Assembly: GCA_012516785.1 (NCBI GenBank)
Contig: JAAYWH010000074.1
Span: 1-64,000 of the forward strand
DNA length: 64,000 nucleotides
Direction: 5' to 3'
DNA from: Methanomicrobiales archaeon
Lineage (GTDB): Archaea; Halobacteriota; Methanomicrobia; Methanomicrobiales; Methanospirillaceae
Shown here: positions 1 to 64,000 of the stretch, one piece after another
How positions within the stretch are numbered: position 1 is the first letter of the stretch
How the letters are laid out: each line of letters starts with the position of its first letter
The notes under the pieces: model-generated
The model's input: only the letters and a program-made list of their open reading frames with translations
What the model was told of the DNA's origin: nothing
Databases searched by the model: none
Translations under genes and position numbers: made by a program

Positions 1-3000
1 CTTCCTTGATCGATTCAAGGGCATCCGTCACCTGCTTGAAGGCTTCGTCGTCCTCAAGGTCAGCCACAGCGACTCCCCACCGGCCCTGGTCGCCGAGATC
101 ACAGCAGCCGTCCTCACGGTCGATACCCCACGGGGCACCGATCAGGTTCCAGCCCGATTCAAGGGAGATTGCCGAGAGTCCTGGTGAGGGTCCGGCATTG
201 TAGAGCACCGGGAACATTGACTCGGATTTCATCTTGATGTAGTATCCCTGTCCCGGGATGATTTCTTCGCCGCTGGCTCCAACGTTCACCCATACGTCAT
301 CTTCTGCATCCCACTTGTAGACCACTACGATATTTTCTCGGGTGATGAACTTTCCGAGGGTTGCAATCTTAGGTATGGTGTTTGCTTCATCAGCCAGGGT
401 TACCGGTACCGACAGGGTGTTCCAGCCACACTGGAGCGGGAGCTGTGAACCATATATCCGGATGTTTGTGCAGGACCCGTCAAGCATACACATTGCCGAG
501 CGGTAGAGCCATGGGTCGTAGTGGACACGGTGGCTCACTTCGTCACCATTGCCGAGTGCATTGCTCCGCTGATCCAGTTCGTGGCAGCGACAGTCGATGC
601 AGTCAACGATCGGTGCGGGTCCGGCACTCGGGCCGCCGGGGCTGCCCCAGTAGTTCTCCTTGGCAACCAGGTCACAGCAGGCAAGGTTCTTGACACCCCA
701 GTACTTGTTGCACCAGATGTCGTTCCACTTGAAGTCGATTCTGCTGGGTATTGCTGCTTCAGTCAGAAGACCAAAGACCCCATTTTCATGGATCTGGTTG
801 GCCTGAATGATGATCTGGCCTCCCTGGGTGGCGCCTTCCATAAGGTAGACTCCGGCATGGAAGTTATCGGTCACGTTGTTGTGAACGATATAGAGGGTCA
901 TGTTGCACCCGCCACAGCCATTCTCTCTCCATTCCGGCTCAAGTATTGCCGGGCATGTGCCTGAGCAACATGCACCTAATGCACATGGTCCCGGTCCACA
1001 GGGTTGCAGATCCTCCTGGTTGATTGGTTCGTCACTGTTGGGCTGGCATTCAGAGCATGGTTCTCCGCAGACGTCTCCAACACACCGGATCTGGATACCG
1101 GCATCAGTCCACCCTGGGTACTTACCGCAGGCAGTTGGATCGCTGGTGAAGTACTTTGTCCCGGCCTTTTCAACTACCCATTCACCCTTGGGAGCTACCC
1201 CGGTTTCTGGGAAGTGTCCGTTATGGTAAATCTCATTTAATATGATCTCGCTGCATGCCGGGCTGTGGGTGATCGCTGCGGGATCGATGGTTTCAACGCC
1301 GCAGAAGAGGCAGCCGGCATCGATACCGTCATCGATGTTGCCATGGATCTTGTTCTCGGAGATGAGAACGACTGCGTCGTTGACGTAGATACCATTCTCG
1401 CAGTTGTTGACTATATCGTTCTTGACGATATTGATCCTGCCCTGGCAGCATGGGACCTCAATATTATCACAATCTACTTCCTTGCAACCCGTTTTCTCAT
1501 TACAGCCGGGCCCTTTTATACTGTCGAGAATTGTGGCTTTTTCGCATTTCTCGCTACAGAGCCACACCAATACCCCGTTTGTCTTGGAGTTCTTGATAGT
1601 GAATCCTTCAATTCCTGTGCTGCCTGATGAGAGGTATACGGCACCGGACTTGTCAGAATCGTCACAATCAGCTTTCTTCGGGGTCAGTCCCTTCGCATCG
1701 ATAACCGGCGCTGTTCCTTCCTTGTTCTTCAGGAGGACGCCGGGGGTATCGATCTCGATTGTCTCGGTGTATACCTTGCTGTCATCAGCTTCGATAACCA
1801 TGCCGATAAGCCCTTCGTATTCTGGGTTGCAGTCAAGGTAATTCTGGGTAACGAGGTCCCATGCAGGTTCCTGTGCCTCAACGTTGATGATGTCCTTGAC
1901 ATCATCAGGCATGGATGGTGCCCACACCCACTGGCCATTTGGCAGGATCGTTACTGTTGCATGCTGGGTTGGAGTCTGGGGATTGGTATCCTCATACGTG
2001 ACCATGAAGGTCTCGGGGTTTTTAACCGGTACTGATTTCACCACAACTTCAGGAATAACTCCGGATGCTGTATCAACATCGCCGCTTCCTCCATACTCCC
2101 AGAGAACGGTAGAAGGATCATCCCAAGCTTCCAAGTTGAAGACTGCGGAATTGCCTCCAATATAGAGGTCATCGGCAAAGTCGAGCATAGGCTGGAGCTT
2201 ATCGGTTCCCCATACCTTGACCTTGACGATATCCCCGCATTCACTCAGCGGGAGCTGGTATTTGAGGTACCCATATACCGGCTTCTTTATGAACGTCGCG
2301 GTGATCTTGTAGGAGCAGTGGAGCTCATCAAAGGTGTAGGTTGCCTGGACACTACCGTGCTTGTCGATAATGGTGCAATCTTCACAATCCTTATAGATAA
2401 TGTCTTCCGGATCCGGTACGCCTTCACAGAGCGGCTCGATTACAATCTTGTCAATGATGTGACTCTCTCCAGTGATCAGGTATGTTGGGGTTGACCCGAC
2501 TTTGAACATCTTCTCAAAATCAGGGGCAGCACTCTCTCCCGTCGGGGGATAGGTTACATGTCCACCTGGGCCGGAGGATGCAATGATCTTCACATACCTC
2601 GTGCTTATCTGCGGGCACCGCTGGAGGTCGTTTGCAACCCAGACGGTGAAGTCATAGCACATCAGCTCATCGCAGGTAATGCAGTCCCCAAAAGGACAAT
2701 CCGGTTCGTCACAGGGAGCAGAAAGACCGCATTTGAACCAGATCGTGACATCCTTGTTCATCGGGATGCTCTCTGATATCCAGATCTTTACTGCTTGTGA
2801 CGCATTTGCTGGTGCAAACACGGGCAGTTCATCTGTACCGTATACCGCAACATCAGCTGCGGGTTTGTTTGAATGTCCTTCCCATTTGATCTGCACACAT
2901 TCTTCTGCGAGGGTCGGGTCTATCTCGATCGCTTTGTCAAAAAAGACCCAGAACCCGTTGGTATCTGCCTGGAGCCCTGCGTCTGAATGGAATGAGATGT

Positions 3001-3160
3001 AGAATTCATAATCGCAATCGACGTACAGTTTGACATCCTTGATGTCAGGATCTGTACCACAATCTGCTGCTGAACAGGCCTGGAAAAGAAGCATGCAGCA
3101 GAGCACAACCAGTACGGCTGTTGCTACGCGTGATTTACCAATACATGGCCACCTTGTCAT
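1..3160 (-). CDS. Giant cysteine-rich secreted beta-helix surface protein (C-terminus outside window)
   Basis: The reverse strand is open without a stop from the ATG at 3160 to the window edge, giving 1053 codons. A strong GGAGG site (3167-3172) precedes the ATG. Residues 1 to about 31 form a signal peptide with a hydrophobic core (VLVVLCCMLLF) and an Ala-type cleavage site. The mature protein has a great many cysteines, often as CxxC or CC pairs. Around residue 200 a GGHVTYPPTGES stretch resembles divergent InlB-like repeats. Residues about 500-850 contain degenerate repeats such as GIEGFTIKNSKTNGV and NDIVNNCENGIYV, typical of NosD/parallel beta-helix proteins, ending in a NYWGSPGGPS motif. 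Two WN-L-(S/I)-P blocks follow near 910 and 1000. The likely role is an envelope or adhesin-like protein, probably disulfide-bonded; ligand and anchor are unknown. No close family name is claimed. Confidence 0.85.
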   Translation of the reverse strand, partial: MTRWPCIGKSRVATAVLVVLCCMLLFQACSAADCGTDPDIKDVKLYVDCDYEFYISFHSDAGLQADTNGFWVFFDKAIEIDPTLAEECVQIKWEGHSNKPAADVAVYGTDELPVFAPANASQAVKIWISESIPMNKDVTIWFKCGLSAPCDEPDCPFGDCITCDELMCYDFTVWVANDLQRCPQISTRYVKIIASSGPGGHVTYPPTGESAAPDFEKMFKVGSTPTYLITGESHIIDKIVIEPLCEGVPDPEDIIYKDCEDCTIIDKHGSVQATYTFDELHCSYKITATFIKKPVYGYLKYQLPLSECGDIVKVKVWGTDKLQPMLDFADDLYIGGNSAVFNLEAWDDPSTVLWEYGGSGDVDTASGVIPEVVVKSVPVKNPETFMVTYEDTNPQTPTQHATVTILPNGQWVWAPSMPDDVKDIINVEAQEPAWDLVTQNYLDCNPEYEGLIGMVIEADDSKVYTETIEIDTPGVLLKNKEGTAPVIDAKGLTPKKADCDDSDKSGAVYLSSGSTGIEGFTIKNSKTNGVLVWLCSEKCEKATILDSIKGPGCNEKTGCKEVDCDNIEVPCCQGRINIVKNDIVNNCENGIYVNDAVVLISENKIHGNIDDGIDAGCLFCGVETIDPAAITHSPACSEIILNEIYHNGHFPETGVAPKGEWVVEKAGTKYFTSDPTACGKYPGWTDAGIQIRCVGDVCGEPCSECQPNSDEPINQEDLQPCGPGPCALGACCSGTCPAILEPEWRENGCGGCNMTLYIVHNNVTDNFHAGVYLMEGATQGGQIIIQANQIHENGVFGLLTEAAIPSRIDFKWNDIWCNKYWGVKNLACCDLVAKENYWGSPGGPSAGPAPIVDCIDCRCHELDQRSNALGNGDEVSHRVHYDPWLYRSAMCMLDGSCTNIRIYGSQLPLQCGWNTLSVPVTLADEANTIPKIATLGKFITRENIVVVYKWDAEDDVWVNVGASGEEIIPGQGYYIKMKSESMFPVLYNAGPSPGLSAISLESGWNLIGAPWGIDREDGCCDLGDQGRWGVAVADLEDDEAFKQVTDALESIKE

Positions 3161-3595
3161 ATCTATCCTCCTTTCTGATGACATCCCAGCCTACCGGCCC
3201 TATAGCCACCACGCTCCTGCCGGCAGCACCATCACTGCTGGCAGTTGTAGAGACCGGTTCACCGTGCTGTCACGAATAATCTGCAGTTTTTCTGGTATCC
3301 CACCAGTTCTGGCGAGAACTCGGACATTTTCTCTCTGCTGTTCCCTTTTTTCGATCACAGGGTATGCAGTGCTCCCTTGTCCGAAAGGGGATAAAACACC
3401 GTATGAAATAATACTATATAAAAGTTATTCACATTTTTTGGTAAAATGTTGAGAAAATGGGGATGATTGGGGGTATGGAGGGATAATTTATGCAAATTTG
3501 CATTTTGTATAATATGGGATATTATTAATATAACCAATTGGATAAATCATTGAACTCTCCGGTGTAATCTCAAATAATTTTCATTTATTTCTAAA
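3161..3595 (-). promoter_or_regulatory. AT-rich upstream region of the giant surface protein gene, with candidate TATA box
   Basis: This 435-base gap holds no convincing gene. On the reverse strand TTTTATATA at 3423-3415 is a good archaeal TATA box. It would place the start of transcription near 3390 and leave a leader of about 230 nt before the surface protein ATG at 3160. The stretch 3400-3595 is much richer in A and T than its surroundings. The long leader could carry regulation, but I see no recognisable riboswitch fold. Confidence 0.4.
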
Positions 3596-4654
3596 TTAAA
3601 CTGTTTTTTGAGGCTCTTTTTTTTGCCTGTTTTTCCGGACCTTGAAAGAAGCGAGCCTATCTATCGCGGCAATGTCAGCTTGGGGCCCGATTACCAGTTT
3701 TTTATTTTTCACCGCGCTTTCCTGAAACATCCTTCCTACGTCGTTTCTTATAATGAGGGTGGTGTATCCAGGCCCAGATCCCACCGCACCGGCAGAGATA
3801 TCAGAACAGACTCCCGTGAGATCCAGGCATGAGTGGCATCCCTGTCTGACCGTGGTTTCCAGTTCGCTCATGGGAAGGAGGAGAGAGGGCTGGTCCTTCA
3901 TAGTGACCTCAAGGTTTCCCTTCCGTACGTCAAGCCGTTCCACCTTCCAGGTATCAACCTGATACTCTCTTTTTAATTTTCTCTCGACAAGCTCTGTGTA
4001 ATCGAACGACTCGGTACAGAATAACCCGATGACGAGTCGGATAGATCTGCCATATGGCCTGAGAAGGTCATTATCACTGGTCCTGATCGCATGAAGTGCC
4101 TGGACTACGCAGGGGACTCCAATCACCGCAATCTTTCTGAACTTCCTCTCGATCACTGCTGTCTTTAAGGCTGCGACAAGGGGAACCCACCAGTTGTATC
4201 TGCTTCCTGCCTGGTGAATGATCTCTTCGCTTGAGGTGATGACGACCGATGAGGGCTTCAGGGTCCACCGGTCTTCACTCACGGTAACAACTGCATCGAT
4301 CAGCCCCTCATCAAGGGCATTTACGAGCAAGGCTGTTACCGCACCCCCGCTCTGTTTTTTCGGGACATCAAACGCCGCCTTTGCGGTCATGATCGACTGA
4401 TAGGAACCAAGACCTTTTTCACCAGGCTCCTCTTTCCTGGGGCAGGCTGCATAACAGGCACCACAGGGGACCTCGTCATGTGCCTCTTTGCAGTACCCGA
4501 TGTTTGAGGGACAGGAGGTTATTCCCTCCTCTCCAAAGCAGATAGCATCTGCAGGGCAGACCGCTACACAAGCTCCGCACCCTGCACAGATATTGCGATC
4601 CCAGACTTCAGATTTGAGATCACGATAGCTCTTCCTTGTTCTCATCCGCATCAT
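3596..4654 (-). CDS. FrhB-like F420-linked iron-sulfur flavoprotein of the glutamate synthase operon
   Basis: This 352-residue protein has an N-terminal 4Fe-4S ferredoxin motif (CAGCGACVAVCP, residues 20-31) and a further cysteine block (CGACYAACP). They are followed by the body typical of coenzyme F420 hydrogenase/dehydrogenase beta subunits (FrhB family), including KQSGGAVTALL and GVPCVVQAL. FrhB proteins bind FAD and exchange hydride with reduced F420. It is the last gene of a four-gene operon and its start overlaps the preceding stop by 4 bases, so it is probably translationally coupled. The context implies that it feeds electrons from F420H2 (or ferredoxin) into the glutamate synthase core, replacing the bacterial NADPH-dependent GltD. 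The family assignment is firm; the electron donor is inferred from context. Confidence 0.85.
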   Translation of the reverse strand: MMRMRTRKSYRDLKSEVWDRNICAGCGACVAVCPADAICFGEEGITSCPSNIGYCKEAHDEVPCGACYAACPRKEEPGEKGLGSYQSIMTAKAAFDVPKKQSGGAVTALLVNALDEGLIDAVVTVSEDRWTLKPSSVVITSSEEIIHQAGSRYNWWVPLVAALKTAVIERKFRKIAVIGVPCVVQALHAIRTSDNDLLRPYGRSIRLVIGLFCTESFDYTELVERKLKREYQVDTWKVERLDVRKGNLEVTMKDQPSLLLPMSELETTVRQGCHSCLDLTGVCSDISAGAVGSGPGYTTLIIRNDVGRMFQESAVKNKKLVIGPQADIAAIDRLASFKVRKNRQKKEPQKTV

Positions 4655-5406
4655 ACCTCCCAGGTGTATTTATTAGCAAAGGGACGGGCACTGGAAGGGG
4701 TGATGATGGAATAAGGGTCGGTCAGGAAAGGTTGGGGATCCAGGCCGAAATAACAGGCGAATTTTTCTATCAGCGGGTTAATCTCGCCCCTCTCTTCTTC
4801 CGTCATCTTATCGACCCTGGCACCAACGCCGAGATTCCAATCCGGGACATCCCCCCGGATGATGATCTTCCCGCCATGGATGCCCGAACCAATTCCCCTT
4901 TCAAGGAGGGGGGATCTCCCTTTCCTGCCAAGAACCAGGATGAGTCCGCCGGCCATGTATTCCCCGAGAAATGCCCTTGCCGACCCACCAACGATAAGGA
5001 GGGGACGTTTCTCCTGATATTGTTTCATGTGGATCCCGCCCCGGTACCCGATGTCATCACGCACAAAAATCATCCCGCCCCGCATTGAATGGGCCACCGC
5101 ATCCCCAGCATTCCCATGGATCACAATTGTCCCCGCATCCATCGTGTTTCCAGGTGCATGTTCGCAGTTCCCGTATACAATGCAGGTCGGGCCGCTCATG
5201 AACATCCCGAGATCCCCCCCAGGCACACCGTTGATAACAATCTCAACATTGCCGCGGAGCCCGTCTGCTATAAACCGCTGCCCCATGATATTATCCAGAT
5301 GGATCCTGCGGACACCGGAGGTAACAGCAGCACGGATAGCTCTGTTGAGCGGGGTGTAATGCATACCTGATGTATCGATCCTGATGGCATCCTGCAATTC
5401 GGTCAT
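4651..5406 (-). CDS. Glutamate synthase GXGXG-domain subunit
   Basis: This 251-residue protein corresponds to the C-terminal right-handed beta-helix (GXGXG) domain of large glutamate synthase. It shows the serial Gly-rich turns (GNAGDAVAHSMRGGMIFV, GEYMAGGLILVLG, GIHGGKIIIRGDVP). In bacterial GltB this domain is fused to the amidotransferase and FMN domains. Here, as in other archaea, it is a separate polypeptide that should dock with the FMN subunit encoded just upstream. The start overlaps the upstream stop by 4 bases and its own stop overlaps the FrhB-like gene, so all four proteins are likely made as one complex. Confidence 0.9.
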   Translation of the reverse strand: MTELQDAIRIDTSGMHYTPLNRAIRAAVTSGVRRIHLDNIMGQRFIADGLRGNVEIVINGVPGGDLGMFMSGPTCIVYGNCEHAPGNTMDAGTIVIHGNAGDAVAHSMRGGMIFVRDDIGYRGGIHMKQYQEKRPLLIVGGSARAFLGEYMAGGLILVLGRKGRSPLLERGIGSGIHGGKIIIRGDVPDWNLGVGARVDKMTEEERGEINPLIEKFACYFGLDPQPFLTDPYSIITPSSARPFANKYTWEV

Positions 5407-6911
5407 GCCCCCACGGTCTTGATATCGAGGACTTTCATGATGTTTTCATCAAGCAGGTATCCTCGCAGTCGATCACGGTTACCCCGCAATGATTCGATAC
5501 TGTTGATACCTGCTGCCCCCATCAGTTCTGACAGTTCAAGAGTCCAGGCATGAATAAGGTTTGCCACATTTACCGAGGCATAATCGGGATCGAGCCGTGC
5601 AACGAGATCCGGCCGTTGGGTTGCTATTCCCCATGGGCAGAGTCCTTTGTAACAGGTCCCGCATACCCTGCATCCCATCGCGACAAGAGCTGCAGTCCCT
5701 ATGTATACGGCATCGGCACCAAGGGCGATCACCTTGGCTACGTCCGCACTTTCACGGATTCCGCCGCTTGCAATGATGGAGACTTCGTTACGGATGCCCT
5801 GCGAGCGGAGCTTGGCATCAACACTTGCAACCGCTGCCTCGATGGGGATGCCAACGTGGTCCCGGAAAACACGGGGTGCGGCACCAGTTCCCCCCCTGAA
5901 ACCATCAATCACAACGGCATCAGCTGAGGACCGGGCTATCCCTGCTGCGATAGCAGCAGAATTATGAACGGCGGCAATCTTTACAAAAACCGGTTTTTTC
6001 CATTCGGTCGCTTCCTTCAGGCTCCGGACGAGCTGCTTCAGATCTTCAATACTGTAAATATCATGGTGAGGTGCCGGGCTAATCGCATCACTTCCCTCCG
6101 GGATCATCCTCGTGCATGAGACGTCTGCACAGACCTTCTCGCCTGGAAGATGTCCTCCGATGCCCGGTTTTGCCCCCTGGCCTATTTTGATCTCGATTGC
6201 CGCACCCCTCTCAAGGTAATTGATGTCCACACCAAAGCGGCCGGAAGCAACCTGTACGATCATGTGATCCTGGAATGGGTAGAGTGATTCGTGCAGACCC
6301 CCTTCACCAGTACCCATGAAGGTTCCACACTCAGTCACAGCACGGGCCAGTGACTGCTGGGCATTGAGACTGATAGCACCATAGCTCATGTGACCGATCA
6401 TGATGGGCGTCTCGAGCATCAGGTTCGGAGAGAGTATCGTCTGGAGTACCGTGTCTCCCTCTACAGTTTTGAAATTCAGGTGTGATGGCTTCTTCCCGAG
6501 ATAGGTCCTCAGTTCCATCGGCTCGCGAAGCGGATCAATACTGGGGTTAGTTACCTGGCAGGCATCAAGGACCAGCCGATCGAAGATGACAGGGTAATCC
6601 TGTGCATTTCCCATTCCGGAGAGTATGATCTTCCCGGTCCGAGCCTGATTGTAAATTGCCTCCCTTACCTGCGGGGTCCAGATGGGATGGCTCCGGTAAT
6701 CCACCGGACGTTCAACAAGGCTGATTGCATCCCTGGGGCACATCGAGATACACCGGTGGCAGGCAACGCACACCCTTGAATTCACATGGATCTGTTCACC
6801 TTCCTTCCGGAACACCCCGTATGGACAACTATCAACACAACGTCCGCAAAGCATGCACTGGTCACGGTCCACGCTGATGCGGTATCGGAGCGGGACGCTC
6901 CCGATGCTCAT
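5403..6911 (-). CDS. gltB: Archaeal glutamate synthase, FMN-binding synthase subunit with N-terminal ferredoxin domain
   Basis: The 502-residue protein starts with a two-cluster ferredoxin domain (CMLCGRCVDSCP and CVACHRCISMCP, residues about 19-60). The FMN-binding synthase domain follows, with HMSYGAISLNAQ, GEGGLHESL and GQGAKPGIGGHLPG, and the Cys block MGCRVCGTCYKGLCPWG that ligates the 3Fe-4S cluster. This subunit reduces 2-iminoglutarate, made from 2-oxoglutarate and ammonia, to glutamate. It directly follows the amidotransferase gene: the stop of one and the start of the other share base 6911. The added ferredoxin domain is the normal archaeal arrangement and gives an electron path to the FrhB-like partner. 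Confidence 0.93.
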   Translation of the reverse strand: MSIGSVPLRYRISVDRDQCMLCGRCVDSCPYGVFRKEGEQIHVNSRVCVACHRCISMCPRDAISLVERPVDYRSHPIWTPQVREAIYNQARTGKIILSGMGNAQDYPVIFDRLVLDACQVTNPSIDPLREPMELRTYLGKKPSHLNFKTVEGDTVLQTILSPNLMLETPIMIGHMSYGAISLNAQQSLARAVTECGTFMGTGEGGLHESLYPFQDHMIVQVASGRFGVDINYLERGAAIEIKIGQGAKPGIGGHLPGEKVCADVSCTRMIPEGSDAISPAPHHDIYSIEDLKQLVRSLKEATEWKKPVFVKIAAVHNSAAIAAGIARSSADAVVIDGFRGGTGAAPRVFRDHVGIPIEAAVASVDAKLRSQGIRNEVSIIASGGIRESADVAKVIALGADAVYIGTAALVAMGCRVCGTCYKGLCPWGIATQRPDLVARLDPDYASVNVANLIHAWTLELSELMGAAGINSIESLRGNRDRLRGYLLDENIMKVLDIKTVGA

Positions 6912-7960
6912 TACTGTGCCCTCCCAATGATCGGTTCTCCGGCCCGCGGCATGGTGATGTCACCCACCCCGGGATCCAAGGTCCGTATCGCCGCTTCTTC
7001 GCTGGATATGTAGAGCCGTGCACCTGATTCCCCGGACACAAGGGGCCGGAGTTTGATCCGGTCGGTAAATCCTACCATACTGTCATGGTTGGCTACAACA
7101 ATAGCAAAAGGGCCGTTCATGAGAGCCGGACCATAGGTGAGCCGGATTGCACGCATGATCTCCTGTTCACGATTGGGCATCCGGTCGATCTCATCCCAGA
7201 ATGGCGGGGCAAGGGCTTTCACGGCAGTCTCGATTGTGAGGCCATGCCGCCGGATCAGGAGATCGAAGAGATATGCGACGACTTCAGTATCGGTAAACAT
7301 GGAACAGCGATACCCGTAACTTTCGATATATCTCCGGTTAGTTCCATAAGATGTTATCTCGCCGTTATGGACAACACTCCAGTGAAGAAGATTGAAGGGA
7401 TGTGCCCCTCCCCACCATCCAGGGGTATTGGTAGGATAGCGATTGTGCCCAAGCCAGAGGTATCCTTTGTAATCCTGGATCCGGTAAAAGTCGGCAACCT
7501 CCTCAGGCCATCCGGATGCTTTAAAGACAGCAAGATCTTTTCCTGAAGAGTAGACCAGCGCCCCAGGGATACTTGAATTTATTTTCATCACGAGATGGGT
7601 GACAATATCATCTGCAGGGGTGATACTCCGGGGCATAAGATGGATGTCCGGTTTAAAGAAAAATCTCCATGGGATATGCAGCTTCCGGATATTTGCCTGT
7701 TCGAAGGTGGGAATTGCTTCCTGGTATTCAACGGTCCCCCATTTAGAGAGTTCATCCTCAACGAGGGGTTTTGTCTCGTGCGGATTGTCAAAAAAAACAT
7801 GGAGGGCATAATACTCCTTATAGTCCGGGAATGCGCCGTATGCTGCGTACCCTGCCCCTTCACCACTCCCGCGTTCGTCCATTCTTGAGAGAGCAGACCG
7901 TATCCCTGTCCCGTCCATCCGCTGACGGGAACGATCAATCACACCGATGATTCCACACAT
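6911..7960 (-). CDS. Glutamate synthase glutamine amidotransferase (class II) subunit
   Basis: This 349-residue protein begins MCGIIGVID, so Cys2 becomes the N-terminal nucleophile after Met removal, as in class II (Ntn) glutamine amidotransferases. GHNRYPTNT and VVHNGEI, which line the glutamine site, are present. It hydrolyses glutamine and passes ammonia to the synthase subunit encoded next. It is the first gene of the operon and is read divergently from glnA across a 93-base shared promoter region. That region contains a TGAC-N6-GTCA palindrome at 7975-7988, close to where its transcript would begin. Confidence 0.92.
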   Translation of the reverse strand: MCGIIGVIDRSRQRMDGTGIRSALSRMDERGSGEGAGYAAYGAFPDYKEYYALHVFFDNPHETKPLVEDELSKWGTVEYQEAIPTFEQANIRKLHIPWRFFFKPDIHLMPRSITPADDIVTHLVMKINSSIPGALVYSSGKDLAVFKASGWPEEVADFYRIQDYKGYLWLGHNRYPTNTPGWWGGAHPFNLLHWSVVHNGEITSYGTNRRYIESYGYRCSMFTDTEVVAYLFDLLIRRHGLTIETAVKALAPPFWDEIDRMPNREQEIMRAIRLTYGPALMNGPFAIVVANHDSMVGFTDRIKLRPLVSGESGARLYISSEEAAIRTLDPGVGDITMPRAGEPIIGRAQ

Positions 7961-8020
7961 ACTACCACAGGCACTGACTCAAGTGTCAGAAAATGTTCTT
8001 TTAACATATGCATAATTAAG

Positions 8021-8030
8021 TATAAATATA
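8021..8030 (+). promoter_or_regulatory. TATA box of glnA
   Basis: TATAAATATA lies 24-33 bases before the glnA ATG at 8054. With the usual archaeal spacing of about 25 bases, transcription would begin at or just before the ATG, so the glnA mRNA is probably leaderless or nearly so. The same AT-rich block could also serve the divergent glutamate synthase operon. Confidence 0.6.
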
Positions 8031-8037
8031 ATTGGGT

Positions 8038-8051
8038 AGAAGCTATTTTCC
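8038..8051. promoter_or_regulatory. Candidate NrpR-type nitrogen operator in front of glnA
   Basis: AGAA-N6-TTCC at 8038-8051 reads GGAA-N6-TTCT on the other strand. It sits between the TATA box and the ATG, where a repressor would block initiation. The established NrpR operator of methanococci is GGAA-N6-TTCC; this differs at one base. The identical GGAA-N6-TTCT form recurs at 9425-9438 and 10128-10141. Confidence 0.5.
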
Positions 8052-8053
8052 AT

Positions 8054-9382
8054 ATGACCAGAGATGTCGTCTCCGGGATGCTGGAACGTATCGACGCAGA
8101 TCTTGTGAAATTCCTGCGTCTCCAGTTCACCGATATAGGGGGGCAGCCGAAAAATGTGGCCATTCCTGTTCAGCAGGCAGAAAAAGCGTTGACGGAAGGG
8201 ATTTGGTTTGATGGATCATCTATCGAGGGATTTACCCGGATCGAAGAGTCAGATATGCTGCTCAAACCGGATCCTTCGACCTATGCTATCCTTCCCTGGC
8301 GCCCGGCTGATGCAAGGGTGGCCCGATTTATCTGTGATGTCTATACGTATGGGAATAAACCTTTTGAAGGTGATCCGCGGTATGTTCTGAAAAGAAGTCT
8401 TGCAGAAGCAAAAAAGATGGGATTTACATTCAATACCGGTCCTGAACTCGAATTTTTCCTCTTCAAGATGGTTGACGGGAGACCATCGACCCAGTTCCAG
8501 GATTATGGGGGATATTTTGACCTCGCCCCTACGGATCTGGCTGAAGATGTGAGGCGGGATATTGTATTTGCCCTGACCCAGATGGGCTTTGAGATTGAGG
8601 CATCCCATCATGAGGTTGCAGAAAGCCAGCATGAGATAGATTTCAAGTACAGCAATGCTCTTGATACGGCTGACCGGGTCATCACCTTCAAATTTGCCAC
8701 AAAGACTCTGGCCCTCCAGAAAAACCTTCATGCAACCTTCATGGCAAAACCGATCTCGGGCATCAATGGAAGCGGGATGCACACCCACGGTTCACTCAGT
8801 AAAGACGGTAAGAATGCATTCTATGACGCGGACGGTTCTAGGGAGCTTTCTAAGACAGCCTATTATTATATCGGGGGGCTGCTCAAGCATGCAAAGGCGG
8901 TGACCAGGATTGCCAACCCGACAATAAATTCCTATAAACGGCTGGTTCCCGGATATGAAGCCCCTTGTTACATATCATGGAGTGCCGCAAATCGTTCCGC
9001 TCTTGTCAGAGTTCCTGCAGCGAGAGGAAACAGTACCCGAGCTGAATTCCGCAGCCCTGATCCCATGTGCAATCCCTACCTGACATTCGCGGCAATGCTT
9101 GCAGCAGGCCTTGATGGTATCCGAAACAAGATTGAACCCCCTGAAAGCATCGATACCAACATCTATCACCTAAACACTGAACAGCGAAAGAAGATGGGCA
9201 TAGAGATGCTTCCTGCAAGCTTGATAGAAGCTCAGGCCGAGCTTGAAAAAGATACTGTCATAAGCAAAGCAATGGGCACGCACATCATGGATGGACTCAC
9301 TTCGATAGCCACCGTGGAATCAGACCTTTTCAGGCTGGCGGTTCATCCCTGGGAACTGGAGCGGTATCTGGCAACCTATTAA
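8054..9382 (+). CDS. glnA: Glutamine synthetase type I
   Basis: This 442-residue protein matches type I glutamine synthetase along its length. It has the N-terminal grasp domain (WFDGSSIEGF), GPELEFFLF with metal-binding glutamates, the HHEVAESQHEIDF segment, and GINGSGMHTHGSL plus AARGNSTRAEFRSPDP around the ATP and glutamate sites. It forms glutamine from glutamate, ammonia and ATP. With the divergent glutamate synthase operon it makes the complete GS/GOGAT cycle, and the following glnK and amt genes supply sensing and uptake. A T-rich stretch right after the stop (9383-9389) may end transcription. The 4 bases between the operator and the ATG contain no Shine-Dalgarno sequence, which fits a leaderless mRNA. 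Confidence 0.96.
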   Translation: MTRDVVSGMLERIDADLVKFLRLQFTDIGGQPKNVAIPVQQAEKALTEGIWFDGSSIEGFTRIEESDMLLKPDPSTYAILPWRPADARVARFICDVYTYGNKPFEGDPRYVLKRSLAEAKKMGFTFNTGPELEFFLFKMVDGRPSTQFQDYGGYFDLAPTDLAEDVRRDIVFALTQMGFEIEASHHEVAESQHEIDFKYSNALDTADRVITFKFATKTLALQKNLHATFMAKPISGINGSGMHTHGSLSKDGKNAFYDADGSRELSKTAYYYIGGLLKHAKAVTRIANPTINSYKRLVPGYEAPCYISWSAANRSALVRVPAARGNSTRAEFRSPDPMCNPYLTFAAMLAAGLDGIRNKIEPPESIDTNIYHLNTEQRKKMGIEMLPASLIEAQAELEKDTVISKAMGTHIMDGLTSIATVESDLFRLAVHPWELERYLATY

Positions 9383-9408
9383 TTTTTTTAAAAATTTGTT
9401 CAGATAGT

Positions 9409-9438
9409 TTTATATTTTTGTATAGGAAATTTCCTTCT
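9409..9438 (+). promoter_or_regulatory. glnK promoter: TATA box plus candidate NrpR-type operator
   Basis: TTTATATTTTT (9409-9419) is a good TATA box. GGAA-N6-TTCT (9425-9438) follows, overlapping the expected transcription start near 9437. This repeats the glnA layout and implies control by the same nitrogen repressor. The resulting mRNA would have a leader of about 185 nt before glnK at 9623. Confidence 0.5.
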
Positions 9439-9622
9439 ATTGTGCTTCCTCACACTGGGCAACTCGTGCAGGAAAGTGGCCGATCGGCAGTATTCCTTGT
9501 CAGGGACAAAGTGAGCGGAGCTCTTATGGGATGGTTACCTATCATGGAAGGTAAATTAGATCTAGATGTGGCATGTTCCCGTAAAATGAGCGATAAAAGA
9601 AATTAATCATGGAGCCCTAGCA

Positions 9623-9952
9623 ATGAAAATGGTCAAGGCAATAATCAGGGAGGAACGGGTTCCTTTCGTAAAGAAAGCGCTTGCTGATAAAAATATTTAT
9701 GGGATGACAATCTTGCCTGCAATGGGGCGAGGCAACCAGGGAGGGGTTCACCTTCAATTCCGTGGGGGTGTCTTGAATATCGATATGCTCCCGAAAGTCA
9801 TGATGGAAATAATTATTCCGGATGATCATGAAGAGATGGTGATACACCAGATACTCTCTTCAGCAAAAACCGGTAAAGAAGGAGATGGAAAAATATTCAT
9901 CATTCCTGTCAATGAATCACACAGGATCCGAACTGGCGAAGTGGAGGTCTGA
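9623..9952 (+). CDS. glnK: PII-family nitrogen regulatory protein GlnK (first copy)
   Basis: The 109-residue protein has the PII fold signatures MKMVKAIIR at the start, the T-loop region GRGNQGGVHLQFRGG, and a C-terminal GKEGDGKIFIIPV block that forms the nucleotide and 2-oxoglutarate site. PII proteins trimerise, read ATP/ADP and 2-oxoglutarate, and block Amt or modulate glutamine synthetase. The T-loop position equivalent to the uridylylated Tyr51 of E. coli GlnK is Phe here, so that modification is impossible; archaeal PII proteins are generally controlled by ligand binding. It stands alone between glnA and a hairpin-rich gap, under its own promoter. Confidence 0.95.
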   Translation: MKMVKAIIREERVPFVKKALADKNIYGMTILPAMGRGNQGGVHLQFRGGVLNIDMLPKVMMEIIIPDDHEEMVIHQILSSAKTGKEGDGKIFIIPVNESHRIRTGEVEV

Positions 9953-9990
9953 TATGTAACATCAGATTTTCCCGCAATCAAATTCTCTCC

Positions 9991-10053
9991 GCACAGCATC
10001 ATAATCGCTGTGCATGCTCAAACGATCAGAGGATTCCTGTCAATCCTCTGATC
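9991..10053 (+). terminator. Tandem hairpins after glnK
   Basis: A 7-bp hairpin (GCACAGC, 9-base loop, GCTGTGC; 9991-10013) is followed by a perfect 12-bp hairpin (GATCAGAGGATT, loop CCTGTC, AATCCTCTGATC; 10024-10053) and a short pyrimidine tract. They would end or stabilise the glnK transcript. Confidence 0.5.
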
Positions 10054-10127
10054 TCTTCTTGAAACATCCATCCCCTTATTGTTCTGATACATTTCCTGCA
10101 CATCAAAGAGAAAGAATCAAATAGCAT

Positions 10128-10141
10128 GGAAGGATACTTCT
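10128..10141 (+). promoter_or_regulatory. Third candidate NrpR-type operator, within the glnK-amt gap
   Basis: GGAAGGATACTTCT matches GGAA-N6-TTCT exactly, as at glnK. It lies 214 bases before the amt ATG, and no strong TATA box is evident just upstream. It is followed by a perfect 8-bp hairpin (CTGGATGA/TCATCCAG, 10148-10169). A second start point closer to amt is suggested by CCATAAAATATC at 10325-10336, about 25 bases before the ATG. The 402-base gap (9953-10355) has no protein gene that I can support. Confidence 0.35.
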
Positions 10142-10355
10142 ATCTATCTGGATGATCTGTTTCATCCAGTTGGTCGGTGATAATCAGTTGACTTTTGAAA
10201 GGAGGAATGCAGGGAAACTGGATCCCCTTCAAGCGGTAGATCCGACATCCTGGCATATCGGGAATGAGCTTCCGTAAAGGACATGAGAATCAATGGGTAC
10301 TACCCTATGGAAAGTATCGTGAAACCATAAAATATCAACTCAGAAAAGTGATTGT

Positions 10356-11911
<1,556 letters not shown>

Positions 11912-12025
11912 AAACATCAATCACTTTTTTATTCGTTAATATTCACCAAATGGTTTTACCTTATCCGGTGTGCTGCAGGTTTTTTTCATAATCCTTATTT
12001 TTTTCTCAAAGAGAATTTCATTGCA

Positions 12026-12538
12026 GTGTCACATCATAAGACTGATTCAGCACTTTCCAACCCGGTTGCAGTGTTCCTCCTGGTTGCAATAACCGTGATA
12101 CTCGCGGCACTGGTTGCCCTCCTTATTGATCTCCCTGCATTCGATACAGGTATCCTGAGTACGCCGTCCTTCCTTCAAATCCTCTGTGTTTTTCACATGG
12201 ATGAACAAGGTCGCCTGAATTACGACTCGCGTATTATTCTTATCCATAATGGTTCGGATTCCCTGGAAAACAGAAATCTGACGGCTGAATTTTTTCGGAA
12301 CGGTTCAAAACTACCGGTAACGGTTGAGACAATGAACGGCGACCTGTTCATTTCGACCCATCACTACGGCATTCAGACAATGGGAGGGCTCGGCTGTTCA
12401 GGGCTTACATGGCTCCCGAAAGAGAAGATATCACTGGATTTCAGTGATGGAACATTCCATCCCGGGGATACGATAAGAATGGATATTTTTTCAAAGACTT
12501 CAGGGACACTGGTCTCACGCCATACCTTCCTTGCATGA
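12026..12538 (+). CDS. Archaeal type IV pilin-like protein
   Basis: The 170-residue product starts at a GTG and has a short charged leader followed by SNPVAVFLLVAITVILAALVALLI (residues about 11-34). This is the hydrophobic N-terminal helix of archaeal pilins and pilin-like proteins (the DUF1628 type). Family members are cut by an EppA/PibD-type peptidase just before the helix and assemble into pili. The C-terminal half is a small beta-rich domain with no recognised motif. No other pilus gene is nearby, so it is an isolated subunit. Confidence 0.7.
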   Translation: MSHHKTDSALSNPVAVFLLVAITVILAALVALLIDLPAFDTGILSTPSFLQILCVFHMDEQGRLNYDSRIILIHNGSDSLENRNLTAEFFRNGSKLPVTVETMNGDLFISTHHYGIQTMGGLGCSGLTWLPKEKISLDFSDGTFHPGDTIRMDIFSKTSGTLVSRHTFLA

Positions 12539-12648
12539 ATACATTGGTTCGGAAATAACAGAGATGCATATGAACATGTCTCAGGGAATTATTTCTTTAA
12601 CAGAAAAAGGATGCAGTTTGATAAACACGCACGGTGAAATGGCATATT

Positions 12649-12918
12649 TTATTCTGATTCTGCCTCCTGTTCAGGTTCTGTGGGAGGGGTTGTCCATACC
12701 AGCCAGAGCACCAGGGCAATACACACAATCATTGAGATAGTGAACACAATCAGGCTGAAAATATTCTCCGCAAACTGCATGGAGACAGGGATGTTCAGTG
12801 CTCCCAGAACAAGCGCTATCCCGAAAAAGACGAAAAAACCAACAACGATACCAAGGATTACCCCTGCAGTAATCCTTAACGCGGAGGGTCGTGATTGAGG
12901 ATCTTTCATGATTTTCAT
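12649..12918 (-). CDS. Small two-helix membrane protein
   Basis: This 89-residue protein has two long hydrophobic segments (about residues 15-40 and 50-72) and an acidic tail (PTEPEQEAESE). The family is not recognised. It lies convergent to the pilin gene and may simply be a separate small membrane protein. A longer reading frame on the same strand (12671-13012) lacks membrane-protein logic and was not preferred. Confidence 0.5.
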   Translation of the reverse strand: MKIMKDPQSRPSALRITAGVILGIVVGFFVFFGIALVLGALNIPVSMQFAENIFSLIVFTISMIVCIALVLWLVWTTPPTEPEQEAESE

Positions 12919-13008
12919 TGTGTGGTCTGATGTAAATAACAGTATCCAGTCTCCAGTGAATACTAACGGAAAAGGGGGCTTGTGTCATGGTATCCCTGTA
13001 AGGGATGT

Positions 13009-13575
13009 TCATTCAGAGATTTGTGCATGTAAAATTGACCTGGCGTAAAGCCGTGCGACCCTGATCGGTTCCGGTATTCTGCCATCATAGGTAAAATCGG
13101 AACAGACCGATTGTGCCTCTTTTTCGTTCAATCCATATGACCTGATATAGAGGACATGACCGGTTGGGAGCATCACAGGAACTCTTTTTCCAAGACTCCT
13201 GTATGCTGAGATACGCACTTTATCACCGGGAAAATGGCGCAGAATATCTTCTTCAAGCCCCTCCGAGTTCTCGTACGTTACAATGATCGTGCCGCGTCCT
13301 GTCTCCTCGAATACCCGGAGCGGATCGATAATATTGTACCATGAAATGACAGCCCCCCCAATCATGATGAGGTTGATGTCCTCCCGCACAAAACCCCGGT
13401 ACAGATCGAGTACCGAATCCGTCGCATCCATGCCTCCGACAGTGGTGCTTGTAAAGGAAAAGCCATCAACCCTGAGATCTTTTCTTATCACTACACCGGC
13501 AAGGATGGATGTGTTCCGGGAAGAAAAGCTCTCAGCAATACCCAGTACCCGGAGCCCTTTCTTGGCGATGTGCAT
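13009..13575 (-). CDS. DUF99 (UPF0215) family protein
   Basis: The 188-residue protein fits DUF99, an archaeal family related in fold to endonuclease V. It has GLRVLGIAESF at the N-terminus, VGGMDATDSVLDLY in the middle, and INLIMIGGAVISWYNIID, which is characteristic. The frame is open further upstream, but the start at 13575 (MHIAKKGLRV) gives the normal family length and leaves room for the divergent glycosyltransferase. The function is not established for the family; a nucleic-acid role is only suggested by the fold. Confidence 0.8.
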   Translation of the reverse strand: MHIAKKGLRVLGIAESFSSRNTSILAGVVIRKDLRVDGFSFTSTTVGGMDATDSVLDLYRGFVREDINLIMIGGAVISWYNIIDPLRVFEETGRGTIIVTYENSEGLEEDILRHFPGDKVRISAYRSLGKRVPVMLPTGHVLYIRSYGLNEKEAQSVCSDFTYDGRIPEPIRVARLYARSILHAQISE

Positions 13576-13614
13576 GGAAGCACTTATGACAGGGGATTTA
13601 AAAACAATATCCCA

Positions 13615-14541
13615 ATGAGCATTGACAAGGATCTGGTCTGCATCCTTATCCCTACCCTGAATGAGTCCCCTACTATCGGCCCCGTTATTCAGGGATACCT
13701 GAACCAGGGGTTCACTCATATCCTTGTTATTGATGGTCACAGTAATGATGACACACGCCAGATCGCTGAAAATTCGGGGGCCAAAGTCATTCTGCAACAG
13801 GGAAAAGGAAAAGGAACCGCTATCATAGAGGCATTTGCGCGAATTACCCGCCCCTATGTGCTCATGGTAGACGGTGATGGAACCTACCTCCCTGAAGATG
13901 CTGAATCATTGATCAACCCTCTGTCACTTGGTGCCGATCAGGTGATTGGTGATCGTCTTATCCATGAGAACCGGGCCTCCTTCTCAAGACTGAATTATTT
14001 CGGGAACCAGATCTTAAACCGGCTCTTTAAGGTTGCTCATGGTCGTTACCTGAATGATATTCTCTCGGGATACCGGGCTTTCAGGCTTGATTCAATCCGC
14101 CAGCTCCAGCTTCATGAATCCGGATTCGGTATCGAAACTGAGATATCTGCAGAAGCGGTCAGGAACAGGCACAATATTCAGATCGTCCCGATAGTTTACA
14201 AACAAAGAGTGGGCACCCAGACTAAGTTAAATCCGTTTCATGACGGATTGAAGATCACCACCACAATCTACCGGCTTGCAAAAATGAGTAATCCGCTTTT
14301 TTACTTCGGATTGATCGGGGTGATAACAATCTGCGGCGGATTGCTTACAGGGATATATGTGATCTATGAATGGCTGCAACAGATCGAGCATATCCCACTG
14401 ACCATCCTTACAGTCCTTCTCATTATTGCAGGATTCCAGATTTTCATGTTTGGAATCTTGAGCGACATGAGTATCTCCCTTCATCGGGAAGTCATGCGCG
14501 AGATTCAATCCCTGAAAGAAGAAAGAGACCAGAAAAAGTGA
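13615..14541 (+). CDS. Family 2 (GT-A) glycosyltransferase with C-terminal membrane anchor
   Basis: This 308-residue protein opens with a nucleotide-sugar binding block (CILIPTLNESPTIGPVI) and has the metal-binding VDGDGTY motif near residue 90. A GFGIETEISAEAV acceptor-side motif follows, then two C-terminal membrane helices (about residues 222-245 and 258-283). It resembles dolichol/undecaprenyl-phosphate glucosyl- or mannosyltransferases and AglJ-type N-glycosylation enzymes. The start at 13615 (MSIDKDLVCIL) was chosen over 13570 because homologues begin with this strand. Only 39 bases separate it from the divergent DUF99 start. It probably loads a lipid carrier for surface glycan assembly. 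Confidence 0.85.
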   Translation: MSIDKDLVCILIPTLNESPTIGPVIQGYLNQGFTHILVIDGHSNDDTRQIAENSGAKVILQQGKGKGTAIIEAFARITRPYVLMVDGDGTYLPEDAESLINPLSLGADQVIGDRLIHENRASFSRLNYFGNQILNRLFKVAHGRYLNDILSGYRAFRLDSIRQLQLHESGFGIETEISAEAVRNRHNIQIVPIVYKQRVGTQTKLNPFHDGLKITTTIYRLAKMSNPLFYFGLIGVITICGGLLTGIYVIYEWLQQIEHIPLTILTVLLIIAGFQIFMFGILSDMSISLHREVMREIQSLKEERDQKK

Positions 14542-14572
14542 GTTTTATTACATCGCCCGAAAGGAAAGGCCA

Positions 14573-14590
14573 GGGGAGGTATATCTCCCC
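14573..14590 (+). terminator. Hairpin after the glycosyltransferase gene
   Basis: GGGGAG, loop GTATAT, CTCCCC forms a GC-rich stem, extended by flanking GGCC/GGCC pairs. It lies between the glycosyltransferase stop and tRNA-Gly. Its position suits transcript termination, though no long T tract follows. Confidence 0.4.
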
Positions 14591-14649
14591 GGGGCCTCGG
14601 CAGCGAAATTTTATCACTGGGAGAAACATACGATTATACACTTTATTGG

Positions 14650-14720
14650 GCGATAGTAGTCTAGCGGCAGGACAGAGGCTTCCCAAGCCTTTAGCCCGGG
14701 TTCGATCCCCGGCTATCGCA
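14650..14720 (+). tRNA. tRNA-Gly (anticodon CCC)
   Basis: A 71-nt cloverleaf is clear. The acceptor stem is GCGATAG/CTATCGC with discriminator A. The anticodon stem GAGGC/GCCTT has loop TTCCCAA, giving anticodon CCC, and the T arm contains GGTTCGATCC. No intron is present. It sits just upstream of the ACT-domain gene in the same direction. Confidence 0.95.
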
Positions 14721-14730
14721 TACACTGGCT

Positions 14731-15411
14731 ATGATTACCCCTGCAAGCGACCTTTTTGCAATACGCATTATTGTTGAAAACAGGAAGGGCGTCCTGCGTG
14801 ATATTTCAACGGTACTTGCACGGCATGATGCCAACGTGATGATGATCCACCAGGAGACTTTCGATTCCGGCCCGTACAACGGTCTTGCTGAGTTGTATAT
14901 CGAGTACGAAAACGGAAGTGATCATGACGTGATGCTCCAGGAACTCGCCCAGCTTCCCTCCGTGCGGGAAATAAAACCACATGAGCCGTTCAGCCATATT
15001 TATGGAACCCGGGTTATCATCATTGGTGGAGGGGCACAGGTGGCCCAGGTGGCCCTTGGCGCAGTGAACGAAGCAGATCGCCATAATATAAGAGGTGAGC
15101 GTATCTCGGTTGATACCATCCCCCTCGTCGGGGAGAAAACGGTGGCCCAGGCTGTCGATGCGGTAGCCAGGCTCCCCCGGGCAGCGATCCTCGTCCTTGC
15201 CGGTTCACTCATGGGCGGTGAGATTTCCCATGCTGTTGACAGGGTGAAAGATGCAGGAATTCCCGTGATTGCACTTCGCATGGCAGGCAGCGTTCCAGAA
15301 CATGCTGATCTGGTAGTCACTGATCCCATCCAGGCAGGAGTATTTGCAGTGATGCACGTCAGTGGCAAGGCCGTTTTCGATATCAAGCGAGTGAGAGGGC
15401 GGCAATTTTAA
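14731..15411 (+). CDS. ACT-domain regulatory protein with DUF5612-type domain
   Basis: In this 226-residue protein, residues 8-80 form an ACT domain (AIRIIVENRKGVLRDISTVL), which usually binds amino acids. Residues 85-226 form a second domain with GTRVIIIGGGAQVAQVALGA, a dinucleotide-like Gly-rich turn, and ILVLAGSLMGGEIS, matching DUF5612. The role is probably metabolic sensing; the ligand is unknown. The stop overlaps the start of the downstream Sua5/YrdC gene (TAATG), so the two genes plus the following nucleotidyltransferase form a tight operon. Confidence 0.75.
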   Translation: MITPASDLFAIRIIVENRKGVLRDISTVLARHDANVMMIHQETFDSGPYNGLAELYIEYENGSDHDVMLQELAQLPSVREIKPHEPFSHIYGTRVIIIGGGAQVAQVALGAVNEADRHNIRGERISVDTIPLVGEKTVAQAVDAVARLPRAAILVLAGSLMGGEISHAVDRVKDAGIPVIALRMAGSVPEHADLVVTDPIQAGVFAVMHVSGKAVFDIKRVRGRQF

Positions 15412-15992
15412 TGGATCCCGTCGAGAAAGCGGCATACGTGCTGATGCACGACGGCATTGTGATCTATCCGACAGATACGATCTACGGGCTTGGTGGCGAT
15501 GCTTTTTCAGATGAAGCGATTCTCAGAGTATACGAAGCAAAAAAACGGCCGCTCTCGCAGCCGGTATCCATTGCCGTCTGTGATTGCGATATGATCCACG
15601 GGGTGGCAAAAATCAACGAATATGCTGCCACGTTCATCGATCATTTTCTCCCCGGTCCTGTTACCGTCATTCTACCCGCCAGAAATTCCGTTCCGGCAAT
15701 ACTGACCGGAGGGACAGGGATGCTGGGAATCCGCTTTCCCAATCATCCTCTTGCTCTCCGCCTGATCTCCCTGGTCGGCAGTCCTATCACCGCAACAAGT
15801 GCCAACGTGAGTGGTGGCAGGGATCCCCTCACTCCTTCAGAATGCCATGTAGCACATGATTATCTGCTTGACGGGGGTATACTCCCGGGAGCCCCCAGCA
15901 CGGTTGTCGATATCGGCGAGAGGCGGATTCTCAGACCTGGAGCGTTGGTCGAAGAGGTAGTCAGCTATCTTTCCAGGGGAGAAAGAACATGA
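15411..15992 (+). CDS. Sua5/YrdC family threonylcarbamoyl-AMP synthase
   Basis: The 193-residue protein has the YrdC motifs IVIYPTDTIYGLGGDA, KKRPLSQPVSIAV, FLPGPVTVIL and SPITATSANVSGG. It makes threonylcarbamoyl-AMP from threonine, bicarbonate and ATP for the t6A37 modification of ANN-decoding tRNAs. It is the short form without the Sua5 C-terminal extension. It overlaps its neighbours at both ends (TAATG and ATGA junctions), which implies coupled translation. Confidence 0.9.
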   Translation: MDPVEKAAYVLMHDGIVIYPTDTIYGLGGDAFSDEAILRVYEAKKRPLSQPVSIAVCDCDMIHGVAKINEYAATFIDHFLPGPVTVILPARNSVPAILTGGTGMLGIRFPNHPLALRLISLVGSPITATSANVSGGRDPLTPSECHVAHDYLLDGGILPGAPSTVVDIGERRILRPGALVEEVVSYLSRGERT

Positions 15993-16918
15993 AAAAACCG
16001 CTCCGGTTGCGCGATTTTATCGAAGATCCTGATGGAAGGCTCTATGCGGTTGCTGCCTATGATAACCGGGAGAGGGCTGGTTGCATTCTCCGCTACCTCC
16101 CTGATCCCTCTGGCGAACGGGTTGATCAGGAAGGAAAGCGATACCATAAGCTCGAATTTGAGGAAGCATTTGCATATATTTTGAGAGAAAAACCGGAATA
16201 TGCGGATTCTATCCAGCGCATACCAGTCGAAGATATCCGTAAAGTGCTGAAACCGGAAGATGAAATCGGGGCGATCGCCCGAAGAAACACCCGTGTTGCC
16301 AGACTGGTCAGTATCTTTGACCTTCCTGAAAAGACCTATGGCTGCACCGGTTCACTGCTTGTTGGGCTCGAGAATGACCGGTCTGATATTGACCTCGTTG
16401 TATACGGGCGTATGTTCTTTACTGCAAGGGAACTGCTCCGGTTTGCCATCAAGAAAGGGCGAATTGATCCTATCAGCGACGATATGTGGGAGAACATCTA
16501 CCGGAAAAGAAATCCGGAATTATCCCTTGATGACTTCCTCATCCATGAGAAGAGGAAATGGAACCGGGGTCAGATTGAGAACGTCTATTTTGATATCCTC
16601 TTTACGCGTTCCTACAAGGCGCTTCATTCTCTCCCCATAACAAAAGGACCTTCATGTGGGGTAGTCACCATCAAGGCAACAGTCACCGATGCCTCACTTG
16701 CATTTGACAGCCCTGCGGTTTATCTGATAGATCATGAGGAGGTATCAAAAGTCCTCTCGTTCTCGCATACCTATAGCGGGCAGGCAATTGCTGGCGAACT
16801 GATAGAAGCACGGGGTATCTGCGAGGAGCATTACGGGGAGAAATGGCTCATTGTCGGGACAACACGGGATGCAAGAGGCGAATATATCCGTTCAATCAGT
16901 CTTCTGGAAGGAGGCTGA
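15989..16918 (+). CDS. Archaeal predicted nucleotidyltransferase (COG1665-type)
   Basis: In this 309-residue protein the centre carries a polymerase-beta-like nucleotidyltransferase motif: GSLLVGLENDRSDIDLVVYG (about residues 121-140), with the G-S and D-x-D signature. The N-terminal 80 residues form a separate charged domain. Archaeal relatives are often annotated as DNA polymerase beta-like proteins, but their substrate is unknown. Because it is translationally coupled to the t6A enzyme, an RNA-related role is possible; that is inference from context only. Confidence 0.7.
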   Translation: MKKPLRLRDFIEDPDGRLYAVAAYDNRERAGCILRYLPDPSGERVDQEGKRYHKLEFEEAFAYILREKPEYADSIQRIPVEDIRKVLKPEDEIGAIARRNTRVARLVSIFDLPEKTYGCTGSLLVGLENDRSDIDLVVYGRMFFTARELLRFAIKKGRIDPISDDMWENIYRKRNPELSLDDFLIHEKRKWNRGQIENVYFDILFTRSYKALHSLPITKGPSCGVVTIKATVTDASLAFDSPAVYLIDHEEVSKVLSFSHTYSGQAIAGELIEARGICEEHYGEKWLIVGTTRDARGEYIRSISLLEGG

Positions 16919-17014
16919 CATGAAGTTCCGGCAAAAAATGAGTGTCCTCCTTTTCCATAACAGCGAAAGTATATTCTGCCGGTATTTTCTTTGGATCGGG
17001 CACCGGTATTTCCG

Positions 17015-17412
17015 CCAGCGCTGTAACCCCTCGAAGAAAGAAGAACGATTGAGATATCCATCAGCCCGCTCCTCCCGTTTGTAGGGGACCCGGTTTTATG
17101 AAACAGGTGTTTTATGACCTCATCCCCAATGCTCTGAACTTTTCATGACCCAGGGACGCAGCACAGGTAGAGATCGGTTCGATGAGGCGTGATTCAAAGA
17201 CGATATTCTATGTAAAAGACAACGGAGTTGGTTTCGACATGAACTTTCAGCACAGCTCTTCTTTGTGTTCAGCGGCTTCATGATGACAAGGAGTATGAAG
17301 GGACGGGAATTGGATGGCAATCGCCAACCGCATTGTCCATCGGGATGGTGGAACGATCTGGGCTGAAAGCAACGTGGATAATGACGCTGGTTTCTATTTC
17401 ACACTTGAATAA
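17015..17412 (+). pseudogene. Decayed C-terminal half of a sensor histidine kinase
   Basis: Pieces of a HATPase_c domain lie in order but in different frames. First come RTIEISISPLLPFVGDPVL and then QVFYDLIPNALNFS (the N box), followed by a stop. Then come SKTIFYVKDNGVGFDM (G1 box), QRLHDDKEYEGTGIG (F/G2 box) and finally MAIANRIVHRDGGTIWAES to a FYFTLE end at 17412. At least three frameshifts and two stops separate them, so no kinase can be made. The N-terminal sensor and His-box are not recognisable upstream. The cognate response regulator is not in the window. Confidence 0.85.
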
Positions 17413-17439
17413 ACGCAGTCACAGGGAAATTAATTATGA

Positions 17440-18120
17440 TCAGAACAGATCTGAAAGCCGGACTCCATGTTCAGGTCCACAGCGCCCTTTTTCCGGGCAC
17501 CTCTCGCAGGGGGGGTTTCTCGGTCTCCGTGGGGTTTCACCTTTTTTAATCCGCCGGGCCTCATGAAGGGCCCGTAAAAATCTCCTCTTATCGAGCGGTT
17601 CGACTCTGCAGAACCGGGTTATGCCGGAAGGGATATATTCCACCTCACCTCCTTCAATCTCCTTTCCAAACATCTCCTGCAGGCATGTGGTATATGCTGC
17701 GATCCTGATCCGATCAGCACGATAAATCCCCGATGAAGGTGCCCTTGAGGGTCGGACTATGGAAAAAAACGGGGCTTCATCGAAGAGCTTGTCAACAATA
17801 CCGTGGATCTGGTATTGTGCTGAATGAACTGGCACATCAGAATCAGAACATATCCGCCAGTTCTTTTGTTCACTGCATGCCATTATGCACTCATCGAAAA
17901 ATTCACGGCCGTCAGGGGTTTTCTCTCTCTTTATGAGCATGATCTCCGACCATATCTCTTCCCTGTCAGTATCAGTCCCCAGGTGATATGATACCTGTTT
18001 TGCTACAGTATATCGTGGGGATTCAGCTATGCCGGATTTCCTCCCAAGAAAGAACCTCACCGGACAAACGGCTGTGGTGACAACGGATGAAATACTGAGC
18101 AAAGAGATCACTGGTTTCAA
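17440..18120 (-). CDS. Cas4/Dna2-like PD-(D/E)XK family protein (DUF83 type), standalone
   Basis: This 226-residue protein has the Cas4 pattern of one N-terminal Cys (TTAVCPVRFFL) and three C-terminal cysteines (PPCERCPEKGRC) for a 4Fe-4S cluster. The nuclease core includes GIVDKLF and an IVRPSRAP segment in place of the usual E-x-K. Cas4-like exonucleases act on 5' or 3' DNA ends in repair or spacer acquisition. No cas1, cas2 or repeat array is nearby, so this is a solo Cas4-like protein, common in methanogens. Catalytic competence is uncertain because the lysine position is altered. Confidence 0.65.
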   Translation of the reverse strand: MKPVISLLSISSVVTTAVCPVRFFLGRKSGIAESPRYTVAKQVSYHLGTDTDREEIWSEIMLIKREKTPDGREFFDECIMACSEQKNWRICSDSDVPVHSAQYQIHGIVDKLFDEAPFFSIVRPSRAPSSGIYRADRIRIAAYTTCLQEMFGKEIEGGEVEYIPSGITRFCRVEPLDKRRFLRALHEARRIKKGETPRRPRNPPCERCPEKGRCGPEHGVRLSDLF

Positions 18121-18246
18121 TCATGCTGTTTGCAGCGCGTCTTATGTAAAACTACTGATCTAACAATACATCCCTTCCAGGGCCATACCGTCTGGCCGGA
18201 TGATCGTTTGCCAAGTCTTAATCTTGGAGCGGTCGATCTACACTGT

Positions 18247-18543
18247 ATGTCCCAGCACGAGATTGCGGTCAATGTTCCCCAGAACCTCGATCCGGTCTAC
18301 AGCAATATGATCCAGATAGCATACAAGGATGACGAATTTACCTTCGTATTTCTCCACCAGATCCCCGGGGTAAACCAGGCACGTGCAAAAGCGATCGTGA
18401 GCATCACCCCCCAGCATGCAAAGAACCTTCTCGCCGTGTTCTCCAAGACGTTCGCGGATTACGAATCGAAATATGGAAAGATCGAGGTCCCTTCGGGAAA
18501 AACCCCGAGCGAGAGTGTGACGACCATCAGGGGATATTCTTAA
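18247..18543 (+). CDS. DUF3467-like small protein
   Basis: The 98-residue product from the ATG at 18247 contains the core NLDPVYSNMIQIAYKDDEFTFVFLH, which fits DUF3467, a family of unknown function. A C-terminal helix (PQHAKNLLAVFSKTFADYESKYG) follows. The frame stays open to 18130, but that would leave only 9 bases to the divergent Cas4-like start and add 39 residues unlike the family. I therefore prefer 18247. Confidence 0.6.
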   Translation: MSQHEIAVNVPQNLDPVYSNMIQIAYKDDEFTFVFLHQIPGVNQARAKAIVSITPQHAKNLLAVFSKTFADYESKYGKIEVPSGKTPSESVTTIRGYS

Positions 18544-18605
18544 ATCCTCGTCCCTCCCCTCCCGTTACTATTAATATTTTCTACGTCTACATTGTGAGGT
18601 ACACT

Positions 18606-18677
18606 GCCGCCGTGGCTTAGCGGTATAGCGGCTGATTCGTAATCAGCAGGTCGAGGGTTCAAGTCCCTCCGGCGGCT
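18606..18677 (+). tRNA. tRNA-Thr (anticodon CGT)
   Basis: This 72-nt cloverleaf has acceptor stem GCCGCCG/CGGCGGC with discriminator T. The anticodon stem GCTGA/TCAGC has loop TTCGTAA, giving anticodon CGT. The T arm contains GGTTCAAGTCC. No intron is present. The flanks show no repeated copy of the 3' end, so I see no sign of integration here. Confidence 0.95.
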
Positions 18678-18977
18678 CTTCGTTTCTGGTTGAGTGTTGT
18701 TACTAGCTGAGAAGAAGGAGATATTCCTCAATTATCATCTCTGGTACTGATTGGATATCCCTGATCTACCTTGCCTGAAACCATTTCATCAGAGTATCAT
18801 CTTCCAATGGAAAAGAGCTGTTTCCGCCCATTAGCAATCCTCAATCCTGTCAAAATCCAGCTCTCAATCATGAGAGGAGTTAATTGCGCAGATTTACTAA
18901 TAGTCTTGGATCTCTTCCATGTCTGTGGCTGCTAATGCGATCTGCAATGGATAATAAGACCAGAAAAAAGAAAAAGA
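18678..18977. other. Intergenic stretch after tRNA-Thr
   Basis: These 300 bases have no open frame of useful length, no strong hairpin and no repeat that I can support. Nothing is called here. Confidence 0.4.
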
Positions 18978-19145
18978 TTAAAACCGGGGGCGCCGGTGCT
19001 TGGGGAGGCACTCTCTGCAATAGACGGGTCTTCCCTCGGTCGGCTTAAACGGTACTTCGCATTCCTTTCCACAGTCTGAACAGACTACTTTTGTCATCTC
19101 GCGGGGGCCGTCATTTCTCGGGCCGCCAAAATTTGATTTATACAT
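18978..19145 (-). CDS. Zinc-ribbon microprotein (CxxC-x17-CxxC type)
   Basis: A 55-codon reading frame runs from an ATG at 19145 to a TAA at 18978. The protein has two CxxC pairs (CSDC and CREC) separated by 17 residues, within VVCSDCGKECEVPF and GRPVYCRECLP, and a basic end (KHRRPRF). This spacing defines a small zinc-binding family common in archaea and some bacteria. Its function is not established; nucleic-acid contact is plausible from the basic tail. On the reverse strand a TATA-like ATTTATATTC lies near 19207-19198, about 55-60 bases before the ATG, consistent with its own promoter and a short leader. Confidence 0.85.
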   Translation of the reverse strand: MYKSNFGGPRNDGPREMTKVVCSDCGKECEVPFKPTEGRPVYCRECLPKHRRPRF

Positions 19146-19829
19146 GGTTTTACTCAAACAGTTGAAAACTGTCTTTAACTATACTCCACTCAAGAATATA
19201 AATATTTGTATTGTCCCCTCCGGGCCTGGCATGCGCCCGATCGCATATCATTTATCCAGTTGGGGGGTCAGGGGGTAGGATGTACGAGGGGAGGTATCAG
19301 TTTCTTCACCCTTGAGATTGATTAAAAAAATGCAGGTAGTTCTTAGAAAAGAGTGGTTTGGGATGAGAAAAATGATCCAGCGATATCCCCCTGCATGATT
19401 CTGTCCGGTATTCTTTCGCTTATATACTGGTCAGGGATCACAGGAGCCGGAACGATATTACACTCTTTTTCCTTACTAAAAGACATCTCTTTGAAATTCC
19501 CCGGTCGCTGCTGCCACGAACAGGTCCCTCCTGAATAATCATCTACGTAATACCGGATATTCTCATCTGAAACATCCCGAATTTATCCATCCCTCTATGA
19601 TCCCCCGTTCTCTTGACCCCCACATATTCTGCAGCCACCTGTGCAGGGAAGCCGGGAAAATGAACCGGTTCGATGAGGGACAACGGGATTTTTTTCTTGA
19701 TATTGTCTCATGATCTGCTTTGCATATATTTATGCTCTAACAAATATATCGTAAAAACAATTTTTCCAAATACCATCAGAATTTGAATACGGTTTAAGAT
19801 TTAAAGCTGAATTGAAAGGGGAGTTATGT
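19146..19829. other. Gene-poor stretch between the zinc microprotein and the HEAT gene
   Basis: This 684-base stretch has no supported gene. Two short frames were noted. One of 47 codons lies on the reverse strand (19486 to 19343, starting MSFSKEKECNIVPAPVIPD). One of 38 codons lies on the forward strand (19597 to 19713, containing HIFCSHLCREAGK and ending FFLDIVS). Neither has a clear ribosome site or a recognised family. The last 100 bases are AT-rich and probably hold the HEAT gene promoter. Confidence 0.3.
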
Positions 19830-20201
19830 ATGAGGTCGATGGTAAAAGAATGGTCCGAAGAAAACGATATGGAACGATGGAAGGCTGTGTCCGAGCTCAG
19901 AACAATAGGGCGTCCCGCAGTGGAATACCTTGTTATCAACCTCTGGGATAGTGATAAACGGGTTCGTATGGCGGCCGTTGATGCTCTTGGAGCTATCGGT
20001 GAGCAGCACGCCTATGATCACCTCGTGAAAATGCTTGATGATCCAGATCATGACGTACGGTTCGCCACCGTCATCGCTCTAGGCAAGCTGGGTGATATGC
20101 GGGCAGTTGAACCTCTTTCAAGAGCGTGCCATGACCCGAACTGCTACGTCAGGACGATTGCAGCGGAGACGCTGGAAAAATTCAGGTTGGAGACACCATA
20201 A
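19830..20201 (+). CDS. HEAT-like (PBS lyase type) repeat protein
   Basis: This 123-residue protein is built of about three HEAT-like repeats. Examples are WKAVSELRTIGRPAVEYL, RMAAVDALGAIGEQHAYDHL and RFATVIALGKLGDMRAVEPL. Such repeats form an alpha-solenoid used for protein binding. ATG 19830 is preferred because AAGGGGAG lies 7-15 bases upstream; the frame extends a few codons to a TTG. Partner and role are unknown. Confidence 0.8.
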   Translation: MRSMVKEWSEENDMERWKAVSELRTIGRPAVEYLVINLWDSDKRVRMAAVDALGAIGEQHAYDHLVKMLDDPDHDVRFATVIALGKLGDMRAVEPLSRACHDPNCYVRTIAAETLEKFRLETP

Positions 20202-20318
20202 CTAATTTTTCAAAAAAACTGGGCGAAATATCCTCACGAATGCATAAAGAATCCTTCTTTTCCTTGGTAGGCGCTCCATGATCCTTTTTGTATAGGAATA
20301 CGCACTAATCAGGCAGGT

Positions 20319-21122
20319 ATGGATCAAAGCCTCAAACAACGTCTCCTTCTCAATTGCAGGGAGATGGGCATCCCCCTCATCGGGGTAGCTGATGTCAGGC
20401 GCTGGGAGAATCCCCCTTTTCAGCCCTGGATGCCGAAGGAGTTCTTCCCCCATTCTCTCGTTCCAGAAGCTGAATCGGTAATTGTCATTGGTCTTCCTGT
20501 CCAACTCCCGGTTCTTGAGACATCCCCCTCCATTTACTACCGTGAGATGTATAACGTGCTGAATTCCTTACTAGACCAGTACAGTTATCGTATCGCCTCG
20601 TATCTCAACAATGAAGGACATCCATCTGTTTTTCTCCCGAGGGACGGTTATGGAAGCATTGATGTTCTTCTCGAGAGGCCCTTCGCATTCTTCTCTCACC
20701 GGCACGCTGCATTCTGTGCAGGTCTCGGTACATTCGGAGTAAACAATATGATCCTCACTCCTGAGTACGGACCGAGGGTCAGATTTGGATCGATCATTAC
20801 CTCAGCCTCCCTCCCGCCAGATCCTATGAGGGATGATGATCTCTGCACAAGGTGCATGCGTTGTGTGCGGTTGTGCCCCTCTTCTGCCCTCTCAAAAGAG
20901 GATTATCCCGAAGGGATCACTGATAAAACCGCCTGTGCACGCTGGAGTGCCTCCCTCAATCGGAGGTATATCTCTCCCTGCGGCATCTGCATCAAGGTAT
21001 GTCCGGTTGGGAGCGACAGGACCTTTTACCGCCGGGAAGATCCGGGAATATACGAAGAGTCAGCACCCGGGAGCCCGTATCAGCAGATCTGGGATCATGT
21101 CAGGCGTTACGGTGGGAAATAA
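20319..21122 (+). CDS. QueG-like iron-sulfur protein (two 4Fe-4S clusters)
   Basis: In this 267-residue protein the C-terminal part carries two ferredoxin motifs: CTRCMRCVRLCP (about residues 179-190) and CGICIKVCPVG (about 226-236). The N-terminal half resembles the epoxyqueuosine reductase QueG fold (AAFCAGLGTFGVNNMILTPEYG). QueG itself uses cobalamin to reduce epoxyqueuosine in bacterial tRNA. Archaea make archaeosine instead, so this methanogen relative probably reduces another substrate. The frame on the opposite strand (20202-20504) is a shadow. Confidence 0.7.
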   Translation: MDQSLKQRLLLNCREMGIPLIGVADVRRWENPPFQPWMPKEFFPHSLVPEAESVIVIGLPVQLPVLETSPSIYYREMYNVLNSLLDQYSYRIASYLNNEGHPSVFLPRDGYGSIDVLLERPFAFFSHRHAAFCAGLGTFGVNNMILTPEYGPRVRFGSIITSASLPPDPMRDDDLCTRCMRCVRLCPSSALSKEDYPEGITDKTACARWSASLNRRYISPCGICIKVCPVGSDRTFYRREDPGIYEESAPGSPYQQIWDHVRRYGGK

Positions 21123-21703
21123 GGGGAGAGATCCATCTCCAAGGTGGATACTCTGCCGGGTAGTCATCTCATCTCTTTCCTAGTGAAACATTCCTTTTTA
21201 GTTCATACCATGAACCAGACCCGGTTACCCATTTTTTAACTTCATGCTTCCCAGTGCAGATAGATGCCGGGAATCATATTACAAAGGTTCTTCCCAATGG
21301 GAACACACAAAGGGTTTAGACACCAGACCGGTACATTTTTTCAGATCCAGAAAGACGATCCCAATGGCCGTTTAGCTTGGTTCTGGAAGAAAAGGGAAAT
21401 CCGTTCGCCTTCTTTTGGGGAGATGGATGATGCCTACCCATAGAACGGGTGCCCAAATCCGGATTCAGTGGTTCCTCTTTCGATCTGCTCTCCACCGGAC
21501 AGTTCGATTCTGGGAGTGGCACTTTTCATAAGATATCCTCTTTTCAACTCCCTCCTTTGAGCAGAAATCCCTTACCACATGTATGCGACGGTATATTTCT
21601 GTATGAACATCTGAATCCAGAAAAAGCAGCCGGTATCGTGAACACTTACATTCCCAACATAAAGAACGTCATGGTCCGGAGCATTTCAGAGAGAAAGGAT
21701 TCA
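21123..21703. other. Gene-poor stretch before uvsE
   Basis: No gene is supported in these 581 bases. A forward frame (21449-21760) includes a coding-like piece, GIFLYEHLNPEKAAGIVN, but its flanks do not look like protein and it runs into the uvsE gene from the other strand. It could be a remnant of a lost gene. Confidence 0.3.
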
Positions 21704-22624
21704 TCATCCAGACCTTACCCTCTTCCCAATCGCTCGTTCGAATCTTGGATCCTTCTGTAGCAGAGATATTGCTGCAAGGGCACTGGTCTCTTTGTCCTTG
21801 ATCTCAAGCATGATATCCCTATCAAACGGCTGCGAGAGTTCGAGAAACTGCCGGAAATCAGAAAGGTCTATATGTTCTGCATGTCCACCGGGCCGCTTTG
21901 CCGGATGCTGGGAGCTGTAATCCACCATGGGTATACCGTCATCTGCACCCCATGTCCTTCCCGTAGCATCGAGCATATCTCCCGTCTCCTCGCCATTGTT
22001 GTAACATGCATGATGGAATACATCGAGAAGTACAGGAATTCCCGTCTGTTCGGAAATTTCCAGACAATCTGTTGCACTGAATCGTGTTTCATCATTTTCG
22101 ATAACAAGATGCCGTCTGATAGCCGTATCGAGTGTGTCATATACCCTGACAAAACGGGCGATACTTTCCTGGGAATCACCATAGTGACCCCCGACATGAA
22201 GCTGGATTTTGGCCTGTGTGCCGAGCCCCATCAGGTCCAGCAGGGTTGCATGGTAGGCAAGTTCATCAACACTGCGGGAAACGATACGTTCATCGGGGGA
22301 ATTGAGAATGATAAACTGGTCAGGGTGCATCGAGATACGGATACCCGCATCCCGAATGGAATGCCCGATATGCCCCAGTTCCTCGGAAAAATACTCCTGC
22401 CATGGTGCCCTGCATACCGGATGCGATGCAAACGGGATGATATCGGAGGAGATGCGAAAAAAGAGTATATCCTGTGTGACATTCCATGCAAGTATCTGTC
22501 GAAAGCAGGAGAGGTTGCTCGAGACTGTTGCAAAAAATCTCTCGTCATTAAAAGAGGCCAGCCGGAACTTTTTGGCACTCGTGCAATCCAGGCGCCTGTT
22601 GATGCAGGGATACCCGATACGCAT
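21704..22624 (-). CDS. uvsE: UV DNA damage endonuclease (UVDE)
   Basis: From the ATG at 22624 the protein has 306 residues and begins MRIGYPCINRRL, the typical UVDE start. It has the TIM-barrel metal-site segments ISMHPDQFIIL, LHVGGHYGD, VIENDETRFSATDCL, LLDVFHHACYNNG and GGHAEHIDLSDF. UVDE nicks DNA directly 5' to UV photoproducts, starting repair without glycosylase or Uvr proteins. Upstream in-frame ATGs at 22645 and 22690 are possible, but the added residues do not look like family sequence. An AGGTGA lies immediately before the chosen ATG. Confidence 0.9.
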   Translation of the reverse strand: MRIGYPCINRRLDCTSAKKFRLASFNDERFFATVSSNLSCFRQILAWNVTQDILFFRISSDIIPFASHPVCRAPWQEYFSEELGHIGHSIRDAGIRISMHPDQFIILNSPDERIVSRSVDELAYHATLLDLMGLGTQAKIQLHVGGHYGDSQESIARFVRVYDTLDTAIRRHLVIENDETRFSATDCLEISEQTGIPVLLDVFHHACYNNGEETGDMLDATGRTWGADDGIPMVDYSSQHPAKRPGGHAEHIDLSDFRQFLELSQPFDRDIMLEIKDKETSALAAISLLQKDPRFERAIGKRVRSG

Positions 22625-22800
22625 ATCACCTACTGAGAGCTGCATTGGAATAAGCAGGTTTGGTTCGGGGAAATACAGGTTGTGATTCATGGGATGTTGT
22701 GGCTGATACCTGTTCTTTGCATCGTCTATATCCCTTTTTTTCGATAGTGAGAAGGGAGAGACGGGGTATCTGCACTTCAGGTATCTTTGTTATGAGAATT

Positions 22801-22820
22801 TTTTTCACTACAGTGAAAAA
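22801..22820. promoter_or_regulatory. Perfect palindrome between divergent uvsE and hxlB
   Basis: TTTTTCACT-AC-AGTGAAAAA (22801-22820) has 9-base arms around two central bases. It lies in the 360-base divergent gap 22625-22984, followed by TATA-like GGTATATTATT at 22823-22833. A second small palindrome, AGTGATCACT, lies about 12 bases before the hxlB start. These are candidate operators; no regulator is identified, and the rest of the gap shows no gene. Confidence 0.35.
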
Positions 22821-22984
22821 TCGGGTATATTATTCAGCTTTAAATGAGAGGGCACTATCATTGAAAAGAAAGTGCCATATCCTGCCTTCTTTCCTCAACA
22901 GGTTATTCGTGAGAATCCCGATGTGCAGAATTAAAGCGATTCCATAACGTTTCGTTAGAGATTTAATCATCCAGTGATCACTAC

Positions 22985-23638
22985 ATGACTATGCCGGGTG
23001 AACATCCCAATAAAGCCCCGGAAGATACCGGGAGGCTTTCCATCAACGAACTCATGCTCCTGATGGTCGACCAGATGAGAGTAACGGCACAGATGGTGCT
23101 GCCAGATGAAGCTGAATCGTTTTTTTCGGAGCTGCTCAACGCCGGGAAGATATACGTAGCAGGCGCCGGCAGATCCGGCCTCGTAGCCAGGGCCTTTGCC
23201 ATGCGCCTGATGCATATCGGTTTTGAATCGTATGTTATTGGAGAGACCATCACCCCTGCTTTATCCCCTGGAGATACCCTTGTGGTCTTCTCGGGATCTG
23301 GTGAGACCAACTCGGTTTTTGATGTTCTCGAGACAGCCAGGGATCTTGGGGGACGAATCTGCCTCATTACCGCAACCCCTGTCTCACGTATGTCACGGCT
23401 TGCACATTCTAGTGTCATCCTCTGCGGGAGCCAGCCGTCTGATGACAGCCTGCCGACCCAGTATGAAGTTCGCCAGATAACCGGTCAGTACCGCTCCGTA
23501 TCCTCTTCTTTCGCTCCATTCGGTACCCTTTTTGAGACTGCTGCCCTGATCTTTTCCGATGCGATCATCTCGGCGCTGATCGAGGCAAAGCATTGCAGTC
23601 TGGATGAGGCAAGAACGCGCTTGTCAAATGTCCAGTAA
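22985..23638 (+). CDS. hxlB: 6-phospho-3-hexuloisomerase
   Basis: This 217-residue SIS-domain protein matches PHI, which interconverts D-arabino-3-hexulose-6-phosphate and fructose-6-phosphate. Key segments are IYVAGAGRSGLVARAFAMRL, VFSGSGETNSV and the C-terminal SSFAPFGTLFETAALIFSDA. In archaea this enzyme works with hexulose-phosphate synthase, running the ribulose monophosphate pathway in reverse to make ribulose-5-phosphate. The synthase partner is not in the window. A TATA-like GATTTAATCA (22961-22970) sits about 15-24 bases before the ATG, suggesting a very short leader. Confidence 0.92.
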   Translation: MTMPGEHPNKAPEDTGRLSINELMLLMVDQMRVTAQMVLPDEAESFFSELLNAGKIYVAGAGRSGLVARAFAMRLMHIGFESYVIGETITPALSPGDTLVVFSGSGETNSVFDVLETARDLGGRICLITATPVSRMSRLAHSSVILCGSQPSDDSLPTQYEVRQITGQYRSVSSSFAPFGTLFETAALIFSDAIISALIEAKHCSLDEARTRLSNVQ

Positions 23639-23768
23639 TACCTGCCCGCTCAAAAGTCATGACACTCATTTTAATCACCATACAATTCCGCCTTTCTCTC
23701 CTTCAGTCGTATTGGACTGGTTGCATAAAAATAACATGATTCCTTTGAGGGCCACAAGCATTAAAGAT

Positions 23769-23840
23769 GAAAATGCCGGAGGCATTTTCGTATAAAAAAG
23801 GGATGCAGAGCATATTGGCTTGATCCGATCAGCGGATCAA
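23769..23840 (+). terminator. Two hairpins after hxlB
   Basis: GAAAATGCC-GGA-GGCATTTTC (23769-23789) is a perfect 9-bp stem. TTGATCCG-ATCAG-CGGATCAA (23820-23840) is a second perfect 8-bp stem. They lie between hxlB and the next gene and would end the hxlB transcript or shape the next leader. Confidence 0.4.
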
Positions 23841-23853
23841 TACCCTCATAAAG

Positions 23854-24411
23854 GTGCGACGAATATCTCCTCCCATGGAACAGGCCGGTTCTCTTCGCAG
23901 CGATGATGAGGTGAGAGTTCTTCTCAAAAGCTACCTCTCAAGTATGGATATTGAAGTGGTCAAGGAGATTGAAAAAGACGGAAACTGGGGAATATGGACC
24001 CGGTTCGGTAATTTCCCGGTCCTGATCGACCATTTGAAGGATACGCATTACTGCGTGGTTGCCTTTCAGATAACTTTGCAGGATGAGCATGCGATAATAC
24101 ACCTGAACAATTTTTATGAAAGGAATGACGCCCAGTTTATCTACGAGCTGACGCGGGCTTTCTCATCGCCCCTCACGGCATTTTCCAGAATTATTGAACG
24201 GGGCAGGGTCATCGGCTACACAGTCTCGAAAAACATCTATCCCTACCATCCCGAATTCACCCTCCGTACCCTGGATATTGCCCTTCAAGCGGTGGTGAGT
24301 ACGGGGGCGATTGGTATTGCCTTCCTGAAATGGATGGCCAGAGTCCTGGATGTAAGCCACGAAAGGGGAATTGAGATAAAAGACGAGGACCCGACAAAGT
24401 TGTTCGAATAG
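23854..24411 (+). CDS. Conserved-looking hypothetical cytosolic protein
   Basis: This 185-residue protein starts at a GTG, with an alternative ATG at 23875 that may be the true start. No motif is recognised. The composition is that of a soluble alpha/beta protein, with an N-terminal helix (DDEVRVLLKSYLSSMDI), beta strands around GNWGIWTRFGNFPVLIDH, and a long C-terminal helical part. It may belong to a small archaeal DUF with a YbjN- or chaperone-like fold, but I cannot name it with confidence. Confidence 0.6.
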   Translation: MRRISPPMEQAGSLRSDDEVRVLLKSYLSSMDIEVVKEIEKDGNWGIWTRFGNFPVLIDHLKDTHYCVVAFQITLQDEHAIIHLNNFYERNDAQFIYELTRAFSSPLTAFSRIIERGRVIGYTVSKNIYPYHPEFTLRTLDIALQAVVSTGAIGIAFLKWMARVLDVSHERGIEIKDEDPTKLFE

Positions 24412-24473
24412 ACCGCCTCAGGGACAACCGACTCAGAGCACATATCTTCAGGATGCCAGGAAGAAGCAGATCC

Positions 24474-24674
24474 TCACTCCCTTGTTTCATCACAGAGTAA
24501 CTCAAAGTCCTGAAGGAGCACCTCCTTTTGGACAAACCCAAGTCCGTGAGAAGACAGCCAGGAGATGATATCATCCCGTGATCCTTTTCCAAGGAGTTCC
24601 TCGTCTCCGTCCCCGGATATTCGGAAGCATTCATAGAGATCGTCCTTTTTCCGATAACAGATCCGGTCACACAT
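24474..24674 (-). CDS. Small hypothetical protein
   Basis: From the ATG at 24674 this is a 66-residue protein (MCDRICYRKKDDLYECF, ending LLCDETRE). An upstream start at 24701 would add nine residues. It looks like a compact alpha/beta protein, with a strand-rich N-terminus and the helix DDIISWLSSHGLGF. A larger overlapping frame on the same strand (24257-24778) would run through the neighbouring gene and is rejected. It lies convergent to the preceding gene. The family is unknown. Confidence 0.5.
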   Translation of the reverse strand: MCDRICYRKKDDLYECFRISGDGDEELLGKGSRDDIISWLSSHGLGFVQKEVLLQDFELLCDETRE

Positions 24675-24762
24675 GGTAATTCTTTTTGCACCTTGACGCA
24701 CCAGAAGATAAAACTGGTGATCAGGGAAAAAAATTTAGAGATGGGAAGGCAGGTAAGGGGTA

Positions 24763-25446
24763 ATGATGTCCGATTCATTCCCGGTCCGGTTCATTTCGTG
24801 GGAGGAGTCCGCCAGCCTCGCCCGGACGCTTGCAGCTCGTATAAAAGGCGACAGAAGCAAACAGCCTGACCTCGTGATAGCCATAGGCCGGGGTGGCTTT
24901 GTCCCTGCAAGGGTAGTGTGCGATGAACTGCTCACTACCAGTCTTACCAGCATCCGACTCGAACACTGGGGGCCAGGAGCGCGCCGGAAAGAGAGAGCCG
25001 TTGTCAGGTATCCCCTGTCCTGTTCAGTTGCAGATCGTGACCTCCTTGTCATCGATGATGTCAGCGATACCGGGGATACCTTGTCCATTGCAATCAGCTA
25101 CCTGCAGGAACTCCAGCCATCCCGGATCCGGACTGGTGTTCTCCATCACAAGGCATCTTCCCGGATCAATCCCGACTATTATGCAGAACTCGTCAAGGAA
25201 TGGAATTGGATCATCTATCCCTGGGCACTCCATGAAGATATCTGCGGATTCCTGGAGATCGAGCTGACATGCCACCCGGTTTCATTACCAGATCTTCATA
25301 GCATACTGCTGAAGAGATATAACCTGCAAATCACGATGGATGAGATGGTATCTGCCGTTGAAGATCTTATCCGTTTGGGAAAAATCACAAAGAACGGAGA
25401 ATTACTCTTTGCATATGAAAATAGAATTAATCCATCAGAATCCTGA
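24763..25446 (+). CDS. Phosphoribosyltransferase-family protein
   Basis: This 227-residue protein has the type I PRTase fold. PDLVIAIGRGGFVPARVVCD forms the first loop and LLVIDDVSDTGDTL (about residues 93-106) is the PRPP-binding motif. Family members move a ribose-5-phosphate group between PRPP and a purine base; xanthine, hypoxanthine and guanine forms exist and the substrate cannot be told here. The last 60 residues form an extra helical domain like a winged helix, seen in archaeal members. Start at 24763 (MMSDSF) or the second ATG. Confidence 0.85.
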   Translation: MMSDSFPVRFISWEESASLARTLAARIKGDRSKQPDLVIAIGRGGFVPARVVCDELLTTSLTSIRLEHWGPGARRKERAVVRYPLSCSVADRDLLVIDDVSDTGDTLSIAISYLQELQPSRIRTGVLHHKASSRINPDYYAELVKEWNWIIYPWALHEDICGFLEIELTCHPVSLPDLHSILLKRYNLQITMDEMVSAVEDLIRLGKITKNGELLFAYENRINPSES

Positions 25447-25527
25447 CGCTCTCTCTATCTCATCAGGTCTGGTTTGCCGTTACTTCCCGGAATTATTAAT
25501 ACGGAGATGCAATGAATTTCAGGGAAT

Positions 25528-26232
25528 ATGAAGAGTGAATCGAACCGGGCAGCAGAGATCCGGAACCTTCTCATGCGTCCTGAAATCGGGCGGAGAAGGA
25601 TCTCACCTGCGTCATTGAGGGTATATGATGTTGCACTCACCCACCGGTCATATGCAAAGGAACAATGTGGTTACGACAACGTGGTTTCTGATAACGAACG
25701 ACTCGAATTTCTCGGTGACAGGGTACTCAATCTGGTGATTGCTGACTTCCTCTTCTCTACATTTGATGAACCTGAAGGGTCGCTCTCGCTCCGCATGGAA
25801 TGGACAAAGAACCGTAATCTTGCCTTGGTCATCTCTTCAGCGGCTCCTCAGTTACCTGGACTTATCAGGCTTGGGAAGAACCAAGCCCTTACCCCCCGTA
25901 TCGTTGCAGGAGCATTTGAGGCGTTCATCGGCGCGCTTTATCTGGACGCAGGTCTCGATACCGTAAAAAAAATGGTTGTTATGCTCTTTTCGGAGAATAT
26001 CCAGACATTTTCGACCAATACCAACTATAAAAAGAGTCTGCAGGAATACTTACAAAAGCAGAATCTTCCCGTTCCTGTTTACGAGCTTGAACAGTGCGAA
26101 GGTCTGCCCCATTCCCCCCTTTTTTCGTATGTGGTCAAATCAGGAGAGAGGATGCTTGGGAAAGGTGTGGGAAAGAACAAGTCAGAGGCAACCCAGAACG
26201 CTGCCCGCAACGCTCTCAGCGGCATGTCGTGA
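25528..26232 (+). CDS. rnc: Ribonuclease III
   Basis: In this 234-residue protein, residues 1-150 hold the RNase III domain with the signature NERLEFLGDRVL (bacterial NERLEFLGDAVL) and AFEAFIGALYLDAG. Residues 160-234 are a double-stranded RNA binding domain ending in GKNKSEATQNAARNAL. It cleaves double-stranded RNA. True RNase III is rare in archaea and probably came from bacteria. The position matching E. coli Asp114 in the LAD-x-x-E motif is Gly here (IVAGAFEA), while the glutamate two helical turns on and the first-motif acidic residues are kept. It starts 81 bases after the phosphoribosyltransferase gene. Confidence 0.92.
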   Translation: MKSESNRAAEIRNLLMRPEIGRRRISPASLRVYDVALTHRSYAKEQCGYDNVVSDNERLEFLGDRVLNLVIADFLFSTFDEPEGSLSLRMEWTKNRNLALVISSAAPQLPGLIRLGKNQALTPRIVAGAFEAFIGALYLDAGLDTVKKMVVMLFSENIQTFSTNTNYKKSLQEYLQKQNLPVPVYELEQCEGLPHSPLFSYVVKSGERMLGKGVGKNKSEATQNAARNALSGMS

Positions 26233-26357
26233 TAACCGTTTCTCTCTCCCATGCGTGCTCTCCTTCTGGGCAGATGGACGTCCTGCCTTGGTATTTTATA
26301 CGACCCCCTCCGAAAACCTATTTCTTGATACCGGTCAAGACTGTGTCTGGTGATGGT

Positions 26358-26999
26358 ATGAATATTCTTTACGTGTATGCTCATCCCGAACCACGCTCCT
26401 TTAATGGTGCACTCAAGGATACTGCAATGGTTACCCTTGGGAAAATGGGGCATACGGTAAAAGTATCAAATCTGTATGCGGTCAGATGGAAAGCGATCCT
26501 GGATTCACAGGATTTCCGGATGCGGCAGGACCCGTATCAGTTCAATCCGGCATTGGAGCAGATCCATGGAATCCAGACAGGGAGCCTCTCACCTGATATC
26601 CTGGAAGAGATCGAACGGGTAGCATGGGCGGATCTCATTATCTGCCAGTTTCCCCTCTGGTGGTCATCGATGCCTGCGATCCTGAAGGGATGGTTTGACA
26701 GAGTGTTTGTCCAGGGCTTTGTGGTAAATCTTGAAAAAGGCCAGGTATATGAGAGGGGATTGCTGAAGGGGAAGAAGGCAATGGTAGTTGTTACCACCGG
26801 AGCGACCCGGGAGATGTACAGCCCCGAAGGTGTTCATGGTGACATTATGCACCACATCTCCCTCATCACGCACAATATCTTCGAATTTGTCGGCATGACT
26901 CCTCTGCCATCGTTTATTGTGTTCGGAGCAGCGGGTATGACAATGGATGAAGGCAGCCTCCAGTTGAACAGGTACAAGACGGTGCTGGAAAAATTATAA
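26358..26999 (+). CDS. NAD(P)H dehydrogenase (quinone)-like flavoprotein
   Basis: From the ATG at 26358 the product has 213 residues and begins MNILYVYAHPEPRSFNGAL, the flavodoxin-like start of the NQO1/KefF/YwrO family. ADLIICQFPLWWSSMPAILKG is the FMN contact motif. It probably carries out two-electron reduction of quinone-like or other electrophiles. The longer frame from 26094 overlaps the RNase III gene in another frame and is not used. It is followed by a convergent membrane protein gene. Confidence 0.85.
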   Translation: MNILYVYAHPEPRSFNGALKDTAMVTLGKMGHTVKVSNLYAVRWKAILDSQDFRMRQDPYQFNPALEQIHGIQTGSLSPDILEEIERVAWADLIICQFPLWWSSMPAILKGWFDRVFVQGFVVNLEKGQVYERGLLKGKKAMVVVTTGATREMYSPEGVHGDIMHHISLITHNIFEFVGMTPLPSFIVFGAAGMTMDEGSLQLNRYKTVLEKL

Positions 27000-27009
27000 A
27001 GAGAAAGTA

Positions 27010-27396
27010 TCAGAGCAGAGGCGGTGGTGCCCGTATCTCATTGGCCTCTTTGCTGATGAGACAAAATATGCCTCCAATGAGCATGATAAGGTCAATGGGA
27101 GGAAGTACAGAGCCGACCGCAGCAAGGATCCCTGCAGTTGAGAATTCATTTTTTTCTGTGTAATACAATGCGAGGATTCCAAGAATGACTCCCAGAACTT
27201 TGAGCGCAAGGAGGGAGATGAGAATCCAGAGCGGAATCATCATCATGAGACCGAATCCTGTCAGAGCTCCTGTCGGGCGGATGATCGTGATCAGAGCAAC
27301 GAGAAGCAGGATGATCAACACGCCAAGCATGACGGAAACAAGGATGAGGATCTTCCCGATTTTGGCTTCAGAACTTTTACCCTCGATATTGAGCAT
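27010..27396 (-). CDS. Four-helix membrane protein, DUF4064-like
   Basis: This 128-residue protein has hydrophobic segments at about 14-40, 46-80 (two helices) and 88-116. It ends in a GGIFCLISKEA pattern that resembles DUF4064 and similar small membrane families (GI-lg..gil-il..). The function is unknown. It faces the flavoprotein gene tail to tail with 10 bases between stops. Confidence 0.55.
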   Translation of the reverse strand: MLNIEGKSSEAKIGKILILVSVMLGVLIILLLVALITIIRPTGALTGFGLMMMIPLWILISLLALKVLGVILGILALYYTEKNEFSTAGILAAVGSVLPPIDLIMLIGGIFCLISKEANEIRAPPPLL

Positions 27397-27968
27397 GCTA
27401 TTGTACCTTATCTCTTCTATAAATCCCTGAATCCGGATTAAACTATCCTGCTAATAGGAGTCTGGAATTCCCCTCTAATGACCAGTTCTCCTGGAAACCG
27501 GGGCAACAGTTTCACGATATCCTCACCTCTTCAAATTTTAACCGTCAATCCGAAAAGATCAAGCGAATGACGCGGAAAATATTTCTTGTGGCTAATCGGG
27601 AGTCATATATACCGGGAGCCAGAGCAGGTTGTCCTCCCTCCCAAGATCAACCGAAGCATTCTGATAATAGCAGGTATCTTCCAAGAATGTCTTTTTTGTT
27701 TTCTGGGCCTGTGGGTGGTAGATTTTTTTATTTGAATAAAGATCAGGAAGGAGTCCGCTGGGATGGACCTGAAGAGGAAAGAAATTCACTCCGACAGAAA
27801 CAGGAAGTCTTCTTCAGGTGGTCCTGTAGTCCTGTTCAAAATGTTATTATCTCCTGATTCGGAGAGCATCGTTATCGTTCCTGTTTTCGGATAAAGAGAG
27901 ATGATGCAGGCCCGAAGGATATGTCACGAGAGGAATATACTGAGATCATTTTTCCATGAATAAAGGGT
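27397..27968. other. Gap without a supported gene
   Basis: This is 572 bases. A forward frame of 96 codons (27567-27857) and reverse frames overlapping it have no ribosome site, no family likeness and biased composition, so none is called. Nothing structured stands out. Confidence 0.3.
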
Positions 27969-28649
27969 CTATTTGAGAGTATCCGTCTGCTTTGCAGGAC
28001 AAAAATTGCAGATGGAATAAGGTACTTCTTTTTCTTTGTCACGGACGGGACAGAAATACACCCCATTATGATCCTCAACACGAAATCCCCCCGGGAAAGG
28101 CATTCCAACAGGATGGCCCGGCCCTTCGAGTACAAACATCTGGAACGCCGCGATCAGGAAGTAAAAAAGGCCTTGGTAGGGAGAATTGAAGCCGGGGACA
28201 TAGTCTGATTGTGTCTCGCGTGAAAAGCAGGCTTTCTGGACCATCAGGAAATACTCTGATATCAATACCTGGTCGGTAAGGGTTTCGCGCATTTTCCAAA
28301 ACGACCCGTTGCGGAACATCAGCATAATCTGGTGGTGAGCACCAAACAACTGTTGGATAAAGAACGGGCGGACTGCCTCACGGTAGGGGGATGGAAGATG
28401 TTCGACCTCATGATGCAGTCTGCCACAGATGACCTGCAGGGCTAAGACCGAATATTTTTCCAGTTCCCGGGCAATTTTCTCGGCAAGTTCCCCTTTTGTG
28501 GAAGATGCCTTGAGGTGTTCACAGATATCCCTGATTGCGGTGTAATCAGCGACAGAATATCCCGTGGGGCCATTACCGGGTACGGTGGGAAGCATTCCCA
28601 TTCTGTCTTTTTCTGTAGGTGTGAGCAGTAAAAATATCTTCTCCTGCAC
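27969..28649 (-). CDS. DUF2115 (UPF0305) family protein
   Basis: This 226-residue protein has the family ending: a pair of cysteines in VYFCPVRDKEKEVPYSICNFCPAKQ and a central helical region rich in aromatic residues (GLFYFLIAAFQMFV). DUF2115 occurs almost only in methanogens and has no assigned function; the cysteines suggest metal or cluster binding. It is an isolated gene. Confidence 0.75.
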   Translation of the reverse strand: MQEKIFLLLTPTEKDRMGMLPTVPGNGPTGYSVADYTAIRDICEHLKASSTKGELAEKIARELEKYSVLALQVICGRLHHEVEHLPSPYREAVRPFFIQQLFGAHHQIMLMFRNGSFWKMRETLTDQVLISEYFLMVQKACFSRETQSDYVPGFNSPYQGLFYFLIAAFQMFVLEGPGHPVGMPFPGGFRVEDHNGVYFCPVRDKEKEVPYSICNFCPAKQTDTLK

Positions 28650-28748
28650 TATCCTGGTGTTATGTACATCGGATACATGGGAACCGACTGATCCACCCGG
28701 GTCTCCATCAGTTTAGAATAAAATGGAAGCAGTTGCCTTTCAGACCTT

Positions 28749-29171
28749 TCAGGTTCCTGTACCACTCTTCTTGACAAGGAAGTAGGAAGCAGCCAGAGCA
28801 ATTATCACTACTCCGAGCGCTATCATTCCTTCACTATTCAACGCTTCCGCTCCCTCAACAAAGGGATCGAGAAGGATAATTTTCCGGGAGACGGCAATGA
28901 TTGCGACAAGGATGATGATCTCAACATGAATCTCATTCTTGATGAGGTATGCCTTGATCGTCTCAAGCAGCTCGATACCTATCAGAATCAGGAGAAAATA
29001 ACCAAAAATATCGAGTATCTCATGATTGGAAAGGTGATAAGAGAGATCAGCTACCAGTGCAGAGTATATGATAACTAGCAGCTCAATGACCCCGAAAAAG
29101 ATGACCACTCCAAGCATGATCATGAGTGCGTAATACACTCCCTTTTCGAATTTGTTTACGGTCTCGAGCAT
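28749..29171 (-). CDS. PsiE-family membrane protein
   Basis: This 140-residue protein has four membrane helices. The conserved PsiE segment ILDIFGYFLLILIGIELLETIK is followed by HVEIIILVAIIAVSRKIILLD. In bacteria PsiE is induced by phosphate starvation; its function is unknown and methanogen relatives are common. It is read divergently from the PEGA-domain gene. Confidence 0.75.
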   Translation of the reverse strand: MLETVNKFEKGVYYALMIMLGVVIFFGVIELLVIIYSALVADLSYHLSNHEILDIFGYFLLILIGIELLETIKAYLIKNEIHVEIIILVAIIAVSRKIILLDPFVEGAEALNSEGMIALGVVIIALAASYFLVKKSGTGT

Positions 29172-29284
29172 CTGTTTTACCCTCTCGCCTTTCCTTTGTT
29201 CTCATGGAGGTTATCAGTGCTGCCGGATATACCTGCCGGGAAACATATATCAAGGGTTAAATAATTGGATGCATTTCCCTTATC

Positions 29285-30565
29285 ATGAACAAGTCGGTTC
29301 TTATCGGGATCACTTTCATCATGGCATTTTCACTTGTCGCATCGGGAGCCAGCCAGCAGGGTACCGGTGAAGCTGTCGGATACTTCTCCGTTGCATCAGT
29401 CCCGGGAGAGGCACAGGTTGTCATGGACAGTATCTATCGGGGAAATACCCCTGTTGTTGTCCCGGTTCCTCTGGCTGGAACGCCCTCCCATACCCTCACA
29501 GTATCCAAGCCCGGATATCTCCCCTGGGTTCGGACCTATGAAACCGGTCCAGGTGCGGGACAGACGTTCGCCGTCAATGCCGTGTTAGAACCAAGCGCCG
29601 AGAGGGGCACGCTTATTGTCACCACCTCTCCAGCTGGTGCCCTTGTGACTATAGACGGAACGGGGGGGCAGCAAGCCCCGTGGACCTACCGCGATATCCC
29701 CTCGGGAAGCCATGTTGTCCGCGCTTTTCTGTCTGGGTTCCAACCCTACCTCACTATTGTGAACGTACCTCCCGGGGGTACTATCACCGTTGATGCATCC
29801 CTGTTACCGCTCTCACGGATAGGGGCACTCCAGGTGAAGAGTAATCCTGGAGGAGCAGATATCTACATTGACGGATTTTACAGCGGATCAACGGCCACAA
29901 CCGTGGGAAACCTTGCAGCAGGAGAACATTTCGTGACACTCCGGCTGGCAGGATATCAGGACTGGCTTGGAACCGTTGACATACCGGAGAACTCTGTCGC
30001 ATTCATCGATGCCCGGCTCGAGGTTGCTTCCGCTCCAACAACCGGCGACATCCTTGTCTCGTCAAATCCCCCGGGTGCAGCTGTCTTCAATGATGAGGTA
30101 TATGTGGGGAATACCATGCCTGATGATGCCCTCGATCTGACAGGTCTCCTTCCGGGATTCCATACTATCCGTCTGGAGCTGCAGAACTATCAGGATTTTA
30201 CCGTTCAGGTTGAGGTGGAATCCGGGCAGATCCGGATAGTGGACGCGGACATGGTCCTGGCAACAAACCCTTCACAGAGTGGGAGCCTTCTGGTCAATTC
30301 AGATCCACAAGGTGCGAATGTCTTTCTGGATAATGCATGTATAGGTATCACTCCCCTGTCAGTTCCTTCTGTGACTGCAGGAAACCATACCCTCCTGATC
30401 CGGCTTGCTGGATACAATGACTATTCTACCACTTTTACGATAGCTCCAGGAGAAGCGGTTCAGATCCAGGCAGCACTTGGACCTGCGGCGACACCAATAA
30501 ACATCGGTATTCTCACGCTCTCCGCTGCTGCAGTGGCAATGATATTCTTCCTCCGGAAAAAATAA
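29285..30565 (+). CDS. Secreted PEGA-repeat surface protein with C-terminal membrane anchor
   Basis: This 426-residue protein has a signal peptide (residues 1-23, ending VASGASQ). Five tandem PEGA domains of about 70 residues follow, each with the pattern strand, PxGAxVxxDxxxxGxTP, HTLxxxxxGYxxW/Y. The blocks start near residues 30, 108, 185, 262 and 334. The C-terminus is a membrane helix followed by RKK. This makes a cell-surface rod anchored at the C-terminus. PEGA domains are common in methanogen S-layer-associated proteins and probably mediate adhesion or cell-wall contacts. No partner genes are adjacent. Confidence 0.85.
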   Translation: MNKSVLIGITFIMAFSLVASGASQQGTGEAVGYFSVASVPGEAQVVMDSIYRGNTPVVVPVPLAGTPSHTLTVSKPGYLPWVRTYETGPGAGQTFAVNAVLEPSAERGTLIVTTSPAGALVTIDGTGGQQAPWTYRDIPSGSHVVRAFLSGFQPYLTIVNVPPGGTITVDASLLPLSRIGALQVKSNPGGADIYIDGFYSGSTATTVGNLAAGEHFVTLRLAGYQDWLGTVDIPENSVAFIDARLEVASAPTTGDILVSSNPPGAAVFNDEVYVGNTMPDDALDLTGLLPGFHTIRLELQNYQDFTVQVEVESGQIRIVDADMVLATNPSQSGSLLVNSDPQGANVFLDNACIGITPLSVPSVTAGNHTLLIRLAGYNDYSTTFTIAPGEAVQIQAALGPAATPINIGILTLSAAAVAMIFFLRKK

Positions 30566-30658
30566 CCTTTTTTGGGAACTGCAAAAAAATGGCATAAGAA
30601 CGACGTGAGGATCTTCTCGCTGTACCTGATCACCTCTAAGAACTCTTCTGGTGTGATA

Positions 30659-31123
30659 TCATTCCTGACTATGGTTGAGCTGAGCTGCCATGATGATGCG
30701 ATCCTCACCACCTCCAAAATATCCTTTCTGGAGAGAGATCCCCCTGAATCCCACTTTGTGATAAAGATTTCGTGCAGCATAATTCTCTGGTGCCACAGAG
30801 AGATATGCATCTGCAACACCCCTCTGCAAAAAGATGCCAAGCAGAGTCGTGACAAGGTCCGAACCTATTTGTCTTCGGCGACAGGTTGGGGCTACCCTGA
30901 GACGAAGGATCCATGCTTCTGAAGATCCTCCTTCGCAGAACGCACCAATACAGTATCCTGCCGGGGTTCCTTTCAGTTCTGCAACCAGGAATGTCGAAGG
31001 ATACAATACTGACGCCTGCCGGATGAAGACGGAAGAGGGGTACGTCGCACCCTTTTCCTGTATCTCAAGGAGGCAGATCCCGGAATAATCCCCCTCCCGG
31101 AACAGCCTGATATGAGAATCCAT
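30659..31123 (-). CDS. GNAT-family N-acetyltransferase
   Basis: The 154-residue protein has the GNAT fold. EAWILRLRVAPTCRRRQIGSDLV contains the R/Q-x-x-G-x-G/A-like acetyl-CoA loop (RRRQIGS), and YLSVAPENYAARNLYHKVGF is the usual motif B ending. It resembles RimI-type enzymes, which acetylate protein N-termini; the substrate is unknown. It follows moaE with an 8-base gap and probably shares its transcript. Confidence 0.8.
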   Translation of the reverse strand: MDSHIRLFREGDYSGICLLEIQEKGATYPSSVFIRQASVLYPSTFLVAELKGTPAGYCIGAFCEGGSSEAWILRLRVAPTCRRRQIGSDLVTTLLGIFLQRGVADAYLSVAPENYAARNLYHKVGFRGISLQKGYFGGGEDRIIMAAQLNHSQE

Positions 31124-31131
31124 AAGTAAGG

Positions 31132-31545
31132 TCAGGCAGTTCCAGGATGGTGATCACCCGGAACCCATCGGGAACCTCCCTTCGTATGCTCCTTTTTCCA
31201 GATGGGGACACTCTCCTTGATTTTGTCAATGATGTACTCGCATGCCTGGAACGCAGATTTCCGGTGGGGGGATCCGACCACTATCATCACAATATGATCG
31301 CCCACCTGGAGTCTTCCGATGCGATGGACGATATCGATCGAGTTGACTTGAAACAGAGCCATTGCCCGGTCCTGTATGAGGGTCAGCTCTTCCAGGGCTA
31401 CCTCCTTGTATGCTTCAAGATCCATTGATGTGATATCATCATCCCTGACAATGCCGGTGAAGGTGACTATCCCTCCAGTCTGACGGGTCCGGGCGGCCTC
31501 GATATACTCTCCCGGATTAAAATCGTCCTCGGTTACTTCTATCAT
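31132..31545 (-). CDS. moaE: Molybdopterin synthase catalytic subunit MoaE
   Basis: The 137-residue protein has TGGIVTFTGIVRDDD near the N-terminus, VHRIGRLQVGD, and the catalytic region HRKSAFQACEYIIDKIKESVPIWKKE with active-site lysines. It transfers sulfur from MoaD thiocarboxylate into precursor Z to make molybdopterin, needed in methanogens for tungsten or molybdenum formylmethanofuran dehydrogenase and formate dehydrogenase. MoaD is not adjacent. Confidence 0.92.
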   Translation of the reverse strand: MIEVTEDDFNPGEYIEAARTRQTGGIVTFTGIVRDDDITSMDLEAYKEVALEELTLIQDRAMALFQVNSIDIVHRIGRLQVGDHIVMIVVGSPHRKSAFQACEYIIDKIKESVPIWKKEHTKGGSRWVPGDHHPGTA

Positions 31546-31738
31546 TCCTGTCTATCCTTTCTTAATCTCATGCCTATTATTTCACACCTTCCCCATAACG
31601 ATTTACCTGGAGATACCCTGATTTTTGGGAATGATACCTGGATCCGGCCATCCCACATGGTGATACCGATGGCTTGATCAAAGGATTTGGACGGGTTTTA
31701 TATGAGAGGAAATGAGAGGGAATATAGGGAGAACCCGG

Positions 31739-32074
31739 ATGGACCTTGTCTTTTATACCGATGCGATAAAAATTCTCGCGTTATTCTTCTCCCTGGTCGG
31801 GGCCGTGCTGATCGGGTACGGAGGCGTTGCTGCCGCCATCAAAGTGGTTCTCAGAGAAGTATTCAGGCGTCCCTACAGTTATAATCTCATCAGGCGCGAA
31901 TTTACCAGCAAGATTGTATTCGGGCTTGAATTTTTCATCGCCTCAGATGTCCTCACTACGCTTATTGCTCCCACGCAGGAAGAGATCATCCTTCTGGCGG
32001 TGGTGGTGGTTATCCGGACCATACTCGGATACTTCCTCGCTCGGGAGACGGTGGAATACCAGCTCGAACCATGA
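31739..32074 (+). CDS. DUF1622-family small membrane protein
   Basis: From the ATG at 31739 the product has 111 residues (MDLVFYTDAIKILAL). It has a membrane helix at about 9-32 and the conserved block FTSKIVFGLEFFIASDVLTTLIAP, then a final helix containing VVVVIRTILGYFL. This matches DUF1622. The function is unknown. An upstream ATG at 31712 would add nine charged residues. A TATA-like TTTTATATGA (31696-31705) lies about 35-43 bases before the ATG. Confidence 0.75.
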   Translation: MDLVFYTDAIKILALFFSLVGAVLIGYGGVAAAIKVVLREVFRRPYSYNLIRREFTSKIVFGLEFFIASDVLTTLIAPTQEEIILLAVVVVIRTILGYFLARETVEYQLEP

Positions 32075-32401
32075 TACGCAGCTGAATTTTTTTCATCTAA
32101 AAAATTGCTGGAATACAAATAAACATTTGCTGGTCCTGGTTTCTGATTGAGGAAGGGTAAGCAATTTTTCGAAAGGGGGAGAATGGCAATTTTGGCGACC
32201 TTAATGAAGCATGGTCTCCTTTTTTCCTGATGCTTCCGGATGAAACTTAACCATATCTCCTTGAAATCTTCGGTAGGAAACACTGGGAATGACAGTATTC
32301 GCATCTCCCTTCCCTGCAAATGAAAAACAACCGTGTGACGATACACAAGAATAAATAAATATTTCCGGTGATCCGGCAAAGTCCACACTGGGAAACATCC
32401 A
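32075..32401. other. Gap without a supported gene
   Basis: These 327 bases hold only reverse-strand frames that overlap DUF1622 and lack any family likeness. The region before 32402 is moderately AT-rich (AAATAAATATTTCC near 32352-32366) and probably carries the TPR gene promoter. Confidence 0.3.
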
Positions 32402-33160
32402 GTGAACAATACCGGGATTGATCCTCACAAACCAGGGGAGGACGCGGCTATCATTGTTTCAGAAGCGGCAGGGCTTGCTGATGAGGGCAGGTATCAGGAA
32501 GCACTCCCGCTCTTCGATAAGGTACCTGAAACCGGCTTTTCCCGCCCTGAAATGCTGGTAAAAAGAGCCCTGACGCTTGGCAGGATTGGTCTCTTCTCAG
32601 AAGCTATCAGGTGTTGTGAAAAGGCGATATGCCGTGCTCCCCGATTTTCCGATGCCTGGTTTGTGCGCGGGCTCATGCGGTATTACCTTTCCAGGGCATC
32701 ACTTGCGATTGAATGCCTCGATATGGCTTTGTCTTTGGATCCGGCACACACGGAAGCATGTTTCATCAAGGGGAATTGTACCTACAAGACACATGATCCG
32801 GCGAAAGCGGTTGCTGCGTACGAAAAAGCCCTCACCCTCTCTTCCACCTATCCGAAACCTCTGTACAACCGGTGTGTGTGCCTTGCTGACCTGGGGAGAT
32901 TTGAAGAATCATTGGCATCGTACGATGCATGTATCAGGATTAATCCCGGGGTCTCTGTTGTGCATGCCAACCGCGGAGTAACCCATGCCGGTCTTGAGCG
33001 GTATCAGGAAGCGCTTGAAGCGTTTGAAGAAGCCCTCAGACTTGATCCAGAGGATATCACTGCCCTGAATAATATCTGTCTCCTGCTGTCGAGGCTTCGC
33101 AGGGATAACGAGGCAATCGAGTATCATGCAAGGGCCAGTCGTGGAGCTGAAGGGTTTTGA
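32402..33160 (+). CDS. TPR-repeat protein
   Basis: This 252-residue protein starts at GTG. About six tetratricopeptide repeats of 34 residues follow in register from residue 18, such as GRYQEALPLFDKVP, GLFSEAIRCCEKAICRAP, DPAKAVAAYEKALTLS, GRFEESLASYDACIRINP and ERYQEALEAFEEALRLDP. It forms a helical scaffold for protein contacts; the partner is unknown. No signal peptide is seen, so it is cytosolic. Confidence 0.85.
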   Translation: MNNTGIDPHKPGEDAAIIVSEAAGLADEGRYQEALPLFDKVPETGFSRPEMLVKRALTLGRIGLFSEAIRCCEKAICRAPRFSDAWFVRGLMRYYLSRASLAIECLDMALSLDPAHTEACFIKGNCTYKTHDPAKAVAAYEKALTLSSTYPKPLYNRCVCLADLGRFEESLASYDACIRINPGVSVVHANRGVTHAGLERYQEALEAFEEALRLDPEDITALNNICLLLSRLRRDNEAIEYHARASRGAEGF

Positions 33161-33267
33161 TCGGCGGGTCTGGTGATACAGGATGAAAGGAATACCAATC
33201 AAACCAGAGAAATCATCTCCCTTCACTCTGGTCTCTGACCAAAAATCCTATAAGACGTGAATTCATC

Positions 33268-34074
33268 ATGTCCCCCATCCTTGCCATTGCTGCTATCGTG
33301 CTTGCCCTTGCTACTGCCTTTATTGCAGCGATGGCCGGAGTGGGCGGTGGTTTTCTCTATGTCCCAATCCTCACTCTGATCTTCGGGCTTGCACCCGCAG
33401 AGGCTGTCGGAACAAGCCTCGTTGTAATCATCTTTACCACTCTTGCTGCCTCAGTATCCTACCTGCGACAGGGACGGATCTTCTTCCGCAGTACGCTCTG
33501 CCTGATAGTCCCAGGAATGACCGGTGCCATCATTGGAGCATATGCTACCGTTTTCGTGCCAGGCACTCTCATAAGCGTTCTCTTCTCCCTGATAGTCGGT
33601 TTCCTGTCCATAAAACTGCTCTTCCCCTCCTTCCCCCTTGTCTGGCCGGTTACTGCCGGGCCTTCCTGCGACGAGGTCTGCAATGACTGCTTCTCTTTGA
33701 GCGTGAAGCACAGGATCTATTACCTCCACTATCTCGCATGGGGACTGATGTCCGGCCTTGCGAGCGGCCTGGTTGGAATCGGAGGGGGGGTGATCAATGT
33801 ACCTGCGCTGGTAACCGCCGGGATGCCGGTCCATTTTGCCACCGCAACCTCTACCCTCGTCGTCTTCTTTACTTCGATGACAGGGGGTGGGATCCATGCC
33901 CTACTTGGCCACGTTGAGACCACCTACGTAGTTTTGTTCTCCACAGGAGCTCTTATCGGGGGGTATACCGGGGCATACTTTGCCCCGAGAGCTCCGGAGC
34001 GGACACTCAGGAGAGCAATAGGTCTCCTTTTTGCAGGAATTGCTGTAGCAATGGGGGTTGGTAGTCTCCTGTAG
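33268..34074 (+). CDS. TauE/SafE-family membrane permease
   Basis: This 268-residue protein has about eight membrane helices in two halves, each starting with the family Gly-rich motif (AGVGGGFLYVPIL and VGIGGGVINVPALV). The TauE/SafE (DUF81) family moves sulfite, sulfoacetate or other organosulfur anions, and its substrate often cannot be read from sequence. Between the halves a cytoplasmic loop has three close cysteines (CDEVCNDC), which is unusual and could bind metal. Confidence 0.85.
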   Translation: MSPILAIAAIVLALATAFIAAMAGVGGGFLYVPILTLIFGLAPAEAVGTSLVVIIFTTLAASVSYLRQGRIFFRSTLCLIVPGMTGAIIGAYATVFVPGTLISVLFSLIVGFLSIKLLFPSFPLVWPVTAGPSCDEVCNDCFSLSVKHRIYYLHYLAWGLMSGLASGLVGIGGGVINVPALVTAGMPVHFATATSTLVVFFTSMTGGGIHALLGHVETTYVVLFSTGALIGGYTGAYFAPRAPERTLRRAIGLLFAGIAVAMGVGSLL

Positions 34075-34272
34075 GAAGGACATTATGTACTATTTGATTA
34101 AGGGAGAACCCTGCCAACTATCCAATGGAGGGCGCTATTTCCGATCATAGCGATGGTTCACGTTTGAGGGGAGGATCCGGAATGCACCTCATAATAACCT
34201 GTCAGGAATCCGGCAGCACTGCAGGTTTTTTTGATCCGGCAGGGATATCATCTTCCAGTGAAAGAGGGTGCA

Positions 34273-35463
34273 ATGATGTCCGAAACGGCATTCCGGGTTC
34301 CGAGAAGTACCTGTCAGCTGTTCGGTACCATTAAAGCGCTTTCGACGATAAAAAATGCCATTATCCTTGTTCATGGTCCGAAGGGATGCGTTTACCACAT
34401 TAATTATATTCTTGGTCTTAGGGGTGACCGGCCAAGTGAGATATTTTCAACGTGTCTCGATGAGCACGATGTGATTTTTGGCGCTGAGGAGAAACTCACC
34501 AGGGCAATAACCGAGCTTGACGGGACATTTCATCCCGACTTTCTTTTTGTTCTCTCCTGCTGTGCATCAGGAATCATTGGCGAGGATGTGAATGCTGCCG
34601 TAAGTGGTGCATCCATCAGGTCACGGGCGATTGCCATAGAATCAGGTGGCTTTGAAGGGGATCACGCAGGAGGCTATAAGCACACCCTTGCCCGTATCGC
34701 ATCAATCCTTGCAGAAAAAACTGGGGATTCACTCCCCTCCACGATCAACCTGATTGGGGTGCTTCGGGCCGGGCCTGATCTCCAGGAAATACGGGATATT
34801 CTTGCCAGATCGGGGATCTCAGTCAATGCCGTACTCACTGCAGGGCTTCGGAAGGACCAGCTCCTTCGCATGGGGGATGTATCCCTGAATGTTGTGGTCT
34901 GCGAAGCATCGGGGATGGATGCCGCCCAGGAACTCTTCGAAAAATTTGGTACTCCTTATGTACTGTGTGACCTCCCTGTCGGGGGAAGAGCTACTGAAAC
35001 CTTTCTGGAAAAGATCCGGACAGCGCTTTTGCTCCCTCACAATGAAGAAAAGCAGAGAGTGGATACGGACCTTCCCCTCCCTCAGTCCTCACTCCGTATC
35101 GCCATCTTTTCAGGGCCAACCCGTGCCATCGCGCTCTCCCGGTTTCTCGGCGATCTCTCATGCCTGCCTTCCCTCATCGTTCTGGACTTCCCGCCCCCCT
35201 CATTCGATCAGATAAATGAGGCTGCAGGAAAGGATTGCCTGATTCTCATTGAACCAGATCATCGGGCAATTCAAGAAGCACTGGTCGGACAGAAGATTGA
35301 CCTGATCCTGGGCGGGATGCTGGAACGTCCTCTTGCCTCCCTCCTTGGTATCCGGGTTATCGACGTGATGCACGGCAGTCAGCGAACCGTCGGGTTCGAA
35401 GGCGCCCGGATTCTCTCGGAACTGATATCCGGAATGGGCACACCAGATGCCCGTTCTCCGTAA
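34273..35463 (+). CDS. Nitrogenase component 1-like (NifD/K/E/N superfamily) protein, orphan
   Basis: From the ATG at 34273 (after GAGGG) the product has 396 residues. The N-terminus carries P-cluster-type cysteine motifs: RSTCQLFG, LVHGPKGC and LSCCASGIIGEDV, with EHDVIFGAEEKL between. This is the nitrogenase alpha/beta superfamily pattern. It does not match CfbD of F430 synthesis, whose N-terminus is different, and it lacks the FeMo-cofactor His/Cys context of NifD as far as I can see. No nifH-like reductase and no second subunit is adjacent. It could be a cofactor scaffold or a distinct reductase; the substrate is unknown. Confidence 0.75.
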   Translation: MMSETAFRVPRSTCQLFGTIKALSTIKNAIILVHGPKGCVYHINYILGLRGDRPSEIFSTCLDEHDVIFGAEEKLTRAITELDGTFHPDFLFVLSCCASGIIGEDVNAAVSGASIRSRAIAIESGGFEGDHAGGYKHTLARIASILAEKTGDSLPSTINLIGVLRAGPDLQEIRDILARSGISVNAVLTAGLRKDQLLRMGDVSLNVVVCEASGMDAAQELFEKFGTPYVLCDLPVGGRATETFLEKIRTALLLPHNEEKQRVDTDLPLPQSSLRIAIFSGPTRAIALSRFLGDLSCLPSLIVLDFPPPSFDQINEAAGKDCLILIEPDHRAIQEALVGQKIDLILGGMLERPLASLLGIRVIDVMHGSQRTVGFEGARILSELISGMGTPDARSP

Positions 35464-35798
35464 CTGATCAACTCCATATCGGAAAAAAGAGGTCCCCATT
35501 TATCATTTTTCTTCTTAAAACCAAAAAAATTGGTATAGAAGTATTACTCCCCTCTTTCTGATCAATCCTGTGGGAAAATACAGGATTCGGAGCTTCCAAA
35601 TCCATGAGAAAAGGTGACATACCTTTCAATATGATCTGTAAGGAGATTTGTGTGCTCCAATCCGGTCTGTTGCATCGCGGGGGACCATCAGTGGCGGGTA
35701 TAAGCCAAAGGCTTAACTCCAGGGGATTGTCTATTACGCGATGTATTCCTTTTTATTATTTATCGGTAAAAAGGAGTTGAAATGCCGTTAACTCCACT
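35464..35798. other. Hairpin-containing gap
   Basis: This 335-base gap has no supported gene. Two perfect hairpins are present: AATCCTGT, 8-base loop, ACAGGATT (35564-35587) and TAAGCC-AAA-GGCTTA (35700-35714). The first may end the nitrogenase-like transcript. Confidence 0.35.
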
Positions 35799-36344
35799 TT
35801 ACAATGTGCTGTTCAATGCTTCCCTTGCCCCAGCATATTGTTCACTCCCATTCAATGCCTGCACCGAATCATTCCCAATAAGCCGGAAAGAGACAACAGT
35901 TCCGGTTGTTGCGTTCACCCTGAAGAACATACCCGGGCCTTCGATCTCATATCGGTCATCATCAAATACGGCTTTCGTTATGACTGGATCGAATGAATCA
36001 TTCTGGAAGAACGTCTGGATCCCATCGACCGCCCGGGTATGGAGGCTGGTATTGGCTATCGAATATACCGCATCTTGTCCTGAAAATTCAGCCCGTAATA
36101 CTGAGTAGTCGACAGGATTGATGAGAAACGAAGTATTGTGATTTGTTATTTGAAGAACCCCCTCCTGTACGGTAATATTGTTCACATTAATGGTATAACC
36201 GGGATTTTCCATGAATTCGCGAACCTGATCCTGGAGCGTTCCAAGTTCTTCCGGTGAAAGGCCCGGCCTGACCTCCGGTGTTGTACATCCGCAGAGAAAC
36301 ACCAGGAATGCGACAAGGAAAAGGGTGCAGAGTCTGGACATCAT
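35799..36344 (-). CDS. Secreted lipoprotein of unknown function
   Basis: This 181-residue protein has an N-terminal signal with a lipobox-like FLCGC (Cys20), so it is probably a lipid-anchored surface protein. The mature part is Asn- and Thr-rich and beta-strand-rich (INVNNITVQEGVLQITNHNT) with many N-glycosylation-type N-x-T/S sites. No family is recognised. It is a single gene, read toward the nitrogenase-like gene. Confidence 0.65.
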   Translation of the reverse strand: MMSRLCTLFLVAFLVFLCGCTTPEVRPGLSPEELGTLQDQVREFMENPGYTINVNNITVQEGVLQITNHNTSFLINPVDYSVLRAEFSGQDAVYSIANTSLHTRAVDGIQTFFQNDSFDPVITKAVFDDDRYEIEGPGMFFRVNATTGTVVSFRLIGNDSVQALNGSEQYAGAREALNSTL

Positions 36345-36785
36345 AGTAATCTCTCTCTTTCATTGGCTTTACAACGATTTAGAGGATCTGTTGCTGTTAT
36401 GAGGAAAAATGAGCCTGATCTTACTTAATGCCCTGGCATGATTCTCTGAAATTGAAAGGTGCAAATCTCCTTGGTGTAAGTCTCATCAGGCCGAAAACAA
36501 ACTCTGGTTCCGGGAAGATTGGATAAAAAATTACTCCTGCTGGATCCTCCTCCAGCCAATCAGTTCTGTACTACCTGGAAAATACAGGGCCTTGTGGAAC
36601 TCGTAAATCCCCTGGTGTGAACCGAAAGCGGCATACTCCTGTAATTATGCCATGAGATTTATGGTGGCTTATAAAAGCGGGACAGGATTTTATCTGATCA
36701 CTCCCCCCCCTGCCGCAAAAGAGTTGATCCAAGCCGGGATGAAGATGTTGCGGCACTCCCTCAAGATTCTTCCTGCATAAGTTCC
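36345..36785. other. Gap with one doubtful microORF
   Basis: This is 441 bases. A forward frame of 42 codons from ATG 36652 to TAA 36780 (MRFMVAYKSGTGFYLITPPP, ending LKILPA) looks partly protein-like. It lacks a ribosome site and a known family. A reverse frame (36571-36789) overlaps it. Neither is called as a gene. Confidence 0.3.
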
Positions 36786-37673
36786 TCATGGCTCATTCTT
36801 CCATCGCCCCGTCTTTTTCAAAAAAAATTTTTTGATCCGTGGGACATTCTGCTCATAATGAATGGCAATCGAAGGGATGAGAAAAGGGAGGTATCGTGGG
36901 GCAATCAGGGCACCCATCAGGCTCTTCTCCATCAGGTTTCTCTCCTTCCCGATGACAAAATTTTGTTGTTTTCTCACGGCATCAAGGAACTCTTCCACAT
37001 CTTCAGAGTAAGCATACGTGAGCACACCCCCGTAGTCTCTCAGGAGATGTGCATCGGATCCTCCCGTAATTCCAAGGTCATACTTATCAGCCAGCTCCAC
37101 AGCCCGGATGTTCTCGAACCTTTGCATCCCGCCGCTTATTACCTCAAGTGCCCCAAAGCGGGATATCAACGCCTCCTTCAGGTACATCCTTTCAACACAT
37201 CGACCGATTCCCTTGTTGAACAACAAATATCCATAAGGATGTGCAGCACTACAGATGCAGGCATATCCTGATGCCTGGTCCAGGATTTCCTGAGTGGATG
37301 ACCTGATAGCCAGGTACGGGCTCCTCTGTCTTTTTCTCTCTATTGCAGTCGTGTAGAACGCCTGCAAATCCCCGGGCTGGTAAAAATAAATGAGGATATG
37401 CGGGCCGTCAAGGGCACTCACTTCAATTCCGGGAATGACGAGCGTGGATGGTGCACTCTTTATCGCCAGAATGCTGCCACTCACCTGGTTGTGATCGGTG
37501 ATGGCTATCCCTATGTTCTTTCTTTCTGCTTCGCGGAGGGCATCAGATACTTTGACTGGGGCATCGGAGTGATCAGTATGACAGTGCATATCGACCCTCC
37601 GGATACCTTCCAGGTCAACATCGATCGACAAGGGATCTCCAAATGATATCCTTCCTGGTTCTGTGACCTCCAT
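36786..37673 (-). CDS. PHP-domain phosphoesterase
   Basis: From the ATG at 37673 the protein has 295 residues. It has the PHP metal-binding motifs in order: DMHCHTDHSDAP, AITDHNQVSG, IPGIEVSALDG, ICSAAHPYGY and GITGGSDAHLLRDYGG. PHP enzymes hydrolyse phosphate esters using a three-metal centre; this single-domain form could act on a nucleotide, a sugar phosphate or histidinol phosphate. It is the last gene of the agmatine operon, 5 bases after a small frame, so it may clean up or regulate a polyamine-linked phosphate. Confidence 0.85.
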   Translation of the reverse strand: MEVTEPGRISFGDPLSIDVDLEGIRRVDMHCHTDHSDAPVKVSDALREAERKNIGIAITDHNQVSGSILAIKSAPSTLVIPGIEVSALDGPHILIYFYQPGDLQAFYTTAIERKRQRSPYLAIRSSTQEILDQASGYACICSAAHPYGYLLFNKGIGRCVERMYLKEALISRFGALEVISGGMQRFENIRAVELADKYDLGITGGSDAHLLRDYGGVLTYAYSEDVEEFLDAVRKQQNFVIGKERNLMEKSLMGALIAPRYLPFLIPSIAIHYEQNVPRIKKFFLKKTGRWKNEP

Positions 37674-37678
37674 TCTTC

Positions 37679-37852
37679 TCAATCCAGCAATTCGGTGTTG
37701 TACCTTGGATCGCCCTCCCATTTCAATGCCAGTATCCCAAAAAGGTCATGGTGATTGAAAGGATACACAGGTAATATCCATTGGTGGTATCGTGGCTTGA
37801 TGTTCAATTTTCCCGTGGTATGCACCTGTCGGACTTTCTCTTCTATGAACAC
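37679..37852 (-). CDS. Small coding-like frame between the agmatine deiminase and PHP genes, no ATG
   Basis: A reverse frame stays open from the stop codon at 37919 down to TGA at 37679. It encodes protein-like sequence including RYHQWILPVYPFNHHDL and FGILALKWEGDPRYNTELLD. No ATG is available; a GTG at 37852, after CAGAAGG, gives 57 residues. Up to 20 further residues upstream (ending GTTPDGNIQVPEG) also look coding, which suggests either a non-standard start or a lost 5' part. It fills almost exactly the 250-base space between two operon genes. The family is not recognised. Confidence 0.45.
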   Translation of the reverse strand: MFIEEKVRQVHTTGKLNIKPRYHQWILPVYPFNHHDLFGILALKWEGDPRYNTELLD

Positions 37853-37921
37853 CCCTTCTGGAACCTGAATATTTCCATCTGGGGTGGTGCCAGCGAGTTT
37901 CAGGGCGAGGGTCCGCCTTTA

Positions 37922-38977
37922 TCACATTACTAATTCTCTCTTGGGGGATTCGGGCTGCTGCTGGCTGATACAGTGGATTGTTCCGAGGCCGCGTACAAGT
38001 TCCCTTGAATCAATTCCTATTACCTCCCTTTCAGGGAATGCTCCCTTGAGGACTTTTTCAGCAATCTCATCATTCGGATCCCCGAATGATGGAAAGAGAA
38101 CGACCTGATTCGTGATAAGAAAGTTGGCATAACTTGCAGGCAGCCTGTTATCATCCCAGACCTCACCGGGCATGGGGAGGGGAATCACCGTGAGTGGTGT
38201 TCCGTCCTGATTCGCGGCTCTTTTGAGTATCTGGTAATTTTCCATGAGCGAGGAATAATTCTCATCACATGGATGTTCTGCAAGTGCACACAGGACGGTA
38301 TTATTGTTGACAAAACGGGCAATATCATCGACGTGTCCATCTGTATCATCTCCCACAATCCCATTTTTAAGCCAGATGACATGGCAGCAACCCAGGTATT
38401 CCCTGAGGTACCATGAGATCCAGCTCTGATCAAGACCGGGGTTGCGATTGCGGTTGAGAAGACACTGTTCGGTCGTAAGTACTGTGCCGCATCCGTTCAC
38501 ATCGATTGAACCCCCTTCCAGAACGATACCTGGGACAAATCGCGGAATAGTGAGTTCCTTGTTCATTTCAGAGGGGATGGTGTCATCCCGGAGCAGGCCA
38601 GGATACTTATTCCCCCATGCATTAAAAGTCCAGTCCACCATTGCAAGAGACGCATCTTTTTCCCGTGTAATAAAACTCGGGCCATAATCCCTGAACCAGA
38701 CATCCGCATACTCTATCCGGTGCATAATCAGGTGTTCAGTTCTTATTCGTTCTTCCTGGAAAATATCGGACAGATATTGGCCGACCTCTTCATTACTGAC
38801 GAGCAGGTGGATATCTTCATAGCGGGAGATCACCCTAATAATCTGGAGATATGCCTGTTCAACCGCGATGAGATCCGGGAAGGTGTCCTGATCCTTTGGC
38901 CAGGAGAACCACACCCCCTCCTGGCGTTCCCATTCGGCCGGCATCCGGAATCCCAGAGAACGAGGGGTCGCACCCAC
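37922..38977 (-). CDS. aguA: Agmatine deiminase
   Basis: With a GTG start at 38977 the product has 351 residues. It begins VGATPRSLGFRMPAEWERQE, the normal family start, and has the catalytic pieces WFRDYGPSFI, LEGGSIDVNGCGTVL and NGIVGDDTDGHVDDIARF. The active-site Cys near the C-terminus may be the one in GLGTIHCISQQ. It hydrolyses agmatine to N-carbamoylputrescine and ammonia. The upstream gene encodes the next enzyme, so together they make putrescine. The frame extends to 39082, but those residues overlap the amidase gene. Confidence 0.92.
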   Translation of the reverse strand: MGATPRSLGFRMPAEWERQEGVWFSWPKDQDTFPDLIAVEQAYLQIIRVISRYEDIHLLVSNEEVGQYLSDIFQEERIRTEHLIMHRIEYADVWFRDYGPSFITREKDASLAMVDWTFNAWGNKYPGLLRDDTIPSEMNKELTIPRFVPGIVLEGGSIDVNGCGTVLTTEQCLLNRNRNPGLDQSWISWYLREYLGCCHVIWLKNGIVGDDTDGHVDDIARFVNNNTVLCALAEHPCDENYSSLMENYQILKRAANQDGTPLTVIPLPMPGEVWDDNRLPASYANFLITNQVVLFPSFGDPNDEIAEKVLKGAFPEREVIGIDSRELVRGLGTIHCISQQQPESPKRELVM

Positions 38978-39002
38978 CAGCCCTTCTGGTCCCGGCACCC
39001 TC

Positions 39003-39863
39003 TCACGTCCCCCGGGTAAGAATCCCGTACATTTCAGGTCTCCGGTTCCGGAGAAAACCCCACCCGGACCGAACCATCTCATTCAGGTCAAGAGATATGT
39101 CTGCTATGACCACTTCGTCACGGTTGCTGCCTGCCCGGACAAGGACATTTCCGAACGAATCTGAGACAAATGAACTTCCCCAGAAGGTAAGATCTCCCTC
39201 AGTTCCCCACCGGTTCACGGCAGCGATATATACCCCGTTGGAGATAGCATGCCCCCGCTGGACCGTCTCCCAGGCAACCCGCCAGTCCCCTTCTGCAGGA
39301 TCCGAAAGCCCCTTTATCCATCCGATTGCGGTCGGGTAAAAGATAACATCGGCACCCATGAGGGTTACCGCCCGTGCTGCTTCCGGGAACCACTGGTCAT
39401 AGCAGATCAGGACTGCACACTTAACTGGTCCGCAGGAGTAGATCCTGAACGAATCTCCTCCTGAAAAGTAATTTTGTTCATAAAAGAGGGGATCATGGGG
39501 GATATGCACTTTCCGATAAGGAGGCATGATCGTCCCATTCTCATCGATCACCACGGCTGAGTTGTAATACCTTCCCCCATCGCCTTTTTCGAAAAGGGGG
39601 ACAATGACAGTGACCTTGAAGTACCTGGCAAACTCTGCAAATCTGGTGGTGGTCTCTCCCGGGACTGGTTCTGCATAGAGGGTAGCATCGCAATATTCTT
39701 CCTGCGGGAAATAGGGTGTCCTGAAGAGTTCCTGGAGACATATGATCCGGGCTCCCTCATCAGCGGCTTTTCGGCAAAATGCGAGGGTTCGTGACAGGTT
39801 CTCTTCAACATCTCCAGATACCATGGTCTGGACAAGCCCAATCCTTACGTTCCCATGTGCCAT
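39003..39863 (-). CDS. aguB: N-carbamoylputrescine amidase
   Basis: From the ATG at 39863 the product has 286 residues. It is a nitrilase-fold amidohydrolase with the Glu-Lys-Cys triad: Glu in ICLQELFRTPYF, Lys in YRKVHIPHDP and Cys in LICYDQWFPEA. RGHAISNGVYIAAVNR also matches plant-type and bacterial AguB. It releases putrescine, CO2 and ammonia from N-carbamoylputrescine. It is the first gene of the operon. A TATA-like GTTAAATGTA (39905-39896, reverse) supports the later of several in-frame starts. Confidence 0.92.
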   Translation of the reverse strand: MAHGNVRIGLVQTMVSGDVEENLSRTLAFCRKAADEGARIICLQELFRTPYFPQEEYCDATLYAEPVPGETTTRFAEFARYFKVTVIVPLFEKGDGGRYYNSAVVIDENGTIMPPYRKVHIPHDPLFYEQNYFSGGDSFRIYSCGPVKCAVLICYDQWFPEAARAVTLMGADVIFYPTAIGWIKGLSDPAEGDWRVAWETVQRGHAISNGVYIAAVNRWGTEGDLTFWGSSFVSDSFGNVLVRAGSNRDEVVIADISLDLNEMVRSGWGFLRNRRPEMYGILTRGT

Positions 39864-40143
39864 TGGTTTCCGCACAGCTGTTAGGCCCATGATACATTTA
39901 ACATATGCCAAAGTACAGGGGAAGAGGATATCTCCCCTTTCAGGACATCCTGGCTGCCTCCCGTTGTTTTGCCGGTCACGTTCATTTCAGTATGCCCTTG
40001 GATGAAATACGGAGTCCCCTCCTGGGGGCCCTTTTCGGATTTCCAACAGGACCGGACACGGATTTTAATCATTCTTCCTCCTGGCTTTGAAAAAGGAAAT
40101 TTTTTAAGTTACTATTATATGGCATCACATAGGAGGATATCCT

Positions 40144-40635
40144 ATGCAAGAGAGTGTATCCAAAACAAAGGCAGGAGGTATCTTAATCGGATCGGTCCTG
40201 CTCTGTAACTGTGCTGGTTTGCTAGGATCACTTTTCACCACTACCGGGCCCGGCTCATGGTATTCGACACTCATAAAACCAGCATTCAATCCGCCAGCAT
40301 GGATTTTTGCACCAGTCTGGACCCTGTTATATATTCTTATGGGGATCTCCCTGTATCTTGTAATCATGGAAGGAATCAAAGGGCGTGATGTTCGTATTCC
40401 TCTTCTTGTTTTCACCATCCAGCTGATCCTAAACATCCTCTGGTCATATGCCTTCTTCGGCCTGGAGTCGACCTTTTTCGGTCTCCTCGTCATTATCCTT
40501 CTCTGGATCTCGATTGTGGCTACAATGATTCTTTTCTATCCTGTCCGGAAAGCTGCTGCCTGGCTTCTCGTTCCCTATATTTTATGGGTTTCATTTGCCA
40601 CACTTCTAACCTACACTATTTACAGCCTCAATTGA
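40144..40635 (+). CDS. tspO: TspO/MBR family membrane protein
   Basis: The 163-residue protein has five membrane helices and the TspO signature. TTGPGSWYSTLIKPAFNPPAWIFAPVWTLLYILMGISLYLV includes the W-Y and PPxWxFxPxWTxLY motif; LNILWSYAFFGLES follows. TspO proteins bind porphyrins and hydrophobic ligands. AGGAGG lies directly upstream and an ACTATTATATGG TATA-like box is about 33 bases before the ATG. Confidence 0.92.
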   Translation: MQESVSKTKAGGILIGSVLLCNCAGLLGSLFTTTGPGSWYSTLIKPAFNPPAWIFAPVWTLLYILMGISLYLVIMEGIKGRDVRIPLLVFTIQLILNILWSYAFFGLESTFFGLLVIILLWISIVATMILFYPVRKAAAWLLVPYILWVSFATLLTYTIYSLN

Positions 40636-40695
40636 ACGTTTCGGAAAAATAATCCCTTTTTACCGGGATCCGAGGATTCTAAAAAATTGTTGTTC

Positions 40696-42615
40696 TTAGT
40701 TCTTTGAGTATCTGGTTTTTTTGGGGTATCCTATGCTGGAAAGGCTCTCTTTTATCTCATCGAGAATGGTAGGATCATCAATGGTTGCCGGTATCCGGTA
40801 TTCGGTTCCGTCGGCAATTTTTTTCATGGTCCCCCGAAGAATCTTTCCTGATCGTGTTTTTGGGAGCCTTCGGACCACGATGGCTATCTTGAACGATGCT
40901 ATGGGCCCGATTCGTTCCCGTACGAGGCGGATCAGTTCCTGTTCGATACCGGAGGGATCACGAATCACGCCTGTTTTGAGAACCACAAATCCGATTGGGA
41001 TCTCCCCCTTCACTTCATCGGCAACTCCTGTCACTGCACATTCGGCTACATCCTGATGGGATGCAAGCACCTCTTCCATTGCCCCTGTTGAGAGCCGATG
41101 CCCTGCAGTATTGATGATATCGTCAATACGGCCCATAATCCAGAGATAACCATCGTTATCGATGAAACCTGCATCCCCGGTAAGATAATAACCGGGGTAT
41201 TCAGCCAAATAAGTGGTAGAGAAGTCACGCTCATTGTTCCAGAGCGTGGTAAGGCAGCCGGGCGGAAGAGGGAGCCGTATCACGATGTTTCCGATTTGGG
41301 AAGGGGGAAGTTCCTCACCATGTTCATCGAGTACCTGTACGTCATATCCCGGTACTGGTTTGGTACATGAACCCGGCTTTATCGGCAGCAGACCCAGACC
41401 TGCCGTATTAGCCCCTATCGCCCAACCTGTTTCTGTCTGCCACCAATGATCAACCACTGGCACATTCAGCCTCTTTTTTGCCCATAAGAGCGTATCGGGA
41501 TCGCATCGCTCTCCGGCAAGAAAGAGCATCCGGAACTTTGACAGATCGTATTTTTTAATGTGCATACCATCCGGGTCCTCCCTCTTGATTGCACGAAAAG
41601 CCGTCGGGGCGGTGAAGAGAACGTGTACTCCATGCTCTGCAATCACCCTCCAGAATGCCCCGGGGTCAGGGGTTCCCACCGATTTTCCTTCGTAGAGGAT
41701 GGTTGTACAGCCATATGCAAGGGGTGCATAGACAATATACGAATGTCCTACTACCCACCCTACATCTGACGCCGCCCAGAAGATCTCTCCAGGTTTCATA
41801 CCATATATATTTGACATACTCCAGTTGAGTGCAACGAGATGCCCGCCGTTATCCCGTACCACCCCCTTTGGGACACCTGTGGTCCCTGAAGTGTAGAGGA
41901 TGTAGAGGGGATCTGTCGCTTTACAAGGAACACATGTTGCAGGCTGATCATTGTCCATCAGTTGATCCCATGAAATGTCCCTCCCTTCAACAAGGGATGC
42001 AAGGAGCTGATGGCGCTGGTAAATGACACATCGCAAAGGGCCTGTTTCTGCCAGCTGTATTGCTTCATCAAGAAGAGGTTTATACGGAATCACCCGTGTG
42101 ATCTCAATGCCGCAGGATGCTGAAATGATCATTCTGGGTTGTGCATCTCTGATTCGTGCAGCCAGCTCCCGGGCAGCAAAACCGCCAAATACCACTGAAT
42201 GAATTGCACCTATCCGTGCACAAGCCAGCATCGCGATGACTGTTTCCGGGATCATGGGCATGTAGATAACTACCCGATCCCCCTGCTTTACCCCTTCCCT
42301 GATCAGTCCTCCGGCACACTGTGCCACCAGATCCCTTAAGGTACGGTAGCTGAATTTTCTGATCACAGAGGTGACAGGGCTGTCATAAATAAGGGCTGTC
42401 TGACCCCCTCTTCCCCGCTCCACATGGAGATCAAGGCAATTGTAACAGGTGTTGAGGATCGCACCTTCAAACCAGCGGTAATGAGGGCCGCTTGAGTTTG
42501 ATAGAACTTTATTCCACTTCTTTTCCCAAGAGATCCCTTCGGCAGCATGGCCCCAGAATGTCTCCGGATCATCGATCGAATGCCGATATACCGCATCATA
42601 CTCAGAAACAGGAAT
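40696..42615 (-). CDS. prpE: Propionate/acetate-CoA ligase (AMP-forming), apparent AUU start
   Basis: The reverse frame spans 639 residues if it starts at an ATT at 42615. GGGTGA lies 6 bases before that ATT, and the next in-frame ATG/GTG/TTG is only at 42423. The 64 residues between belong to the protein: SEYDAVYRHSIDDPETFWGH and WFEGAILNTCYNCLDLHVE are typical of PrpE/Acs N-termini. Core motifs include LYILYTSGTTGVPKGVVRD, WWQTETGW, YLTGDAGFIDNDGYLW and TRSGKILRG. It activates a short acyl group as its CoA ester, using ATP to AMP; similarity is closest to PrpE. A TGCTA-N5-TGGCA palindrome overlaps its start of transcription. Confidence 0.9.
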   Translation of the reverse strand: MPVSEYDAVYRHSIDDPETFWGHAAEGISWEKKWNKVLSNSSGPHYRWFEGAILNTCYNCLDLHVERGRGGQTALIYDSPVTSVIRKFSYRTLRDLVAQCAGGLIREGVKQGDRVVIYMPMIPETVIAMLACARIGAIHSVVFGGFAARELAARIRDAQPRMIISASCGIEITRVIPYKPLLDEAIQLAETGPLRCVIYQRHQLLASLVEGRDISWDQLMDNDQPATCVPCKATDPLYILYTSGTTGVPKGVVRDNGGHLVALNWSMSNIYGMKPGEIFWAASDVGWVVGHSYIVYAPLAYGCTTILYEGKSVGTPDPGAFWRVIAEHGVHVLFTAPTAFRAIKREDPDGMHIKKYDLSKFRMLFLAGERCDPDTLLWAKKRLNVPVVDHWWQTETGWAIGANTAGLGLLPIKPGSCTKPVPGYDVQVLDEHGEELPPSQIGNIVIRLPLPPGCLTTLWNNERDFSTTYLAEYPGYYLTGDAGFIDNDGYLWIMGRIDDIINTAGHRLSTGAMEEVLASHQDVAECAVTGVADEVKGEIPIGFVVLKTGVIRDPSGIEQELIRLVRERIGPIASFKIAIVVRRLPKTRSGKILRGTMKKIADGTEYRIPATIDDPTILDEIKESLSSIGYPKKTRYSKN

Positions 42616-42627
42616 AGAACTTCACCC

Positions 42628-42642
42628 TGCCAAGTTATAGCA
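42628..42642. promoter_or_regulatory. TGCTA-N5-TRGCA palindrome at the acyl-CoA ligase promoter
   Basis: On the reverse strand the site reads TGCTATAACTTGGCA. A TATA-like GTTTTTTATC lies about 25-33 bases upstream of the predicted start near 42643, so the palindrome covers the start site and precedes the ribosome site. Related sites are at 47303-47317 and 52208-52222. Confidence 0.5.
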
Positions 42643-42757
42643 TGGCAAGTATTCTCTTCAGACGATAAAAAACTTTTTTATTCTTACGTTTAAGTCATAT
42701 CACGCTATACTGCCGTGGAATTTTCGAATCAATACTTGCACAGGCTTATCTGGTGAT

Positions 42758-43333
42758 ATGTCACACGTAATCCCAATGGAAATCCTCACGGTCGCAATTA
42801 TTGCAATAGCTCTTGCTTTTGACTGTTTTGCCGTTTCACTGGGTGCTGGGACCGTGATAAAGGAAAGAAGGATATTATCCGCTGCAGTGATGGGATTGTT
42901 CTTCGGGGGGTTCCAGATGGGAATGGCACTCGCCGGATGGGCGGCAGGAAGCTGGATCGCATCGATAATCGGTTTCATCGATCACTGGATAGCGTTCTGC
43001 ATCCTTGCTGTTATCGGGGTAAAAATGATGTATGAAGGCTTCATTGGTGAAGAAACCCCTGACCGGAATTATCTGAACCTGACAACCCTGATCATCCTTG
43101 CTATCGCGACAAGCATCGATTCGCTCGGTGTTGGGTTATCCCTCGCCCTTCTCTCGACCGGTACTGTTCTCCCGGCTCTCATTATCGGCATTACCAGTTT
43201 CATATTCTCATTCCTTGGCGTATTGTTAGGGTCCCGGCTGGCCGCACATTATGGTCGTCCAGTAGAGATTGCCGGGGGGATCGTACTTGTGGGAATCGGT
43301 ATCCGAATTCTCGCCGGGCATCTCGCTTCTTGA
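42758..43333 (+). CDS. mntP: Manganese efflux pump MntP
   Basis: The 191-residue membrane protein has six helices in two halves. The conserved helices have the MntP aspartates: AIALAFDCFAVSLGAG and ATSIDSLGVGLSLALL. It exports Mn2+. An internal ATG at 42776 (MEILTV) is the more usual family start. It is read divergently from the acyl-CoA ligase with about 140 bases between. Confidence 0.9.
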   Translation: MSHVIPMEILTVAIIAIALAFDCFAVSLGAGTVIKERRILSAAVMGLFFGGFQMGMALAGWAAGSWIASIIGFIDHWIAFCILAVIGVKMMYEGFIGEETPDRNYLNLTTLIILAIATSIDSLGVGLSLALLSTGTVLPALIIGITSFIFSFLGVLLGSRLAAHYGRPVEIAGGIVLVGIGIRILAGHLAS

Positions 43334-43411
43334 ATGCCACATTATTCTACGGAAGGTCTTGGTTCGACAACAAGGTACTTATCCTGGGAAGTTACAGGGC
43401 ATTCCTGATCC

Positions 43412-43939
43412 ATGATGAATTCACGGGATATGTTCCTGATTGCAGTTCTGCTCAGTGCAGGCACTATCCTTCGATTTGTGCTCGTCATGGCCGGAGAGCT
43501 GGTGACTCCGAATGTGATGGTTGCATTCTATAGTGTGATCATAATGGTCTTTTTGCGTTCATTTGGGGGGGCGGTAGGGATAGGACTTCTCAGCGGTATC
43601 ATTACCGCGCTCATTAGCCAGTCTCTGGTTAATCCTGCTTTTTTGTTATCCGAGCCATTGGGTGCTGCGGTTTGCCTGATAACCTTCCTTTCCCTTCAGT
43701 ATCACAAGAGAGTGGCATCCTTCGTTGCCGCATTTGCTGCCACAGTTGCGAGTGGGGGTGCATATACGGCTCTGGCTCTGTCAATGAACAGCGTCCGGAT
43801 TCTTGCTGCATTCTCCGATCCCATGGTCTTTCTTTTCAGGATGACGATAGTGATCACGGTAACAGCCCTGGTAAATGCCTGCATGGCCAGCCTGCTCTTT
43901 CATGCTATCAGGACTTACCAGGGCAGTATCAGGCCGTAA
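43412..43939 (+). CDS. Six-helix membrane protein, ECF S-component-like
   Basis: This 175-residue protein has five to six hydrophobic helices and little soluble sequence. The arrangement (IITALISQSLVNPAF, ALGA-like turns, and a helical bundle with GGAYTALAL) resembles substrate-binding S components of ECF vitamin transporters or tryptophan-type TrpP proteins. No ECF ATPase or T component is adjacent, so it would share one encoded elsewhere. The substrate is unknown. Confidence 0.55.
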   Translation: MMNSRDMFLIAVLLSAGTILRFVLVMAGELVTPNVMVAFYSVIIMVFLRSFGGAVGIGLLSGIITALISQSLVNPAFLLSEPLGAAVCLITFLSLQYHKRVASFVAAFAATVASGGAYTALALSMNSVRILAAFSDPMVFLFRMTIVITVTALVNACMASLLFHAIRTYQGSIRP

Positions 43940-43986
43940 GGGGTAATATTTATAGGCTCGCTCTCTGAATTGCGTATAAAGAAGGT

Positions 43987-44361
43987 ATGCAAGTGGAAGA
44001 TATCTATAAAAAAATTTACCTGAAACTGAACAGGATGGGCGTCTTTGATGTCCGGCAATACGCTGTTATCGAAAAGCCGCCTTTTACACCACTGTGCATA
44101 GACAGGATCGCTGATGACTGCTACGCCCTGTCTCAGAACCGGGTTGAGGAGGGTTCAGTGATCTCTGACCCGGATGTTGAAATCCGGATTGACCATAAAA
44201 AGAAGGTGGCTGAACCAACGTCATATCAGGACCGATCAGTCCGGAAAATAGTGTATCCCAAACCCGGAATGGTCAATTTGCAGATGAAAAACGAACTTGC
44301 TTCATATCTCGACCGGTGGCTTGATGATCTCTTATCCCAAGGATTTATCCGCCACCAATAG
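43987..44361 (+). CDS. Hypothetical archaeal protein
   Basis: In this 124-residue soluble protein the N-terminal half has YLKLNRMGVFDVRQYAVIEK, and a C-terminal helix runs LQMKNELASYLDRWLDDLL. No motif or family is recognised. It starts 47 bases after the membrane protein gene and may be transcribed with it. Confidence 0.55.
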   Translation: MQVEDIYKKIYLKLNRMGVFDVRQYAVIEKPPFTPLCIDRIADDCYALSQNRVEEGSVISDPDVEIRIDHKKKVAEPTSYQDRSVRKIVYPKPGMVNLQMKNELASYLDRWLDDLLSQGFIRHQ

Positions 44362-44539
44362 AAGGAAAAGACCGGAATAAATTTCAAACTCCCGTGGGAG
44401 GACCCCGGTGTCACCACCAGAGCCTCAGGGGACGGGATATGATCCGTTAAAAATTCCGTATCATTTTTTCCGTAGCATTTTTTATCCGGAAGAATACAAA
44501 AGATTTAATAAGCAATCCTTTCAATTTTATATCAGGTGT

Positions 44540-45217
44540 ATTAGTGTCCAACTAAGTCACCGAATGAACGTTCAGTCCAATGGTTGACGTCCTGCCTGGA
44601 TTCAGGCAGGGCTGAGACCTCCTGAGGATGCCACCTGAAAATTTCAAGAGAAATGGGGTGGGATTTCTTTTCTGTGAATCATGAAAACATGAGATTCATC
44701 TCTTGCATTCATTCAGATCAAGTCGAAGACTACTGCCTTGCGTTAAGAGCATAACTGTGTTACTGTTCAATAGCTCCGCTATTGCACAAGTCTCCTACAA
44801 AACATTCCTCATACAAAGAATTCATCTGAGTCTGTATGAACCAACATTCGAGAAAATGGGTGTGCCCCAGGAGGTTATGTGCGGATCACATGGTCAGCCC
44901 TCTGGTACTATTTCTCTCTCATATTCCGGTCTTCCGCTGTTCTGACCGGATTATTCACAGTAACAGAGCATCATGTTCTCCAGACCTCTGTGCGGCCCAG
45001 TGAACGGGAACGTCTTTATCACCTATCCATCGTCATGCCGTTATGATGGATGGATCCGTTCCGTGCTGCATCGGATCTCCCTGAACATTTGTTCGGCCCA
45101 GAGACTTGACCTCTTTGTCGCTGGAAGATCTTCGAGCCGTTTGGATCTTCCGGCTGGCCAAATCTTTGCACGTATCCCCAGAATTCCCCTCTGAGGCATA
45201 CCCTAGTATACACTAAT
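44540..45217. repeat. Non-coding 0.7-kb segment bounded by an 8-bp inverted repeat
   Basis: ATTAGTGT (44540-44547) is matched by ACACTAAT (45210-45217). Inside lie several perfect stems: TGAACGTTCA (44565-44574), CCTGCCTG-GATT-CAGGCAGG (44591-44610) and CAATAGC-TCC-GCTATTG (about 44770-44786). No reliable protein frame is present on either strand; frames of 73-80 codons lack ribosome sites. The flanking DNA is strongly AT-rich. This could be a miniature or decayed transposable element, or a structured RNA. The whole gap between genes is 44362-45427. Confidence 0.35.
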
Positions 45218-45427
45218 GTAATAAATACTTTTTGTTATTCTTTGTTTTTATATCCATCAAAAAAATAATTCAATAAAAGACGCGCAGGATACGCGGTCGA
45301 TACTATACTTCAACAGGACTTCCATCCTGGATCGGCTTCGCTCATGTCAAATAATCGTGAATATTTTCATTTAGCCGGATTTAATGGAGAATTGAAGGTA
45401 AAAAAGGATATTTCAATGCGGGAAGAA

Positions 45428-46942
45428 TCATTCCACTTTACGGATGTACCATCCTGTCATGGTCTTGTTTAATACCTCCTCGCTGTGAGGCCTTGTGAGC
45501 AGACTCACGACAATCATAGACCCCAGAGCGATGAAAAAGCCATACAGGGAGAAATGGACCGGAAGTGAGGCTATTTTAAAATAGCTGATGCCTCCAAAAA
45601 CAAGGGCGGATCCAAGTCCGAGTGCCATTGCTGCGATAGCTCCCTGCCTGGTAGCTCGTCGCCAGTACAGCCCTGCTAGAAGCGGGACTGCAAAGGTAGC
45701 AAACATGATACCGATACCGGCCCATATGAGCCATACCAGCATATCAGGGGGATTGAGGGCCATGAGGAGTGTCACAATTGCTGCCGAAAATACCGAGATC
45801 CTGCTTACTTTCAATACCGTATCATCGGATGCAGTCGGCCGGAGTATCTTCTTATAGATATCCCAGGAGAAATAGGTACCAATAGTAAGCATAAGCCGGT
45901 CTGTGGTGGACATGACCGCTGCAAGGACTATGACTGCAAAAACCCCCCAGAGTACCAAGGACGAGAATGCGTGCTGAACTCCGTACACAAAAATGAAATC
46001 AGAGGCATTTTTCACTGCCGGCAGCGTTACTATCCCTTCCTTTACGAGGACAACTCCTGCAAAACCTGAAAATTTCAGAAGGAACATGACAACCCCATAG
46101 ATGATAAAAGCAACCAGGGGTGTCCATTTGAAATAGTTGGCATCCTTTGCCGCCAGGACATTGTTGATCACATGTGGTGCACATGCGAGGCCGATGGTGA
46201 GGAGCACAAAGAATGATACAATGTATTCAGGTGTGAACACCGCCCCTTGCCCGCTTGACCAGGGTAGAACCGAGGCAGGATCGAGAGAACCGAGATACTC
46301 GTTCACTGCAGAGAAACCTCCTGCAGCATTGATGACGAAGGGTGCCATGATAATCACTCCAACGATCAGGATCAATCCCTGTACCAGCGTTGTCCAGGCA
46401 ACGGCATACAATCCTCCTATCACGGTGTATGCTGTCACGATTGCTGCACCAAGCAAAAGGGCGATCCAGTGCGGGATTCCAAAAAGCCACATCAATACGA
46501 TGCTTATTGCAGTATACTGTCCGGCGAGGTAGATCAGGGATACTGCGATCCCTGCGATCGCCGAGAGACCACGTAAACCAGTTTCACTCTCGTACCGCAT
46601 GGCAAAGTAATCCTGGACCGTCAGAAAATTGCTGTTCTTCGATATGGCGTACAACTTGACTCCAAAGAAGATGATACAGAATCCTATAGAGAGAGGGACG
46701 GCAAGCTGCTCCCATATTGTTGGCCATGCATATTTATACCCGAGTCCTGAAACACCGAGAAGCGACATCCCTGACGCGACTGAACCGATCATCAGGAAGG
46801 TAAAAACCCAGAAACCGAGCGTTCTCCCCGCGATGACATAGTCGGACATACTCTGAATTTTCTTTGAAGCCCAGACACCGATAGCGATCATGGCCACGAA
46901 GTACGCAGTGACAAGTACTATCTCAAGTGGTTCCGCCATCAT
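45428..46942 (-). CDS. Sodium:solute symporter (SSS family)
   Basis: The 504-residue protein has about 13 membrane helices. SSS features include SDYVIAGRTLGFWVFTF, GSVASGMSLLGVSGLGYKYA in helix 2, and GGLYAVAWTTLVQG. Family members take up acetate, proline, pantothenate or other solutes with Na+. ATG 46942 follows an AAGGAGGT site and overlaps the stop of a 35-residue membrane protein, so they are coupled. Given the nearby acyl-CoA ligase, a short-chain carboxylate is a reasonable guess, but the substrate is not determined by sequence alone. Confidence 0.88.
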   Translation of the reverse strand: MMAEPLEIVLVTAYFVAMIAIGVWASKKIQSMSDYVIAGRTLGFWVFTFLMIGSVASGMSLLGVSGLGYKYAWPTIWEQLAVPLSIGFCIIFFGVKLYAISKNSNFLTVQDYFAMRYESETGLRGLSAIAGIAVSLIYLAGQYTAISIVLMWLFGIPHWIALLLGAAIVTAYTVIGGLYAVAWTTLVQGLILIVGVIIMAPFVINAAGGFSAVNEYLGSLDPASVLPWSSGQGAVFTPEYIVSFFVLLTIGLACAPHVINNVLAAKDANYFKWTPLVAFIIYGVVMFLLKFSGFAGVVLVKEGIVTLPAVKNASDFIFVYGVQHAFSSLVLWGVFAVIVLAAVMSTTDRLMLTIGTYFSWDIYKKILRPTASDDTVLKVSRISVFSAAIVTLLMALNPPDMLVWLIWAGIGIMFATFAVPLLAGLYWRRATRQGAIAAMALGLGSALVFGGISYFKIASLPVHFSLYGFFIALGSMIVVSLLTRPHSEEVLNKTMTGWYIRKVE

Positions 46943-47046
46943 GCCCGGACCTCCTTCCAAGAGAGAGCCCAGAGAAGGAGCAGAATGAAAATTAAAAGCA
47001 CTGCTCCCCCGACTACAAGAATGGTTATATCCGGCAATCCAAACAT
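46939..47046 (-). CDS. Symporter small accessory membrane protein
   Basis: A 35-residue frame runs from ATG 47046 to TGA 46939. It encodes a single hydrophobic helix (ITILVVGGAVLLIFILLLL) ending WKEVRA. Its stop overlaps the symporter start (ATGA-type). Small one-helix partners encoded directly before SSS symporters are known in archaea. A TATA-like AATTATTTAGAA lies about 30-40 bases before its ATG. Confidence 0.75.
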   Translation of the reverse strand: MFGLPDITILVVGGAVLLIFILLLLWALSWKEVRA

Positions 47047-47302
47047 GAAGCAGTACGTTGAGGACTTATTCTAAATAATTGCCCCGATTTGATCTGCCTG
47101 AAGGGGACCACTCTTCCAAACCAACTGAGAGAGTAATGACAAAACATTCAAGAAGCCGGGCTGAAATCGTTGTTTTGCCGACTGTCATGGCACTGGAGGG
47201 AAAAGCAAATTCTCCCTTGAAAGATCCGATATCATACCGAAGTATTGATCGGACCGTCGATTACGAATAGCAATCTTTATTTTTATTCCTCTCATATTGT
47301 CA

Positions 47303-47317
47303 TGCTATAACATAGCA
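47303..47317. promoter_or_regulatory. TGCTA-N5-TRGCA palindrome at the ABC transporter promoter
   Basis: TGCTATAACATAGCA is a perfect inverted repeat (TGCTA-N5-TAGCA). It lies about 20-30 bases after the TATA-like TTTATTTTTA (47276-47285), so it covers the likely transcription start. It ends 22 bases before the binding-protein ATG at 47340. Confidence 0.55.
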
Positions 47318-47339
47318 AGGAAATGAGAGCGGGAGAACC

Positions 47340-48650
47340 ATGAAAAGGACTCTTGGAATACTATTCATTGTGTTTATCAGCCTTGTGCTGATCGCTGGTT
47401 GCACTGAAGAAAAACCCCCAGGGGAAGAGCTGAAGATAGGTGTGGTGGCATCGATGACAGGTTCTGCGAGCACGACTGGAAAGGATATCTGGCAGTCTGC
47501 AGAGCTGGCAGCCGACGAAATCAATGCCGATGGTGGCGTTTATGTCGCGGACCTCGGCAAGAAGGTACCGATCCGCCTTGTCCAGGGAGACGATGAATCC
47601 ACCCGCGAAGGGGGACAGAAGGCAGTGTCCCGTATGATTACACAGGACAATGTGGATATACTGGTCGGAGGATTTTCAAGTGCCGTGGTCTCCGCACATC
47701 AGCAGATCGTGGCTGAACATAAGGTACCTTACATTATTACCGGGGCATCAACTCCAATTATCACCCGGAGAACTGATGTTGATACCACCTACATGTTCCA
47801 CCATGCTCCGACTTGCGATGATTCAGGAAGCCAGATCATCCTCTTCCTGGACGATACTGTCAGGCCTGCAATCAATAGTCAGTACAATTTTTCGGCTGAC
47901 AGACCATTGAGGCTTGCTATCCTCTATCAGGACAGCCCTTACGGGAAGGGGCACCAGACCGCGATAAAGAATACCATCACCAATAGTAGTCTGAATATCG
48001 AAATTGTTGCTGAAGAAGCATTCAAGATGGGCGAGAGTGATTACCGGACCGTTCTCACCAGCATCAAGAATACAGATCCGGACGTAATCTACGTAACAGC
48101 ATTTCTGAACGAACAGATCCCGATCGAAACCCAGGCAATGAGGGATATCGGTCTGAACAAGATCTTTACTGCAGTTGAACCGAATGATGATCCGGACTTT
48201 TACAAGGGGGTAGGAACCTACGGCGACTATTCGATCGTGCAAAGCCGGTTCTCCCCCTACACGGTTCCAAAAGGTCCTACTGAAGCTGCCTACAACAAGT
48301 TTGTTACCGATTTCGACAAAAAATATGGTGGATTCCCAGGAATGATGGGTGTTGCTACCTACGAAGGGGTCTATATTGCCGCCAAAGCGGTCGAGGATGC
48401 AGGGACCCTCAACAAAACAGCGGTCAGGGATGCTCTCGCCACTATCCGGATGCCACAGATGGTTGAGAACATGCAGGACCAGACGATCAGCTTCTCACCT
48501 GATTGCCGGGAAAGCAAGTTTGAGCTCACGATGGAGCAGCTCTACTGGGATGAGAGTGCAAAAGAGACGCGTCCAAAGATAGTCTGGCCCGAGGGTCTGA
48601 AAGAGACCAGTTTTGTCCTTCCTGAATGGTACGAACCGGGCCAGGACTAA
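47340..48650 (+). CDS. livK: ABC transporter substrate-binding lipoprotein (LivK type)
   Basis: This 436-residue protein has a signal peptide with lipobox LIAGC (Cys21). The periplasmic-binding-protein type I fold follows: LKIGVVASMTGSASTTGKD, then AADEINADGGV and YGKGHQTAIKN. It captures a solute outside the membrane and delivers it to the two permeases encoded next. The family covers branched-chain amino acids, amides, urea and other small organic ligands; which one cannot be told. It is the first gene of the + strand operon. Confidence 0.88.
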   Translation: MKRTLGILFIVFISLVLIAGCTEEKPPGEELKIGVVASMTGSASTTGKDIWQSAELAADEINADGGVYVADLGKKVPIRLVQGDDESTREGGQKAVSRMITQDNVDILVGGFSSAVVSAHQQIVAEHKVPYIITGASTPIITRRTDVDTTYMFHHAPTCDDSGSQIILFLDDTVRPAINSQYNFSADRPLRLAILYQDSPYGKGHQTAIKNTITNSSLNIEIVAEEAFKMGESDYRTVLTSIKNTDPDVIYVTAFLNEQIPIETQAMRDIGLNKIFTAVEPNDDPDFYKGVGTYGDYSIVQSRFSPYTVPKGPTEAAYNKFVTDFDKKYGGFPGMMGVATYEGVYIAAKAVEDAGTLNKTAVRDALATIRMPQMVENMQDQTISFSPDCRESKFELTMEQLYWDESAKETRPKIVWPEGLKETSFVLPEWYEPGQD

Positions 48651-48691
48651 ACCCTCTCTCTTTTTAGAGTACGCATGACAAGGTAGGATCT

Positions 48692-49573
48692 ATGGTGGTA
48701 AGCAGCGATTTGATCATCCAGGTCATGATCTGGGGATTATATGCCGGGTGCATTTACATTCTCCTGGCCACCGGGCTGAACCTCATCTTCGGTGTCATGA
48801 AGATTGTCAACTTTGCCCATGGAGAACTGCTCATGCTTGGTGCATATATCACGTTTACCTTTTATGCCGTCTCCGGATTCAACCCCTACGTGCTACTGGC
48901 GGCCTCCCTTCCCATCCTGATTCTTATCGGAGTCATCATCGAACGCACCTGTTTCCGCCCTATCCTCGGTACAGGAAAACTGAACGAGATCTTTATCTCC
49001 ATCGGTCTTATTTACATCATCCAGAATGCAGCGGCGATGATATGGTCTGATGAGTGGCGGACCATCCATAGCCCCTTTGAACACATAACTCTGAAGATAT
49101 TTGGGGTGAATCTGCCTCTCGATTACCTCATCATCGTTATCACCACCATCTCAATCCTGATCATCCTCTTCCTCTTCATGCAAAGGACCCGGCTGGGGAA
49201 GGCGATGAGGGCTACCAGCCAGAACAGGAAGGGTGCAATGCTGATGGGGATCAATGTCGAGAGGATGGACATGCTCGCCTTTGGGATCGGTGCCGGCCTT
49301 GCCGGTGCCGCAGGAACCCTCTGGGTAGTGAGCGGCCAGGTATTCAATCCATATATGGGATCAATCCCGGCGGTCAAAGCTTTCGCTATCGTGATTATTG
49401 GCGGTCTGGGGAGTATCCCTGGTGCCATAATCGGAGGCCTCATCTATGGAATCGCAGAGAACTTCGCAATTCTCACCCTTGGCGGTGCATGGAAAGATGC
49501 AATCTCATTCATAATCCTAATTCTTGTTCTCATCGTGAGGCCTACAGGAATCTTCGGGGAGTCGGCAGAATGA
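48692..49573 (+). CDS. livH: Branched-chain amino acid-type ABC permease LivH
   Basis: The 293-residue protein has about eight membrane helices and the LivH features GLNLIFGVMKIVNFAHGELLMLGAY, ATSQNRKGAMLMGINVERM and VIIGGLGSIPGAIIGGLIYG. It forms one half of the permease pore. Its stop overlaps the start of livM. Confidence 0.92.
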   Translation: MVVSSDLIIQVMIWGLYAGCIYILLATGLNLIFGVMKIVNFAHGELLMLGAYITFTFYAVSGFNPYVLLAASLPILILIGVIIERTCFRPILGTGKLNEIFISIGLIYIIQNAAAMIWSDEWRTIHSPFEHITLKIFGVNLPLDYLIIVITTISILIILFLFMQRTRLGKAMRATSQNRKGAMLMGINVERMDMLAFGIGAGLAGAAGTLWVVSGQVFNPYMGSIPAVKAFAIVIIGGLGSIPGAIIGGLIYGIAENFAILTLGGAWKDAISFIILILVLIVRPTGIFGESAE

Positions 49574-50562
49574 TTGATATGAACAAGACCCTTGGCATCG
49601 GGTCGAAAAGGGCAAGGCTGCTCGGCGTCATCCTGCTCCTTTTACTTGCTGTCACCCTGCCGCTCATCTTCGGGATGAACCTCTACCTCCTTACCGTTCT
49701 CGTTCTGATGGTCATCTTCATCATCTATGCGTCCTCCTGGAATTTCCTTACCTATACCGGGCAGGGATCCCTGGGTCATGCCGCCTTCTTTGGACTTGGG
49801 GGGTATGCCTCTGCAATAGTTGCTTCGGCGAGCGGACTCTCGCCCTATATTACTATCTTTATCGGCGGAGGCATGGCAGCCCTGGTCGGACTCTTCATCG
49901 GAATCATCTGTGTAAGGCTGAAAGAATGGTTCCTCGCCATGGTGACGTTTGGATTTGCCATCATTATCCAGACCCTTATGGTAAGTCAATTCGCCGATAT
50001 CAGTGGAGGCTGGGATGGGATCGCTGCCCCAAGACTTGTCCCATCGAGCATTCCCAATTATCAGCTTATCGAATACTACTCCATCGTGCTTATCGCGGTC
50101 TTTGTTATCCTCCTCTTCTATTTCATTCTGAAGTCAAAGATAGGTCTTGCGTTTGCCGCTATCAGGGAAAACGAAATAGAAGCCCGGGCTGCAGGGATCG
50201 ATCCGGTCAAGTACCGTTTATTTGCGTTCCTGGTAAGTGCATACTTCTCGGGGGTGGCCGGAGCACTTGAAATCCATAATCTGGGATATATCACACCGGA
50301 AATTTTTGGCGTGGATATCTCGTTTTGGCCGATCATCTATTCGATATCCGGCGGGCTGGGGACCCTTGCCGGCCCTATTGTCGGAACCATATTCATCACC
50401 TTCATCTGGGACGGTCTCCAGTCATTTGGACTCACCTACCTTCGGTTCGTCATCATCGGGCTTCTTCTGGTCCTGATCATCATCTTCCTGCCGAAAGGGC
50501 TCATCTCTCTGCCTGATAAGATCAAAGGATACCTTGGAAAAAGGCAAAAAAAGGTCCAATAG
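49570..50562 (+). CDS. livM: Branched-chain amino acid-type ABC permease LivM
   Basis: From ATG 49570, which overlaps the livH stop (ATGA), the product has 330 residues. It has about nine helices, with GQGSLGHAAFFGLGGYASAI, AIRENEIEARAAGIDPVKYR and GGLGTLAGPIVG. A longer frame from 49489 overlaps livH and is rejected. A run of nine T (50575-50583) soon after the stop probably ends the operon. The two ATPase genes lie convergently downstream. Confidence 0.92.
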   Translation: MIDMNKTLGIGSKRARLLGVILLLLLAVTLPLIFGMNLYLLTVLVLMVIFIIYASSWNFLTYTGQGSLGHAAFFGLGGYASAIVASASGLSPYITIFIGGGMAALVGLFIGIICVRLKEWFLAMVTFGFAIIIQTLMVSQFADISGGWDGIAAPRLVPSSIPNYQLIEYYSIVLIAVFVILLFYFILKSKIGLAFAAIRENEIEARAAGIDPVKYRLFAFLVSAYFSGVAGALEIHNLGYITPEIFGVDISFWPIIYSISGGLGTLAGPIVGTIFITFIWDGLQSFGLTYLRFVIIGLLLVLIIIFLPKGLISLPDKIKGYLGKRQKKVQ

Positions 50563-50574
50563 TCTTAATTACTC

Positions 50575-50583
50575 TTTTTTTTT
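50575..50583 (+). terminator. T-run terminator after livM
   Basis: Nine consecutive T residues follow 12 bases after the livM stop, in the gap between the convergent ABC blocks. Archaeal RNA polymerase terminates at such oligo-T tracts. Confidence 0.5.
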
Positions 50584-50731
50584 AAAACCAACAGAACCAC
50601 AGAAAGGGGGTCTTTCGTTCATTTCTGATTCCGGGCCATCGTATGCAGGAAACAGAATGATATGATGAGGCTATGATCGTCTTCCATCAATTCGGCAAAG
50701 GGGGGCGGAGTGGAGGGAGGGACATCTCCTG

Positions 50732-51448
50732 TTACGTTCCAAGGTATGCTGCCTGAACCTGGTCATCATGGAGAAGGTCAGAGGATGACCCCCCCTTCAC
50801 AATTCTCCCTGTCTCAAGAATATATCCCCGATGGGACATTTCCAGCGCATGCTGAACGTTCTGCTCGACAAGCAGAATAGACAGACCTTCCTGGTTCAGC
50901 TTCTTGATTGCATCGAGGACCGAAGATACAATAAGGGGAGAAAGGCCGAGAGACGGTTCGTCAAGCACAAGCATAGCCGGTTTGGGAATGAGGGCGCGGG
51001 CGATTGCCAGCATCTGCTGTTCCCCTCCTGAAAGGGTTCCTGCCAGCTGTTTCTTCCGTTCCTTGAGAATGGGGAAGAACTTAAAAATCTCTTCCGGAGC
51101 GACGATCCCCTCTCTCTTTGAAAATCCCCCAAGCTCGAGATTCTCTTCCACAGTCATCTTCGGGAAGAGTTCACGTTTTTCAGGTACTAAAGCAAGGCCA
51201 CGTTTTATCATCTCAAATGCAGGAAGTCCGGTAATTTCAGTGCCCTCAAAGAAAATCTGCCCTTTCCGATCCTTTGTCAATCCGAAGACACTCTGGACCA
51301 GGGTAGTTTTCCCTGCGCCATTGGCTCCAAGGAGCGTCACTATCTCCCCCCTATTTATAAAAAGAGATACCTCCCACAATACCTGAAGACCAGAGTAAAA
51401 GACCGAGAGCTGCCTGATCTCGAGCAGCGGGGATTCTGCCCGGTTCAT
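50732..51448 (-). CDS. livF: ABC transporter ATPase LivF
   Basis: This 238-residue ATPase has Walker A (GANGAGKTTLVQ), signature LSGGEQQMLAIARAL and Walker B LVLDEPSLGLSP, and the short C-terminal LivF form. It powers uptake with LivG. It overlaps the livG stop by 4 bases. It is transcribed toward the permease operon rather than with it, unlike most liv operons. Confidence 0.92.
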   Translation of the reverse strand: MNRAESPLLEIRQLSVFYSGLQVLWEVSLFINRGEIVTLLGANGAGKTTLVQSVFGLTKDRKGQIFFEGTEITGLPAFEMIKRGLALVPEKRELFPKMTVEENLELGGFSKREGIVAPEEIFKFFPILKERKKQLAGTLSGGEQQMLAIARALIPKPAMLVLDEPSLGLSPLIVSSVLDAIKKLNQEGLSILLVEQNVQHALEMSHRGYILETGRIVKGGSSSDLLHDDQVQAAYLGT

Positions 51449-52170
51449 ATGTATCGTTCACCAAGATACGAGTCGATAACCCGCTGGTTTCTCACCACTT
51501 CATCCGGGCTCCCCTCTGCGATTTTCTCTCCCCTTTCGAGGACGACCATCCTGTCTGAAACGCCCAGGATGACCCGCATAACGTGTTCAATCATGACGAT
51601 CGTTATCCCATCGTCACGGATGGATTTTATGAGAGAAACTGCTTCCGTACTTTCGTTTGGATTGAGTCCGGTCATCATTTCATCAAGAAGTATCAATTTG
51701 GGCCGCGAAGCAAGTGCCCGGGCAAGCTGGGTTCTCCGAAGTTCGATCACGTTCAGGCTTGAGAGGGGCATGTCAATCCTTTCAAGGGGAAAACCAATCC
51801 GGCCGAGTAATTCTTCTGCCTCTTTTGCAGCTCCACTCATAGTGGCCTTGTGCCCATTACCGAAAAGGGATCCGATCATCACACTCTCCCTCGCAGTGAG
51901 ACCGGGAAAAGAGAGGGTATGCTGGAATGTTTTCGCAATCCCCCTGCGGCAGATCTTGTCCATCGAGAGTCTTGAAATCTCCTCTCCGCGATACTGAACA
52001 GATCCCTTATCCGGCCGGTATATGCCGGAAATTATATTGAGAAGGGTTGTTTTTCCTGCACCGTTTGGTCCGACAAGCCCGAGGATCTCACCCTCGTGGA
52101 TATCGAGATCAATGCCGTTGACTGCAACAAGACCTCCAAATTTTTTGGTCACTCCCTCCAGCTTGAGCAT
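51445..52170 (-). CDS. livG: ABC transporter ATPase LivG
   Basis: This 241-residue ATPase has Walker A (GPNGAGKTTLLN) and Walker B (LILLDEMMTGLNP). The usual LSGGQ signature is relaxed: LSSLNVIELRRTQLARAL stands in its place, so the signature Gly is lost. This is unusual for an ABC protein, though some LivG relatives show it. The C-terminus has the LivG-type extension (VVRNQRVIDSYLGERY). It is the first gene of the - strand block and has the shared palindrome just upstream. Confidence 0.88.
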   Translation of the reverse strand: MLKLEGVTKKFGGLVAVNGIDLDIHEGEILGLVGPNGAGKTTLLNIISGIYRPDKGSVQYRGEEISRLSMDKICRRGIAKTFQHTLSFPGLTARESVMIGSLFGNGHKATMSGAAKEAEELLGRIGFPLERIDMPLSSLNVIELRRTQLARALASRPKLILLDEMMTGLNPNESTEAVSLIKSIRDDGITIVMIEHVMRVILGVSDRMVVLERGEKIAEGSPDEVVRNQRVIDSYLGERYI

Positions 52171-52207
52171 TTATGTTTCACCTCACTGGTATTCCAGCTC
52201 CAAACTA

Positions 52208-52222
52208 TGCTACTTGTTAGCA
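52208..52222. promoter_or_regulatory. TGCTA-N5-TRGCA palindrome at the livGF promoter
   Basis: TGCTACTTGTTAGCA is a perfect TGCTA-N5-TAGCA inverted repeat 38 bases before the livG start. On the reverse strand a TATA-like TTTTATTATT (52239-52230) lies just upstream, so the palindrome covers the expected start of transcription, as at the other two promoters. Confidence 0.55.
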
Positions 52223-52503
52223 AGTAACAATAATAAAATTATCCATCGTGAACGGAGAGATTGAATGGTAGCCGCATTGGTGTTCAAAGCATTGGAGAGG
52301 AACCTATATGAGAGGAGATAACCTTGGAGATCGTGAAGACAGTTCACCAACCTGATCGGTTCTTTTTACCTGATGAGAGAGTGATTAGGAAAAAGGATTC
52401 GAATAGAGGAAATGAGTGGGGGAAAGCATCGTTCCAAGAAGGGTGCCTCTCCGAAGATTCATAAGTGGATCAGAATCATTCAGAGCGGAGGTGAGTTTCT
52501 CAC

Positions 52504-53115
52504 ATGGCTGAAGATATCAAGGACCTGATCGAGAAAATACAACAGGAAGGAATCCAGGCTGCTGAAGAAAAGGCCAAACAAATCGAGGATGAAGCCCGGC
52601 AGAGGGCCGAAGCTATTCTCTCCAGGGCAAGATTCGATGCTGACCAGATGATATCAGCCGCCAGTGAACGAATAAGGGGGGAAGAGGAAAGGGAAAAAGC
52701 CCTTTTGGATCAGGCTGGGAGGGATCTTCTGCTCTTCCTGCGAGAGGAGATCAATGCCATGCTCCATCGTATTGTGGTCTCAGATATCCATCAGGTCATT
52801 TCTCCGGAAGATCTCTCTTTACTCCTTTCTGACCTCATCAGGGATTATAAAAAGGGGGAAGGGAGTGATATCATTGTCGCACTCAATGAAAAAGACCTGG
52901 AACTTATGGAAAATAATTACCTTCACAAACTCTGCGAGGAGACAAAGAGAGGGATCATCCTTCGGCCAGATAGTGATCTTCAGGGTGGATTTACCATCAG
53001 TTTTGACGGTGGCAAATCATGTTACGATTTCTCCGATAAAGCCCTGGCCGATTATATTGTGAAGTTCCTTAAACCGAAATTGAAGAATATTCTCCAGAGA
53101 TCCTCAGGGGAATGA
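52504..53115 (+). CDS. V-type ATPase subunit E (bacterial-type operon)
   Basis: The 203-residue protein has a long N-terminal coiled coil (AAEEKAKQIEDEARQRAEAILSR) and a C-terminal domain with LQGGFTISFDGGKSCYDFS, which fits NtpE/AtpE stalk subunits. It forms the peripheral stalk that holds the catalytic head. A strong GGAGGTGA site lies before the ATG. It is the first gene of a seven-gene bacterial-style V-ATPase operon; no clear TATA box is visible in the 281 bases upstream (52223-52503). Confidence 0.8.
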   Translation: MAEDIKDLIEKIQQEGIQAAEEKAKQIEDEARQRAEAILSRARFDADQMISAASERIRGEEEREKALLDQAGRDLLLFLREEINAMLHRIVVSDIHQVISPEDLSLLLSDLIRDYKKGEGSDIIVALNEKDLELMENNYLHKLCEETKRGIILRPDSDLQGGFTISFDGGKSCYDFSDKALADYIVKFLKPKLKNILQRSSGE

Positions 53116-53121
53116 AGCATC

Positions 53122-53664
53122 ATGGCTGACTTTTATCCCTACCTGGTCGCCAGCCTGCCAACACTGCATTTCGGGATGAAGCCGCCGTTCTCCTACGAGC
53201 AGTTCCTTGAACTGTGCCGCCGGTTCATCCCGACAAAAGACTATCACTACCTCACAATCTTGCCACCCCCGGTGCAGTATACAGAAAAAGCCAAAAGACC
53301 AGTAATCATTGAAAAATGGATCCGGTTTGACAGTGCCCTGAGAAACGAGCTGGTAAAAATACGGTCAGAACGGCGGCAGGGGGATGCACTCCCATATACC
53401 CGTCACAGCCGATATACTGGTCCTTCACTTACCCCGTATATTGCGGCAGCAACCATAAATCGCTCTCCTATGGAAGCAGAAAAGCTCCTCGATGAGATTC
53501 GCTGGAAGATGCTTGATGAACTGGCAGGGAATCATTATTTTGATTTTGATGCGTTGGTTGCATATGCCTATAAATTATTGATCCTCCAACGCTGGGAGAC
53601 TATTCAAAGAGCTGAGGGTATTACCTTGCTTCACGAGGCACTGGGGCTTGGGGAGGGTACATGA
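53122..53664 (+). CDS. DUF2764 protein of bacterial V-ATPase operons
   Basis: This 180-residue protein starts ADFYPYLVASLPTLHFGMKPP, the DUF2764 signature, with an acidic and aromatic C-terminal helix region. In Chlamydia, spirochaetes and Bacteroides this gene sits between atpE and atpA. It is thought to take the place of the C subunit, linking the stalk to the ring; direct proof is lacking. Its presence marks this operon as bacterial in type. Start is 6 bases after the E gene. Confidence 0.85.
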   Translation: MADFYPYLVASLPTLHFGMKPPFSYEQFLELCRRFIPTKDYHYLTILPPPVQYTEKAKRPVIIEKWIRFDSALRNELVKIRSERRQGDALPYTRHSRYTGPSLTPYIAAATINRSPMEAEKLLDEIRWKMLDELAGNHYFDFDALVAYAYKLLILQRWETIQRAEGITLLHEALGLGEGT

Positions 53665-55397
53665 AACCATTGTCGACTGGCCGGATTGTGAAGATCAGTG
53701 GCAACATGGTGACGGTACAGTTTGACAGCCCCGTGATGCAGAACGAAGTTGCCTATATCAGGCATGGGGAGGAGCGGCTTAAGTCTGAGATCATCCGTGT
53801 GCGTGGTACCCTTGCCGAGATGCAGGTCTATGAGGCGACCATCGGGTTAAGAATCGGTGAGGCCGTGGAGTTTACCGGAGAACTCCTCTCGATTGAACTG
53901 GGACCGGGGATGCTCGGCCAGATATTTGACGGCCTCCAGAATCCCCTCCCCGAAATTGCCGAGCAATGCGGCTTTTTCCTGCACCGTGGGGTCTACCTTA
54001 ATGCAATCCCTGAAACAAAGACCTGGGATTTCACCCCGCTGAGAAAAGCCGGAGATATGGTGAGGGCTGGAGACAAACTCGGCTTTGTGGAAGAGAAGCT
54101 GTTCAGACACTACTGCATGGTACCTTTCCGACTGACGGGAAATTATGAGCTGGTATCAATAGAGCAATCAGGAACATTCACCATACGGGATGCAGTCGCC
54201 CGGATAAAAGCCCGGGACGGGACGGTCTCTCCCGTCTTCTTAAGCCAGACCTGGCCTGTAAAAATTCCGATCCGGGCATATGCTGAGCGATTAAAGCCGG
54301 ATGAGCCCCTGGTTACAAAAATGCGTCTGATTGATTCACTTTTTCCCGTAGCCAGGGGAGGAACCTACTGTATCCCCGGGCCTTTCGGGGCCGGTAAAAC
54401 GGTCCTACAGCAGTTGATCAGCAGGCATGCTGAAGTGGATGTCGTAGTGATAGCAGCCTGCGGAGAACGGGCAGGGGAAATTGTCGAGACGATACGCACC
54501 TTCCCCACTATCATCGATCCCAGGACCAGCCGGCCTTTGAGTGACCGTACGGTTATCATCTGCAATACCAGTTCAATGCCGGTAGCAGCGAGGGAGTCAA
54601 GTGTCTACACGGCGGTTACAATCGCTGAATACTACCGGCAGATGGGGCTCCAGGTGCTCCTGCTTGCCGATTCTACTTCCCGGTGGGCTCAGGCTATCCG
54701 GGAAATGTCCGGAAGGCTGGAAGAGATACCGGGGGAAGAGGCTTTCCCTGCATACCTGGAGTCGAGGATCGCATCCTTCTATGAGAGGGCTGGTGTTGTG
54801 CGCCTGCATGACGGGGCAACGGGATCAGTCACTATCGGGGGTGCGGTCAGTCCGGCGGGGGGAAGCTTCGAAGAACCGGTAACCCAGGCAACATTGAAGG
54901 TGGTTGGCGCCTTCCATGGGCTCTCGCGGAGTCGTTCTGATGCACGCAGATACCCGGCCATTGACCCCCTGATCAGCTGGAGCAAATACAGGAGTTTTAT
55001 TGAAGCAAACCAACGGGAGCGGGGGCACGGGATCCTCCGAAAGGGATCTGATATTGCGCAGATGATGAAGGTAGTGGGTGAAGAAGGGACGTCCCTTCCT
55101 GATTACATCGACTACCTCAAGGCAGAGTTCTTTGATTTTGTCTATCTCCAGCAGAATGCGTTCGATCCTGTTGATGAAGCAACACCAAGGGACCGGCAGA
55201 TATACCTCTTTGATTTCATCTATCGCATTCTTGAAGCGGAATTTTCGTTTGAAGACAAGGAAACGGCACTGCATTTTTTCCAGCAACTGCGGCAGCTCTT
55301 CAAAGGCTGGAATTCAGTGCCCTGGAACACCGATGAATTCAAAGCATCTGAACGGGAGATAGGGGCACTGTTAGGAACGCGAATCAGGGAACGGTAG
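53661..55397 (+). CDS. atpA: V-type ATPase catalytic subunit A
   Basis: This 578-residue protein has Walker [13 protein letters not shown] (near residue 239), the catalytic GERAGE, the non-homologous insert of A subunits, and [20 protein letters not shown]. It hydrolyses ATP (or makes it when run in reverse). It overlaps the DUF2764 stop by 4 bases. No intein is present. Confidence 0.95.
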
Positions 55398-55398
55398 C

Positions 55399-56718
55399 AT
55401 GAATAAGTTGTATACCAGCATTCATCAGATCATTGGCGACGTGATTACTGTCGAGGCAGAAAACATTGGAAATACAGAGCTTGCAGAAGTGATCACCCGC
55501 AACGGAACCTCCCTTGCCCAGGTGATTCGTCTTGACGAAAAAAGGGTCTTTCTGCAGGTTTTCGCCGGTAGCCGTGGTATCTCAACGGGAGACAAGGTCC
55601 GGTTCCTCGGACACCCCATGAGAATCGCTACCGGTGAGGAACTTTTCGGGAGAATCTTTAACGGGAGCGGGCGACCCCTTGACAACGGACCGGACCTCAC
55701 CGAACATCTTTCTGATATCGGGGGACCTCCGGTAAATCCGGTAAAACGGATTATCCCCAGCAGGATGATCCGGACCGGGATACCAATGATTGATGTATTC
55801 AATTCGCTTGTGGAGTCTCAGAAACTCCCGATATTCTCGATAGCGGGAGAGCCTTATAACGAGCTGCTTGCCCGGATAGGAACCCAGGCAGAGGTTGACA
55901 TTATCATCCTCGGGGGGATGGGTTTAAAATACGACGATTATCTCTTCTTCAGAGATACCCTCGAAGAGCAGGGGGCGCTTGCCCACTCCATAATCTTCAT
56001 GCATACAGCAGCTGACCCTGTCGTTGAATGCCTGCTTGTTCCCGATATCGCTCTTGCAGTGGCAGAGCACTTTGCTCTCGAAGGGAAACGAGTACTGGTC
56101 CTGCTGTCAGATATGAGCAATTTTTGTGATGCTTTAAAAGAGATTGCGATCACCATGGAGCAGATCCCCTCAAACCGCGGGTATCCTGGTGATCTCTACA
56201 GCTCACTTGCATCCCGTTATGAAAAAGCGGTTGATTTTGAGACCGCTGGTTCGATCACTATCCTCGCAGTAACGACCATGCCTGGAGATGATGTCACTCA
56301 CCCCATTCCCGACAATACCGGGTATATTACTGAGGGCCAGTTCTATCTCAAGAACGGGGTAATCGAGCCGTTTGGGTCCCTTAGCCGCCTGAAGCAGCTG
56401 GTGAATGGCAGAACGAGGGATGATCACCGGCTGATAATGGATACGATGATACAGCTCTTTGCCAACTACCGGGAAACGCAGGAGAAGCAGGCGATGGGAT
56501 TTCAGATGAGTACCTGGGATTTGAAACTCCTGAAATATGGAACCCTCTTTGAAGAGAAGATGATGTCCCTCAAGGTGAATATCCCGCTTGAGAAAGCCCT
56601 CGATTTGGGCTGGGAGATCCTATATGTGTGTTTTACTCCTGAAGAGACTGGTATAAAAAAATCTGTGATCGAACGGTTCTGGCCCCAAAAGCATGAAAAT
56701 AAAATTCTCTCAAAGTGA
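55399..56718 (+). CDS. atpB: V-type ATPase regulatory subunit B
   Basis: The 439-residue protein has the non-catalytic nucleotide-binding fold: the P-loop is replaced by [17 protein letters not shown], and [18 protein letters not shown] and [21 protein letters not shown] follow. It pairs with A in the hexameric head. It starts 1 base after the A stop. Confidence 0.95.
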
Positions 56719-57304
56719 ACTGAAGAGGCAGAGGGATGCCCTCCGGCAGTACGAACGGTATCTGCCCACTCTCCAGCTGAAAAAACAGCAGATTCAACTG
56801 GAGATCCAGCACCAGCATCGCGCTCTTCTGGAGAAAGAGAGCCTTTTCACCAGAAAGGAGCAATATGCAGGAGAATGGTCCGGGCTTCTTGCGGAAGTGC
56901 CCGGGATCAGAACATGGCTGAAGCCCGAAAAAGTAGCAATTGGGAAGAGAAATATTGCCGGAACTGATATACCAGTATTCGAACAGGTGTTCTTTGAAGA
57001 TGCCGAATACGATCTGTTTCTGATGCCTTTCTGGCTGGACGCGGGACTTGAGGAGTTAAGGGAGATGGTCTCCCTCAAAGAAGAGATATCAGTCATTGAA
57101 GAAGGGATATCCCTTCTCAGCCACGAACTGCGCATCACCACACAGCGGGTAAACTTGTTTGAAAAGGTAAAAATTCCGGAGGCAAAAGAGGCAATACGTC
57201 TCATAAAAATTTACCTTGGTGACCAGATGACCAATGCCGTAGGGCGCAGCAAAATCGCCAAAAAGAAGATAGAGGAGGCTTATTTTGAGGGGGGGGTATC
57301 ATGA
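56693..57304 (+). CDS. atpD: V-type ATPase central stalk subunit D
   Basis: The 203-residue protein has long N- and C-terminal helices typical of the D rotor shaft ([48 protein letters not shown]). It turns inside the A3B3 head. It overlaps the end of atpB by 26 bases. Confidence 0.9.
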
Positions 57305-59067
57305 TCGTCCCGATGCGAAAGGCAACAATAATATTTCAACAAGGGGCTGCTGAAGAGACTGTTGTTCAGCTGCGTAAACTGGGGGTCATGCAAGTAGAGC
57401 ACCAGAATATCCCTGAAGGGAAGAGTATCCTCGTCCTTCAGGAACAAGTGGCTCTAATCAATTCCTCGCTTGCTGTCCTCAACGGTATACCGGTTCCGGA
57501 AAGAAGAAGTCAGCCCTGCCGTAAAATTCCTGGTGACTGGGTGGCGGTTGCCAACCATATCATCGAACTTGGCCAGAAACAGGAACAACTGGAGATCTCT
57601 TCAAGAAATCTCCGTGGCCTGATCAACGAATGGGAGCGGTGGGGAGATATTGATATGGAAAAGGTGCGCTCCCTCTCTGAAAAAGGCGTTTATCTGAAGC
57701 TGTATCAGATACCGGTCAAGCAGATCGAACATCTCCCAGGAGAAATTGTGGTAAAAATCCTTTTTACCGCTGGCGATATCGCCCATGCGGCTCTTGTCTC
57801 CAGACAGGAATTTGCATGCAAGTATAAAGAAGTAATCCCTCCCGAAGAAGGCATTTCTACGCTCTCTTTGCACCTCTCCAAAAATGTGGAGAGCGCGGAA
57901 ACCATAACCTCCGGGATAATCGAAGCCGCAGGGTATCATACCAACCTCCTGGAGATTAAGGCAAAACTTGAAAAAGAGCTCGAATTCCAGCAAGTTCTTG
58001 CAGGAATGGGCACAGAAGGATCGCTTGGGTACGTAACAGGGTACATTCCGTTTGACGCGGCAGAACGCCTCACCGATACAGCCAAAAACAACAAATGGGG
58101 GATACTGATAGCCGAACCTTCCGATCATGACAATGTGCCCACGCTCCTTCGCAATCCAAGGTGGGTTGAAATGATAAACCCGATCCTGGGACTTTTAGGA
58201 CTTACCCCGGGTTATCATGAACTTGATGTCAGCCTGGTATTCCTTGTTTTTTTCAGTATATTTTTCGGGATCCTGATAGGTGATGCCGGTTATGGACTTG
58301 CCTACCTTGTTTTGACTGTACTGCTCTCAATCTGGTTGAAAAGAAAAATGATGATGGACGAAGAGATGAGAACGGCAGTCCTGCTCTTCTATCTCCTGGG
58401 TTCCAGTGCCATAGTATGGGGTCTCCTGACCGGTACTTTTTTCGGGCAGTGGGGACTTCCCGCTCTCGTTCCCCAACTCAATGATGCGGCATTCGTGACA
58501 ACACTCTGTTTCTTCCTGGGTGCCTTGCATCTCTCAATTGCCCATTCCTGGAGGGCTGTGCTCAAATATCCCTCGGCAAAGGCAATTGCTGATATAGGTT
58601 ATATCTGTATCCTATGGACTGCATTCTTCCTTGCACGGACACTGATCCTGGGTGACCCCTTCCCCTCCTTCGGATTGTGGCTGGTTACTTCAGGAATAAT
58701 CCTTGTAGTACTGTTCACCAATCCAAAGCGTTCGAATATTCTCAAGGGAATCGGAGAAGGGCTGGGAACGATCGCGTTGAGCTTCATGAATAATATCACC
58801 GACGTAATATCCTACATTCGTCTCTTTGCAGTGGGCATGGCAACGGTGGCAGTTGCAAACACGACAAACTATCTCGCGTTTGGATTTGGAAGTGGTATCA
58901 TTGCAGTGGTGGGAGCAGCCGTAATTCTTTTATCCGGCCATAGCTTAAACCTCATCCTGGGACTGATGTCAGTCCTCGTGCACGGTGTCAGGCTCAATGT
59001 GCTTGAATTTTCGGGGCATGCCAATGTGACATGGAGTGGAACTCCATTCGAACCTCTCAAAGAATGA
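57301..59067 (+). CDS. atpI: V-type ATPase membrane subunit I (bacterial-type operon)
   Basis: In this 588-residue protein the N-terminal 300 residues form the cytosolic stalk arm and the C-terminal half has seven or eight membrane helices. DVISYIRLFAVGMATVAVAN contains the essential Arg of the ion half-channel. It overlaps atpD by 4 bases. It is shorter and clearly different from the archaeal AhaI at 61286. Confidence 0.9.
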   Translation: MIVPMRKATIIFQQGAAEETVVQLRKLGVMQVEHQNIPEGKSILVLQEQVALINSSLAVLNGIPVPERRSQPCRKIPGDWVAVANHIIELGQKQEQLEISSRNLRGLINEWERWGDIDMEKVRSLSEKGVYLKLYQIPVKQIEHLPGEIVVKILFTAGDIAHAALVSRQEFACKYKEVIPPEEGISTLSLHLSKNVESAETITSGIIEAAGYHTNLLEIKAKLEKELEFQQVLAGMGTEGSLGYVTGYIPFDAAERLTDTAKNNKWGILIAEPSDHDNVPTLLRNPRWVEMINPILGLLGLTPGYHELDVSLVFLVFFSIFFGILIGDAGYGLAYLVLTVLLSIWLKRKMMMDEEMRTAVLLFYLLGSSAIVWGLLTGTFFGQWGLPALVPQLNDAAFVTTLCFFLGALHLSIAHSWRAVLKYPSAKAIADIGYICILWTAFFLARTLILGDPFPSFGLWLVTSGIILVVLFTNPKRSNILKGIGEGLGTIALSFMNNITDVISYIRLFAVGMATVAVANTTNYLAFGFGSGIIAVVGAAVILLSGHSLNLILGLMSVLVHGVRLNVLEFSGHANVTWSGTPFEPLKE

Positions 59068-59080
59068 CAGGAAAGATATC

Positions 59081-59518
59081 ATGACTATGGATCTGGGATT
59101 GGGGCTGGTGCTCGGTTTATCAGCGCTGGGATCTGCGGCTGGATCAGGTACTGCAGGAATGGCTGCAATTGGCGCCTGGAAAAAGAATTACATCCAGAAC
59201 AAGCCCGCTGCATTTATGCTTGTTGCTTTTGCTGCTGCCCCGCTCACCCAGACGATTTATGGATTCATCGTTATGAATTCCATGGTCGATCTTGCGATAC
59301 AGGGAAATGACTTGTGGGGAATCGGAGCGTTCTGTGGTGCTGCCATTGGCCTTTCTGCCTATTTCCAGGGCAAGTGTGGAGCATGTGCATGTGACGCGAT
59401 GGGAGAGACGGGGAAAGGATTTGGCAACCTCATGATTATCCTAGGTCTGACCGAGACGGTTGCGTTGCTGGTGATGGCGTTTATCCTTGGTGTCCTTGGA
59501 AGGCTTGCAGGAGTTTGA
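59081..59518 (+). CDS. atpK: V-type ATPase rotor subunit K (four-helix, sodium-type)
   Basis: From ATG 59081 the product has 145 residues. Four membrane helices form two hairpins. The first hairpin has PLTQTIYGF (Thr56, Gln57), an FQGK turn (Gln96) follows, and the last helix has LTETVALL (Glu125). These align with Thr64, Gln65, Gln110 and Glu139 of the Enterococcus hirae NtpK sodium site. One acidic residue per four helices is the V-type pump pattern. A short CGACACD insert lies in the loop. It is the last gene of the operon. Confidence 0.92.
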   Translation: MTMDLGLGLVLGLSALGSAAGSGTAGMAAIGAWKKNYIQNKPAAFMLVAFAAAPLTQTIYGFIVMNSMVDLAIQGNDLWGIGAFCGAAIGLSAYFQGKCGACACDAMGETGKGFGNLMIILGLTETVALLVMAFILGVLGRLAGV

Positions 59519-59619
59519 ATCAGGCAGAGAAGTCTGGAACCGGGCCTCTTTGGCCGGAAACGAATCCGTTTTCACAATAAAGTTATTAAAATAAAGATTT
59601 GAAAAACGCTATCTGCCAG

Positions 59620-60543
59620 TCAGGCCACGTCATATTGGTGTTGGGTGCTCTCCGATAGTGACTGAGTCTCTCTCTTCGATTTCGTTGTACGGACGATGAT
59701 GACCGGTTGTCTACCATTCATAGCCACATCATAGGCGGTACTCCCCAGAAGGAGTTCCCTGAACCACCCTTTCCCGAGTGAACTGATCCAGATGACTGAG
59801 ACGTCCTCTTCATCAGCAATCCTTGTTATCTCCGATCCCGGGTTCCCTCTCTTTACCAGGGTTCGGACGTTCACAGCCGCCCTGGAGAGGTCTCTCCCGA
59901 TCTCTGCAAGCTTTCTGCTTGCTTCCTCAACAGCAGTCTCCAGTTCAGCTTCAGACTCACCATGGGAGACCACATGAAGGAGGATGATCTGTCCAATCCC
60001 CTTTGTTGTTCTGAGAAGGGTTATCGCTCGATCTGAACAGAGTGAGAAATCGATTGGACAGAGAATACGTGACAGAATCATCGGGCACGACAGATCATGA
60101 GCCTTGCCCTCAAGGTCCTCGATAATCTTATGACGCATAACAAGGACGGTGATTTTACTCCTCCTCACGATCGCAACCGATACACTGCCAAGGAGAATCC
60201 CTCCCACGATGCTGTTTCCGCGTGCACCAACAACAATAAGGGTCGCGCCGTTCTCTTCGGCTGTTTCGATGATTGCACCGGGAATATCCGATGACGTTTT
60301 CACGCGGGTTATCACCTTAAGACTTTTATTCAGAGATTCGAGACGGTGCCTCTCTTCTCTGAGGAGATTTCTCTCATCCGGGGTAAATGTTTCAATAATC
60401 TCCCCTCCGCCCCTTGGATTCCTTGCTTCTTCAAGGACATGGAGCAAAATGACTTCAGCGATACCAGGAAATCCTGCAATACAGTCCAGAGTCTTCTTCG
60501 CGTAATCAGAAAAATCAGTGGCAAACAACACTTTTTCAAACAT
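59620..60543 (-). CDS. Tandem universal stress protein
   Basis: This 307-residue protein has two UspA domains. The first begins MFEKVLFATDFSDYAKK and ends GARGNSIVGGILLGSVSVAIVR. The second begins MILSRILCPIDFSLCSDRA and ends SSLGKGWFRELLLGSTAYDVAM. The G-x(2)-G-x(9)-G-S/T ATP loop can be seen in each. Usp proteins bind ATP and help cells survive stress. It stands convergent to the V-ATPase operon and divergent from the A-ATPase operon. Confidence 0.9.
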   Translation of the reverse strand: MFEKVLFATDFSDYAKKTLDCIAGFPGIAEVILLHVLEEARNPRGGGEIIETFTPDERNLLREERHRLESLNKSLKVITRVKTSSDIPGAIIETAEENGATLIVVGARGNSIVGGILLGSVSVAIVRRSKITVLVMRHKIIEDLEGKAHDLSCPMILSRILCPIDFSLCSDRAITLLRTTKGIGQIILLHVVSHGESEAELETAVEEASRKLAEIGRDLSRAAVNVRTLVKRGNPGSEITRIADEEDVSVIWISSLGKGWFRELLLGSTAYDVAMNGRQPVIIVRTTKSKRETQSLSESTQHQYDVA

Positions 60544-60724
60544 GAGTCCCCATCCACAATATCGGGAAGATCATAGAGCGGTGATCTCGTTTGGGAGATA
60601 TCCTGCACGACTGCCATAAATGTTTGGATAGTTGAAAACGGCAGTTTCATGGAATATAAGGGGGGAGGGTCGGAGTGGGAGAAGGTCACATAAAGGGGAT
60701 GAGGGATGGAAAGGGGAGCATATA

Positions 60725-60733
60725 TTTATATAT
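60725..60733 (+). promoter_or_regulatory. TATA box of the archaeal A-ATPase operon
   Basis: TTTATATAT (60725-60733) in an AT-rich block predicts a start near 60755. A ribosome site (GGAGAT, 60771-60776) and a 53-residue frame follow, then ahaH. Confidence 0.55.
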
Positions 60734-60787
60734 CCGTAAATCAATCAGTTCACCGATGCCCGGAAAAAAAGGAGATCCGGCCCCCTT

Positions 60788-60949
60788 ATGCAAGATCCAC
60801 AACTCGAAATCATTCAGAATTTAAAAAGGATGGCTATCCGCCGTTGTGAAGAGCGCATAGCCGATGCAGCGAAGGGAACGGGGATGAAAAAAGAGCTGCC
60901 TCAATTTGGTGTTACTTCGATGATGAAGTACCGGCACGGGCTTTCATAG
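60788..60949 (+). CDS. 53-residue protein directly before ahaH
   Basis: A frame runs from ATG 60788 to TAG 60949 and encodes 53 residues (MQDPQLEIIQNLKRMAIRRC, with EERIADAAKGTGMKKELPQFG following). GGAGAT lies 11 bases upstream, and the stop is 9 bases before the ahaH ATG. It is basic and helix-rich. The family is not recognised. Its position as first gene of the A-ATPase operon suggests an assembly or regulatory role; that is inference only. Confidence 0.6.
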   Translation: MQDPQLEIIQNLKRMAIRRCEERIADAAKGTGMKKELPQFGVTSMMKYRHGLS

Positions 60950-60958
60950 GTGGTGTTC

Positions 60959-61279
60959 ATGGAACAGGATGCTTCACTTCTTGAACTTGTCAAAAAAAAG
61001 GAATTGGAACTGAAAGAGAAAGAATCGAAGGCAAAAAGGGAAGCTGATGAGTTACTGACCCGCACCCGGGCTGAAGCGGATGTACTCGTTCAAACAGCAC
61101 GGCAAGAAGGGAAAGTTCAGGCTGAAGAGTACTACTCGAAGGAGATCGCCCTGCTTGACGCGGAAAAGGAGAGGATTCGACATGAGGCCTCCGATAGAAG
61201 GGAGGCGACCCAGGTAAAAGGCAGGGGCAGGATACGCGAAGCGATCAGAACTATCACGGAGAGAGTGGCTTTTTCTTGA
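60959..61279 (+). CDS. ahaH: A-type ATP synthase subunit H (AhaH)
   Basis: From ATG 60959 (after AGGTGGTG) the product has 106 residues. It is a nearly continuous coiled coil (KKKELELKEKESKAKREADEL ending RIREAIRTITERV), as in archaeal AhaH/subunit G of the peripheral stalk. It pairs with subunit E. An upstream GTG at 60950 is less likely. Confidence 0.85.
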   Translation: MEQDASLLELVKKKELELKEKESKAKREADELLTRTRAEADVLVQTARQEGKVQAEEYYSKEIALLDAEKERIRHEASDRREATQVKGRGRIREAIRTITERVAFS

Positions 61280-61285
61280 TCGGAT

Positions 61286-63208
61286 ATGCTGCAGCACATG
61301 AAGAATGTCCTCGTCGTGGGACCAAAACAGGATTATCAGTCGATTATCGATGTTCTGTATCAGGAAGGTACCCTGCATCTGCAGGATGTATCCGGCCGGT
61401 TCAGCCAGACCGAGTCTATCTTTTCACCTCTTGAATCTGTCAGTCTCGACGACCTTTCTGCTCTTCTCATCAGGATCAACGGTATCTACCTGATATTGCC
61501 CAAAGAACAGGGCAATCCCCTGGAACAGGACAGGATTTACGAAGAATTGCGATTCAAGCCAACTTCTGAACTGGTGACGATCATATCTAAGGTCATCACC
61601 GATCTGGAGTTGAGAACCCGTGAACTCGCTGTCAATAAGAGTGACCTTGAACTGTCCAAAACTTCACTCGAGAGATATGCGGCCATCATCGATAAGATCC
61701 AACCCCTTGAAAATCAGATACCTGTTCTTGAAGGATTTGAGGTGACAGTGCTCCTCATCCAGCGGGAATTCAAAGATATCCTCGAACCCATCCGTTCAGT
61801 CCTAAAAGAAATCACCAGGAACCAGTTTGAATTGATCACCGCAGATATTGATGAGCGGACGACTGCTGCAATTACCGTATTCAACAAAAAATATTCTGAA
61901 CAGGTTCACTCCTTCCTTTTTTCACAGAACGTCAACGAGGTCAACATCCCGAAAGAATACTCGAACATGCCTCTCAATGATGCGATCACTCTTATTGCAA
62001 AGAAGATTGATGAGATCAATTCTGAGATAGCGGATATCGACACAGATCTCTCCCACCTTGGATCGCAATTTTTCCAGAGACTCTCCGTATTCAAGAAGCT
62101 CCTTGAAGACAGGGAGGAAGAGATACGATCCTATAATAAATTCGGCCAGTCGGAACATACCATTGTCATCCAGGGATGGGTTCCAAAAAAATTTTTAAAA
62201 GCGACCAGATCTGCGCTTGGGAACACATTTGGTGAGCGGGTCGTCCTCATCGAGCGGGAGTGCCCTGCTGAGGAGATGGAAGAAGCCCCGATCTATTATG
62301 ATAATCCCAGATGGGTGAAGCCGTTTGAATTCTTCAACAGGCTTGTCAGCCCGCCCAGGTATCGCGAGATCGATCCCGTCCCGTTCATGGCGATATTTTT
62401 CCCGATATTCTTCGGTATTATGGTTGGAGATATCGGGTATGGTATCTGCATTCTTGCTTTCGCTCTCGTGATGAAAAAAATATTATCCCGGCTTGAGTGG
62501 ATGCAACAATTGATGAACATTATGATCATCTGCTCTATTCCGACGATATTTTTCGGATATCTGTATGGGGAATTCTTTGGTGATTTCGGTGAGATGATGG
62601 GTTGGATCGAGCCGGTAACATTTCTTGGAATCACATGGAACCGGGTGGAGGCTATGATCCCCTTCCTCATATTTACTATCGTAATCGGGGTAATCCATGT
62701 CTTTCTAGGCCTTGGAATCGGGGTGATTGATGCGGTATACCTTAAGAGCAGGAAACATCTCTTTGAGAAGGCCGGAATGATTGGAGTACTCACAGGAATT
62801 ATCCTCCTCCTCCTTGTAATGATTGGAGTTCTGCCTGAGTTCATCCTTATCCCCGCTCTGATTGTGCTGGTCGGTTCTCTTCCCTTCCTCTTATATGGTG
62901 GTGGAATTCGAGGAGGCATTGAGGTGATGGGTACTGTGGGGAATATCCTGTCCTATGCACGTATCATGGCAATAGGAATGGCATCGGTGATCCTTGCGAT
63001 GGTTGCCAATGAACTTGGCGGAGCGGTGGGTGTTCTTGCCGTTGGTGTGATTATCGCCGTCCTTCTTCACACGCTCAATGTCATCCTGGCAATGTTCAGC
63101 CCGACAATTCATTCGATGCGTCTTCACATCGTCGAATTCTATTCAAAATTCTATGAAGGAGGCGGCGAGCTCTATCAACCGTTTGGCAAAAAAAAGAGCC
63201 AGATATAA
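61286..63208 (+). CDS. ahaI: A-type ATP synthase membrane subunit I
   Basis: In this 640-residue protein the N-terminal 330 residues form the stalk arm with two coiled-coil stretches. The C-terminal half has seven membrane helices, and GNILSYARIMAIGMASVILAM holds the essential Arg. It makes the ion path next to the K ring. It starts 6 bases after ahaH. Confidence 0.93.
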   Translation: MLQHMKNVLVVGPKQDYQSIIDVLYQEGTLHLQDVSGRFSQTESIFSPLESVSLDDLSALLIRINGIYLILPKEQGNPLEQDRIYEELRFKPTSELVTIISKVITDLELRTRELAVNKSDLELSKTSLERYAAIIDKIQPLENQIPVLEGFEVTVLLIQREFKDILEPIRSVLKEITRNQFELITADIDERTTAAITVFNKKYSEQVHSFLFSQNVNEVNIPKEYSNMPLNDAITLIAKKIDEINSEIADIDTDLSHLGSQFFQRLSVFKKLLEDREEEIRSYNKFGQSEHTIVIQGWVPKKFLKATRSALGNTFGERVVLIERECPAEEMEEAPIYYDNPRWVKPFEFFNRLVSPPRYREIDPVPFMAIFFPIFFGIMVGDIGYGICILAFALVMKKILSRLEWMQQLMNIMIICSIPTIFFGYLYGEFFGDFGEMMGWIEPVTFLGITWNRVEAMIPFLIFTIVIGVIHVFLGLGIGVIDAVYLKSRKHLFEKAGMIGVLTGIILLLLVMIGVLPEFILIPALIVLVGSLPFLLYGGGIRGGIEVMGTVGNILSYARIMAIGMASVILAMVANELGGAVGVLAVGVIIAVLLHTLNVILAMFSPTIHSMRLHIVEFYSKFYEGGGELYQPFGKKKSQI

Positions 63209-63284
63209 TTTTTAAGACTATAAATCGTCCATTATAGAAATTACCATATTTTAAAACAAATTTCCCTGTTGTTTAGCTATAAAC

Positions 63285-63293
63285 TTTATATAA
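63285..63293 (+). promoter_or_regulatory. TATA box in front of ahaK
   Basis: TTTATATAA (63285-63293) within a strongly AT-rich 124-base gap (63209-63332) predicts a start near 63313. GGAGATGAG lies just before the ahaK ATG. ahaK and the following genes can therefore be transcribed apart from ahaH-ahaI. Confidence 0.55.
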
Positions 63294-63332
63294 TATAAGA
63301 TTTATCTTTTCAGCTATCGGAGATGAGAGAAA

Positions 63333-63548
63333 ATGACATGGGAAGTACCTCTTGGAGCTGCGATTGCCTTCGCTGCGGGTGCGATAGGAACCGCATGGGC
63401 ACAGTCGAGAATCGGATCTGCGGGGGCAGGGACAATTGCGGAACGGCCCGAAACATCAGGCTCAATCATTGTGCTGGAGGCAATACCCGAAACCCTGGTT
63501 ATCCTTGGTTTCGTCGTTGCTTCGATGATCATTATCATGGTGGAGTAA
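63333..63548 (+). CDS. ahaK: A-type ATP synthase rotor subunit K (two-helix)
   Basis: The 71-residue proteolipid has two helices forming one hairpin. The first contains Gln in AWAQSRIG. The second has the ion-binding Glu in AIPETLVILGF (Glu52-54 region), and a short polar loop ERPET joins them. This is the normal methanogen c subunit, with one carboxylate per hairpin, suited to ATP synthesis. The Gln plus Glu-Thr pattern is compatible with Na+ binding. Confidence 0.92.
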   Translation: MTWEVPLGAAIAFAAGAIGTAWAQSRIGSAGAGTIAERPETSGSIIVLEAIPETLVILGFVVASMIIIMVE

Positions 63549-63640
63549 CTGTACCTGGAAATTCCAGGGATTCCCTGTTGTGCTGTGAAGAGTCACTTCT
63601 TGGGAATCGATGAATCCGCACCCATGGTGGCTGATACAAT

Positions 63641-64000
63641 ATGGCTTACAACGAACTGCTCCAGTCTATGGAGCTTGGAGCCCAGGAAAAGATTAAGGAG
63701 ATCATCGGGGCTGCCAGAATGGCAGCCGACGATATCTTTCGTGATGCAAAGAGAGAGTCTGAAGAGGTAAAAAGGCAACTCCAGGCTGAAGCGGCGGATG
63801 TGGTATCTGTTGAAAGAAACCGGTCGCTGTACCTGCTGCGGGAGGAACTGAAAGCTGAAGAGATCCGTGAAAAGGAGAGAATCTACCTCGAGGCTTTTGA
63901 GAAAGCCGGAGAGGAACTGAAATCCTACAGGGAAGATCCCCGATACCGTGAGAGCTTTACCCGCATACTCAGGGAATCACTGGATGGAATTCAGGCAAAG
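63641..64000 (+). CDS. ahaE: A-type ATP synthase subunit E (partial, runs off window)
   Basis: The frame is open from ATG 63641 to the window end, 120 codons. It starts MAYNELLQSMELGAQEKIKE and is an extended coiled coil followed by the start of the C-terminal domain (YREDPRYRESFTRILRESL). It is the archaeal E peripheral-stalk subunit. Subunits C, F, A, B and D are expected to follow beyond the window. Confidence 0.9.
   Translation, partial: MAYNELLQSMELGAQEKIKEIIGAARMAADDIFRDAKRESEEVKRQLQAEAADVVSVERNRSLYLLREELKAEEIREKERIYLEAFEKAGEELKSYREDPRYRESFTRILRESLDGIQAK

Follow-up and report, generated by a model that had tools for sequence, protein, structure and literature searches.

A cysteine-rich secreted beta-helix protein in a methanogen lineage, and paired cysteines at the repeat junctions of its relatives

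The window, by which we mean the whole 64,000-nucleotide stretch analysed here (GenBank assembly GCA_012516785.1, contig JAAYWH010000074.1, from a Methanomicrobiales archaeon), begins inside a long reverse-strand reading frame crowded with cysteine codons. The question that this locus raises is whether the frame is a gene at all and, if it is, what so many cysteines could be doing in a secreted protein of a methanogen. A sequence-only reading had proposed a giant secreted beta-helix protein, perhaps a surface or sheath component hardened by disulfides. We conclude that the gene, called A below, is real and that its product is a cysteine-rich, secreted beta-helix surface protein built of known domain kinds; the most interesting point lies in the junction-paired cysteines of its relatives. 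The features to which we refer are these:

2..3160, reverse strand: gene A, cysteine-rich secreted beta-helix protein, first 1053 codons, with the last 77 codons on contig C32 of the same genome
3167..3171, reverse strand: ribosome-binding site GGAGG, 6 bases 5' of the ATG at 3160
3065..3160, reverse strand: signal peptide (MTRW...CSAA) with the sole hydrophobic segment, residues 6-26; cleavage point placed by eye
2603..3061, reverse strand: N-terminal cysteine-bearing region, Ig-like by eye, resembling the beginnings of two further large proteins (in G018 and G024)
2282..2602, reverse strand: single InlB-B-like (PF18998-like) repeat, by profile comparison and alignment
449..1825, reverse strand: parallel beta-helix region, approximate limits (PF13229, DUF1565)
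905..1084, reverse strand: cysteine-rich insert in the beta-helix, 11 Cys, residues 694-753 of the reference translation
2..448, reverse strand: C-terminal GWN...GYY domains, cut by the contig end, by similarity and alignment
3596..7960, reverse strand: conserved upstream neighbours, four archaeal glutamate synthase subunit-like genes and an iron-sulfur protein, assigned by eye

The ORF listing of the window gives an open-ended frame at 2..3184 (-) of 1061 aa. We prefer the start at 3160 to that at 3184 because GGAGG stands just before the former, and the 1053 codons that follow are free of stops, as first read. Compared with the ortholog in genome G011, gene A shows dN 0.060 and dS 0.73, values that mark it as protein-coding and subject to purifying selection. 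The window and its contig (C17) begin at the same base, so that no assembly sequence lies to the left of that base; the genome (G000) is a draft of 1.96 Mb in 122 contigs, 89.9% complete. A profile of eight family members located the missing 3' end in the same genome, at C32:11701-11943 (-), the very end of that 11943-base contig. The fragment there (90 aa, C32:11674-11943 (-)) extends gene A by 77 residues past the window, with neither stop nor frameshift just left of base 1, and bears no Cys and no hydrophobic segment. The two contig ends share 13 encoded residues, FKQVTDALESIKE, with three silent differences, and beyond the tail C32 carries genes B, C and D, the same as in relatives. Given this tail and a complete ortholog of 1126 aa in L032 (Methanoregulaceae archaeon isolate OWC_0046; 90% identical, 90.0% between G000 and G011), the full protein is free of frameshifts and about 1130 aa long: large, though hardly the giant first described. 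A further ortholog in L033 (ADurb.BinA087) is 96% identical over 573 aligned residues.

The assemblies of four close genomes (G000 at window position 1, G009, G011 and G005) all break in or beside gene A. In G009 residues 1-51 and residues 482 onward fall on separate contigs, and the G005 contig ends 394 bases beyond the upstream iron-sulfur gene. Strain variation is perhaps the cause, and in genomes so fragmented chance may be as well.

The product is as rich in cysteine as had been claimed, with 55 Cys in 1053 aa (5.2%). The background consists of 192 mechanical ORFs, each at least 150 aa long, taken from 256 kb of this genome (the window plus 20 further stretches); their weighted mean is 1.49%, an approximate value because some mechanical ORFs may be non-genes. 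Gene A is the maximum among the 53 ORFs of at least 400 aa (median 0.87%), and the median of the 31 signal-like ORFs without other hydrophobic segments, gene A included, is 0.92%; two shorter ORFs of the 192 equal or exceed its share (9.7% in 165 aa and 5.19% in 212 aa). From residue 34 on, the seven long rows of the family alignment hold 51, 49, 38, 39, 32, 22 and 28 Cys, the window row being counted without its Cys-free tail, and ten Cys columns are invariant across all seven. The 90%-identical ortholog keeps 51 of the 55 Cys (49 of 51 from residue 34 on), and 26 Cys columns are unique to the window lineage, of which ten belong to the helix insert and one to the signal peptide. Counted from residue 34, both the window form (51, with no more in the C32 tail) and the G011 form (49) have an odd number, so at least one Cys must be free, intermolecular or otherwise used. 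Some helix columns seem to co-vary: columns 515 and 625 hold Cys in each of the other five long rows and lack it in the window lineage, and columns 621 and 637, joined by 1020 from the C-terminal domains, have it in the window lineage and G010 alone. With seven rows and a pattern spotted after the fact, this is only suggestive.

The claim of secretion agrees with the signal-like segment, which is the only hydrophobic one in the protein; there being no second, A is predicted to lack a membrane anchor. Lipid attachment is also thought unlikely, since FQAC (residues 27-30) is atypical by the usual lipobox rule and its Cys is absent in 5 of 7 long rows. The beta-helix assignment is borne out by PF13229 (Beta_helix, cut-off 25.9), which all four complete orthologs scanned pass at 29.5, 40.9, 39.6 and 39.0 bits, the truncated window form standing just below at 24.6. 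DUF1565 (PF07602, cut-off 20.3) reaches 26.6 in the G011 ortholog and 13.8 in the window form, and is unlisted for the three other orthologs. The InlB-like resemblance also stands, by profile: the N-terminal repeats of A match the PF18998 repeats of the neighbour B with hhalign probabilities of 97.2 and 96.5%, and B of L036 scores 66.7 bits against PF18998 itself. Direct Pfam searches with sub-regions of the window form and an ortholog returned no family at E<=10 for these repeats, and neither the N-terminal region (2603..3061) nor the C-terminal part (2-478) has a Pfam match; a domain that recurs across many genomes of the order is similar to the C-terminal region (many weaker matches, residues ~900-1010). 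The profile of the A family matches no solved structure at E<=0.01, and AlphaFold mean pLDDT was 34.9 for a single ortholog and 28.1 for a three-row alignment of the beta-helix region.

The likeness to other Beta_helix/DUF1565 proteins lies in the four complete orthologs that exceed the PF13229 cut-off and the single one (G011) that exceeds that of DUF1565; A is unlike them in its 5% Cys, its lineage-specific Cys-rich insert and its flanks without a Pfam name. Of 108 family genomes, three (G000, G009 and G011) match the insert strongly and three more weakly (E 0.005-0.007), two of the weak matches containing internal stops. The insert fits strict cystine-knot spacing, but so do 18.5% of 5000 shuffles, and its best solved-structure matches have E=1.9; we rejected a knottin. 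With the divergent InlB B-repeat (PF18998, Flg_new_2) A shares the profile match to the repeats of B, but it has no direct Pfam match, and neighbouring repeats here bear facing cysteines that two bacterial plasmid records lack.

These facing cysteines follow a strict rule. In B and other proteins of the family, tandem PF18998-like repeats are ~74 residues long and carry two optional Cys, an early one at column 24 and a late one at column 37 of a repeat model that we built on B of G018 and G024 and ran against the mechanical ORFs of 165 loci. This search recovered 388 repeats in 106 proteins, and neighbours were tabulated where the gap was at most 15 residues. At 65 junctions repeat n has its late Cys and repeat n+1 its early one, at 184 both are missing, and 1 junction (in L136) is discordant, a concordance of 249 in 250. 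No control pair behaves in this way: early and late Cys within one repeat give 38 both and 84 discordant (n=384), early-early of neighbours 31 and 45 (n=250), late-late 30 and 56 (n=249), early(n)-late(n+1) 25 and 42 (n=249), and late(n)-early(n+2) 25 and 29 (n=165). When junctions are thinned to at most 50% identity, 27 have both, 68 neither and 1 of the 96 is discordant. The pairing was first spotted in four B proteins, all of which are included in the count, and the loci were picked by similarity to a Cys-rich query, a choice that inflates the share of Cys-bearing repeats and does not itself create pairing.

The early Cys is often missing from first repeats and the late Cys from last repeats, which indicates that a bond, if any, joins neighbouring repeats. 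Because the cysteines are all-or-none, pairwise and at a fixed place between repeats of secreted proteins, disulfides are the best explanation, and the strict late-early pairing probably marks disulfide staples from one repeat to the next. The 65 paired junctions are spread over 36 proteins, whose genomes are marked as belonging to the family of the window; few loci outside the family were read for repeats, among them the two plasmid records (L164 and L165), whose repeats are without early or late Cys. No literature title or abstract opening within our coverage, which mostly leaves out subscription journals, points to junction-paired Cys in these repeats. The rule offers a way to recognise stapled repeats from sequence and predicts exact Cys-Cys links.

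How far does this carry over to A? All five orthologs with two repeats carry both facing Cys (columns 258 and 379). The window lineage is without the second repeat and both partner Cys, and none of four listed places with such repeats in its own genome carries an early or late Cys, which counts against the bonds. Given the junction pairing in relatives, the Cys-rich helix of A may plausibly hold disulfides as well, and we infer them there; the earlier notion of disulfide hardening has in this way gained strong indirect support from the relatives, and is unproven for the window protein itself. Methanospirillum hungatei belongs to the same order as the window's archaeon. PMC10593813 proposes that the Methanospirillum sheath is disulfide-linked, which would place extracellular disulfides in a methanogen, and its SH protein is like A in being an extracellular beta protein with proposed disulfide bonds. 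By description the two differ, SH having two Cys per monomer and amyloid-like arches (PMC10593813), A ~51 Cys and a beta-helix.

Disulfide-bolted proteins are unexpected in an organism that lives without oxygen. Should the bonds exist, methanogens would be producing and maintaining oxidised surface proteins in strongly reducing habitats, and the concrete question becomes what oxidises them. As a point against the bonds, VKOR, DSBA and Thioredoxin_4 have no match in the window's own genome, as assembled to 89.9%. A thioredoxin-like CPIC lipoprotein does adjoin a CcdA/DsbD-like membrane protein there (L047:113-1377, on G000:C2), both with Pfam scores below the cut-offs, and this pair is a candidate extracellular thiol relay. 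We would lay even odds on the wider proposition that Methanoregulaceae, as strict anaerobes, build long InlB-B-type stalks with one disulfide per repeat junction, head to tail, together with disulfide-laced beta-helix proteins, by an extracellular oxidation for which neither DsbA nor VKOR was found in the one genome searched.

Secreted homologues of A are present in related genomes, and the protein family is narrow: the same 8 genomes give strong matches whether the 108 of the taxonomic family (E<=1e-40) or the 232 of the order (E<=1e-30) are searched, with none in single-contig family genomes such as G014, G015 and G036; several of the negative genomes are incomplete drafts. In 19 genomes we surveyed one locus each, taking the surroundings of either the cassette itself or the conserved iron-sulfur gene upstream, with the labels GlnA, GltB, FrhB, radical SAM and UppS assigned by eye. 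Gene A heads a secreted cassette of A, B, an anchored C and a papain/lectin protease D. All four genes share one contig in G007, G003, G018 and G024; they do so also in G011, on a contig that begins just before A and has no upstream context, and in G000 they are split between two contigs. In G010 the contig runs out after A and the first part of B; C and D stand without A or B in G004, G008, G019 and G031; the same flanks abut with no cassette in G034 and G017; and G015, G022, G036 and G014 have other genes at its place. G016 was unreadable from the ORF listing, and in G005 the contig stops 394 bases after the iron-sulfur gene. Where the locus is readable, A and B occur together, before a C-D pair that also exists alone.

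C has a second hydrophobic segment near its C-terminus. D matches Peptidase_C1 and Lectin_like in both copies scanned, and all 10 copies carry the catalytic motifs QxxCGxCWAF, NHA with its His, and K/RNSW (KNSW in 8, RNSW in 2). Between G000 and G011 amino-acid identity is 90.0% for A, 87.7% for B, 66.9% for C, 74.6% for D and 86.2% for the radical-SAM-like protein; A is the most conserved gene compared, and we rejected a hypervariable antigen. In the window lineage B (L062:10200-11597, contig C32) combines a long (PTTV)n linker with a single repeat free of Cys; in G018 and G024 it has six repeats, whose Cys are paired. Cysteines in the A and B frames show an inverse trend, at 55/0, 51/1, 39/6, 33/7, 30/13 and 26/16 in G000, G011, G007, G003, G024 and G018.

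The reading that we favour, at a probability of roughly 60%, is that A is a secreted, unanchored surface protein of Methanoregulaceae, a rigid binding or structural element with a disulfide-tied helix that works with B to D. An Ig-like and InlB-B-like stalk would carry the parallel beta-helix, whose loops would be tied down by disulfides, and the C-terminal domains, of a kind common on proteins of related methanogens, would attach A to partner proteins. Its structural or adhesive role would then be played in an assembly with B, a stalk of InlB-B-type repeats, and the membrane-anchored C, and D, a papain-type protease with a lectin-like domain, may mature or remodel A to C.

The strongest competitor, which we consider unlikely, makes A a glycan-binding or carbohydrate-active beta-helix that serves in polysaccharide attachment or degradation, its cysteines merely stabilising the fold. 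Beta_helix and DUF1565 regions are common in carbohydrate-active proteins, and the partner D has a Lectin_like domain, but Pfam and NCBIfam scans show no glycosidase or lyase family and no catalytic motif was identified. We give still less credence to the proposal that the cysteines are ligands for metal (Zn, Ni, Fe or a cluster) that A scavenges at the surface, after the manner of the NosD beta-helix family, named copper-binding. The odd Cys number, the CC and CxxC motifs and a CxxCxCH motif (CI[DE]CRCH) in 6 of 8 rows would suit it, as would a weak similarity to NosD. That motif, however, is missing in G018 and G024; NosD (PF05048, cut-off 23.6) stays below threshold in all three reported cases (window 14.3, orthologs 16.7 and 14.1); and the one-to-one pairing at the relatives' junctions fits two-partner bonds rather than four-ligand sites. 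Heme binding was rejected separately, CxxCH occurring in 0 of 8 rows. Least probable, and quite improbable, is that A itself makes up the sheath or S-layer, as the chief wall protein of its lineage: the signal-like segment, large size, strong purifying selection and the disulfide linkage proposed for the Methanospirillum sheath speak for it, but the two Cys per SH monomer (PMC10593813) do not, and strong matches in just 8 of 232 genomes of the order, none of them the single-contig G014, G015 and G036, argue that A is not a general sheath protein.

The suggestion of a sheath component accordingly finds no positive evidence here, the family profile being without a solved-structure match as noted above, and we retain the rigid, disulfide-tied surface element as the preferred reading. 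The window's contig breaks off within a gene at its far end too, one that bears a signal and an InlB-B-like repeat (L042:13068-13682, on G000:C17).
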